DNA from: Planctomycetota bacterium
GTDB lineage: Bacteria; Planctomycetota; Phycisphaerae; WQYP01
Assembly: GCA_021798635.1 (NCBI GenBank)
Contig: JAJZGH010000007.1
Span: forward strand, 1-39,728
DNA: 39,728 nt
Direction: 5' to 3'
Position 1 is the first letter of the stretch; every line of letters begins with the position of its first letter. Under the pieces are notes generated by a model. The model ran no database searches and had not been told where the DNA came from. It saw only the letters and a program-made list of their open reading frames with translations. Position numbers and translations under genes: made by a program. Positions 1 through 39,728 of this stretch are shown one piece after another.

Positions 1-525
1 GGTCCATGATCACTGAAAACCTCCACAGATATTCCGACCCGCTGTAACCCGTACCCCGTCCCCTGCAACCTCAGTGGTGGGTCGTTGTGGTAAAATTGTT
101 CGTTCAGTGCAACCATGCGGTTTTCCTGATCACAATCCGCCTGATGATGATATGGACATTCTACCGTAAATCCTCGATTTGCAAACCATTGAACCTACCC
201 TATCCGGCGGCGAGAGTTCCGTCGTTACCGCGACAGCCACTCTTCTGCCCCAGCCTTGTTTGCTCTACTGCTCACATGTTCGACTTTCTCCGCACTATCG
301 GGCCGCAGCCCGATTTCCGCGTTATCCGCGTAATCCGCGGTTCAATCTCGTTTTTCCCATGGCGTGTTCAGGTGCCGCCGCAAGTAATCGCCGGTTTGCC
401 AGGAGACTGAAACGCTGCGGATGCTGCGTTTTCGGAAATACATCCGATGAGGCTCATCACGCCCAAAATCGCCGGGCCGGGTTTGGGCCGTTGAGGCAAT
501 CGCGGTGTGCGGCTAAAATTCTTGA
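1..525. other. Intergenic region upstream of thrC, no supported gene
   Basis: Short overlapping reading frames exist here, but none has a ribosome binding site, a recognisable domain or plausible protein composition, so I call no gene. Two things can be seen. Positions 316-340 hold three near-identical 9-base units (TCCGCGTTA, TCCGCGTAA, TCCGCGG). The last 35 bases hold the promoter proposed for thrC. The gene to the left lies outside the window. Confidence 0.5.
491..519 (+). promoter_or_regulatory. Predicted sigma70-type promoter of thrC
   Basis: TTGAGG (491-496) and TAAAAT (514-519) are separated by exactly 17 bases, and the second differs from TATAAT by one base. Transcription would be expected to begin about 7 bases after the -10 box, which is at or next to the A of the thrC ATG at 526. 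There is no Shine-Dalgarno sequence between the -10 box and the ATG, so the transcript could be leaderless. Confidence 0.5.
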
Positions 526-1980
526 ATGAAGACAATTGCTTATCAGCAGTGTATTAATCCGAGTTGTGCCGCAACCTTTGATGTGGGGCAGACGCTTACG
601 GCTTGCACGGTGTGCGGTGAACTGCTGGATATTAACTATCAGTGGAATAAAGCGGCGCTGCCGAAAAGTCTGCGCGAGTTTCAGGCCCGCTGGCAGAATC
701 GGCGGTTTCCGCTGGATTATTCCGGGGTATGGCGATTCCGTGATTTGCTGCCGTTCGCGTCCGATGCCATGGTCTGTACGGTGGGTGAGGGGCAGACATT
801 TTTGCAGAATGCGGTATGCCTGGGACGCCATCTGGGGATGTGGCCGGGGCAACTCTGGCTGCAATATGAGGGGATGAATCCGTCGGGAAGTTTCAAAGAC
901 AATGGCATGACCGCGGCGTTTACCCATGCCCGCATTGTTGGTGCTCAAAGAGTGGCCTGCGCCAGCACGGGTAATACGTCCGCATCGTTGGCGCTGTTTG
1001 CGGCCATGAATGGGTTTCAGGGAATTGTATTTATTGGAACAGGTAAAATTGCGTTCGGCAAGCTCTCGCAGGCGCTGGATTATGGTGCCCGCACGTTACA
1101 AATTGAAGGTGATTTTGACACCTGTCTGGCCCGCGTCCGCCAAGTCAGCGGGCAACTGGGGTTGTATCTGATGAACAGCGTCAATCCCTTCCGCCTGGAA
1201 GGGCAGAAAACCATTATGTACCGCATTTTGGAAGCGTTGAACTGGGAATCGCCGGATTGGATCATTGTGCCCGGCGGCAATCTGGGAAATTGCTCAGCTT
1301 TCGGCAAAGCTTTTTTTGAATTACGCGAACTGGGTCTGATTAAACGCATCCCGCGCCTGGCGGTCATCAATGCCACAGGCGCTAACACCCTGCATGAACT
1401 GGTGGCCGGTGGCTTGACGTGGAATGGCGGAAACGTCAATCAGGCCGTTATTACGGAACATTATAAACGCATGGAGCGTGATGGAATTCACGCCCATACC
1501 GTGGCGTCGGCCATTGAAATTGGTCATCCAGTGAATCTGAAAAAAGCTCTGCGGGCCTTGCACACCATGAATGGAGTGGTGGCGCAAGTGACTGATGAGG
1601 AAATTCTGGAAGCCAAGGCGCTGATTGGCCGCTTTGGCTTTGGCTGTGAGCCGGCCAGCGCCGCAACCATTGCAGGCCTTCAGCAATTGCTGGCCCGCAA
1701 TATTATTTCCCGCCATGAACGGGTTGCCTGTGTACTTACCGGCCACGGCCTGAAAGATCCCGACGCCACTGTATATTACCACACGGGTGTAAACACCAAG
1801 CAAGCCAAACAACCCGACGCACAGGCTACCTGGGGGCACATGAGCAATCAGCCCGTGAAAGTCGCTGATGATTTGGACGCCATTGTGCAGGCACTGGGTC
1901 TGGATAAAGACACGCTTAACAACAGCCGCAGCACGGGGTACGTGCCAACACCGGTGGATTTGCCATTCGTGGAGTATTAA
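526..1980 (+). CDS. thrC: Threonine synthase
   Basis: This is a PLP-dependent fold-type II enzyme converting O-phospho-L-homoserine to L-threonine and phosphate in the cytoplasm, the last step of threonine synthesis. The 484-residue protein begins with a short Cys-containing segment (C9, C14, C27, C30) resembling the zinc-ribbon-like start of many threonine synthases. The PLP lysine is K124 in the motif NPSGSFKDNGM, followed by ASTGNTSAS (146-154) and a Gly-rich phosphate-binding loop, VPGGNLGN. The length fits the longer bacterial and plant-like ThrC class. The start at 526 is the first ATG in frame and has no Shine-Dalgarno; see the promoter at 491-519. The next gene on this strand begins 273 bases later behind a hairpin, so thrC is probably monocistronic. 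A related PLP lyase (for example cysteate or diaminopropionate enzymes) is possible but less likely. Confidence 0.9.
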   Translation: MKTIAYQQCINPSCAATFDVGQTLTACTVCGELLDINYQWNKAALPKSLREFQARWQNRRFPLDYSGVWRFRDLLPFASDAMVCTVGEGQTFLQNAVCLGRHLGMWPGQLWLQYEGMNPSGSFKDNGMTAAFTHARIVGAQRVACASTGNTSASLALFAAMNGFQGIVFIGTGKIAFGKLSQALDYGARTLQIEGDFDTCLARVRQVSGQLGLYLMNSVNPFRLEGQKTIMYRILEALNWESPDWIIVPGGNLGNCSAFGKAFFELRELGLIKRIPRLAVINATGANTLHELVAGGLTWNGGNVNQAVITEHYKRMERDGIHAHTVASAIEIGHPVNLKKALRALHTMNGVVAQVTDEEILEAKALIGRFGFGCEPASAATIAGLQQLLARNIISRHERVACVLTGHGLKDPDATVYYHTGVNTKQAKQPDAQATWGHMSNQPVKVADDLDAIVQALGLDKDTLNNSRSTGYVPTPVDLPFVEY

Positions 1981-2068
1981 AGAACGCGATTATACGGCTT
2001 CCCTAAACCTGACAGGCGGCAGTGCTCGAGGAGAGTGCCGGGCCGCGGTGCTTTTATGGTGTGCTCCA

Positions 2069-2091
2069 CCACCGGCAGAGCCGGCGGTTTT
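2069..2091 (+). terminator. Possible rho-independent terminator after thrC
   Basis: An 8-pair stem with one A-C mismatch (CCACCGGC at 2069-2076, GCCGGCGG at 2080-2087) closes a 3-base AGA loop and runs into TTTT. It lies about 90 bases after the thrC stop and upstream of the GH31 gene on the same strand. The T-tract is short, so termination efficiency is uncertain. Confidence 0.4.
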
Positions 2092-2151
2092 GTGAAGTTT
2101 ATCCGCACGGGGCATTGCCTGGAAATATTGCCACACCCGTTGCCCGACAGA

Positions 2152-2176
2152 CCCTCCGTGATTCCCTCCGTGATTC
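2152..2176. repeat. Two tandem copies of a 12-base unit
   Basis: The unit CCCTCCGTGATT occurs twice head to tail, followed by a third degenerate start (CCTTGC). It sits between thrC and the GH31 gene. No function is evident; it may be replication slippage or a binding site for a dimeric protein. Confidence 0.4.
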
Positions 2177-2253
2177 CTTGCTTTTTATTGAGTTTGCTTG
2201 TAACTTCGCCACGTCGCCACGCCCCAGTTTAAACCTTCCTTGGAGCACCGCCG

Positions 2254-5172
2254 ATGCCGGATACCGAACGAAATCATACCAACCTCGCCTGTAGCCAATC
2301 AACCCAGGCCGCGAAATGTCCTCAATCGGATTCCTCGCAAGGGGACTCTCGGCATAATCGAAGGACCTTTCTTAAAACGCTGACTGTTGCGACCGCCGTT
2401 TACGGCACCACGCAAGCTGTCGGCGGTATCGATGCCGCGGATCGGAAAAGGTCTCCAGCGCTGCCCTTGATCAATGGGAGCATTGCGGTGGGTGCAATCA
2501 AGCGCTTAGCGCACGGTGTGGAAATAACGCTGGCGACGGGAACACTTCGCTTAATAGTTTATTCTTCGCACGTGATACGGATATACATGTCTCCGCGCGG
2601 TGATCCGCAGGCAGATCATAAAAGCATGGCGGTGATAAAACAACCGGTGACAACAGCCTGGCATCTGCACGAAACTCCGGAATATATTGCACTTTCCACA
2701 GCCGTGGTGACCGCCCATGTGGACCGGAAAACCAGTGCCGTGACATTTTCCGATTCTACCGGGCGAAAGCTTCTTTCCGAGGTTGCCACCGGCGGGAAGT
2801 TCATGACGCCGTCAAAGTTTAAAGACGTTGAGACCTTCCGCGTGCGGCAGGAATTTGATTTACCTGCCGATGAAGCGCTCTATGGCCTGGGGCAACATCA
2901 ACAGGGCGTTATGAATTACCACGGAACGGTTGTCCGCCTGGAACAATCCAATCGGCATATAGCGGTACCCGTGCTGCTGTCGAATTACGGCTACGGGATA
3001 TTCTGGGATAATCCGGCAATAACCGAAGTCAACGCCGGCACTGCGGCGGTGGAATCAATTCCTCCGGAAAATCTGATCGATGAACAGGGGCACAGCGGTG
3101 CATTAACGGCATACTATTTTTCCGGCACCGACTTTCGCAACCTCGTGGCGACCGGCCTGGACCCCCACCTGATGCTCAACTGGCAGTCTGAGGCTGCCGA
3201 AGCAATAGCCGCCGGTAAATCGCCCAAGCCGTTTTCCGTCCGCTGGAAAGGGCGAATTCGAGCGGCGGCTGCAGGTACCTATATCTTCTCCGCCACGATC
3301 AACGGGGATTTCGAGCTGCAGCTTGATCATCAGGTAATCCTCACGCGGTTGGATGGGCATCCTAATACCACGCTTACCGGCAAGATTCATCTACAGGCCG
3401 GCCGTGAATACGACCTGGACATGCACTACGTGCATCACGCCGAACGCACGCAGATGGCACTGAAATGGCAGTTGCCGGCAACGGCCCAGCAGGCCCGGAC
3501 GCTAAGTTGGTCATCGGAGGTGGGCGATTGCATAGATTATTATTTTATCTACGGCCCGACGGCAGATAACACCATCGCGGCCTGGCGAGCGATCAGCGGA
3601 GAGGTGCCCATGCTGGGAAAATGGGTTTGGGGATACTGGCAAAGCAAATGTATGTACAGCAGTCAGGCGCAAATTCTCGGCGTGGCTGCGGAATACCGCT
3701 CCATGAATATACCCATCGATGCGGTAGTTCAAGATCTGTTTTACTGGCAGCCCGCGCCGTGGGGTTCCAATAAATTCGATCCGCTGCGCTATCCGGCCCC
3801 GGCCGATATGATATCCGAGTTACATCGGGAAAATATTCATCTAATGATCAGCGTCTGGGCGCAGTTCGCCCCGGGATCGGCCAACTATCGGCAACTGGAA
3901 CAAGCCGGCGTCCTTTACACCTCGCACTGCAAAGACCGCTATTACGATGCGTTTAATCCGCTGGCGCGCCGGCTTTACTGGAATGAACTTAAAACGCAGT
4001 TGTTGCCTCTGGGAGTAGATGCCTGGTGGCTGGACGCGTCCGAACCGCAACTCTGCAACAACTGGGGAGAATTTGCTGATATTAAAACGCATGCAGGATA
4101 TGGCGCGTTTGTTTATAACGCCTACCCGCTGATGCACACCACAGCCGTATATCAGGGCCAGCGTGAGGCCACCTCCAGTAAACGGGTGATGATTCTCACG
4201 CGGTCCGCCTGGGCCGGGCAACAGCGTAACAGCACGGTTGTCTGGTCAGGTGATATTCCCGGCACCTGGCAGGTGCTTAGAGAGCAAATCCCCGCAGGCA
4301 TTAATTTTTCCCTTAGCGGCCTACCTTACTGGAACACCGACATCGGCGGCTTTTTCAGCGGCGATCCGCAGGATCCTTCCTACTGTGAACTGTTTATACG
4401 CTGGTTTCAATTCGGTGCCTTCTGCCCCATGTTTCGCGTACACGGAACCAACTATGCCAAGGAGATGTGGCGGTTCGGTCCGGCAACCATGACCATTCTT
4501 GAAAAGTTTAATCACTTGCGCTATCGGCTGCTGCCCTACATTTACAGCGTGGCCTGGATGGTCACGAATCAGGGGTATAGCATGTTGCGCGGCTTGGTTA
4601 TGGACTTCCCAACCGATCGTCCCGTGCTGGATATTCCCGATCAATTTATGTTTGGTCCGGCCATCATGGCCAGCCCTGTCCTGCAGCCCCACGCCACGTC
4701 CCGTAGCGTTTATTTGCCGGCCCCTACGCGCTGGTACGACTTCTGGACTGGGGAACAGCACAGCGGTGGGGCGTCGATGAACACACCGGCGGCACTTGAT
4801 TGCATGCCGTTGCACGTTCGAGCCGGAAGCATTTTGCCGCTTGGCCCGGTGGTGCAGTATGCGGCACTGCCGGCAGACCCCTTGGAAATTCGCGTGTATC
4901 CCGGAGCGGATGGGACGTTTACCTTATACGAAGATGAAAATGACAATTACAATTATGAGCGCGGCGTATATTCGCAGATTGCCTTTACGTGGGATGATCA
5001 CAACCGCACTTTTTCCATCAGCCCGCGCCGCGGACAATTTCCCGGCATGATGATGCGCCGCACGTTCCATATTGTGCTGGTCCGCCCGGGCCAGGGAAAT
5101 GGTGTAACCGCCGCGCCCCATCCGGATCATATTATTCACTACACCGGTGCCGCAGTGGTAGTGAAAATTTAA
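2254..5172 (+). CDS. GH31 family glycosidase with PA14 insert, Tat-exported (alpha-xylosidase-like)
   Basis: This is a retaining alpha-glycoside hydrolase of family GH31, probably acting outside the cytoplasm on plant or microbial polysaccharide fragments. The 972-residue protein starts with a twin-arginine signal (NRRTFLK, R36-R37, then a hydrophobic run to about residue 60). A GH31 N-terminal beta domain follows. A PA14-like domain is inserted at about 325-415 (GTYIFSATINGDFELQLD, then the repeated Leu/Val strand pattern). The TIM-barrel catalytic part carries the nucleophile D594 in WWLDASEP and the likely acid/base D667 in WSGDI. A C-terminal beta-sandwich includes a PLPLHVR-type stretch. 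The WWLDASEP motif and the PA14 insert are typical of alpha-xylosidases acting on xyloglucan oligosaccharides, but alpha-glucosidase or transglucosidase activity cannot be excluded. GGAG at 2242-2245 lies 8 bases before the ATG and supports the start. No other polysaccharide-utilisation genes are adjacent. Confidence 0.9.
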   Translation: MPDTERNHTNLACSQSTQAAKCPQSDSSQGDSRHNRRTFLKTLTVATAVYGTTQAVGGIDAADRKRSPALPLINGSIAVGAIKRLAHGVEITLATGTLRLIVYSSHVIRIYMSPRGDPQADHKSMAVIKQPVTTAWHLHETPEYIALSTAVVTAHVDRKTSAVTFSDSTGRKLLSEVATGGKFMTPSKFKDVETFRVRQEFDLPADEALYGLGQHQQGVMNYHGTVVRLEQSNRHIAVPVLLSNYGYGIFWDNPAITEVNAGTAAVESIPPENLIDEQGHSGALTAYYFSGTDFRNLVATGLDPHLMLNWQSEAAEAIAAGKSPKPFSVRWKGRIRAAAAGTYIFSATINGDFELQLDHQVILTRLDGHPNTTLTGKIHLQAGREYDLDMHYVHHAERTQMALKWQLPATAQQARTLSWSSEVGDCIDYYFIYGPTADNTIAAWRAISGEVPMLGKWVWGYWQSKCMYSSQAQILGVAAEYRSMNIPIDAVVQDLFYWQPAPWGSNKFDPLRYPAPADMISELHRENIHLMISVWAQFAPGSANYRQLEQAGVLYTSHCKDRYYDAFNPLARRLYWNELKTQLLPLGVDAWWLDASEPQLCNNWGEFADIKTHAGYGAFVYNAYPLMHTTAVYQGQREATSSKRVMILTRSAWAGQQRNSTVVWSGDIPGTWQVLREQIPAGINFSLSGLPYWNTDIGGFFSGDPQDPSYCELFIRWFQFGAFCPMFRVHGTNYAKEMWRFGPATMTILEKFNHLRYRLLPYIYSVAWMVTNQGYSMLRGLVMDFPTDRPVLDIPDQFMFGPAIMASPVLQPHATSRSVYLPAPTRWYDFWTGEQHSGGASMNTPAALDCMPLHVRAGSILPLGPVVQYAALPADPLEIRVYPGADGTFTLYEDENDNYNYERGVYSQIAFTWDDHNRTFSISPRRGQFPGMMMRRTFHIVLVRPGQGNGVTAAPHPDHIIHYTGAAVVVKI

Positions 5173-5222
5173 CGGTAACGCCGGACTTTTTTTCGGTTCA
5201 GGCTCGTGCGGAAAATTGCACA

Positions 5223-6149
5223 CTATTTAGTGTTGGCGCGGTACCACGCAATGGTTTTCGCCAAGCCATCTTCCAGTGCGGTCTGAGCCGAAAAGCCGAA
5301 TAACTTTTTGGCCAGGGTGGTATCGAGGCAGCGCCGGGGCTGGCCGTCGGGCTTGGAAGGATCCCAGCGGATTTCACCCTTGAATCCACAGAGCTTGCCG
5401 ATCAATTCCGTCAGGGCGCGGATGGTGATTTCCCGGCCCGCACCCAGATTCACCGGTTCAGGAGCATCATATTTCTGCATGGCTGCGACAATTCCCTCAG
5501 CGCAGTCTTCCACATATAGAAATTCACGCGATGCCTGCCCAGTACCCCATGCCGTAATAAAGGCACTGTCGGCCCGCTGGGCTTCAACAAATTTCCGGAT
5601 CAACGCCGGAATAACGTGCGACGATTGCAAATCAAAATTATCGGCTGGGCCATATAAATTCACCGGCAAAAGATAAATGGCGTTCAGGCCATACTGTTGA
5701 CGATAGGCCTGGCACATGGTCAGCAGCGCTTTTTTGGCAATGCCGTAGGGAGCATTGGTTTCTTCGGGGAAGCCGTTCCACAAATCACTTTCCTTAAAAG
5801 GAACAGGCGTGAATTTGGGATAAGCGCAGATAGTTCCAACCTGCACAAACTTTTTTACACCCTGAATCCGGGCCGCTTCCATCAGATGCAAGCCCATGGC
5901 CATATTAGCGTAAAAATACCGTCCGGGGTTTTCCCGGTTCGCCCCGATTCCGCCCACCTGGGCCGCCAGGTGCAAAATAACATCGGGCTTCACGCGCGCC
6001 ACCATCGCCTCCGCGGCCTCCTGCCGGGTCAGATCACAGTCCTTGCTTCGCAATATATGTATATCCGTTGGATCCACGCCGGCGGCTGTCAGTTTGCGGG
6101 TAATGCACTGTCCCAAAAATCCTGCTCCACCGGTAATTAAATATCGCAT
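5223..6149 (-). CDS. fcl: GDP-L-fucose synthase-like NAD(P)-dependent epimerase/reductase
   Basis: This is an extended short-chain dehydrogenase. The closest family is GDP-L-fucose synthase, which turns GDP-4-keto-6-deoxy-mannose into GDP-L-fucose by epimerisation and NADPH reduction. From the ATG at 6149 it has 308 residues. The Rossmann motif GGAGFLG lies at the very N-terminus. The catalytic pair Y135/K139 sits in APYGIAKK, preceded by the family signature [10 protein letters not shown] and a PEETNAP loop. [11 protein letters not shown] is typical of this family. An in-frame GTG start at 6167 is possible, but GGAG lies 10 bases before the ATG at 6149, so I chose the latter. The gene is convergent with the GH31 gene, with a gap of about 50 bases. 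The GDP-mannose dehydratase partner is not in the window. A related nucleotide-sugar epimerase is the main alternative. Confidence 0.85.
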
Positions 6150-6224
6150 GAACGCCGTTCTCCGCACGCCTTACTTCCAACATTCGTCTGACACACACAT
6201 CAGAAGCGAACCGGAAGTGCCGCG

Positions 6225-6253
6225 ATTTTACCGCCAGTGCTCCGCAATGGAAA
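6225..6253 (-). promoter_or_regulatory. Possible promoter of the fcl-like gene
   Basis: Read on the minus strand, TTTCCA (6253-6248) and TAAAAT (6230-6225) are 17 bases apart, about 75 bases before the ATG at 6149. The -35 box overlaps the first copy of the 16-base direct repeat. The match is moderate (4 of 6 and 5 of 6). Confidence 0.3.
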
Positions 6254-6350
6254 ATTACCGCCAATCGCGGTAGCCGAAAACAAAGGTACCTGACACCTTT
6301 GTTTGCCCAATGGAAAATTACCGGAAAAGGTACCTGGTACCTTTTTTTTG
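6245..6350. repeat. REP-like repeat pair with GGTACC hairpins
   Basis: The 16-mer CAATGGAAAATTACCG occurs at 6245-6260 and again at 6308-6323, 63 bases apart. Each copy is followed by a hairpin built on GGTACC. The first is ACAAAGGT (6280-6287) pairing with ACCTTTGT (6295-6302). The second is AAAAGGTAC (6325-6333) pairing with GTACCTTTT (6337-6345), followed by further T residues. A third partial copy (TACCGGAAAATT) starts at 6371. This two-unit arrangement resembles REP or BIME elements mobilised by RAYT-type transposases. The second hairpin could also act as a terminator. It lies between the divergent fcl-like and PEP-CTERM genes. Confidence 0.65.
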
Positions 6351-6436
6351 GGCTGAAGTGGAAGGCGGGTTACCGGAAAATTATTACAGTCTTCAATCAA
6401 AGTAAATCGTGGGCCGATAACCTCCCTCACAGATGT

Positions 6437-6454
6437 TTCGCACTGTTGTGCGAA
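6437..6454. promoter_or_regulatory. Inverted repeat in the leader of the PEP-CTERM gene
   Basis: TTCGCAC (6437-6443) and GTGCGAA (6448-6454) form a perfect 7-base inverted repeat around TGTT, 33 bases before the start codon at 6487. It could be an operator for a dimeric repressor or an RNA hairpin in the leader. Confidence 0.35.
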
Positions 6455-6486
6455 TAAATGTCAGTTGTTTTTTTCAGGAGAAAACC

Positions 6487-8079
6487 ATGAAGCTTCCATT
6501 TTACGCCACCGTTTCGCCGTGCCGAACGCCGGGAAAACTTATGGCTTTGGCTGCCGTTGCAGCGCTTAGTGCGGGGTTGGTTTCCCAACGCAGTTTCGGG
6601 CAGGGGTTTACCGCCGGTGATGTTGTTGTCAGTCAGATCAATTATGTCGGAGCGGATCCCACCAATTCGGTGGTGCAGGGAATCGTCAATGGCGATCTGG
6701 CAGCCGGCACTTCGGGCAATACATTTGCCGATCTCTTTAATGATCCGACTGTTCCCGGCGTGCAGGGAACCGAAACGCTCGCGGAATACAGCGTGGCGAA
6801 CATTGAATCCAATGCGGCGGTCGGGGCATTGCAGAATACCATGAATCTTCCCGCCCCCTCCGCCGCGGATACCGGCGTGGGCCTCACGGGCAGCTTCAGT
6901 TCAAAATCCGAAGGTGCCCTGATGACCTCCACCAATGGACAGTATATGACTATCATTGGCTATCAGGCTCCCGCCGGGGCAATCGGCGTTTCGAATTCGT
7001 ATACTACGGGGGCGGTTCCCAGCCCATTTCCGTCCAACGCCACCACCAACGTACTATACAACCGCGTGGTTGAAGAAGTCGGATCCAATGGATCCTATAC
7101 TACCGGTGCGACGCTTACGGACGCATACAGCGGCGATAACGCCCGCGCCGCGATCAGCGTTAATGGGCAGCAGTTTTACACAGTTGGCAACGCCGATGGC
7201 GGATACACCAACACCGTTGAGAGTCTCGGTGCCCGCTACTCCACACTTGGGGCCACGACTTCCACCCTTTTGGGCACCTACAATCCGACCCCGGATAAGT
7301 ATGATAATTTCCGTTCCGAACAGATTTTCAACAACACTTTGTACGTCGCCAAAGGCAGCGGCGGTAAGGGACTCGATGGCATATTTCAGGTCGGAAACAC
7401 CGGCACGCTGCCCACAACTTCCGGCAACACCATTACCGCGTTGCCCGGACTGACCTTTACCGCCAACACCAGCAATTTTCATCCCTTTGGATTCTTCTTC
7501 GCCAATGCCAACACTCTGTATGTCGCTGACGAAGGCTCGCCTACCGCTCCAACCACCAACGGCCCCGGCACAATCACCAATTCCACCGAGGCGGGATTGC
7601 AGAAGTGGTCTTTCAATTCCGCTACCCAGCAGTGGATGCTGGATTATGTGATGAGCAACGGGTTGGACCTTAACACTCTAAAACCGATTTCCGGCTACAC
7701 CTACACTGACGCTGCAGGGAAAACTGAAACGGTCTATTCCGCTGTAACGGGCCTGCGCAATATGACCGGCGTGGTCAATTCCGATGGCACCGTTACCATT
7801 TACGCCATTACCGGTAACACCAGTATCGTTTCCGGCGGTGAACCGGACCCCACGAGCCTTGTGTCATTGACTGATCCGTTGAGTGCCATGTCGCTTTCCA
7901 CCAGCAGCCAATATGACACATTCTCAACATTGGCAACCAGTTCAGTGGGCGACGTATTTCGGGGTGTGGCTTTAGCCCCAGCCGTGCCAATCAGTAGCGT
8001 ACCAGACCCCGCCGCGTTGGCGCTTTTAAGCCTTGGTGCAATTGGTGCGATGTTTCTCCGCCGCAGAACAGCGCACTAG
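6487..8079 (+). CDS. Exported PEP-CTERM domain protein of unknown function
   Basis: This 530-residue protein has a signal peptide (Lys-containing start, hydrophobic ALAAVAALSAGLV, cleavage likely near SFG-QGF). A long Gly/Ser/Thr/Asn-rich beta-type region follows. The C-terminus is a PEP-CTERM-like sorting signal: VPDPAALALL, a hydrophobic stretch, then RRRTAH. Such proteins are usually processed by an exosortase and placed at the surface or in the extracellular matrix; no exosortase gene is in the window. VPDP replaces the usual VPEP. The middle (about 90-480) has strand patterns suggestive of a beta-propeller, which is only an impression. An upstream in-frame ATG at 6433 exists, but AGGAG at about 6477 precedes the ATG at 6487 at good spacing and the signal peptide starts there. 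The enzymatic role, if any, is unknown. Confidence 0.8.
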   Translation: MKLPFYATVSPCRTPGKLMALAAVAALSAGLVSQRSFGQGFTAGDVVVSQINYVGADPTNSVVQGIVNGDLAAGTSGNTFADLFNDPTVPGVQGTETLAEYSVANIESNAAVGALQNTMNLPAPSAADTGVGLTGSFSSKSEGALMTSTNGQYMTIIGYQAPAGAIGVSNSYTTGAVPSPFPSNATTNVLYNRVVEEVGSNGSYTTGATLTDAYSGDNARAAISVNGQQFYTVGNADGGYTNTVESLGARYSTLGATTSTLLGTYNPTPDKYDNFRSEQIFNNTLYVAKGSGGKGLDGIFQVGNTGTLPTTSGNTITALPGLTFTANTSNFHPFGFFFANANTLYVADEGSPTAPTTNGPGTITNSTEAGLQKWSFNSATQQWMLDYVMSNGLDLNTLKPISGYTYTDAAGKTETVYSAVTGLRNMTGVVNSDGTVTIYAITGNTSIVSGGEPDPTSLVSLTDPLSAMSLSTSSQYDTFSTLATSSVGDVFRGVALAPAVPISSVPDPAALALLSLGAIGAMFLRRRTAH

Positions 8080-8108
8080 CACCCTGATATTGCTGCCATC
8101 TTCAAAGT

Positions 8109-8157
8109 GCAAACCGCAGGGCGGTGTTTTACATCGGTGGAACATCGCCCTGTTTGC
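8109..8157 (+). terminator. Strong hairpin after the PEP-CTERM gene
   Basis: CAGGGCGGTGTT (8117-8128) pairs over 12 positions, with one G-U pair, with AACATCGCCCTG (8141-8152) across a 12-base loop. Outer bases GCAAA (8109-8113) and TTTGC (8153-8157) extend the stem past a small bulge. It starts 30 bases after the stop codon at 8079. There is no long T-tract, so it may stabilise the 3' end as well as terminate. Confidence 0.55.
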
Positions 8158-8326
8158 GTTTGGGACACCGTGAATACAATGCTTTTGGATTAACACCGAT
8201 TAAATTCCGGAATCTTACTAAGGGCAACTGCAGTGCGGGATGGGTAGCATCCCGATTCCAACTCGACGCTGCCGCATCGAGCTAAACGCCTTAGCAGAAC
8301 ACATGGCATGTCCGATACACCGCCAT

Positions 8327-10939
8327 TTACTCCACGGCGGCTGCTTTGGGGCGCTTGGCGCGCGGCGATTTTGTTTTCCCGGGTTTGGCTTCCGCTGTTT
8401 CCGCTTCCGCGCTTGCGGATGGCTTGGCTGCACCAGCTTTTCCACCGGCTTTCACAAGGATATCCGCCGGTGGCCATTGGCCTTCGGTGTTGAGTTTCAG
8501 GAATTCTTCCAGGCGTTCCGCGGGCAGCGTCATGCGACATTTGGGATAACCGGAGCAGCTTATAAAATCACCGCGTTTGCCGGACCGCACCAGCAGTTCC
8601 TTTTTATTGCACTTGGGGCACTTGAGACCCGTGGGCTTGGGCGGCGGTTTAGGCGGTAAAGGCAGACCGGTTTTGCGATCCACCTGCTGTAATGTTTTGC
8701 ACTCGGGGTAACCGGAGCAACCCAGGAACGGCCCGAAGCGGCCGATGCGCTTGATCATGGGCTTGGCGCAATTGGGGCACTTGAAATCGGTGACTTCCAG
8801 TTGAACTGGTTTGCCTTCCCGATCCACGTTCATGGCCCCGTCGCATTCCGGATAGCGTGAGCAGGAAAGGAACATTTTACCGCGTTTGGAAAGCCGGTAC
8901 GCCATCATGGCACCGCACTTCTGACATTTGTATTCCGATGGCGTGGCCTCCGCGCGGGCGTGGGTCATACGGGTTTCTGCGGTGGCTAAATCTCTGGCCA
9001 GCGGCTCATAAAATTCACGAATGACTTCTACCCAGTTTTTATTTGCCTCCTCAACGCCGTCAAGTTCCTCTTCAATGCGCCGGGTGAACCCCAATTCCAT
9101 TAAATCAGGAAATCCTTCAATGAGTTTTTCGGTAACTTTAATTCCCAGATCAGATGCGAAGAACCGCCGATCGCGCAGCAACACGTAATTCCGATCTTGA
9201 ATGGTTTGAATAATCGAAGCGTAGGTGCTGGGGCGGCCGATGCCTTCGGTTTCCAAAGCTTTTACCAAACTTGCTTCGGTAAACCGCGGCGGCGGACTGG
9301 TAAAATGCTGCGTGGGAGTAAGATCCAACGGTGCCACACGCTGCTGCTGGGCCAATGCCGGCAATACCTGATCATCATTGCGCGACCAGACCCCCGCCAC
9401 GCGGGTAAAGCCGTCAAATTTAAGGGATCGACCGGTGGCCTTAAATAACGGCAGGCCGGCGGGGTCAACGGAAGCATTTCCGGGAGGCCGACATTCGATC
9501 ATCGCCTCGGTGACCAGCCATTGGGCGGGCATCATCTGACAGGCGATAAAGCGTTTCCAGATCAGATCATATAAGCGAAATTGCTCATCATTAAGGGCCA
9601 TGCGCACATCAGCTGCGGTGAGGCTGGCGTCCGTGGGGCGGATGGCTTCATGGGCTTCCTGAGCGCCAGCACGTGACGAATAAAAGTTAGGCTTTTCGGG
9701 CAGATATTGCGGCCCAAAAGCACTTTCAATGTAGCTGCGGGCCATTTTCAACGCATCGGCGCTGATGTTCTGTGAATCCGTACGCATGTAGGTAATTAAA
9801 CCGACCGCCCCCTGGCCCGGCAGTTCCACGCCTTCATACAACTGCTGGGCAATGCGCATGGTGCGCTGGGCACCAAAACCCATTTGGTTACTGGCCGCCT
9901 GTTGCAGGGTGCTGGTGCTGAACGGTCCGGGCGGACGAGATGTGGAGGGCTTGGTAATCAATGAACGCACGCGAAATTCCGGCGCTCCGGGTCCCGGTGA
10001 TGGAACCGCGCCGGAAACCGTCGTAAGCTTTTGGGCTGGCCCCTTGTTGGGGATTCCGCGCGGACCGTTGGTGCCGTCATTATCAACGGTGGCAATTTCC
10101 ACTTGCCGCAAGCCGACCGCAGTCGCGGCGCGCTGGGCATCAGCGACATTCTTAGGATCAAATTTTTTGCCGTCAAATTCCACCAGTTGGGCTTTGAAGG
10201 CCTGGTTTTCCGTAAGCCATTGGCGCTTTTCCGCCCCGGATGGCCCGCCGGCCGGGGCTGAATCCGTACCGTCATCGGCATCTTCTTCATCCGGTACAGA
10301 TAAAAATTCTTTCCATTGCCGGGCCAGAGCCTCGGCGGCTTTTAATTCGGTGGTAAAAACCGCCTGAAGTTTCCAATATTCATCCGGAAGAAAGGCATTA
10401 ATTTCCCGCTCCCGATCCACAATGAGTTTGACCGAAACGCTTTGCACGCGCCCGGCGGATAATCCGCGTGCCACTTTTTTCCAAAGCAGCGGCGAAACTT
10501 TATAGCCCACCAGCCGATCCAGAATGCGCCGGGCCTGCTGGGCATTTACCTTGTCCAAGTTAATCAGGCGCGGATTTTCAAACGCCTTGAGAATGGCAGC
10601 TTTTGTAATTTCGTTGAACACCACACGCTTCACAGCACGTTGATCAAGATTCAGCGCCTGGCTTAAATGCCACGCGATGGCTTCTCCTTCACGGTCCAAG
10701 TCGGTTGCCAGATAGACTTCATCCACCGATCGCACGATGGATTTCAATTCACTGACAAGTTTTTTACGGCTGGAAAGCACTTCGTATGTCGGTTCAAATT
10801 GGTTTTCTATATCCACGCCGATGCCCTTTTCCGGCAAATCACGGACATGCCCCATGGAGGCTTTGACCGTGTAGGAGGCACCGAGGTATTTGTTGATCGT
10901 TTTGGCCTTGGCCGGAGATTCCACAATCACCAGCGCCAT
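8327..10939 (-). CDS. topA: DNA topoisomerase I (type IA)
   Basis: This enzyme relaxes negatively supercoiled DNA by transient single-strand breakage. The conserved part starts MALVIVESPAKAKTI (TOPRIM domain) at 10939, giving 870 residues, typical for TopA. The TOPRIM acidic motif is TDLDREGEA. The catalytic tyrosine is Y384 in GLITYMRTDSQ. Three C-terminal Cys4 zinc-ribbon modules follow, each ending in a CSxYPxC or CSGYPxC motif, then an Ala/Lys/Pro-rich basic tail. An acidic, Ala/Gly-rich insert (EEDADDGTDSAPAGG) interrupts the region after the first helical domain. The frame stays open another 58 codons upstream to a TTG at 11113, with an ATG at 11065. No start has a clear Shine-Dalgarno, so the true N-terminus is uncertain; I used the family-conserved one. 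The gene is divergent from the gene at 11556. Confidence 0.95.
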   Translation of the reverse strand: MALVIVESPAKAKTINKYLGASYTVKASMGHVRDLPEKGIGVDIENQFEPTYEVLSSRKKLVSELKSIVRSVDEVYLATDLDREGEAIAWHLSQALNLDQRAVKRVVFNEITKAAILKAFENPRLINLDKVNAQQARRILDRLVGYKVSPLLWKKVARGLSAGRVQSVSVKLIVDREREINAFLPDEYWKLQAVFTTELKAAEALARQWKEFLSVPDEEDADDGTDSAPAGGPSGAEKRQWLTENQAFKAQLVEFDGKKFDPKNVADAQRAATAVGLRQVEIATVDNDGTNGPRGIPNKGPAQKLTTVSGAVPSPGPGAPEFRVRSLITKPSTSRPPGPFSTSTLQQAASNQMGFGAQRTMRIAQQLYEGVELPGQGAVGLITYMRTDSQNISADALKMARSYIESAFGPQYLPEKPNFYSSRAGAQEAHEAIRPTDASLTAADVRMALNDEQFRLYDLIWKRFIACQMMPAQWLVTEAMIECRPPGNASVDPAGLPLFKATGRSLKFDGFTRVAGVWSRNDDQVLPALAQQQRVAPLDLTPTQHFTSPPPRFTEASLVKALETEGIGRPSTYASIIQTIQDRNYVLLRDRRFFASDLGIKVTEKLIEGFPDLMELGFTRRIEEELDGVEEANKNWVEVIREFYEPLARDLATAETRMTHARAEATPSEYKCQKCGAMMAYRLSKRGKMFLSCSRYPECDGAMNVDREGKPVQLEVTDFKCPNCAKPMIKRIGRFGPFLGCSGYPECKTLQQVDRKTGLPLPPKPPPKPTGLKCPKCNKKELLVRSGKRGDFISCSGYPKCRMTLPAERLEEFLKLNTEGQWPPADILVKAGGKAGAAKPSASAEAETAEAKPGKTKSPRAKRPKAAAVE

Positions 10940-11555
10940 GCCGCTTTTTTTTATCACTTTTGCCACTCGTCGTTTCCAATCCTTAAGAGTTACTTTGCCG
11001 ATCGAGCTTTTGTCGATCCCCTGACTTTTTACAGGCACATAGTACGGATTATTTCCAATCCGCATCGCAATCCCATTGGTGCAACTTCGGCTCGCCGAGG
11101 GCTTTGCGTCCAATATTTATCACAAGCTTCTGGAAAAAAGCAAATTAATTCGCAATCACAAATCTGCTTTTCTCCTGGGCTTGTGCCCCATTTCCGTGCA
11201 CTATTTTAGTGCGTAAATAATGAGCATACAATACCTTATAAGACGATCTCAGGTTGGCAATCAGCGGCTTTTCGCCAGGGATACGCCATCTTCACCCGTT
11301 TCTTACCGTCTCAAAACATAACATTATCACCGCCAGTTCACAATATGATGTGCCTGATCCGCTGGTATGCCGGCTTGGGGGTTTTTATGGGAAGGTCAAT
11401 AATACCAGAAAAAAAATGAGTTTTTGGCATCTATTTTGCTCTGTGTTATGCCGATGTGGAAAAAGGTTTGGTTTTTTTTACACCGAGGCGCGTTAACGTG
11501 CGTATAGTTCAATAGAGACGCGCCGATGTCCCGTAACAACGGGCAAGGAGGTTTT
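10940..11555. other. Divergent intergenic region between topA and the isochorismatase-fold gene
   Basis: If topA starts at 10939, the first 174 bases could be a leader or an N-terminal extension. On the minus strand TTGCTT and a TGATAAATA-like -10 lie just before 11113, suggesting topA transcription begins there. GCACTA (11198-11203) and TAGTGC (11207-11212) form a perfect 6-base inverted repeat around TTT. GGCGCGT (11487-11493) can pair with ACGCGCC (11518-11524) in the leader of the downstream gene. No additional gene is supported. Confidence 0.4.
11530..11551 (+). promoter_or_regulatory. Leader hairpin and strong Shine-Dalgarno before the isochorismatase-fold gene
   Basis: CCCGT (11530-11534) pairs with ACGGG (11539-11543) around an AACA tetraloop. 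It is directly followed by AAGGAGG (11545-11551), which is complementary to the 3' end of 16S rRNA and lies 4 bases before the ATG at 11556. This decides the start of the gene, against an upstream in-frame ATG at 11526. Confidence 0.5.
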
Positions 11556-12296
11556 ATGAATGGCCCGCATGGCCCGGCAATTTTGGATTTAAACACGCAG
11601 GTGGACCTGTTAAGCCCCACTGGGCTATACCGCCTGCACGATTCAGATGCCATTGCATCTAACATCAAGCGGTTATTCGGGTTTCTGAGATCGATTCGCT
11701 GTGCGGTAGTCAGCACCCGGCTGCACCATACCATTATGCCGGACCGCTCGGCACCTCACTGTGTATGCACGCCCGGAAACCCCGGTTATAACAAACTTTC
11801 TTTTACTTTGCTTCCGCAGCGCACCGAAATGCCCGTTGATTGCGGCACGGATCTGCCCGTGCAGACTTTTCACGATGCCCGGCAATATATCTTTGATCTG
11901 CCGGACCCGAATCCCTTTGATTCTCCCCGGCTTGACCGCCTGTTATCAGAAACCGAGACCAATACCTGGCTGATTATTGGCGGACCGCTGGAATCATCCG
12001 TGCGTATGGCCGTGATGGGACTTTTGCAGCGCCGCAAGCAGGTCGCAATTGTTAAAGACTGCATGGGCCAACGCGATCCGTATGAAGCCGAGATGGCCAT
12101 GCGCCAGGTGGAAAGCAAAAATATTCAATGGCTGACCGTGGATGAGGTTATTGAACGCTGCAGCCGCAAGCCGGTGCGGCGATCCCGGCTTTTGGCACGC
12201 GTGGCACACCGTACACGCCCGGCAAGCGGGGCCGCTGCAACAAGCTATCGCGGACGATCCAGGACCGTTGTCAACGCCTATCGCCTGCGCGATTAA
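11556..12296 (+). CDS. Isochorismatase-fold (cysteine hydrolase family) protein with degenerate active site
   Basis: The 246-residue protein has the outline of the isochorismatase/nicotinamidase family. It has an N-terminal strand with an Asp (AILDLNTQVDLL, D11), a central region with FDSPRLDRLL matching the family's F-x-x-T-x-L-x-x-L segment, and a late strand (WLIIGGPLESSVRMAVMGLL) before a Gly/Arg turn and VAIVKDCMG. In active members the last motif contains a nucleophilic Cys (G-x-x-T-x-x-C-V). Here Ser148 occupies that place and the preceding Thr is Leu145. The catalytic Lys also seems absent from the central motif (FDLPDPNPF). It may therefore be a non-catalytic or altered-chemistry member. 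The C-terminal 45 residues are Arg-rich and lack homology I recognise. The ATG at 11556 is fixed by AAGGAGG. It is convergent with the VOC gene, with a 33-base gap. Confidence 0.6.
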   Translation: MNGPHGPAILDLNTQVDLLSPTGLYRLHDSDAIASNIKRLFGFLRSIRCAVVSTRLHHTIMPDRSAPHCVCTPGNPGYNKLSFTLLPQRTEMPVDCGTDLPVQTFHDARQYIFDLPDPNPFDSPRLDRLLSETETNTWLIIGGPLESSVRMAVMGLLQRRKQVAIVKDCMGQRDPYEAEMAMRQVESKNIQWLTVDEVIERCSRKPVRRSRLLARVAHRTRPASGAAATSYRGRSRTVVNAYRLRD

Positions 12297-12329
12297 CCTG
12301 GTAAAGCCGGGGAGTTTCAGCCCACCGCT

Positions 12330-13178
12330 TCAAGGCGGTTCCAGCACCAGCGTATTACCGGATGGATCATGTAAATTCAGCTTGGAATCGTGGCGTGTGG
12401 AAGGGATATTTCCATCCCTTACAGCAGATTCAATACGACTCCATATTTCCCTATCCGGTACATGTATAACCACATGGCTTAATCCTTGGGATCCGGCAGG
12501 CGCTGCAGGACTGCGACGGCTTTCCCAAGTATTAATACCGATATGATGGTGATAGCCATGATAAGAGAGAAATGCGGCTGAATGTCCAAAACGCAATTGC
12601 AACTCCATACCCAGAATGTCTCGATAAAATGTTTCCGCAGCGGCCAAATCCGACACACGTAAGTGCACATGGCCCATGATTGTTCCGGCGGGAAGCTCCG
12701 ATCCGAGAGTTTCCGACGCTGTTGTCTGGGCCAGTAAATCGGCGAAATCCAGCGGGTTGGTCGCCATGGATAATTGACCGTTTGTGCGCGGCCAGTGATC
12801 GCGTGGGCGGTCCCGATAAATTTCTATTCCGTTGCCTTCAGGGTCCGCCAAGTAGAGTGCTTCACTGACCAGATGATCCGCTGCCCCCTGCAACGGCACA
12901 CCGTTTTGCATGAGATGTCGCAATTGTGTGGCCAGGGCGTTACGCGATGGCAGTAGAATCGCGAAATGATATAACCCCGTCGTCCGTCCCGGATGCGTGG
13001 CCTGTGGATTTTCATGGAGCGTCAGCAAAGGGCGATTGTCTGCCGCCAATACTGCGGTCTTGGCGGCAGACGGCAGAAGTTTTAATCCAATATTGCGCTG
13101 ATAGAATTCTACCATTGCCGCAAGATTCCGCACCGTAAGTCCCACCGGACCCAACACTGTTTTATCATCGATTGCCAT
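12330..13178 (-). CDS. Two-domain VOC family protein (glyoxalase / catechol 2,3-dioxygenase-like)
   Basis: This 282-residue protein contains two vicinal-oxygen-chelate modules. The first runs from about residue 9 (PVGLTVRNLAAMVEFYQ) and includes LYHFAILLPSR and GNGIEIYRDRP. The second begins GHVHLRVSDLAAAETFY, with YHHHIGINTW and a terminal TLVLEPP. The second module keeps the expected metal-binding H, H and E. The architecture resembles the Bacillus CatE group of extradiol dioxygenases, but many such proteins have unknown substrates, so no specific reaction is assigned. AGGAGG just upstream of the ATG at 13178 supports that start over an in-frame GTG at 13202. No aromatic degradation genes are adjacent. 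Confidence 0.75.
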   Translation of the reverse strand: MAIDDKTVLGPVGLTVRNLAAMVEFYQRNIGLKLLPSAAKTAVLAADNRPLLTLHENPQATHPGRTTGLYHFAILLPSRNALATQLRHLMQNGVPLQGAADHLVSEALYLADPEGNGIEIYRDRPRDHWPRTNGQLSMATNPLDFADLLAQTTASETLGSELPAGTIMGHVHLRVSDLAAAETFYRDILGMELQLRFGHSAAFLSYHGYHHHIGINTWESRRSPAAPAGSQGLSHVVIHVPDREIWSRIESAVRDGNIPSTRHDSKLNLHDPSGNTLVLEPP

Positions 13179-13352
13179 GGTGCCTCCTGACAATAAGTTC
13201 ACATATAAACTAAATACATCATAGGCGGTCTGTGCAGATAATCAAATGCGATGCCGTGATGAAAGGTAAAGCGCCGCCAGCGTCATGTTCTATCAACAGT
13301 GGCTGATGGTTCTGAAGCCTTAGGAGCCTGTCGGAGTAATCGCCGAGTTGCG

Positions 13353-13371
13353 ATCCCGGCGCGGCCGGGAT
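13353..13371. repeat. GC-rich inverted repeat
   Basis: ATCCCGGC (13353-13360) and GCCGGGAT (13364-13371) form a perfect 8-base stem with a GCG loop. It lies in the 300-base gap between the subtilisin-like gene and the VOC gene. On the minus strand it is upstream of the VOC gene, so it could terminate read-through, but no T-tract follows. Confidence 0.4.
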
Positions 13372-13407
13372 GATTTCTGGCTTCTTGGGGCATCGTCGCG
13401 TCATATA

Positions 13408-13474
13408 GCACCGTGGTGATAACCCGGTGGTTGGTTGGCGACACTGGATCAACCACCGGATTATCATCCGGTGC
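13408..13474 (-). terminator. Long imperfect hairpin just after the subtilisin-like gene
   Basis: The arms at 13408-13433 and 13450-13474 are imperfect reverse complements over about 25 bases (shared core CCGGTGGTTG pairing with CAACCACCGG, and GCACCG pairing with CGGTGC) with a 16-base loop. The hairpin begins 6 bases past the stop of the minus-strand gene ending at 13480. It is the most likely transcription end of that gene, although no clear T-tract follows. Confidence 0.5.
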
Positions 13475-13479
13475 TCTAC

Positions 13480-15186
13480 TTATGCTGCTCTGGTTTTTTT
13501 TCGTCGCAGCAAGGGCAACGCCGCGAATCCCAAGGCCATAATCAACAGCGACCCGGATTCTGGAACGGCTTGAAATTTATAGGCCAGGGCATAGGAATCC
13601 GTGGCGGAGGCCCATGCGGCTGCGCCGCCATTGTCTAAAACTTCCAGGCGATAGGTGCCGGGAAGCAGATTCAGTGTAAAAATCTGCTGCACGTTATCCA
13701 CGGAGCTGGCACTGGACGCCAGAAGCGAGCCGGCGGAGTTGTAGAGCATCAGGTCCAGGTTGTTAAGCGTTTCGTTGTAGCTGACCACAGAGCTTCTTGA
13801 AACCAGTTGCTGCACCTGAGCATTCCACACCAGGGTGCTGGTAAGATCATACGCCTGATCGGCACTGCTCAAATTAAACGTGTAATTTGCCGTATTGCTG
13901 GTCCCGCGGCTGATGGATGAAAAATCCCATCCTTCGTTCTGTGCAAGGGGTGCCGGTGAGGCGGCGGTGCGGCCGGCCAGTAGATTGGCATAAGAATTGG
14001 CAAGATTCACAATTCCCGCCCCGTAGCGCGGATCCAACGGGGTGGTGGCATTGGCCAGGGGTGCGTTGTACGTGTAGGCGTCATTGGTGCCCGTATAATT
14101 ATTGGTCCAGCCACTGGGTTTTACTGCCCCATTAAGCAACAATGCTTTAATGGTGCGTTCATCACTTGCCGCAGTGGAATACTGACTTTGAGTTAAGCCA
14201 TCGGAACTGGAATAGCCATCTGCGGCTATGCCCGCCTGCACCATCGCTGCGGCGGCACCGGCCACGATCGGCGTGGTGTAACTGGTAAAGGAACCGGACG
14301 CGACAATGTCCGGCTTGGAGCGGCCATCATTGGTAGGACCCAATCCGGTGGCAGTTGATGAATAGGGATACGCGCCAACGGCGATGGAATTGTAAGCCGT
14401 TGCGGGCGGATTGATCTCACTGGGTGTGGTCGTATACGTGGCCGACCCATCGCCGACGGCAGAGACAAAAATGGTGCCATGGATATTGGTGAAATTATCG
14501 TAAGCGGCATTGACGGCGTTAATCCAGGTTGTGTAGCTGGCCGCGCTGACGTTGTTGTTACTTTTGGTTTGATCCGTAAAGCTCTGATTGATGACTTTAA
14601 CATTTTGCAGGCTCAACGTTTGTGAGGAATTCTGCGGCGGGCTGGTGTAACTGACATGTTGAGTATTAAAATTGGCGGGAGCCGTGTTGGTAGTGCCGGT
14701 AATGCCCAGGAAATACCCCTGAAATGCACCCGCGTCAATATTATCCACACTTGATACGCCGGTGCCGTAGCCGCTGGAGCCATAAAAATAACTCGCCACG
14801 GTGTCCGCATGACCGGAAACTGAATCGGTATAAGTTGTCGTGGTGGTGCCGCTGGTGATGTTGTAGGAATAGCCGGCGCTGGAAGAAAGATAGCCGTTGA
14901 AGTCCATGTATGTAAAAGGTGCGGAAGACGCGATGGAACTGGTGGACGGCTGCACTTCAAACTGATCATTGGTGGCGGCGGCCGATCCCTGTAACAGGTT
15001 TGCTTCGATTTGTGCTACGGCCACGCCCGCCCCATCAGGCAGGACGGTTCCGGCATGTGTCGCTATCGGCAATAATGCGGAGGCGGAGACACACGCAGCG
15101 GCCACTATGGCGGTGCGAATCTTTCGTGCTTCCCCAGCGGCTGAGATAACTGCAATAGCTCTGGTTTGTTTTGTGTCTCTGTCCAT
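13480..15186 (-). CDS. Subtilisin-like (S8) PEP-CTERM surface protein, altered catalytic Asp
   Basis: This exported protein of 568 residues has a signal peptide (basic start, hydrophobic AIVAAACVSASALLPIA, cleavage near THA-G). The S8-like domain shows GAGVAVAQIEAN, where the usual catalytic Asp strand (VAVIDTG) has E61. It also has SGHADTVASYFYG with His126, VINQSF as the likely oxyanion-Asn strand, and SYTTPIVAGAAAAMVQ with Ser302. His and Ser are thus kept while Asp is replaced by Glu, so activity is uncertain. After about residue 400 come beta-sandwich strands resembling a pre-peptidase C-terminal domain (LNLLPGTYRLEVLDNGG). The end is a PEP-CTERM signal: VPESGSLLIM, a hydrophobic stretch, then RRKKTRAA. 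GGAG 6 bases before the ATG at 15186 favours that start over an ATG four codons earlier. Confidence 0.75.
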   Translation of the reverse strand: MDRDTKQTRAIAVISAAGEARKIRTAIVAAACVSASALLPIATHAGTVLPDGAGVAVAQIEANLLQGSAAATNDQFEVQPSTSSIASSAPFTYMDFNGYLSSSAGYSYNITSGTTTTTYTDSVSGHADTVASYFYGSSGYGTGVSSVDNIDAGAFQGYFLGITGTTNTAPANFNTQHVSYTSPPQNSSQTLSLQNVKVINQSFTDQTKSNNNVSAASYTTWINAVNAAYDNFTNIHGTIFVSAVGDGSATYTTTPSEINPPATAYNSIAVGAYPYSSTATGLGPTNDGRSKPDIVASGSFTSYTTPIVAGAAAAMVQAGIAADGYSSSDGLTQSQYSTAASDERTIKALLLNGAVKPSGWTNNYTGTNDAYTYNAPLANATTPLDPRYGAGIVNLANSYANLLAGRTAASPAPLAQNEGWDFSSISRGTSNTANYTFNLSSADQAYDLTSTLVWNAQVQQLVSRSSVVSYNETLNNLDLMLYNSAGSLLASSASSVDNVQQIFTLNLLPGTYRLEVLDNGGAAAWASATDSYALAYKFQAVPESGSLLIMALGFAALPLLRRKKTRAA

Positions 15187-15292
15187 CAGCGTCTCCATCC
15201 AAAAAAGTCCATATCATTTATGGAATTATGTTTTCATCTGGCATGGCAAATACCAAATGGCCTGCGGGCAGAACTACCGCCAAGGAACTTAA

Positions 15293-15321
15293 AGAGTAAT
15301 CCCGAACGGCAAGACAGTCAA
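15293..15321 (-). promoter_or_regulatory. Possible promoter of the subtilisin-like gene
   Basis: On the minus strand TTGACT (15321-15316, 5 of 6) and TACTCT (15298-15293, weak) are 17 bases apart, upstream of the ATG at 15186. Immediately upstream lies a 7-base inverted repeat, TATATTC (15323-15329) and GAATATA (15338-15344), well placed for an activator site or the 3' hairpin of the cyclase gene. Confidence 0.3.
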
Positions 15322-15362
15322 GTATATTCGTAAATATGAATATAACATCGGTGACAACTTTA

Positions 15363-17444
15363 CTATGCGCCCGGCCGGGGCCATTCATGTTTCACGATGT
15401 CGCCGGTCACGGACGCAAACTGAATACGACGAAACCGCGCCAGCGCCATGAGCGGAAAATACAGGCGATACAGATGATATTTCAGATAGAAAACCCTGGG
15501 AAAACCGGTTCCCGTAAACCACTGCTCATCCCAGTTGCCCTCAGGATTTTGCGCATCAATAAGCCAGCGGATGGCTTTCTGCACCGCCGGATCATCCACG
15601 CCGGAGGCCGCCAGCAATCCCATGGCCCCCCACGCCGTTTGTGATGCGGTACTGGGTCCACGGCCCTTGAGTTCCGGATTTTCATACGTCTGGCAGGATT
15701 CGCCCCAACTCCCATCAGGCTTTTGACATGAACGCAGCCAATCGGCAGCCCTGCGGATGAACCGCTGATCCATTTTCTCGCCGACAGCATTTAAGCCGGT
15801 AAGCACCTGCCAGGTGCCATAAATATAATTAACTCCCCACCGCCCAAACCAGCACCCTTCTTTTTCCTGCGTTTCTTTGAGAAAATTTACAGCTTGTCGG
15901 ACCGCAGGATGGTTATTGGCTATACCGCAATGCCCAAGACACTCCAGCGTGCGCCCGGCAATATCCGGGCAGGATGGATCCTGAATGGCGTTATGATCAG
16001 CAAAGGGAACATGTTCTAAAATCGGACGGTGCCGGGTGCGATCAAAGGCCGCCCAGCCCCCATCGTCATTCTGCATCGCCAGAAGCCAATTTACTCCGCG
16101 GGTTACTGCCGACTCCGCCGCTTTGCCGCCCAGGCGTTTCAGCGCCATGGTCACCATCGCGGTGTCATCCACATCGGGATAATGCGGATTATTAAATTCA
16201 AAATACCAGCCGCTGGGTTCACAGTCGGGGCAATTTTTCATCCAGTCGCTGCCCGTGCGGCATTCCTTGGAAAGCAGCCACTCCGCGGTCTTTTTGGCCA
16301 CAGAATCGTCCGGCTCCATACGTGTTTCCGCCAGCGCGTGCAGTGCGATACCGGTGTCCCACACTGGCGACCAGCAGGGCTGAATGCGGATGGTATCGCC
16401 TTCTTCGATAAACAGGTCACGTAAATCTTTTTGGGCTTTGAGCACCACAGGATGGTCGTCAGCATAGCCCAGGACGCGCAGGACAATAAGAATGTAGACC
16501 ATGGGCGGGAAAATGGCTCCCAGGCCGTCACAGCCCTCCATGTGTTCCAGCAACCACTTTTCCGCTTCGCGAATCGCCAGGGGCCGCAGCGGCGTGATGG
16601 CCGTTTTTTCATAGCGTTTCAGTGATAAATCCAGCAGCAGAAACATTTCCCGCCAGCTTCGCGGCAAGCCCTTCAACCGCCCCACCGTGCTGTTAGCCGC
16701 CTCTGAATCGTTAAAGAGTTCGGAAATGCCCTTTTCCATGGGTAATTTGCGTATTGGACGATAAGCACTGACGATTGCCAACGGCAAAATCATCGTGCGG
16801 CTCCACGCGGAAACGGCATATAAATTAAAATAAATCCATTTGGGTAAGAGGATAATTTCCGGCGGAATGCTGGGGCAGGCGTCGTAACTGATCTGTCCCA
16901 GAGCGGCGAGATAAAACTTGGAAAAGCTGTTGCATTGCTCAGCTCCGCCCAGATGCCGAATGACTTGGCGAGCCACTCGCATGTGCGGTGCCTCGGGGTC
17001 ATCGCCCATAAGTTTCAGGGCAAAATACCCCTTGACGGTACCGCTTAGGTCACTGTTGCCTCCCGGAAACAGACTCCAGCCGCCGTCGGCCTGCTGAATA
17101 CTGCGAAGATAATTTGCGATTTTCGGCAGCGAGGGGTCCAGTTCCTGGCTTAGAATAAACTTGAGCATGATGTATTCTGATTCGAGAATACTATCCCCCT
17201 GCAGTTCGCCAACCCAATAGCCTTCACGCTGCTGCTTGGCAAGCAAAGCTCCTGTAGCACGGTCAACGGCATTGTCCAACTCTTCCGATGTCAATTCCAT
17301 CGGATCGATCATCGTACTTAGGTCAGCCTGGGAAAGGGCTTCCAAGGCCTCCAGGGAGGGCTGGGGCGATGCCGCAATTTCGCGCAATACCGGCGGCCCA
17401 ACCACCACCGCCGAACGTGTTTGTCGACTATTTTGCAACTTCAT
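15363..17444 (-). CDS. shc: Squalene-hopene cyclase
   Basis: This is a membrane-associated class II triterpene cyclase converting squalene to hopene/hopanol, the committed step of hopanoid synthesis. The protein has 693 residues, normal for the family plus a 50-residue N-terminal extension. The catalytic acid motif is D424-V-D-D427 (PDVDDTAM); the middle Asp (D426) is the proton donor in the family. Several QW repeats are visible, for example QQREGYWVGEL near 75, QADGGWSLFPG near 120, QNDDGGWAAFD, QKPDGSWGES and QNPEGNWDEQW. WGVNYIYGTWQVL and GTGFPRVFYLKYHLYRLYFP at the C-terminus are family signatures. The start at 17444 is preceded only by a close AGAGG. Other hopanoid (hpn) genes are absent from the window. 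The gene is divergent from the c-di-GMP enzyme at 17678. Confidence 0.95.
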   Translation of the reverse strand: MKLQNSRQTRSAVVVGPPVLREIAASPQPSLEALEALSQADLSTMIDPMELTSEELDNAVDRATGALLAKQQREGYWVGELQGDSILESEYIMLKFILSQELDPSLPKIANYLRSIQQADGGWSLFPGGNSDLSGTVKGYFALKLMGDDPEAPHMRVARQVIRHLGGAEQCNSFSKFYLAALGQISYDACPSIPPEIILLPKWIYFNLYAVSAWSRTMILPLAIVSAYRPIRKLPMEKGISELFNDSEAANSTVGRLKGLPRSWREMFLLLDLSLKRYEKTAITPLRPLAIREAEKWLLEHMEGCDGLGAIFPPMVYILIVLRVLGYADDHPVVLKAQKDLRDLFIEEGDTIRIQPCWSPVWDTGIALHALAETRMEPDDSVAKKTAEWLLSKECRTGSDWMKNCPDCEPSGWYFEFNNPHYPDVDDTAMVTMALKRLGGKAAESAVTRGVNWLLAMQNDDGGWAAFDRTRHRPILEHVPFADHNAIQDPSCPDIAGRTLECLGHCGIANNHPAVRQAVNFLKETQEKEGCWFGRWGVNYIYGTWQVLTGLNAVGEKMDQRFIRRAADWLRSCQKPDGSWGESCQTYENPELKGRGPSTASQTAWGAMGLLAASGVDDPAVQKAIRWLIDAQNPEGNWDEQWFTGTGFPRVFYLKYHLYRLYFPLMALARFRRIQFASVTGDIVKHEWPRPGA

Positions 17445-17593
17445 CCTCTAATACTGCCGGTATCAGCCGGCCGGATACGGATAAATCCTTCCGCCAAAGA
17501 CCAAAACGTTAGCAGAACTTGCGCCTATCGGCAAGAGACACGTCTTCTCACATCTGTGGCCCGGCTGCGGGGAAAATGTTTGAGTTGAAGGGT

Positions 17594-17622
17594 TTGCGTT
17601 CCACAATCGTCAAAGGTAGTAT
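17594..17622 (+). promoter_or_regulatory. Weak candidate promoter of the c-di-GMP enzyme gene
   Basis: TTGCGT (17594-17599) and TAGTAT (17617-17622) are 17 bases apart and 55 bases upstream of the start codon at 17678. Both boxes are imperfect, so this is only a candidate. AAAGG at about 17666-17670 is a plausible ribosome binding site. Confidence 0.25.
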
Positions 17623-17677
17623 CCGTTTAACGTTGTTTTCGGAGGGCGGGAGCATCTTTTAACGTAAAGGTGCCAAC

Positions 17678-20600
17678 ATGGCCGGAAACCTGGCGGAGGT
17701 ATTGCATCTCGCCGATGCACAGCGGCACGCACCGCAGGAAAAGGAAGTGTTGCGCCGCCATGGTCTGCAACTTGCGCAACAAGCACCGGACCTGGCTGGA
17801 CTGCTATGGCAATGGCTGGCGGATAATTCTCAAAGTGCCAAATACATTAACCGCATGACGGAAGCCGAGGGGCAGCTCCTCCGATCGCAAATCGCCGAAC
17901 ATTTCAGCATGTTATGCCTGAGGGATTACGACGGCACTCGAGCGGATAATCAGATTGCATTGGGCGCGTTGCCGCAACGATTGGCTTTAAACGAGCAATG
18001 GATCAGCGATACCTACAAAGCATTGGGTAAATTTCTGGAACCGGTTCTGGAAAAGTTTCCTTCCCAGGACCGGGAGTTGCTCCGCAGCGCCCTGCACAAA
18101 CGATTGCAACTGGATGAAGGGTGCGCCCGGATTGGCTACCGGCAGGCCCAGCAGGAGAGTCTCCAGCGGCATGAAGCCCTTTACGAGGCCGTCCGATTTG
18201 CCAATCAGCTGCTGACACACCACACGGACGCTGCGCTACTTTTGGAAAGTATTGTCGATACATTGGCGCATCACCTTAAAGTCCCGCTGCTGGGAATTGG
18301 ATTTATCAATCCGCGCACCGGCCACATTCAAATACGCGCAGCCGCCGGGCCGGCCAAGGCCTATTTCAGCAATATCACGTTGTCCGCTTCCGATGCGGTG
18401 CCGGAAGGGCGCGGGCCGGGCGCACGGGCCTTAAATTCCAATAATGTTCTGCAGGTTGATAATTTTGCCGAGGATCCAACCTTTGATCCCTGGAGAATTC
18501 AGGCCGGTCGATTTGGTCTGACGGGCAGTATTACCGCACCGTTTAAAACCCGGCGCGGACAACATGGATTTCTCAGTATGTACCGCACGGCCGAAATCCC
18601 GTTTCCCCAAGGGGCTGCCAAACTGCTGCATCAGTTGGCCCGGGACATCGGCGGCGCGCTGGACCGCATTCATGCGCAGAGAGAATTGCGGCGGCTACAT
18701 GCATACGAAGACGCACTGGAAGAAATTAACCAGATGCTGCTGAAAAATCCCGCGCCTGCGGCGATTTTCCGGCTGCTGGTGGAGACCATCGTAGCGCATA
18801 CCGACGCACCGATTGCCTACGTGCGGCTTATTGATCCGCGCACCGAGCTTGCCGAAATCGTCAGTCACTGCGGCAAAGCCGCCGAACGGATGCTGCAAAC
18901 CCAATGGTCGATAGATCTTAAGGGTCCTATGGGTAACGGCGTGACAGGCAAGGTGTATCGGACCGGCAGGGAATATGTCGTACCGGATGCCTTGGCACAC
19001 GCGGATTTTGCGATCTGGCGGGATTTTTTGAAGGGCCTGAAGCTGCGCGGGGCGGCAGGTTTTCCAATTGGGGAAAAAGATAAAAAGCCCGAAGCGGTAC
19101 TTTTTGTCGGAAGTCGACAGTCCAGCTACTTCAGCCGCCCTATTTTAAAACTTCTTAGGCGATTGGCGGGCAACGCTTCTCTGGCGCTTTCCAGCTACCG
19201 CCAGCGCGAACGCTTGGAATATTTAAGTATTCATGACTCGCTTACCGACTTGCCCAACCGCGGCTATTTTGAGCACGCCATTATGGAATCTCTTGGCCGG
19301 GCGGATCGGTATAATCGACAAATGGCGATTGGTATTCTGGATATTGACGGGTTTAAAGAAATTAACGATACGCTTGGACATGCCGCGGGGGATGATCTGT
19401 TGCGCGTGGTTTCCCATCGCCTGGCGACCACCATGCGAAAGGGCGATGTGGTAGCACGCATCGGCGGAGACGAATTCGGCCTGATTTTAAGCATGGAAGA
19501 CGGTGCTGATTTAGGCATAGCGGCCGAGCGGCTGCTGCAGGTGCTTGATGAGCCGGTGAATTGGCAGGGCCAGAATATCACCGTCAACGCGCGGATGGGA
19601 TTCACCGTTTATCCCATTGACAATTCGGATCGGGAAACATTGCTGCGGCACGCCGATGCAGTTTTATATTCCGCGAAAGAGGGGAACGTCCGTTTTGAAG
19701 TGTTCCAGAGCGCCATCGCCGAAAAAGTTGAACAGCGCTTTCATGCCCGACAGAATTTTCCCGCCGCCGTGAAAGATGGCAAAATACAATTTTTCCTCCA
19801 GCCACAGGCCAATATGCGGCACGGAAAACTTGACGGTCTGGAGATGCTGGCACGCTGGCGGGAGGGCGATAAATGGCTCTCCCCGGCCACCTTTATGCCG
19901 GTGATTGAAAATGATCCGGCTCTGATTTGTCTGCTGGGAAGTCTGGTGATCAAAGAGGCCGTGGGGCTGCGCCGGCGTTTGCTGGCGCAAGCACTGGATT
20001 TGCGCATCAGCGTGAATATCGGATCGCGGCATCTGCTGCATCCCAATTTTCTGAAGGATTTGGATGCGGCTTTAGCCGACTGTACGGATCCATCCTTTCT
20101 TACTCTGGAAATTACCGAAGTCACGGCCCTGACGGATATGCCCTTGGCAGTCCAGCGGCTTGAGGCGATTAACCTGCGTCACGTTTCCACCAGCCTCGAT
20201 GACTTTGGAACCGGCCATGCCTCGTTATTGTACGCCGCCTCCCTGCCGGTGAAGGAACTCAAGCTCGGACAGGAATTCATGCGTGGATTATTAGTCAAAA
20301 ACGCCCACGCCTCCGTGACTATGGCGGCCTTGCAATTTGCGGAACTTTCCAACACCCGCTTGATTGCCGAGGGAGTTGAGACGCCTGAGCAACTGGCGTA
20401 TTGGCTGCGACTCGGCGGTGAAAATATCCAGGGATATTTCTTAGCCCGCCCCATGGAAGAAGAGCGGTTTATGGCTTGGGCTGCGAGCTTAAAGCTCCCA
20501 CCGCAACCCTCGCCGCCGCGCTACGCCTCGCCGGACCTGCAACTGTTGTCGCGGCATGTATCGGTTACTGAGCGACTCATGAGGCTGCGTGAAATGCGGA

Positions 20601-20860
20601 CCGCTGGAATCCCCGATCCGTTGCCCATGGACGTTCCGCCGCTTGAGAGTTGCCCAACCGGACTGTGGATTCAGCAGCGCCGGGCTGCGTATGGCCATCT
20701 GCCGGAGTTTACAGCCATGGACAAAGCCCACCTGCAACGCCATGAGCTTTTAGCCCCCATTCATCATGACACGTCGCTGGAACTGCTTGAAGAATGGGGT
20801 CAAGTCATACAAACCCTGATCCTGGCCATCGACCAGGAATTGGTCCGCAGGACTTGTTGA
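17678..20860 (+). CDS. Multi-sensor diguanylate cyclase / phosphodiesterase (globin-like, GAF, GAF, GGDEF, EAL, CZB-like)
   Basis: This 1060-residue cytoplasmic protein is predicted to make and/or degrade c-di-GMP. Domain order: a globin-coupled-sensor-like helical region (about 15-135); GAF (about 175-325); GAF (about 345-505); GGDEF (about 520-680); EAL-like (about 700-940); and a C-terminal CZB-like zinc-binding domain (about 955-1055). Aligned by eye with DosC, the globin-like part has Pro99 where the haem-ligating His should be. GGDEF is intact (596-600) with a standard inhibitory I-site, RKGD (587-590). The EAL motif is EML (722-724). DDFGTG (841-846), K862 and AEGVET are kept, but the Asp two residues after K862 is Gly864. 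H960, C992, H1018 and H1022 match the spacing of the zinc ligands of DgcZ. There is no membrane segment. Which activity dominates cannot be told from sequence. Confidence 0.85.
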   Translation: MAGNLAEVLHLADAQRHAPQEKEVLRRHGLQLAQQAPDLAGLLWQWLADNSQSAKYINRMTEAEGQLLRSQIAEHFSMLCLRDYDGTRADNQIALGALPQRLALNEQWISDTYKALGKFLEPVLEKFPSQDRELLRSALHKRLQLDEGCARIGYRQAQQESLQRHEALYEAVRFANQLLTHHTDAALLLESIVDTLAHHLKVPLLGIGFINPRTGHIQIRAAAGPAKAYFSNITLSASDAVPEGRGPGARALNSNNVLQVDNFAEDPTFDPWRIQAGRFGLTGSITAPFKTRRGQHGFLSMYRTAEIPFPQGAAKLLHQLARDIGGALDRIHAQRELRRLHAYEDALEEINQMLLKNPAPAAIFRLLVETIVAHTDAPIAYVRLIDPRTELAEIVSHCGKAAERMLQTQWSIDLKGPMGNGVTGKVYRTGREYVVPDALAHADFAIWRDFLKGLKLRGAAGFPIGEKDKKPEAVLFVGSRQSSYFSRPILKLLRRLAGNASLALSSYRQRERLEYLSIHDSLTDLPNRGYFEHAIMESLGRADRYNRQMAIGILDIDGFKEINDTLGHAAGDDLLRVVSHRLATTMRKGDVVARIGGDEFGLILSMEDGADLGIAAERLLQVLDEPVNWQGQNITVNARMGFTVYPIDNSDRETLLRHADAVLYSAKEGNVRFEVFQSAIAEKVEQRFHARQNFPAAVKDGKIQFFLQPQANMRHGKLDGLEMLARWREGDKWLSPATFMPVIENDPALICLLGSLVIKEAVGLRRRLLAQALDLRISVNIGSRHLLHPNFLKDLDAALADCTDPSFLTLEITEVTALTDMPLAVQRLEAINLRHVSTSLDDFGTGHASLLYAASLPVKELKLGQEFMRGLLVKNAHASVTMAALQFAELSNTRLIAEGVETPEQLAYWLRLGGENIQGYFLARPMEEERFMAWAASLKLPPQPSPPRYASPDLQLLSRHVSVTERLMRLREMRTAGIPDPLPMDVPPLESCPTGLWIQQRRAAYGHLPEFTAMDKAHLQRHELLAPIHHDTSLELLEEWGQVIQTLILAIDQELVRRTC

Positions 20861-21177
20861 ATCTTACCGGCCGGTGCAGGCAAGATGTCTGCGTTACACG
20901 CTGGCACTTCCGCATCGGCTGATTTGGTGGGCAGGCTCTGGATTTCCAGCGAATAACTGTCATGGCCCCAAGCTTGCTTCTTGAGAAACGCCTTGAAAAT
21001 TTTCTTGTGCGTCAGATTTTCACATTGCCTGGCATCGCCGCCTTGCGGCGAATGATATTAGCGCGCCGCGTCTTCATGGAGTACGCATTGCTTGGGGCCA
21101 ACTTTTCAAATGTGCTATAAATGCGTACTATATGTCCTGGAATTGGTCTGTGAACCACAGAATGTGGAGAATGCTGT
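20861..21177. other. Intergenic region between the c-di-GMP enzyme gene and nuoI
   Basis: No gene is supported in this 317-base stretch. TCGCCGC (21035-21041) and GCGGCGA (21045-21051) form a perfect 7-base hairpin with a CTT loop, but without a T-tract. The end of the region holds the nuoI promoter candidate. A minus-strand stretch around 20900-21020 has a protein-like composition but no family I recognise and no start signal. Confidence 0.4.
21092..21121 (+). promoter_or_regulatory. Candidate promoter of the nuoI-like gene
   Basis: TTGGGG (21092-21097) and TATAAA (21116-21121) are 18 bases apart. Transcription would start near 21128, giving a 50-base leader with GGAG 8 bases before the ATG at 21178. 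Confidence 0.4.
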
Positions 21178-21717
21178 ATGAAGCTTGAAGATGTCATCGA
21201 ATTGCACCCGCCGGAACTTAAAGCTTCCGAAAATATCTTTTTACCCGCCGTGCTTTCCGGCTTGGGAAGCACCCTGGTGCATCTGTTTAGATCAGTCAGC
21301 GGTGATGTACGCACCATGCAGTACCCCGAAGAACGCCGGGAAGATAAACCCGTTCTGGAGCAAGGCATGGATGTGCAGCGCTATCGCGGGGTACATCGGC
21401 TTAACCGCGATGAGCAAAATCGGGTTAAATGCGTGGCCTGTTACATGTGTGCTACAGCCTGCCCGGCCCATTGCATTCATATTGTCGGAGATGCCGCCCC
21501 GGATTCCTGGCCGGACCGCGAAAAATATCCCATTAAATTTGATATTGATGAGTTGCGCTGCATCTATTGCGGGATGTGTGAGGAAGCCTGCCCGGTCGAT
21601 GCCATTGAATTGACGTATGAATACGACATTGTCGGCCTGACGCGCGAAGAGATGGTTTTTGACAAACAAAAACTCCTGGCGATTTACGACCAGACCATTA
21701 AACGCAAGCCAATGTAA
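21178..21717 (+). CDS. nuoI: NuoI-like 2[4Fe-4S] subunit of NADH-quinone oxidoreductase
   Basis: This 179-residue protein fits complex I subunit I, the peripheral-arm ferredoxin that passes electrons toward the quinone site. Two four-cysteine clusters are present: C85, C88, C91 followed by C95-P, and C128, C131, C134 followed by C138-P. Between them are the usual AHCIHIVGD and KYPIKFDIDELRCIYC segments. An N-terminal stretch (about 20-55) is amphipathic and could lie on the membrane. The C-terminal LTYEYDI and REEMVFDK match NuoI. The other nuo genes are not adjacent and the gene has its own promoter candidate. It is therefore either a displaced nuoI, as in genomes with split complex I operons, or a related ferredoxin of another complex. 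GGAG upstream supports the ATG at 21178. Confidence 0.85.
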   Translation: MKLEDVIELHPPELKASENIFLPAVLSGLGSTLVHLFRSVSGDVRTMQYPEERREDKPVLEQGMDVQRYRGVHRLNRDEQNRVKCVACYMCATACPAHCIHIVGDAAPDSWPDREKYPIKFDIDELRCIYCGMCEEACPVDAIELTYEYDIVGLTREEMVFDKQKLLAIYDQTIKRKPM

Positions 21718-21955
21718 AATATATATTTTGATTTACGAATAATGCATTGTTATCGGGCATTAATTTCTCGTAAATTGCCCTCGCCGCTCCCACGAGCTTT
21801 GGTTGCTCCCCCGCTGCGGGTAGAATACAGGGTTGAAATTGCTACGCGCAGGGTAACGCGTGAGGCGAGTTCGGACCGGGGACAGGTACCGCGTGACGGT
21901 AAGGTCATGATTATTTAGCTATGAGGCGGCGGCGCGGGGCCGCCCGCAAAGATAT

Positions 21956-24265
21956 ATGTGGTTTGAAAAAAAAAGTTTGCGTCGTCTGGCAGTAGCCGAA
22001 GACGCCTCCCCACGGCAGCGATTCTGGAAAGATGTTACTTGGCCCCAGTGGACATTCATCATTCTTACCGCGCTGTGCTTTGCGGTGCTGCTGGTACTGG
22101 AATTGATACCCAATACCAAGCCGGTCTGGCTTGGCACGAAAGCTCCGGCGACCATTTTATCGCCTGTGACCTTCAGTATTCCGGATCATGCCGAATTCAA
22201 AGCCCTGCGCCTGCAAGCCCGCCTTCATACCAATCCGGTGCTTAAGCTTAATGACCAAGGCAAGCTTCTGGAGATTATCGGCACAGAGCTTAACAGCCTG
22301 CCATATGATGTTGCGGCTCTAAACTCACCGATTAACCTTTCTGAACCCTTGCGTACCCGATTTCCGCGCCTGACTGCCAATGCCTTGAAATACCTGCACC
22401 GTATTATCCAGGACAATGAATTTCCGCAGTATTCCGGGCAGATCAAATTATTAGTCACTGAACTCAAGCAGCGCCCGGTGATTGATCAGAAAACGTTGGA
22501 AGCCATTGCGCGAACTCCTGCTGTTAATATCATCGTGCGCACGACAAATAACAACAAAGTCCGGCAAACCAGAATAAAACTCAATGAACTGGGTGTATTG
22601 GATGCTCGCGGCCAGGGGTTCCGGCCGATGGTGGAGCGATGTCTGCCTGAACCCTTATGGAATACTGTTTCCGCTTTTCTGGCGGCCAGGAAAACGCCCA
22701 CGTTTATTCTGGATCGCGCCGCCATGGCCCAGTTGGCCTCCGCTAACCAGGCGGCCATTACCATGCCACAACGGGTTTTTCATCGAGGCGAGGTGCTGGT
22801 TCATGCGGGGGAAATTATCACCCCGGGAATTCGTATGAACCTGCACGTGGCATACAGTGTGTGGCACCAGCATCTGGCCAAGCGACATCCCTGGGCATTA
22901 TGGGAGCACCTGCTGGGGCTTTATATGCTCACGGGCGTACTGTGCGTTATCGGGGCTATTTATATTGGATACCGCGTACGGGAACCCGGCTTTCGCAGAG
23001 CGCCGGCCCCCGCGATCTTACTGCTGACGTGTGCTGCGGCGGCCAAGATTGCGCTGGTGGCGGGGCTGGCGGGTTGGATTTATCTGCTGGGCATGGCACC
23101 GATTTTACTGGCGGCGCTGATTTTCGTGATCGCCTATGATCAGCGATTTGCCATGGGCATCTCAGCGCTTAACGCGCTATTGGTAACGGTGGTGGCCGGG
23201 CAGGACTTATGTTTCTTTATCGCGGCGTTTGCCACGTCCGCCATTCTCATTTTTTGCCTCAGCGAAATCCGCACCCGCACGCAACTTATTCGTGTGGGTC
23301 TGCTGGCCGCACTGGTCGCGGGGGCGACGGTTCTGGGATTTGGCTTTTCACGTACGCCACTGACCCAGGCGGTTCCTCTGGATTGGCTCTATGCGGCGCG
23401 GCAACCCGGAACAGGGATTTTAATAGACCAGGCCATCTGTGCGGCCAGCGCGGTTTTCGCCGCCATCTTTATCATGCTCGGTTTGCTGCATTTCGTGGAA
23501 AAGGTTTTCGGTTTGATTACGGCGATGACCCTGCTGGAACTTTCTGATACCAATCAACCGCTCCTGCGCCGCCTGGCCATGGAAGCGCCGGGCACGTTCA
23601 GTCATTCGCTGGTGCTGGGCTCCATGGCTGAAGCCGCAGCACGGGAACTGGGTGCCAACAGCCTGTTGTGCCGCGTGGGAGCCTACTACCACGACATTGG
23701 AAAGCTTCTTAAACCCGGATATTTCATGGAGAATATGAACGCCGGCCAGAACCGTCACGAAAAACTCTCTCCGGCCATGAGTCTGTTAATTGTGGTGGGC
23801 CACGTGAAGGACGGTTTAGAACTGGCGCGGGAATATCGCCTGCCGCTGGCCGTGCGGGATTTTATCGCCGAACATCATGGCACAACCATCGTTGAATATT
23901 TCCTTCACGCCGCCCGTGAAAAGCAGGCGCGCGAAGCCCTTACCGGCGGCCTGGCTTCGCAGGTGCATGATACCGAATTCCGTTATCCTGGCCCCAAACC
24001 ACGCTGCAAGGAGACGGCCATACTGATGATCTGCGATGGCTCGGAAGGAATGATCCGCTCCATGCCGGAACCCACGGCTGCAAAAATCGAGGGCGCGGTG
24101 CATCAGATGATCACCAAACGCCTCATGGACGGCCAATTTGACCAGTGCAACATCACGCTTTCAGAACTGACGATCATTGAACAATCTCTGGTGCGCACTC
24201 TGGTAGGAGCTTATCATGGTCGCATGCCGTATCCCAAGACGCTCGCCATTTCCCGGCCGGCGTAA
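21956..24265 (+). CDS. pgpH: 7TM-HD family phosphohydrolase (PgpH-type c-di-AMP phosphodiesterase)
   Basis: This membrane HD-domain hydrolase of 769 residues resembles PgpH, which hydrolyses c-di-AMP to pApA in Firmicutes. Layout: a short cytoplasmic start, one TM helix (about 32-50), an extracytoplasmic 7TMR-HDED-like domain (about 55-310, with a typical RVFHRGEVLVHAGEIIT segment), a bundle of TM helices (about 312-520), then a cytoplasmic HD domain. The HD motif is H579-D580 in YYHDIGKL, preceded by GTFSHSLVLG, which supplies another metal ligand, and followed by AEHHGTT. The stop codon overlaps the Shine-Dalgarno of ybeY, so the two are cotranscribed; pgpH next to ybeY is a widely conserved order. 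The start at 21956 has no clear ribosome binding site. The c-di-AMP cyclase is not in the window. Confidence 0.9.
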   Translation: MWFEKKSLRRLAVAEDASPRQRFWKDVTWPQWTFIILTALCFAVLLVLELIPNTKPVWLGTKAPATILSPVTFSIPDHAEFKALRLQARLHTNPVLKLNDQGKLLEIIGTELNSLPYDVAALNSPINLSEPLRTRFPRLTANALKYLHRIIQDNEFPQYSGQIKLLVTELKQRPVIDQKTLEAIARTPAVNIIVRTTNNNKVRQTRIKLNELGVLDARGQGFRPMVERCLPEPLWNTVSAFLAARKTPTFILDRAAMAQLASANQAAITMPQRVFHRGEVLVHAGEIITPGIRMNLHVAYSVWHQHLAKRHPWALWEHLLGLYMLTGVLCVIGAIYIGYRVREPGFRRAPAPAILLLTCAAAAKIALVAGLAGWIYLLGMAPILLAALIFVIAYDQRFAMGISALNALLVTVVAGQDLCFFIAAFATSAILIFCLSEIRTRTQLIRVGLLAALVAGATVLGFGFSRTPLTQAVPLDWLYAARQPGTGILIDQAICAASAVFAAIFIMLGLLHFVEKVFGLITAMTLLELSDTNQPLLRRLAMEAPGTFSHSLVLGSMAEAAARELGANSLLCRVGAYYHDIGKLLKPGYFMENMNAGQNRHEKLSPAMSLLIVVGHVKDGLELAREYRLPLAVRDFIAEHHGTTIVEYFLHAAREKQAREALTGGLASQVHDTEFRYPGPKPRCKETAILMICDGSEGMIRSMPEPTAAKIEGAVHQMITKRLMDGQFDQCNITLSELTIIEQSLVRTLVGAYHGRMPYPKTLAISRPA

Positions 24266-24274
24266 GGAGGCGTC

Positions 24275-24850
24275 ATGAGCATTGAAATAGAACTGCTGCC
24301 CCCGACTGATCGTCGCATCAGGCAAGCGATGCCGTCTGAACTGCGCCGGTGGATTGGCGAGCGTGCTGAAACGGCGGCGCGGTTACTGAACATAACCAGC
24401 GGCAACTGGATTATTCACCTCGTGAATGATAAGCGCATGATCCGTTATCACCAGCAGACCATGAACCTCGCCACGGTCACCGATGTATTGACATTTAACT
24501 ATACTGACACGCATCTTCCCGGCGCTCTGCCGGATATTGAAACTATTATCTGTGTGGATGAGGCCCAACGTCAGGCAATCCTACAGGATCATCTTCTGCC
24601 GGAACTGGAAATACTGCTTTATGCCATTCACAGCTTGCTGCATTGCGTGGGCTATGACGATTTAACGCCACGCCAGGCGCGGCGGATGCACCGCCGGGAA
24701 GATGCACTGCTGCGGCAGATGGCGCTGCCGGCGGTGTATTACAGTCCGGATCCTATCGCCGTCAGGAATAAGGCAGCGAAGCACGGCGCGGCTGGCGCAA
24801 GAATTTCCGCCAAGCGGAAAAAAACGCGCGTTAAGGGGAGTCGGCGATGA
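24275..24850 (+). CDS. ybeY: Endoribonuclease YbeY (rRNA maturation)
   Basis: YbeY is a metal-dependent single-strand endoribonuclease needed for 16S rRNA 3'-end maturation and ribosome quality control. The 191-residue protein has the central substrate region TVTDVLTFNY and the metal motif H119-S-L-L-H123 followed by CVGYDD. The family's third ligand is usually His (GYDH); here it is Asp129, a variant I associate with planctomycete YbeY but could not check. The C-terminus carries a basic extension of about 30 residues (KRKKTRVKGSRR), possibly for RNA contact. AAGGAGG precedes the ATG at 24275. It follows pgpH by 9 bases and overlaps the next gene by 4 bases (ATGA), so it is central to a three-gene operon. 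Confidence 0.9.
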   Translation: MSIEIELLPPTDRRIRQAMPSELRRWIGERAETAARLLNITSGNWIIHLVNDKRMIRYHQQTMNLATVTDVLTFNYTDTHLPGALPDIETIICVDEAQRQAILQDHLLPELEILLYAIHSLLHCVGYDDLTPRQARRMHRREDALLRQMALPAVYYSPDPIAVRNKAAKHGAAGARISAKRKKTRVKGSRR

Positions 24851-26169
24851 ATTGGCCTTTGCTGATTATCGGCGTTTCTTTAGCGGGCACTTTGCCCGCG
24901 TCTACGCTGGCGTATGCCCTGCGTGCAATGTCGCGCGTCACGCTGGAAAAAGAATTAATTAAACGCGGGCGGCAGGCCGGCTTGGATCAGCTCAATGACC
25001 AGCGGGAAAATCTCGCGTTAACGGCATCCATTGTCCGCATCGGCTTTAATGTAGCTTTGGCCGCCGCCACGCTGTACATGTTCAGCGGTGCCGCTGCGCC
25101 GGATCAGTCCCCGCTGCGATTTTCCCTCGCCGCCGCGTTGGCCGGCGTGCTATTGCTGATTTTTTCCGTGGCGATACCCAATGCGTGGGCTATTTATGGC
25201 GGAGAAAGTCTCATCGCTGCAACCTGGCCGGTGCTGCGTGTCGTCAGCGTTCTAGCGACTCCGCTGGTTGATTTCCTGAAATTATTTGATGAACTGGTGC
25301 GACGGTTGGCCGGCATTGACCCGCGGCAACACGCCGATGAGGAAGTTGCCGAAACCACCGAAGAAATTCTTGCCGCCGTCTCCGAAGGCACCGCCGAGGG
25401 CGCGGTGGATGATGAGCAGCGGAAAATGATTGAGGGCATTATCAGTTTCCGTGATTTACAGGTGGGGCAGATCATGATGCCCCGCACGGATATGATTACC
25501 ATCAGTATCACGGAGCCGCTGGACAAAATCCGCGACAAAATTTTACGCGACGGACTTTCCCGTCTGCCGGTCCATGACGGCAATCTGGATAATATCGTCG
25601 GCATTCTTTACGCTAAAGATCTGCTGCAGTTTTTGGGTACCTCAGTTGCTGACGCCGGCACACCGGAAATTCGTAAACTCATGCGACCGCCGCTGTTTGT
25701 TCCCCATTCCAAACCCCTGCGTGATCTGCTGCGGCAATTCCGCGCTCAACGGGTTCACATTGCCATTGTGCTGGATGAATTCGGAGGTACCGCCGGGCTG
25801 ATTACCAGCGAGGACATCCTTGAAGAAATTGTTGGAGACATTGCCGATGAATATGAAAAGCTACCCGCATCGCAAATCCGCCGCCTGGATGACCGCACCG
25901 TGGAAGTGGATGGGCGCACCAATATTACCGACTTGAACCGCGAGCTTGACTGTCAACTGCCGGAGAATCAGGATTATCAAACCATCAGCGGTCTGGTCAT
26001 TCATGAGTTAGGCACGATTCCCGGCAAAGGTGCCGGGGTCACTATTGAAAATATCACTATCACTGTTACGGAAAGCGATGTTCGCCGAATCAAAAAAGTT
26101 GTACTCCAACTGCCCCGGCAGGCAGAACACACAGCCGAGATCGTCACGCCGGAGCCTCAGGCCACGTGA
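24847..26169 (+). CDS. CorC/HlyC-type protein (DUF21-like membrane part, CBS pair, CorC domain)
   Basis: This 440-residue protein belongs to the CorC/CNNM/YfjD-like group linked to magnesium or other cation efflux and often called hemolysin-like. The N-terminal part has about three hydrophobic segments (about 4-24, 58-78 and 88-112) like a divergent DUF21 membrane domain. An acidic linker (ETTEEILAAVSEG, then EGAVDDEQRKMIEGII) precedes the first CBS domain (about 205-265, VGQIMMPRTDM) and the second (about 275-330, PPLFVPHSKPLRDLL, VLDEFGGTAGLIT). A CorC_HlyC transporter-associated domain (about 344-425) ends the protein. The start codon overlaps the ybeY stop, indicating translational coupling. 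ybeY followed by a CorC/YbeX homologue is conserved in many bacteria, so a role with ribosome or cation homeostasis is plausible. Confidence 0.9.
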   Translation: MNWPLLIIGVSLAGTLPASTLAYALRAMSRVTLEKELIKRGRQAGLDQLNDQRENLALTASIVRIGFNVALAAATLYMFSGAAAPDQSPLRFSLAAALAGVLLLIFSVAIPNAWAIYGGESLIAATWPVLRVVSVLATPLVDFLKLFDELVRRLAGIDPRQHADEEVAETTEEILAAVSEGTAEGAVDDEQRKMIEGIISFRDLQVGQIMMPRTDMITISITEPLDKIRDKILRDGLSRLPVHDGNLDNIVGILYAKDLLQFLGTSVADAGTPEIRKLMRPPLFVPHSKPLRDLLRQFRAQRVHIAIVLDEFGGTAGLITSEDILEEIVGDIADEYEKLPASQIRRLDDRTVEVDGRTNITDLNRELDCQLPENQDYQTISGLVIHELGTIPGKGAGVTIENITITVTESDVRRIKKVVLQLPRQAEHTAEIVTPEPQAT

Positions 26170-26304
26170 TTATTTTCCGCGTTTCAATGGCGAATACATT
26201 CTCGCATGCAAGGGTGGATCGTGCGATGACCAACGCGTGATTCTTTTTCGGTATGATAATATCTTTGGCCCGCGGATCGGTTAGACTGTGGAAAAAGGAA
26301 CCGC

Positions 26305-26892
26305 ATGACCCGTAATAGAGCAATCAAACGTCCCAATCGCAACGAAACTTCTGTGCTGCGGAATAAGCCCACCGCCCCGTCGCGGCCTGATCCGCAAACG
26401 CTGGAAATTGTCATCTGGCCTGCACCCGTGCTGACCCAACGGGCCCAGGATGTGGGAACGATCGACGCGTGGCTGTTACAGGTCATTGAGCGCATGAAGC
26501 ACCTGATGGAATCCCATGAGGGCGTGGGATTGGCGGCACCGCAGGTCGGGTTGCCGTTGCGCCTGTTTGTGATGGCGGAAAAAGCCAAAGCCGAGCAGGC
26601 CGTTGCCGTCATTAATCCTGTGCTGGAATTGGGTTCGCAAACCGAAGAAGCGGAGGAAGGGTGCCTGTCCCTGCCGGGAATTCGCGGGCAAATCATGCGG
26701 GCGAAAACAATCACGCTTTCGGGATATGATACCAAGGGTGAGCCAATTTCCATGCCGCTGGAAGGATTCCCCGCGCGCATTGCACAGCATGAAAACGACC
26801 ACCTTGACGGCGTGCTGATCATCTCCCGCATGGCCCCCACCGCGCGAATAGCCATTGGTAAAAAGCTGCGCGAATTGACCAAGCTATCATGA
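26305..26892 (+). CDS. def: Peptide deformylase
   Basis: This enzyme removes the N-formyl group from nascent proteins. All three metal/active-site motifs are present in the 195-residue protein: GVGLAAPQVG (motif 1), EEGCLSLPG with the metal Cys120 (motif 2), and QHENDHLDG with H162-E163 and H166 (motif 3). The first 35 residues are a poorly conserved basic extension. AAGGA lies upstream of the ATG at 26305. The gene is 135 bases after the corC-like gene and may share its transcript. Its 3' end touches the AbiEi-like pseudogene directly; the stop codon is at 26890-26892. No methionyl-tRNA formyltransferase gene, the usual neighbour, follows; the space is occupied by decayed sequence. Confidence 0.95.
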   Translation: MTRNRAIKRPNRNETSVLRNKPTAPSRPDPQTLEIVIWPAPVLTQRAQDVGTIDAWLLQVIERMKHLMESHEGVGLAAPQVGLPLRLFVMAEKAKAEQAVAVINPVLELGSQTEEAEEGCLSLPGIRGQIMRAKTITLSGYDTKGEPISMPLEGFPARIAQHENDHLDGVLIISRMAPTARIAIGKKLRELTKLS

Positions 26893-27170
26893 GGACTTCA
26901 GCGACCTGTCGTTTCCGGCTGTAGCGCAGGCTCTGTCGCGTCTGGCCCGCAGCGGCCGGATTGAGCGCCTGAGCAAGGGTACCTACTACCGCTGGCGACA
27001 AACCCGCTTTGGCAGAAGCCGCCCTGATCCAACACTCATTCGACAACTCGCATCCCGGCGGAACAGCATTTTTTCTTCCGGTTTCACGGTTTGATGTTGG
27101 ACTGCTGGCCGGCCCGCCCAATGCCCGGTCCTGGCACGCCAAGGAGCGCCGACGACATGAAACTCTTTGA
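26891..27170 (+). pseudogene. Decayed AbiEi-like antitoxin (DUF6088/AbiEi family)
   Basis: The frame from 26891 to the stop at 27092-27094 encodes 67 residues resembling the winged-helix N-terminus of AbiEi-type antitoxins. The matching features are AVAQALSRLARSGRIERLSKGTYY, then a RFGRSRPDPTLIRQLASRR segment like the family's LG-x-x-x-P linker (quoted in parts: AVAQALSRLARSGRI, ERLSKGTYY). It has no start codon and is fused to the end of def. After the stop, another frame (27090-27170) gives a piece (FDVGLLAGPPNARSW, HAKERRR) that could be the antitoxin's C-terminal part, ending by overlap with the toxin-like start at 27157. The middle of the protein is missing, so it has lost its start, a central block and its frame. 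The family assignment is by motif memory only. Confidence 0.55.
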
Positions 27171-27276
27171 GCATCCGGATTTTGAACAAGTCGTGCCTGG
27201 TGCCCACTCGCATTTTCGTGGTCGTGGTTTACGGCAGGTTCAGCGTCGCTTCACGACGATCCAAAATCTCCTGTGA
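27157..27276 (+). pseudogene. Truncated AbiEii-like toxin remnant
   Basis: An ATG at 27157 opens a 39-residue frame starting MKLFEHPDFEQ and continuing HFRGRGL, which resembles the first residues of AbiEii-type nucleotidyltransferase toxins. In those proteins an EKDYYVTE-type motif follows; here the reading frame departs and stops at 27276. The catalytic nucleotidyltransferase core is absent, so the product cannot be active. It overlaps the end of the antitoxin-like fragment by 14 bases, the arrangement expected for an abiEi-abiEii operon. Confidence 0.5.
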
Positions 27277-27346
27277 TACCCGGTGGGAACAGGGCTTGCC
27301 ATGGGGTGGACGGGGAAACGGATTTTCCCGATGTTGCGTCCCGTGA

Positions 27347-29176
27347 TTATTCAGGGTGCGTGGCAGGACTTATGGCACCGCGAACTGCCTGCAACACAAA
27401 CAGGGTTTGAATATAGTGACCGTCGTTGATGCGATCGATAATTCTGATTTTGCGATGGGTCTGGCGGGCAATGGAAGTAACTTGCCGGGCAAAGACGCCT
27501 TCATCCCGCGTGAGAATGTAGAGGCGATGCGGACTGTGTTCTGCGATGGCGGTCAGTTGGGCGGGACTTTTCATCGGTAGAATTTCATCGGCATAATACA
27601 ACACCCCCAGCCACATTCGGTCCCCCATGAGTGTATAAATCCGATGGCCCTGAACTACGGCCATCATTTGCCGGGTTGCCGCGCGATAGCGGCTGATCTG
27701 ATATCCTTTGCCATCCACGTAAGCCCAGTTCATCGCCAGCATAAATAGCCAACCCGCCAGCGCATATATCCAGAAAGCACGCTCAAACCGGCGACTGAAT
27801 TCCCAACGCCACAGTACCACTCCCATGGCCATGACCAGCAGCGCTACGGCCGCCCAGCCAACAGGAGTCAACGCTGCCAATCCGGGCTTAAGCAGGGATG
27901 CGGCCTGCAGGGCGGTCCAATGGCCGGGAAAATTTGCGGATGGGTGCTGCGCCAGCATGACAACAGGAATGAGAATTAACACCAGCACACCGGCCCCAAT
28001 GAACATGATGCTTTGTGCGGCCAGAAGAATTTTTGCCGGTGGTTCCAAGTCCAAATCTTTTTTCAACCGGGAAAATTCCTGCCACAGTGCGCCAATCAGC
28101 AGCGCCGCAAAGGGGAAATTCTGGAGGGCATAGCGCTGCTTTTTTTGTGCCGGAATCGTCAGAAAAATCAGGCCCAGCACCAGGACGATCCAGAACATCC
28201 AGCGACTGCGGCGTTCCTGCGGTGTCGGGGGCGGATCAGATTGTGTGGGCAAAAACGGTAATGCCAGGCCGGCGATCAAGGCTGGTGTCCAGGGAAAGAC
28301 CCATGCGATCATCGCCAGATAATACCATCGCGTATCGGGCAGCACGCTGACATAGCGGCGAAATTGCCGGGTCCAGATATCCCAGGCGCTTCCGCCATAT
28401 TCAGTGTGATACCGTACGGTTACGGCAACAAGCCAGGGGGCGAACACCGCAATAGAAACAATCAGTGCCAGAAGAATTCCCAGCCAGCAGCGGCTGTTTT
28501 TGCGATGCTCCCACAGCAGCCAGAAGCCGAAGGGCACCAGCACGTACATCGGCGGCACCGGCCCCTTGCTTAATACGGCCAGCCCCAGCGCGACGCCGCC
28601 CAATCCGGACCAGACCCACCAGCGTTTGGGATATTCAGTTGCGGCCAGCAATCCTAAAAATCCCAGCGTGGTAAAGGCTGTCCCGTAAATATCATAAGAC
28701 GCCATCCGAGCCTGCCGGATGAACACCACCATAGAAGCCAGGGCAATGGCGGCAAACAATCCCAACCGCCGATCACGGGAGGTCACACACCCGATGCCAT
28801 AGGTAGCCCAGCAGGTAACCAAACCCAGCAAAACCGAGGGCAGGCGAACCACCCACAGGTTGTCGGTATGAAACAGCATCGCCAGGGCGGCAGGTATCCA
28901 AACCGGCAGCGGCGGCTTTTCCAGCCGCGGCATGCCGCCGAGCGTGGGAATCAGCCAGTGGCCATCACGATACGCTTCGCGGATGGGCACCAGATTAAAC
29001 AATTCCATCATCGCGGTGGCTTGGCCGTGACCCAATAATTCCAGGAACAGCGGTAGTGCGAAAGCGGTGATAATCGCCAGGGCAGCCCAGTGCGGAATAT
29101 TCCAATCTGCGGCCGTCACCATATTGTCCGTAGAGTTGGCGGAGTGAGAGTTGGAACTGGAAGGTGTTTCGTTCAT
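27347..29176 (-). CDS. GT39-family (ArnT-like) membrane glycosyltransferase
   Basis: This multi-spanning membrane protein of 609 residues resembles ArnT and other GT-C enzymes that transfer a sugar from a polyprenyl-phosphate carrier to lipid A or another surface acceptor on the outer face of the inner membrane. The first external loop holds the family signature: an acidic residue (E58 in MMELF), then REAYRDGHWLIPTLGG and LEKPPLPVW. About ten to twelve hydrophobic helices follow, then a soluble C-terminal part of about 130 residues (from about 480). Its ATG overlaps the stop of the GT2 gene by 4 bases (ATGA), so the two are translationally coupled. The likely logic is that GT2 makes the polyprenyl-phosphate sugar donor and this enzyme uses it. 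The sugar and acceptor are unknown. Confidence 0.85.
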   Translation of the reverse strand: MNETPSSSNSHSANSTDNMVTAADWNIPHWAALAIITAFALPLFLELLGHGQATAMMELFNLVPIREAYRDGHWLIPTLGGMPRLEKPPLPVWIPAALAMLFHTDNLWVVRLPSVLLGLVTCWATYGIGCVTSRDRRLGLFAAIALASMVVFIRQARMASYDIYGTAFTTLGFLGLLAATEYPKRWWVWSGLGGVALGLAVLSKGPVPPMYVLVPFGFWLLWEHRKNSRCWLGILLALIVSIAVFAPWLVAVTVRYHTEYGGSAWDIWTRQFRRYVSVLPDTRWYYLAMIAWVFPWTPALIAGLALPFLPTQSDPPPTPQERRSRWMFWIVLVLGLIFLTIPAQKKQRYALQNFPFAALLIGALWQEFSRLKKDLDLEPPAKILLAAQSIMFIGAGVLVLILIPVVMLAQHPSANFPGHWTALQAASLLKPGLAALTPVGWAAVALLVMAMGVVLWRWEFSRRFERAFWIYALAGWLFMLAMNWAYVDGKGYQISRYRAATRQMMAVVQGHRIYTLMGDRMWLGVLYYADEILPMKSPAQLTAIAEHSPHRLYILTRDEGVFARQVTSIARQTHRKIRIIDRINDGHYIQTLFVLQAVRGAISPATHPE

Positions 29177-30255
29177 GCCGGCCCAATATGATCATGCGAA
29201 TGTCTTAGTTGCAGCAGCGGCTTGCCGGGCCGCCCACGCCAGACCTGCTGCCCGTGACGGATTTCCCGCACGGTATACACGGGCTTACGTTGAGCTTCGA
29301 AATACACCCGCGAAATCAGCTCGGCCAGCAGTCCGGTGGAAAAAAACATCAGCGCCATCATAAACAGCATGGCACCCAGAATCAGCAGCGGCCCGTGCGT
29401 CGTAAGAATGCTGTAACCGCGAATTTTTTCATAAATTAAAAATAGACCAATCAGAAAAGATCCCGCCAGAGAAATTAAGCCGATTTTCCCAAATAAATGC
29501 AGCGGCCGCGTGAGATAACTGTTGAGGAATTTAATCGTCAACAAGTCCAGCATCACGCGAAAGGTCCTGCCGATTCCATAATTGGACGGGCGATAGGGGG
29601 CGTTAATATTTTTAATGGGCACTTCGGCAATAGTGGCACCGGCCATGGCCGCCAGAGCCGGGATAAAGCGGTGCGAATCACCATACAGATTCAGGTGCTC
29701 AATAAGATCGCGGCGGTAGGCTTTGAACGTGGTACCGAAGTCATGAATCTCCACACCCGATATTTTTCGGATCAGCCAATTGGCGGTTTTGCTGGGTATA
29801 CGCCGGAGAAAAAGGCCGTCAGCCCGGCGTTGCCGCCAGCCGGAAACGACATCATAGCCTTCCTCAATTTTGGTAATGAATTTCGGAATTTCATCCGGGT
29901 CGTGCTGTAAATCACCGTCCATGGCGATAATGATCTCCCCGCGGGCATGGTCAAACCCGGCCGCCAGTGCGGGCGTTTGTCCAAAGTTTCGCCGCAACCG
30001 AATCACCAGCACATGTTCATCGGTCTGCCCCAGGCTGCGTAGCTTGTCATAGGTTGAATCGGAGCTGCCGTCATCAATAAAAATAATCTCGTAAGGCTTT
30101 CCCAGCGCGGAAAAGTTACGCGTCAGGGCGGCGTAAAGCTCGGCGACGGAGGCCTCTTCGTTATACATGGGAACAACCATGGAATAATAGGGCTGCGGCG
30201 TGACATGCTGCCAATCTGTCGGCGGGGGAGCCAATTGTGTTGAAATCATTTCCAT
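29173..30255 (-). CDS. GT2 glycosyltransferase, polyprenyl-phosphate sugar synthase (ArnC/DPM-like)
   Basis: This 360-residue enzyme is predicted to transfer a sugar from a nucleotide donor to undecaprenyl phosphate at the inner face of the membrane. The GT-A domain begins YSMVVPMYNEEASV, with FIDDGSSD as the nucleotide-binding motif and D113-G-D115 (MDGDLQHDPDE) as the metal motif. RRNFGQTPALAAGFDHA and IHDFGTTFKAYRRD are typical of the ArnC/GtrB/DPM1-like group. Two C-terminal TM segments (about 256-282 and 294-318) anchor it. CAGGAG lies 5 bases before the ATG at 30255 and partly inside a hairpin (30263-30284). It is coupled to the GT39 gene by an ATGA overlap. Confidence 0.9.
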   Translation of the reverse strand: MEMISTQLAPPPTDWQHVTPQPYYSMVVPMYNEEASVAELYAALTRNFSALGKPYEIIFIDDGSSDSTYDKLRSLGQTDEHVLVIRLRRNFGQTPALAAGFDHARGEIIIAMDGDLQHDPDEIPKFITKIEEGYDVVSGWRQRRADGLFLRRIPSKTANWLIRKISGVEIHDFGTTFKAYRRDLIEHLNLYGDSHRFIPALAAMAGATIAEVPIKNINAPYRPSNYGIGRTFRVMLDLLTIKFLNSYLTRPLHLFGKIGLISLAGSFLIGLFLIYEKIRGYSILTTHGPLLILGAMLFMMALMFFSTGLLAELISRVYFEAQRKPVYTVREIRHGQQVWRGRPGKPLLQLRHSHDHIGPA

Positions 30256-30260
30256 ATTAA

Positions 30261-30284
30261 CTCCTGCCGGAATCTGCCGGCAGG
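30261..30284 (-). promoter_or_regulatory. Hairpin overlapping the ribosome binding site of the GT2 gene
   Basis: In the minus-strand sense CCTGCCGG (30284-30277) pairs perfectly with CCGGCAGG (30270-30263) around a 6-base loop, and the Shine-Dalgarno AGGAG (30265-30261) begins inside the second arm. The ATG at 30255 follows 5 bases later. The stem would mask the ribosome binding site unless opened, or it could act as a processing signal or weak terminator after the upstream SPOR-like gene. Confidence 0.45.
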
Positions 30285-30334
30285 TCCTTCAATTCACGCC
30301 GGGCCGTTTTCACTGGCCGCACAGATTATAAACC

Positions 30335-31180
30335 TTACTGACTGCGTTGGACATGCGCATAGTAGGCAGTGTTAAAGTCGCTGCGGCCGGCACGGCGGGC
30401 ATCGGGAAGCAGGCTTCCGATGTACACGACCTTCCGCCGCAGAGCGATAGCCGCCGCCCCGGCACGGTGTTTAAAGCCACGCACCGAAATTACGCATTTG
30501 AAATTTTGCGGGCCATTTTCAATCGTGACGCTGACCCCGTGCCTGGCAATAAACCCGGCGGCATGTTGCGCATATCGGGGCAGCGTGGTCAAAATAACCA
30601 GATACCACCGATTTGGGGAACGAACAACCTGCGATGCGGGCACCACCCGGCCGCCGGATACGCGGCGCGTTGGTTTTGCGGGTGCCGGTGCCGGCGTTGA
30701 ACCAGTATCATTAAAGGGCAGTAGCTGCGGCTGCACAAGCCCCGGCGTCGGCGTGCCAGGAGTTATGGCCACGGGTTGCAGCGGCTGACGTGCGGCGTGA
30801 TGGCTGGTGGAAATAATGATGATCACAGCTAGAATCAGTGCCACAGCCCCTGCAATCACCACCAGTATCCAGGGACGGAAGCGGGCAAGGATCTGGTCCA
30901 GCAGAACGGGGTCCGCAGACGACGGCGATCCGGAGGCTGGAATCTGCGATTCCGCTTTTGCCGCGGAGGCGGCCGGAAAAAGCGACGCTCTGGTCGGCGG
31001 CGGCCGGATTGAACCGGTGGCCGGTATGCGCAACGGCGTGCGATTATTCATGGAGGGTGTGGATTCCACCGTCGGAGGCTTGGGCATGGCCGCAGGAGTC
31101 TCCTTTTTAGGGGTTTTCTGGGCCGTCCTGCCCAACACTTCATAGAGAGTGGCGGCATCTTTTTTTCTATTTGTCGCCAT
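30335..31180 (-). CDS. Single-pass membrane protein with SPOR-like C-terminus
   Basis: The 281-residue protein starts MATNRKKDAATLYEVLGR. It then has a Pro/Ala/Ser-rich disordered stretch (20-95), one transmembrane helix (about 104-125), a periplasmic Pro/Thr/Ala-rich linker (130-185) and a C-terminal domain (about 190-270: RWYLVILTTLPRYAQHAAGF, then VSVTIENG and VISVRGFKHR). The last part looks like a SPOR-type RNP-fold domain, which binds denuded peptidoglycan glycan at division sites, but the match is weak. GAGGTG before the ATG at 31180 favours this start over a longer frame beginning at 31288. It is followed 79 bases later by the GT2 gene, perhaps in the same transcript. If the SPOR assignment is right, a cell-envelope role is likely. 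Confidence 0.6.
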   Translation of the reverse strand: MATNRKKDAATLYEVLGRTAQKTPKKETPAAMPKPPTVESTPSMNNRTPLRIPATGSIRPPPTRASLFPAASAAKAESQIPASGSPSSADPVLLDQILARFRPWILVVIAGAVALILAVIIIISTSHHAARQPLQPVAITPGTPTPGLVQPQLLPFNDTGSTPAPAPAKPTRRVSGGRVVPASQVVRSPNRWYLVILTTLPRYAQHAAGFIARHGVSVTIENGPQNFKCVISVRGFKHRAGAAAIALRRKVVYIGSLLPDARRAGRSDFNTAYYAHVQRSQ

Positions 31181-31326
31181 GCAACACCTCGAAAATTCGC
31201 CAGCCTGAAAATTCGTGCCAGTCGGATATAGCGTAATGTATCGGGCCGGAGCGGTAACTACAATCGCCGGAGTGAATATTTTTTTCAATTCCCCCGTTCA
31301 ATAAATCAAGTATCATGGAATAACCA

Positions 31327-32571
31327 ATGGCAATGGAAGATCTGATGACCCTGTTTTTTCTTCATCCTGAACTGCTGTTTCTTCCGGCGCTGGTCGCCGC
31401 AGGAGGCTGGTTTCTGCTGCCTCGAAGGGGAATCACTGAGCACCCATTTACCATACTGGAATTCTGGCCGGAGGAATCCTATAAGGTTGCGGGCCGGTGG
31501 AATGCAACGCCGGATTGGCCATGGATATTGATTCTCATAGCGGCGGTGCTTGCGGCATTGGCATTATGTTCACCGCGTCTGCAAACGGCCAAGCTGAAAC
31601 ACCCAGCCGCACCAAGCGTAACGCTCCACGCCGTGGGCCGGAGCATTCCGCAGGACACCCGAACTCTGGATGTGTTTATTCAGGGTCGCAATATTCCGCG
31701 CGGTTCTGATTACCAGGTCATCCTGACCGGGGGCGGGCAAATCCTGCAACGGACGGTATCCGCGGAAGCGTTGAAAGCAGGAATCGACATTTCTCCGCTT
31801 AGGGCGACTCCCACGATTACCGTCGTGGTTAAGCATAATCATCGTGTCATCGCCCAGGAAATATTGCTGCACATTTCAACGGTCAGGATCATTGCCGGGC
31901 ATTTTATCGGCACACCGTCAACCGCGTTTCTGCGGCTCTTTGCGGCCCTGCCGCAGGTGACTCTGCACGGCAACGCGACCGATCGCAGCATCTGGATCGT
32001 TCATCAGGGCCGCTTTAACCCGCGCATCCTGCACGGCGTTTCCAACAGCACCATTGTTCTACTGGGTCCGACGCCTGGCCCGGGGCTGTCACCGCGCGCG
32101 GAAATGACTCTGCACCCAAGCACTCCCCTGACCGCACTAAATCATCACGGGTTCATGCACGCGGTAGATCTTTCCGGTGTGATGGTGCGGAAACTTTTTA
32201 CAGCGCGATTGGATTCGCATTGGGAAAGCCTTATCACCATTCAAGGCCGCCCCTGGCTGGCGGAACGGAATGATGCGACCCATGGGCAAACGTGGCTGTG
32301 GGTTGCCGGGCCAATGGATTGGACCACCTGGCCGGATCATGCTTCTTTTGTAATTTTTTTCGCCAATGTCCTGGCACATCTGCAAAATACGGCCGGCGCG
32401 GACACGCCGGGCAACTGGTGGAGGGCCGCCGCCTCACCGACACCGCGCATACCGCACCGGCCAACGGTTGCACGACGGTCAACGAATCTTAATATGGCTC
32501 TTGCCGTTCTGGCATGCGCCTGTCTGCTTATGGCAACAGCGCCGCTGGCATGGCGCACCCGGACCGCATAA
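31327..32571 (+). CDS. BatA-like membrane protein (aerotolerance regulator N-terminal type)
   Basis: This 414-residue protein starts with the pattern of BatA N-terminal domains: FFLHPELLFLPALVAAGGWFLLPRR (one TM, given here in pieces: FFLHPELLFLPA, LVAAGGWFLL), then a short cytoplasmic piece and a second TM (about 59-78, WPWILILIAAVLAALAL). A large soluble region (about 80-385) contains no von Willebrand A metal site that I can see. A third TM lies near the C-terminus (about 388-406). Planctomycetes often carry such BatA-like proteins near MoxR/BatA-type operons; no MoxR gene is present here. The start may be the ATG at 31345 rather than 31327, since the family usually begins right before FLHP. 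It is convergent with the AsmA-like gene (44-base gap) and divergent from the SPOR-like gene. Confidence 0.6.
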   Translation: MAMEDLMTLFFLHPELLFLPALVAAGGWFLLPRRGITEHPFTILEFWPEESYKVAGRWNATPDWPWILILIAAVLAALALCSPRLQTAKLKHPAAPSVTLHAVGRSIPQDTRTLDVFIQGRNIPRGSDYQVILTGGGQILQRTVSAEALKAGIDISPLRATPTITVVVKHNHRVIAQEILLHISTVRIIAGHFIGTPSTAFLRLFAALPQVTLHGNATDRSIWIVHQGRFNPRILHGVSNSTIVLLGPTPGPGLSPRAEMTLHPSTPLTALNHHGFMHAVDLSGVMVRKLFTARLDSHWESLITIQGRPWLAERNDATHGQTWLWVAGPMDWTTWPDHASFVIFFANVLAHLQNTAGADTPGNWWRAAASPTPRIPHRPTVARRSTNLNMALAVLACACLLMATAPLAWRTRTA

Positions 32572-32615
32572 CCTCAACCGGAAAAAGACTACCATCCATG
32601 AACGCACAGGCGCTG

Positions 32616-35600
32616 TCAATGCCCAAACAGGCTGTGCAGATTATTGATGATGCCGGGCGCGTTTTTAAGCGTATTGCCCAGATCATTGCCGATATTCTTC
32701 AGCGGTTTAGCGCTTAAATGCAGTTGCGGCTTGCTGGTGGTGCCGTCAATACTTAACGGGATGGGAAGGGTAATCCCGGCCCCGGTGATATTTACATCCT
32801 GATGCAGGCTTTGATCCAAACCCACCCATCCGGAGAAGTCCATTCCAAAACTGACCAGCAGCACCTGGAGATTCTGATAATAGATTTTCCCCTTTTTGAG
32901 ATCAAATGTTGTCGGACGAATGCCGCTGTCTTTCATCACCATGCCTGATCCGCCGTTGCTTATCAGCGGCCCCATACTGCTTCCGATCATGGAAAACAGC
33001 GGAGAATCAGAGGAAATATGCGTAGCGCTGACGGTGCCGGTGAGCGTCCCTGTTTTTTTAAGCTGTGCGAATGCCAGCGGCAGTGTCGCCTTCTGCAACT
33101 GCAGATTGACTAATCCGGAAAGCTGCACGCCCCCGGAACCGTTTCCACCGCCCCACGCCAACGGCAGGAAATTCAGCAAGCTTCCACCCATGGCTTCATT
33201 CATGTGTACCTGATTCACCAGCGACAGGCTGTGGGTAAGAATATATTCCGGCGAAGCGAGATTAAAATCAATATGTCCGCCCGTGTTGAGTGTCCCTTTA
33301 TTGGCAGGTATCGCGCTGGGGATTAATTGCAGAATACCGCTGGATTGAACAAATGGAATTTTGCCGGGCCCAAGGGTCAGGCCGTCGATGGCAATTTTAT
33401 CAAATCCCAACGACGTCCGGCCGATGACCAGCTTACGCAACTGGCGCAGACCCTGGTCTGCCGTAAGTTGACCGGTAATTTGCAATTTCATGGTGTGCTG
33501 GCCCGCCATGGTCAACCCGGCGGGCAGCATGGGGCCAAGCAACGCCTGGATTCGCGCCAGATCGTAGCTGAACTCGCCCTGAATGTTTTCCGGTGATTTA
33601 TACGACCATGCTATCACGCTGCCTTTGTTAAGTTGAATGGTATTACCGCCGGAACCTGTCACGGCGTGCTCTGATACGGTGCAGTCATTCAGACATGTAA
33701 ATGTCGTAGCGACTGGATTAAGCAAACCGGAAACCGCCAACGCCAGATTATCCGGCGGCAGATTGGCACTGGCACCGGGAATAACGAGTTGGTAATTGTT
33801 CACGCCGCCGCGAATCGTGAGGCTGACCGAGGAACTTGGAGGTGTTGCTGATCCTGCAGTCTCCGCCGCCCCTTTAAGCGCCAAAGCCCCTTGAAGTTTT
33901 GCGCCGCTCTTCAGTTTTCCCAATGCTTCCAATAAAGGCGCAAATTTCTTGAGATCGGCATGGAGGCTGAACGCCGGAACTGTTGCCGTCATGGATGCAC
34001 CGGTTTGCAACGTCATAGGCTTTGAAACACTTAAATCCATGGCTCCATCGGACGTGTTCATTGCCAGAGAGGAAATATTTATATGTGTCGCTTTGCCCAG
34101 CAACGCCTGACATGCCATATCCAGGGTTAATTTTGGTTCCATAAATTCTGCGGTAGAGGCCTTGGGTGCGGTATTACGGAAGCTTAGATTATCCATTTCC
34201 AGATGCAATTTGGAAATCTTCAAGGAACCCGGCTTATATGCTGCCGTAATGACCGAATTCGTGACCGTTCCGCCAAGATCATCGTGTGCCGGCACCGGAG
34301 AAAACATGGCGACCATCTTCATCACAGCAGGCAGATTGATGGCGGCAATATGGACTTGCGCCAAAGGCACAGCCCACCCAGCGGAAATTTTTTGTACATC
34401 CACGTTGCCGCGGGGAATGCTGATTTCCCCACTTTGAATACTAAAGGTGCTGTTAGCACCGGTAATGGCACCGTGCGGCGAAAGCAGTGTTCCAGCGGAA
34501 TGGATCTTCACCGCAGGCTCGGTGATCACCGGCCGGCCCTGTCCCAGCCCCAGGGCCACGCTGTTAAGCGCCACGCTGAGATGATAGGCAATTTTCTGCG
34601 CGAATATATCCGCCGTCGTCGCGTTGACATCCAACGTGCCGGCCACACTGCGGCCCTTAAGTGCGACAAAAGGAGCCGCCTCCTGCACCAGATTGGCCAG
34701 CACCGCCTGCATGCTTAAAGCGTATGATCCATGGTTTTGTCCGGTCACCAGAACATTTAACTGCGGCGTACTTTCCGGCCTGCCGGTTGCGGTTGCCGCC
34801 TGATCCAACATACCTTTAACCAGATTCCACTTAGCGCTGGAGCGCTGAAATTGAGCCCCCAGCACCACCGGATTGATGATAAACGGCGTTTTTTTCCATG
34901 TGCCGCGCAAATCAGTCAGCGACAGCGTCTCCCGGCCCGTCGATTGCTTGCCCGTGCTGGTTAAATCACCCTGTAGACTCATCGTGCCGTGCCGCAACCG
35001 CAGCGCCAGTTTTCCCAGGCCCAGCGTGTTACGAAAGCTTGATGCGAACCATCCAAGATTGCAATAGCTGCTTACATGAAGAGCCGATGCACCCCAGTTA
35101 GCTTGATTATTCTGGATGGCTTTAAGTTCCGCCAAGGTGGCATTACCGGATAAGAGCATACGCAGATTCGTTGATTGCAGCCCCACGGAAGCAACATGAA
35201 ACCGATTTCCTTTCCATGAAATATCCAACGGCAGCGTCACGGTGCCCATTTGCGGCCGGTCAGACTTCAACAACGTGCCGCCTATCGCGCAGTTGATAAT
35301 GGTCAAAGGTCCGGAAATTTTCCCTATGCCCGCCTCAGGGGCGTTGACAGAAATTTTCCCGTTCACCACGCCATGAAATACGATAGACTTACTGGTGCGC
35401 GGTAAAATCTGGTCAATGGCGGTCAGATTCAAATGACTCACCAGCAATTCAAGTTTGCCGGTAAGCTGATTCAGGGGGAGAATTTTCCCATTTTTTATGG
35501 CGGTTAAATCCGCTACCAGGGAAAAGTCCGCCGGCTTGGCGTTTGCCTGGGCAATGTGCAGATGAACTGCGGCCACAATCGGCTTGCCGAGGGTGTTAAA

Positions 35601-37058
35601 GGCCACCGTGCCGCTGGCCGCAGCGGAGCCATTCGGTGCGCCGTTGGCCTGTGTCCAGTGCAGCGGCAGAATGCTGATTTTCACCGCACTGGCCAGCGGC
35701 GGCAGCGATCCGGATAGCGTCTGGGCATGGGCGTGTGCGGGCTGCCCCAAACGAATCGCCATCGCCACCGTGGTTTGTCCACCCATAAAATGTAGACCAC
35801 TGGGCAACGTGATCACATGCGGCAACGCTGCAAGCGTTTGCGCCAGTGGAGCCGACGCGGCAACATTGAATACCGCGGGCTGATCAGAAACTTTCTGACC
35901 ATGCAGCACCGCCAGCACCGTGGCAATCGAGCCATGGCCGGTGACGGCTGCCCCGCCCAGCGCGGTCTGAATGCCCAGGGCACTAATCTGATAGTTGCCG
36001 CCCCGCCAGGACGCATGAACCGGAATCTGTACCGTTCCAAGCTGCGGAGAATCGCCTTTTAACATCGCGCCAGAGAGTGCGGCATGATTCACCAGAATGT
36101 GACCATGAACCGCACCCGTCCCCACCGTAGGAATATTGGCCGCCAAGGCCAGGGTCAATTCACCACTGGGCGAGAGCTTTACCCCGGCCATGCTTAATAC
36201 CGGTTCCAAGGCCACGAGATTGAGCTGCTGTACGCCTGCGGTGAACGTGCCGGTCATGTCGGCGACGGGCATGATTTGACCATTGGCCAAGGCATTGATG
36301 GCAGCCGCCAGATGAATTTTACTGCGGGCCTGATTTCCCAGCCCGGCAGCGGTATCCAACTGCACATCGACCGGTTTATTGTCTATGGTATCCAGTACTA
36401 CGACCAGCCGTGTATGCTCCGCGTGGAAAGGCTTTAAATTCGGTGCGGTAAAAGACGCCTGTGCCAGATTCAATGTCAGTGTCGTGTTGATTTTCGGCAG
36501 CGTGGTGGCAGGACGGGCGGTTGGAGTGGTTCGCGGTGCGGCCGTCTGCGTGGCCGCCGGAGATACCGCCGCTGGGCGTGGATTGGCCAGCGCCTGCATG
36601 ATATTAAGCTGATGGTTGCTGTCTTGATTAAGCGTGAGCGTCTTAATATCAATGGCGATATTTCCCAGATTATGCCAGTTGGATAATAAGTTCAGAATGC
36701 TGCGGTGCGTGAGGATATTGACATCCCCGACTACCACATCACCATTGGGGTCCTTAAGCATGACCCGATTGAATTTTGCCGGCGTAAACCATCCTAATGA
36801 CATGCGCCCGATTTCCACGCTGCCGCTGATGCGGGAGTTAACTTGCGATTCAATGAACCGCACCCCCGGCCCCGTGCACAACATGCTGGGGATCGCCAAA
36901 ATCAGTAGTAGCAGCACTACCAGCACTATTCCCACGACCAGAGGCCAGCGCCGCCGCCGGCGGACGACTGCGTTTCCCCCTGCGTTGGGGGCTTTGGTTG
37001 CTTCCCCGCCGGAGTTACTTGCTGCGCCGGAATTCATGGATGGTTTATTATCAGTCAT
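32616..37058 (-). CDS. Very large AsmA-like inner-membrane-anchored protein
   Basis: The 1480-residue protein has a cytoplasmic, Asn/Ser/Gly-rich start, a basic RRRRRW stretch, one TM helix (about 38-60) and a very long periplasmic region made of repeating beta-strand patterns. The segment just after the TM (FIESQVNSRISGSVEIGRMS, in AsmA style: a helix, then GSVEIGRMSLGWF) and the C-terminus (ITLPIPLSIDGTTSKPQLHL) are characteristic of the AsmA/YhdP/TamB-like superfamily, whose members are thought to form bridge-like grooves moving phospholipids between inner and outer membranes. Length is similar to or larger than the big family members. A Pro/Ala/Thr linker lies at about 150-190. No clear Shine-Dalgarno precedes the ATG. 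Together with a TolC-like gene it implies a real outer membrane. The exact cargo is unknown. Confidence 0.75.
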   Translation of the reverse strand: MTDNKPSMNSGAASNSGGEATKAPNAGGNAVVRRRRRWPLVVGIVLVVLLLLILAIPSMLCTGPGVRFIESQVNSRISGSVEIGRMSLGWFTPAKFNRVMLKDPNGDVVVGDVNILTHRSILNLLSNWHNLGNIAIDIKTLTLNQDSNHQLNIMQALANPRPAAVSPAATQTAAPRTTPTARPATTLPKINTTLTLNLAQASFTAPNLKPFHAEHTRLVVVLDTIDNKPVDVQLDTAAGLGNQARSKIHLAAAINALANGQIMPVADMTGTFTAGVQQLNLVALEPVLSMAGVKLSPSGELTLALAANIPTVGTGAVHGHILVNHAALSGAMLKGDSPQLGTVQIPVHASWRGGNYQISALGIQTALGGAAVTGHGSIATVLAVLHGQKVSDQPAVFNVAASAPLAQTLAALPHVITLPSGLHFMGGQTTVAMAIRLGQPAHAHAQTLSGSLPPLASAVKISILPLHWTQANGAPNGSAAASGTVAFNTLGKPIVAAVHLHIAQANAKPADFSLVADLTAIKNGKILPLNQLTGKLELLVSHLNLTAIDQILPRTSKSIVFHGVVNGKISVNAPEAGIGKISGPLTIINCAIGGTLLKSDRPQMGTVTLPLDISWKGNRFHVASVGLQSTNLRMLLSGNATLAELKAIQNNQANWGASALHVSSYCNLGWFASSFRNTLGLGKLALRLRHGTMSLQGDLTSTGKQSTGRETLSLTDLRGTWKKTPFIINPVVLGAQFQRSSAKWNLVKGMLDQAATATGRPESTPQLNVLVTGQNHGSYALSMQAVLANLVQEAAPFVALKGRSVAGTLDVNATTADIFAQKIAYHLSVALNSVALGLGQGRPVITEPAVKIHSAGTLLSPHGAITGANSTFSIQSGEISIPRGNVDVQKISAGWAVPLAQVHIAAINLPAVMKMVAMFSPVPAHDDLGGTVTNSVITAAYKPGSLKISKLHLEMDNLSFRNTAPKASTAEFMEPKLTLDMACQALLGKATHINISSLAMNTSDGAMDLSVSKPMTLQTGASMTATVPAFSLHADLKKFAPLLEALGKLKSGAKLQGALALKGAAETAGSATPPSSSVSLTIRGGVNNYQLVIPGASANLPPDNLALAVSGLLNPVATTFTCLNDCTVSEHAVTGSGGNTIQLNKGSVIAWSYKSPENIQGEFSYDLARIQALLGPMLPAGLTMAGQHTMKLQITGQLTADQGLRQLRKLVIGRTSLGFDKIAIDGLTLGPGKIPFVQSSGILQLIPSAIPANKGTLNTGGHIDFNLASPEYILTHSLSLVNQVHMNEAMGGSLLNFLPLAWGGGNGSGGVQLSGLVNLQLQKATLPLAFAQLKKTGTLTGTVSATHISSDSPLFSMIGSSMGPLISNGGSGMVMKDSGIRPTTFDLKKGKIYYQNLQVLLVSFGMDFSGWVGLDQSLHQDVNITGAGITLPIPLSIDGTTSKPQLHLSAKPLKNIGNDLGNTLKNAPGIINNLHSLFGH

Positions 37059-37326
37059 GACTTAAATCCTGTTATCACATAATTTCAGCACGCCACCGCC
37101 GGGTCACGGCCGCGGTAACGCGCAACATTTCATCTGGCAACCCGCAGTCATGGCAATCGCCATGCTGACCCCGCAGGAGCCGCTTCCCTATAGTATATCG
37201 CATCCCCCCGCCACTTGCCGGATGTGGCCTAATAACACTATCATTTGGAATGGCAAGATTGGCAGCAAGGTTTGGAATAACCGAATTTTTAAGTCGTTCT
37301 GCCGCATGGATTGGAAATTTACTCCC
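37059..37326. other. Divergent region between the AsmA-like gene and mqnC
   Basis: The mqnC frame is open from 37150, but the first 59 codons encode residues unlike MqnC (many Trp, Asn and Ile) and no ribosome binding site precedes 37150. I therefore treat this stretch as likely upstream region. A TATAGT-like box near 37190 is unremarkable. No other gene is supported. Confidence 0.4.
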
Positions 37327-38697
37327 ATGATTGAATTTAACAATGATCTGCTTATCCCCCCCTTGAATCAGCACACCGGCTATCGCCCCGGTTTTGATAT
37401 TCACGCGGTGATTGACGGCAAGGCCCGCCTTACCGAGCAGCAGATGGATGAACTGTATCATCACGCGCCGCTGATGGATCTGGGCCGCTGGGCCTTTGCC
37501 GCCAGTCAGCGGATGCACGGCGAAGATTACCGCACCTATGTTATTGACCGGAACATCAATTACACCAACATCTGTACCGCCCGCTGCACGTTCTGCGCTT
37601 TTAAACGTAATGACCCTGAAGCACCGGATGCCTATACGCTTTCCTACGAACAAATTTACGAAAAAATCCGCGAACTTGTCAGCATCGGCGGCACCCAGAT
37701 TCTGATGCAGGGCGGCATGAACCCAGCCTTGCCGATCACCTATTATGAAGACCTGCTCCGCGGCATACGGGAAAAGTTCCCCAGCGTGCATATCCATGCG
37801 TTCAGCCCGCCGGAGTTTGTCGAATTTTCCCGCTTTTTCAATCTACCCATCGCAGAGGTTCTCGCACGCTTTAAGGCCGCTGGCCTGGCGACAGTTCCCG
37901 GCGGCGGCGGTGAAATATTTTCCGATCGCGTGCGCAGTAGAATCGGCCCGGGCAAATGCACCGGCGATCAGTGGCTGGATGTCATGACCGAAGCCCATAA
38001 GCTTGGCATGCACACCAGCGCCACCATGCTCATCGGTCATATTGAAACCATCGAAGATCGCATTGACCACATGAGCCGTGTTCGGCAGCGGCAGGACTGG
38101 GCCTTGGCCAACGCTGCCGCGCATTACACCGCGTTTATCCATTGGACCTATCAGCCTGACAACACGCCGCTGGATAAGAAACGTAAATGGAATCCGGATG
38201 CGGGCGTACCGTTTGAGTTCGACAACGGCCGCACCGTCAGACTGGCCGATGCCAATGAATATCTGCGGATGCTGGCGCTGGCCCGGCTGTATCTGGATAA
38301 TGTAAAGAACCTGCAAAGCAGTTGGGTGACCATGGGCCCCAAGATCGGGCAATTGGCCCTGTTCTTCGGGGCCAACGATATGGGCAGCGTGATGATGGAA
38401 GAAAACGTGGTCAGCAGTGCCGGCACATCCTTCCGCCTGTCCGAAGAAATGATCTGCCGACTCATTCGCGACAGCGGCTGGATTCCCGCCCAGCGCAATC
38501 AATTCTATCAGGTACTCAAACGCCATGACGGCCCGCAATCACCGGATTTGCAACCACGCCAGGCCGGCGAATTTGCCAGGCGCCAGCATCAGATCACGCC
38601 CGAAGCCGCCGCACAATATAAAGCGATCGAATTAACCATCAGCGCGCCGCGCACGCGGGCGGAGGAGAAGGCGGGAGAATCAGGAGTTAGAAGTTAG
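37327..38697 (+). CDS. mqnC: Cyclic dehypoxanthinyl futalosine synthase (radical SAM)
   Basis: MqnC is a radical SAM enzyme that closes dehypoxanthine futalosine into the cyclic spiro form in the futalosine route to menaquinone. Using the ATG at 37327 the protein has 456 residues. The radical SAM cluster motif is C83-x3-C87-x2-C90 (NICTARCTFCAF), directly after the MqnC signature DRNINYTN. GGTQILMQGGMNP, HIHAFSPPE, VPGGGGEIFSDRVR, WTYQPDNTPL and ENVVSSAGTSFR all fit MqnC rather than the related aminofutalosine synthase MqnE. The C-terminal 55 residues after VLKRHDG are an unconserved, charged extension. Starts at 37150 and 37306 are possible; none has a good ribosome binding site. The other mqn genes are not in the window. 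It is convergent with the TolC-like gene. Confidence 0.9.
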   Translation: MIEFNNDLLIPPLNQHTGYRPGFDIHAVIDGKARLTEQQMDELYHHAPLMDLGRWAFAASQRMHGEDYRTYVIDRNINYTNICTARCTFCAFKRNDPEAPDAYTLSYEQIYEKIRELVSIGGTQILMQGGMNPALPITYYEDLLRGIREKFPSVHIHAFSPPEFVEFSRFFNLPIAEVLARFKAAGLATVPGGGGEIFSDRVRSRIGPGKCTGDQWLDVMTEAHKLGMHTSATMLIGHIETIEDRIDHMSRVRQRQDWALANAAAHYTAFIHWTYQPDNTPLDKKRKWNPDAGVPFEFDNGRTVRLADANEYLRMLALARLYLDNVKNLQSSWVTMGPKIGQLALFFGANDMGSVMMEENVVSSAGTSFRLSEEMICRLIRDSGWIPAQRNQFYQVLKRHDGPQSPDLQPRQAGEFARRQHQITPEAAAQYKAIELTISAPRTRAEEKAGESGVRS

Positions 38698-38736
38698 CAT
38701 CCGGCATTGTCGTTGGCAGACAGGTTTGGCGCGCGG

Positions 38737-38792
38737 CAAATTTGAGATTTCAAATTTCAGATCCCAGATTCCAAATTCCAGGTTCCAGGTTC
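38737..38792. repeat. Short degenerate AT-rich repeat tract
   Basis: Between the convergent mqnC and TolC-like genes a 56-base stretch is built from variants of CAGATTCC / CAAATTTC / CAGGTTCC words of 7-10 bases, repeated five to six times with drift. It is not a CRISPR (no constant repeat, no spacers). Similar tracts are frequent between genes in some planctomycetes as I recall, but this could not be checked here. Confidence 0.45.
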
Positions 38793-38828
38793 TTGCTCAC
38801 GACAACGCCAGACACCTCCAGCAATTGT

Positions 38829-39728
38829 TCACCGGTAAGATCTGCCCAGAAAACGCGTAACGCCGGATTTTTGTAAGGCGTCCGTGGGCGCTGGTTCAAT
38901 GCGGACCTGATCATAAGTCAGCAATGTCCCCTTGGCGGCTTCCAGGCTGACGATTGCCTGGGAATAATTCACCATGGCCTGCACTTCCGCGGACTGCGCG
39001 GAGGCCAGATTCTGCTCCGCGGTTAATTTGAGATTCAAGAATGTCGGCGTCAGGCTTACACCCACCTGTTGCTGTACATCCAAAGCGGTAAGCACCTGAC
39101 CGGCGGCAATGCGAGCCTGCCGTTGGGCCTGAATTTGCTGATAACTTGAAAGCATGGTCCTTAAAGCGATTTTCACCGATAAAATCACGCTTTGCGCATC
39201 GAACAGCATTTGCGTAAGGTCCTGCCGCCGCACCAGACGCTGTTCATGGTAGCCGGCCTCGGCAGCGCGATTGCCTATGGGAATCGCCACCTGCAAACCA
39301 GCGGCATAACTCCAGAACCGTGCCGGGCTGATCGTTTGTGTGAACGCATTGCCAAAGGCCTTGGAAAGGCCGTTGGACTGCGTGGAAAGTGTCAGGTTCG
39401 CCTGCGGAAGCAGGGTATTGGCGGCAACGCGAACATTAATATCCGCCTCATGAAGTCTCAGGCGGTCTTCCCGCATAATGCTGCGCTGCGCAAGCGCGGT
39501 TGAAATTTCCTGGGCCACATTGAACATGACTGGTTCCGTGATGGGTTTGTCCGTCGGAATCAGCAGGATGTTACCGCGAAGATTCAACTGCGGATCATTG
39601 AGCAGGGATTTTAATTGATCGGATGTGGTGCGCAAATTCGCCTCAGCGGTAATCAGCGCCACGCGACTTTGGGCCACCGCGTCACCGGCCTGGGCCACCT
39701 GCACGGAACTGGCGTCAAAAATTCCGCG
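38829..39728 (-). CDS. TolC-like outer membrane efflux protein, N-terminus beyond the window
   Basis: The frame is open to the right edge of the window and encodes at least the last 300 residues of an outer-membrane-factor protein. The helical coiled-coil features of TolC family repeats are clear: QVAQAGDAVAQSRVALITAE with LRTTSDQLKSLLNDP in the first half, and ALDVQQQVGVSLTPTFLNLK with EQNLASAQSAEVQAMVNYSQ in the second, ending NYSQAIVSLEAAKGTLL. A strand region (FWSYAAGLQVAIPIGNRAAE) follows the hairpin as in TolC-like beta-barrel segments. Such proteins form the outer-membrane duct of tripartite efflux or type I secretion systems. The partner genes, if linked, lie to the right on this strand. 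There is no internal frameshift. Start codon and signal peptide cannot be seen. Confidence 0.85.
   Translation of the reverse strand, partial: RGIFDASSVQVAQAGDAVAQSRVALITAEANLRTTSDQLKSLLNDPQLNLRGNILLIPTDKPITEPVMFNVAQEISTALAQRSIMREDRLRLHEADINVRVAANTLLPQANLTLSTQSNGLSKAFGNAFTQTISPARFWSYAAGLQVAIPIGNRAAEAGYHEQRLVRRQDLTQMLFDAQSVILSVKIALRTMLSSYQQIQAQRQARIAAGQVLTALDVQQQVGVSLTPTFLNLKLTAEQNLASAQSAEVQAMVNYSQAIVSLEAAKGTLLTYDQVRIEPAPTDALQKSGVTRFLGRSYR

Follow-up and report, generated by a model that had tools for sequence, protein, structure and literature searches.

What would a c-di-GMP enzyme do with a globin without its haem ligand at one end and a zinc-type domain at the other? This question is raised by a single gene in a 39,728-nucleotide stretch of DNA from a Planctomycetota bacterium (contig JAJZGH010000007.1; hereafter, the window), to which G001 is the nearest genome. 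To our knowledge, the routing of separate inputs to the GGDEF and EAL domains of multi-sensor c-di-GMP enzymes is largely open. From the kind of bins we would guess at acidic mine water as the habitat, and nothing below depends on this. Pfam analysis of the full-length protein returned protoglobin (27.0 bits, cut-off 25), two GAF_2 matches, GGDEF and EAL. Together with profile comparisons, a predicted structure and alignments, this bears out much of the original prediction: the 1060-residue open reading frame is present, and the sensor-globin fold, two GAF domains, a GGDEF domain with I-site and an EAL domain are all supported. The domain layout is as follows.

17678..20860, plus strand: whole gene, 1060 amino acids, encoding globin fold, GAF, GAF, GGDEF, EAL and CZB-like parts (Pfam; relatives P0001-P0007)
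17678..18157, plus strand: sensor-globin-fold domain without haem ligand, residues 1-160
18200..18673, plus strand: first GAF domain, spanning roughly residues 175-332 (GAF_2 scores 35.1 bits when the segment is scanned by itself)
18758..19189, plus strand: second GAF domain, residues 361-504 (best GAF_2 stretch in Pfam)
19229..19681, plus strand: GGDEF domain, residues 518-668 (Pfam PF00990, 142 bits)
19751..20452, plus strand: EAL domain, residues 692-925 (Pfam PF00563, 146 bits)
20510..20851, plus strand: CZB-like four-helix domain, about residues 945-1058 (own CZB profile, HHalign, AlphaFold model with pLDDT 85)

The window protein is a real multi-sensor enzyme, and its architecture has already been described. 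The combination of globin and CZB, initially thought to be undescribed, is published for Acidithiobacillia: excerpts of a 2019 paper report the Protoglobin-GGDEF-EAL-CZB protein AFE_1712, conserved through the class, and, for 387 GGDEF-EAL proteins, count 80 partner domains of the protoglobin type and 62 of the CZB type (PMC6416229). According to excerpts of two further papers, the c-di-GMP proteins of A. caldus include both protoglobin and CZB domains (PMC4331095, 2015), and a 2021 survey names globin as one domain found in CZB proteins, a picture which the planctomycete case would extend (PMC8262984). AFE_1712 was compared by its description, and the sequence that we read was the A. caldus plasmid protein WP_004872567. 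The Acidithiobacillia type shares the domain order of the window protein (N-terminal sensor globin, GGDEF, EAL, C-terminal CZB) but belongs to a different phylum, and identity to WP_004872567 is about 37% in GGDEF-EAL. In contrast to this type, the window protein carries two Pfam-recognised GAF domains. Further, it has Pro99 and Trp44, whereas WP_004872567 has retained H99, Y44 and the His of its CZB. New relative to the published layout is a reciprocal sister paralogue in the same genus. In a literature search of which little was aimed at such pairs, we found no description of reciprocal paralogues.

The sister paralogue (clade B) has the same layout as the window protein and its closest relatives (clade A), to which it is 46-49% identical. 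Among the eight genomes of the genus, six hold clade A, five clade B and four both (G003, G005, G006 and G008, with two of these homologues cut by contig ends). G004 holds a clade B copy, G001 (94% complete) clade A alone and G002 neither. A further subfamily, C, is about 41-42% identical and occurs in two genomes of another genus. In a tree of GGDEF-EAL sequences, A, B and C together were recovered with 100/100 support, and the individual clades with 100/99 (A), 99/99 (B) and 100/100 (C), while the order of the three was weakly supported (61/45). The A. caldus protein, the sole outside example with both sites, was also weakly placed (61/58). Searching 5.8 billion proteins with either terminal region of the window protein returned an identical set of seven clusters, one of them near-identical to the window, and the N-terminus of the paralogue returned seven others; these searches reach only relatives sharing short exact words, that is, close ones. 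The N-terminus of subfamily C (L019, L020 and L023 in genomes G013 and G021) has no protoglobin match.

The sensor-globin fold at the N-terminus was found by Pfam, by profile comparison with PDB chains and in the predicted model. Two codons mark the haem pocket.

17807..17809, plus strand: Trp44 codon, distal (B10) Tyr column; Trp in 7/7 clade A, Tyr in 7/7 clade B and in A. caldus
17972..17974, plus strand: Pro99 codon, proximal-His (F8) column; Pro or Ala in 7/7 clade A, His in 7/7 clade B and in A. caldus

Replacement of the proximal His by Pro99, as originally predicted, was confirmed, and none of the seven clade A proteins has the proximal His of globin-coupled sensors. All seven also have Trp in place of the distal Tyr, the residue which hydrogen-bonds O2 in these sensors (PMC7033309). 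In a direct, albeit weak, alignment to the Geobacter sensor globin 2w31 (E 0.29), Pro99 fell on the proximal-His column, and in a combined clade A and B profile the residue-99 column matched the His of five PDB chains among the matches listed (2w31, 1or4, 8h17, 7o0i and 5ohe; E 3e-11 to 0.03). The alignment position of residue 99 is fixed because the sister paralogue bears His there. No conserved replacement His was found at residues 95-103 of clade A, where residue 100 is Gln, Glu or His (His in 1/7) and no other His occurs. Five clade A proteins (all but P0002 and P0003) were scanned for protoglobin and scored 22.6-36.3 bits; of six clade B proteins scanned (all but P0012), five scored 77-89 bits and P0015 63.6 bits. 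Loss of the haem site in the clade A globin is well supported by these alignments. The domain thus shares fold and N-terminal position with globin-coupled sensors such as DosC/DgcO, HemAT, GsGCS and AfGcHK but not their proximal His and distal Tyr.

Between the window and G007, dN for the clade A globin was 0.169 and dS 0.77 (dN/dS ca. 0.22), compared with dN/dS values of 0.10 for the GAF domains and 0.09 for the EAL domain. Over the clade A pairs, the globin value ran from about 0.13 to 0.45 (maximum for G005 vs G003), making it the loosest or nearly the loosest domain. The clade A globin remains under purifying selection and is probably kept as a folded, haem-less module. RsbR of the B. subtilis stressosome likewise employs a globin fold without haem in signalling; its output is a stressosome protein, whereas that of the window is a c-di-GMP enzyme. 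His75 (17900-17902 in the window) is invariant in clades A and B, present in A. caldus and off the haem-ligand column. His28 is invariant in clade A (7/7) and found in 3/7 clade B proteins.

The GGDEF domain carries the diguanylate cyclase signature at residues 596-600 as well as an I-site:

19436..19447, plus strand: I-site RKGD, residues 587-590; RxxD in 14/14 aligned clade A and B proteins

In case of the EAL domain, E722, N780, E811, E814, D841, D842, K862, E901 and Q918, which we take from RocR to be the catalytic and metal positions, are shared by the 14 proteins of clades A and B. The Asp of the LKxD motif, which we assume to weigh on the assignment of phosphodiesterase activity, is absent: it is replaced by Gly864 in 7/7 clade A proteins and by Gly in 6/7 of clade B, with P0010 having Asp. 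Describing the domain as a variant EAL was fair, as EML replaces EAL and LKLG the usual LKID while the other catalytic positions named above are intact. We file the window protein as an EAL-domain protein with putative phosphodiesterase activity.

The C-terminus holds four candidate zinc ligands.

20555..20557, plus strand: His960 codon, candidate zinc ligand 1; His in 7/7 clade A, Gln in 7/7 clade B, His in A. caldus
20651..20653, plus strand: Cys992 codon, candidate zinc ligand 2; Cys in 14/14 of clades A and B and in A. caldus
20729..20743, plus strand: His1018 and His1022 codons, candidate zinc ligands 3 and 4; both His in 14/14 and in A. caldus

Residues and spacings (32, 26 and 4) are as initially described, and they come close to H22, C52, H79 and H83 of E. 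coli K-12 DgcZ, spaced 30, 27 and 4. All four are invariant in 8/8 aligned sequences (the window and seven relatives, one near-identical to it), and shuffling the 125-residue C-terminus 20,000 times produced a loosened form of the motif 59 times. Clade A therefore presents the 3His/1Cys set of CZB domains, with a less certain register at H960. Pfam gave no CZB match for the full-length window protein or for P0004, P0006, P0013 and P0014 among the members scanned; the cut-out window C-terminus scored 16.6 bits against a cut-off of 29.4, every scanned member of the window family fell below that cut-off, and the A. caldus protein likewise stayed just under it at 27.2 bits. PF13682 matched in 37 of 392 planctomycete genomes (35 above cut-off) and in none of the 28 of the window's family, indicating that the Pfam scan misses the domain there. 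Three contigs (G381:C121, G135:C14 and G341:C31) carry two CZB matches each, within about 1.5 kb of one another.

Our own CZB profile, with the window's family excluded, combined the DgcZ, A. caldus and Aeromonas segments with 22 from planctomycetes (24 loci less L062 and L063). All seven clade A tails scored 13.4-17.4 bits, that of the window 14.4, while 800 shuffled tails did not exceed 8.5. Eleven clade B tails scored 6.1-16.2 bits, overlapping clade A and with four below 8.5, and both clade C tails scored 16.3. HHalign against CZB yielded P values of 1.8e-6 for clades A and B combined, 1.3e-4 for A alone and 7.5e-5 for B; the best of 30 column-shuffled clade A profiles reached 0.014. Both methods, with their shuffle controls, thus point to kinship with known CZB domains. 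The HHalign alignment spans C992, H1018 and H1022 and places H960 three residues off the first CZB His, so that ligand 1 rests on the A. caldus alignment and on spacing. Pairwise, the window tail resembled that of DgcZ weakly (28 of 2000 shuffles as good) and those of A. caldus and Aeromonas with 2 of 2000 shuffles each as good. The predicted structure is a four-helix bundle, and no CZB entry was among the Foldseek or VIA matches listed. Taken together, the predicted CZB-like C-terminus with a full 3His/1Cys set holds up on profile kinship and invariant residues, and we regard the CZB assignment as fairly supported. With DgcZ and other CZB regulators the window shares the near-equal 3His/1Cys spacing, a C..G.W motif and a c-di-GMP enzyme as output. 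It differs in that the CZB of DgcZ is N-terminal to GGDEF, whereas that of the window is C-terminal beside EAL and divergent in sequence. It also lacks the Trp three residues past the first His, which excerpts of the 2021 survey give as a feature of the cyclase group (PMC8262984).

The two clades are reciprocal at three positions: clade A has Pro or Ala at 99, W44 and H960, and clade B has H99, Y44 and Q960, in seven of seven proteins each (P0001 and P0008 left out as near-duplicates). Further clade B genome fragments agree at the readable residues, and all of H99, Y44 and H960 occur in the A. caldus protein. Each residue change may be a single event, and the seven of seven are thus not seven independent observations. 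In clade C, neither genome has H99, and H960 is found in one and Gln in the other (the Gln was read from a second, separate contig taken as the same gene). The haem-His and zinc-His changes are therefore not strictly linked.

Conservation is crossed as well. We took mean within-clade distances per domain and formed A/B ratios normalised to the whole protein, with 95% intervals from a bootstrap which samples columns, not lineages. The ratios were 1.76 (1.47-2.15) for the globin, 1.55 (1.20-2.08) for GGDEF, 0.65 (0.50-0.82) for EAL and 0.59 (0.43-0.77) for CZB, all four intervals excluding 1. Values were similar without P0012 or without P0015. Normalisation to the GAF domains gave the same direction, with the EAL interval reaching 1.00, or 1.01 without P0015. 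In terms of relative constraint, clade A is hence tighter in CZB and EAL and clade B in globin and GGDEF.

We propose that the window protein is one of two old paralogues descended from a dual-sensor ancestor, with a haem-less, zinc-type clade A and an O2-gated clade B. Taken as a whole, we see this explanation as evenly poised between right and wrong. An ancestor with both sites would have been duplicated and the copies would have split its inputs. In clade A, the globin would have lost both haem-pocket residues tested and been retained for dimerisation or for sensing something besides O2. Haem-less stressosome globins offer an analogue for such an emptied globin holding a dimer or sensing otherwise. 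The CZB domain would have retained its complete 3His/1Cys site beside the well conserved EAL domain. Zn2+ on H960, C992, H1018 and H1022 would lock the helices of the CZB domain; if the zinc left or C992 were oxidised, their packing would shift, and with it EAL output and, via the dimer, GGDEF output. The GAF domains may add control by a nucleotide or other ligand. The resulting clade A enzyme would be zinc/oxidant-gated and phosphodiesterase-leaning. In DgcZ, zinc inhibits and HOCl acting on the Cys relieves this inhibition, according to excerpts of two papers (PMC8262984, PMC8846402); by analogy, CZB would be a zinc/oxidant switch on the dimer, here beside EAL. Clade B, with its haem residues intact and its first zinc His replaced by Gln, should in turn be O2-gated and cyclase-leaning. 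As the EAL catalytic residues listed above are intact in clade B, catalytic specialisation is only a rate argument, and the catalytic direction of both clades is a guess from domain rates. The complete reciprocal split, with B as an O2-gated cyclase whose zinc site no longer works and A as a zinc/oxidant-gated phosphodiesterase whose empty globin serves as scaffold or new sensor, is tentative and to our minds more doubtful than probable.

Other explanations have to be weighed against this. The C-terminal bundle may be structural or metal-free in vivo, in which case the enzyme would answer only to its GAF domains and globin and CZB would be relics. The sub-threshold CZB scores and the missing CZB structure among the matches listed fit such a view, as does the persistence of C992, H1018 and H1022 in clade B without H960. 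We consider it unlikely, since none of the four ligands varies within clade A and the CZB domain shows stronger relative conservation there than in B. It is quite improbable that the clade A globin instead binds haem via His75 or His28 and acts as an unusually coordinated gas or redox sensor. The invariance of H75 in A and B, its presence in A. caldus and the invariance of H28 in clade A would suit this idea, although H28 occurs in only 3/7 clade B proteins. H75, however, is common to the H99-bearing paralogues and was thus not gained upon loss of H99, and it aligns with a HemAT His outside the H99 column. Further, the distal Tyr was lost together with H99, and protoglobin scores among the proteins scanned are lower in clade A than in clade B (63.6-89 bits).

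Clades A and B may also have entered the genus by separate horizontal transfers with their residues already in place, leaving no post-duplication division of labour. Protoglobin is found in 7 of the 28 genomes of the family, all seven in this one genus, and Acidithiobacillus has the same layout, both of which speak for separate arrival. The window gene is accompanied by genes for a squalene-hopene cyclase, a NuoI-like ferredoxin, an HDIG protein, YbeY and a CorC-like protein. Such neighbours are conserved on either side of the gene in L001 and L025, on the upstream side in L004 and L005 and on the downstream side in L006 and L007. Several thus persist in five of the six clade A loci whose flanks were examined besides G001 (L001 and L004-L007). 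Around the clade A gene of L003, on the other hand, the NuoI-like gene alone is retained within 6 kb per flank. Separate arrival is also at odds with the tree, in which A, B and C group together at 100/100 to the exclusion of A. caldus and the remaining GGDEF-EAL proteins, and with the terminal-region searches, within their reach of close relatives, returning only A, B and C members. We judge it rather unlikely.

If our reading of two paralogues from a dual-sensor ancestor holds, each paralogue isolates one sensor and one catalytic bias, amounting to a natural domain-by-domain experiment in which the A. caldus type represents the state with both sensors. Should the reciprocal split be true, the pair would set c-di-GMP oppositely from O2 and from the zinc/oxidant state. 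Clade A provides the case of a globin that lacks its haem ligand and stays under selection within a c-di-GMP enzyme, and the A/B pair lends itself to studying how sensors share out their jobs after duplication.

A few further observations were made around the gene. A 1480-residue open reading frame (32616-37058, minus strand) was matched neither by Pfam at 1e-5 nor by PADLOC at 1e-3. The NuoI-like ferredoxin (21178-21717, plus strand) is 96-98% identical in four other loci, compared with 76-85% for the globin-CZB enzyme. In the near-identical G001, about 2.1 kb separates the enzyme gene from the NuoI-like gene (L025, 9834-11921), and this spacer holds two minus-strand open stretches of 423 amino acids (by eye an ATPase-like P-loop protein) and 206 amino acids. 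In the window, 239 bases (20855-21093) do not align with the G001 spacer, and the protein ends in different residues. The spacer after the enzyme gene looks like a variable insertion spot.
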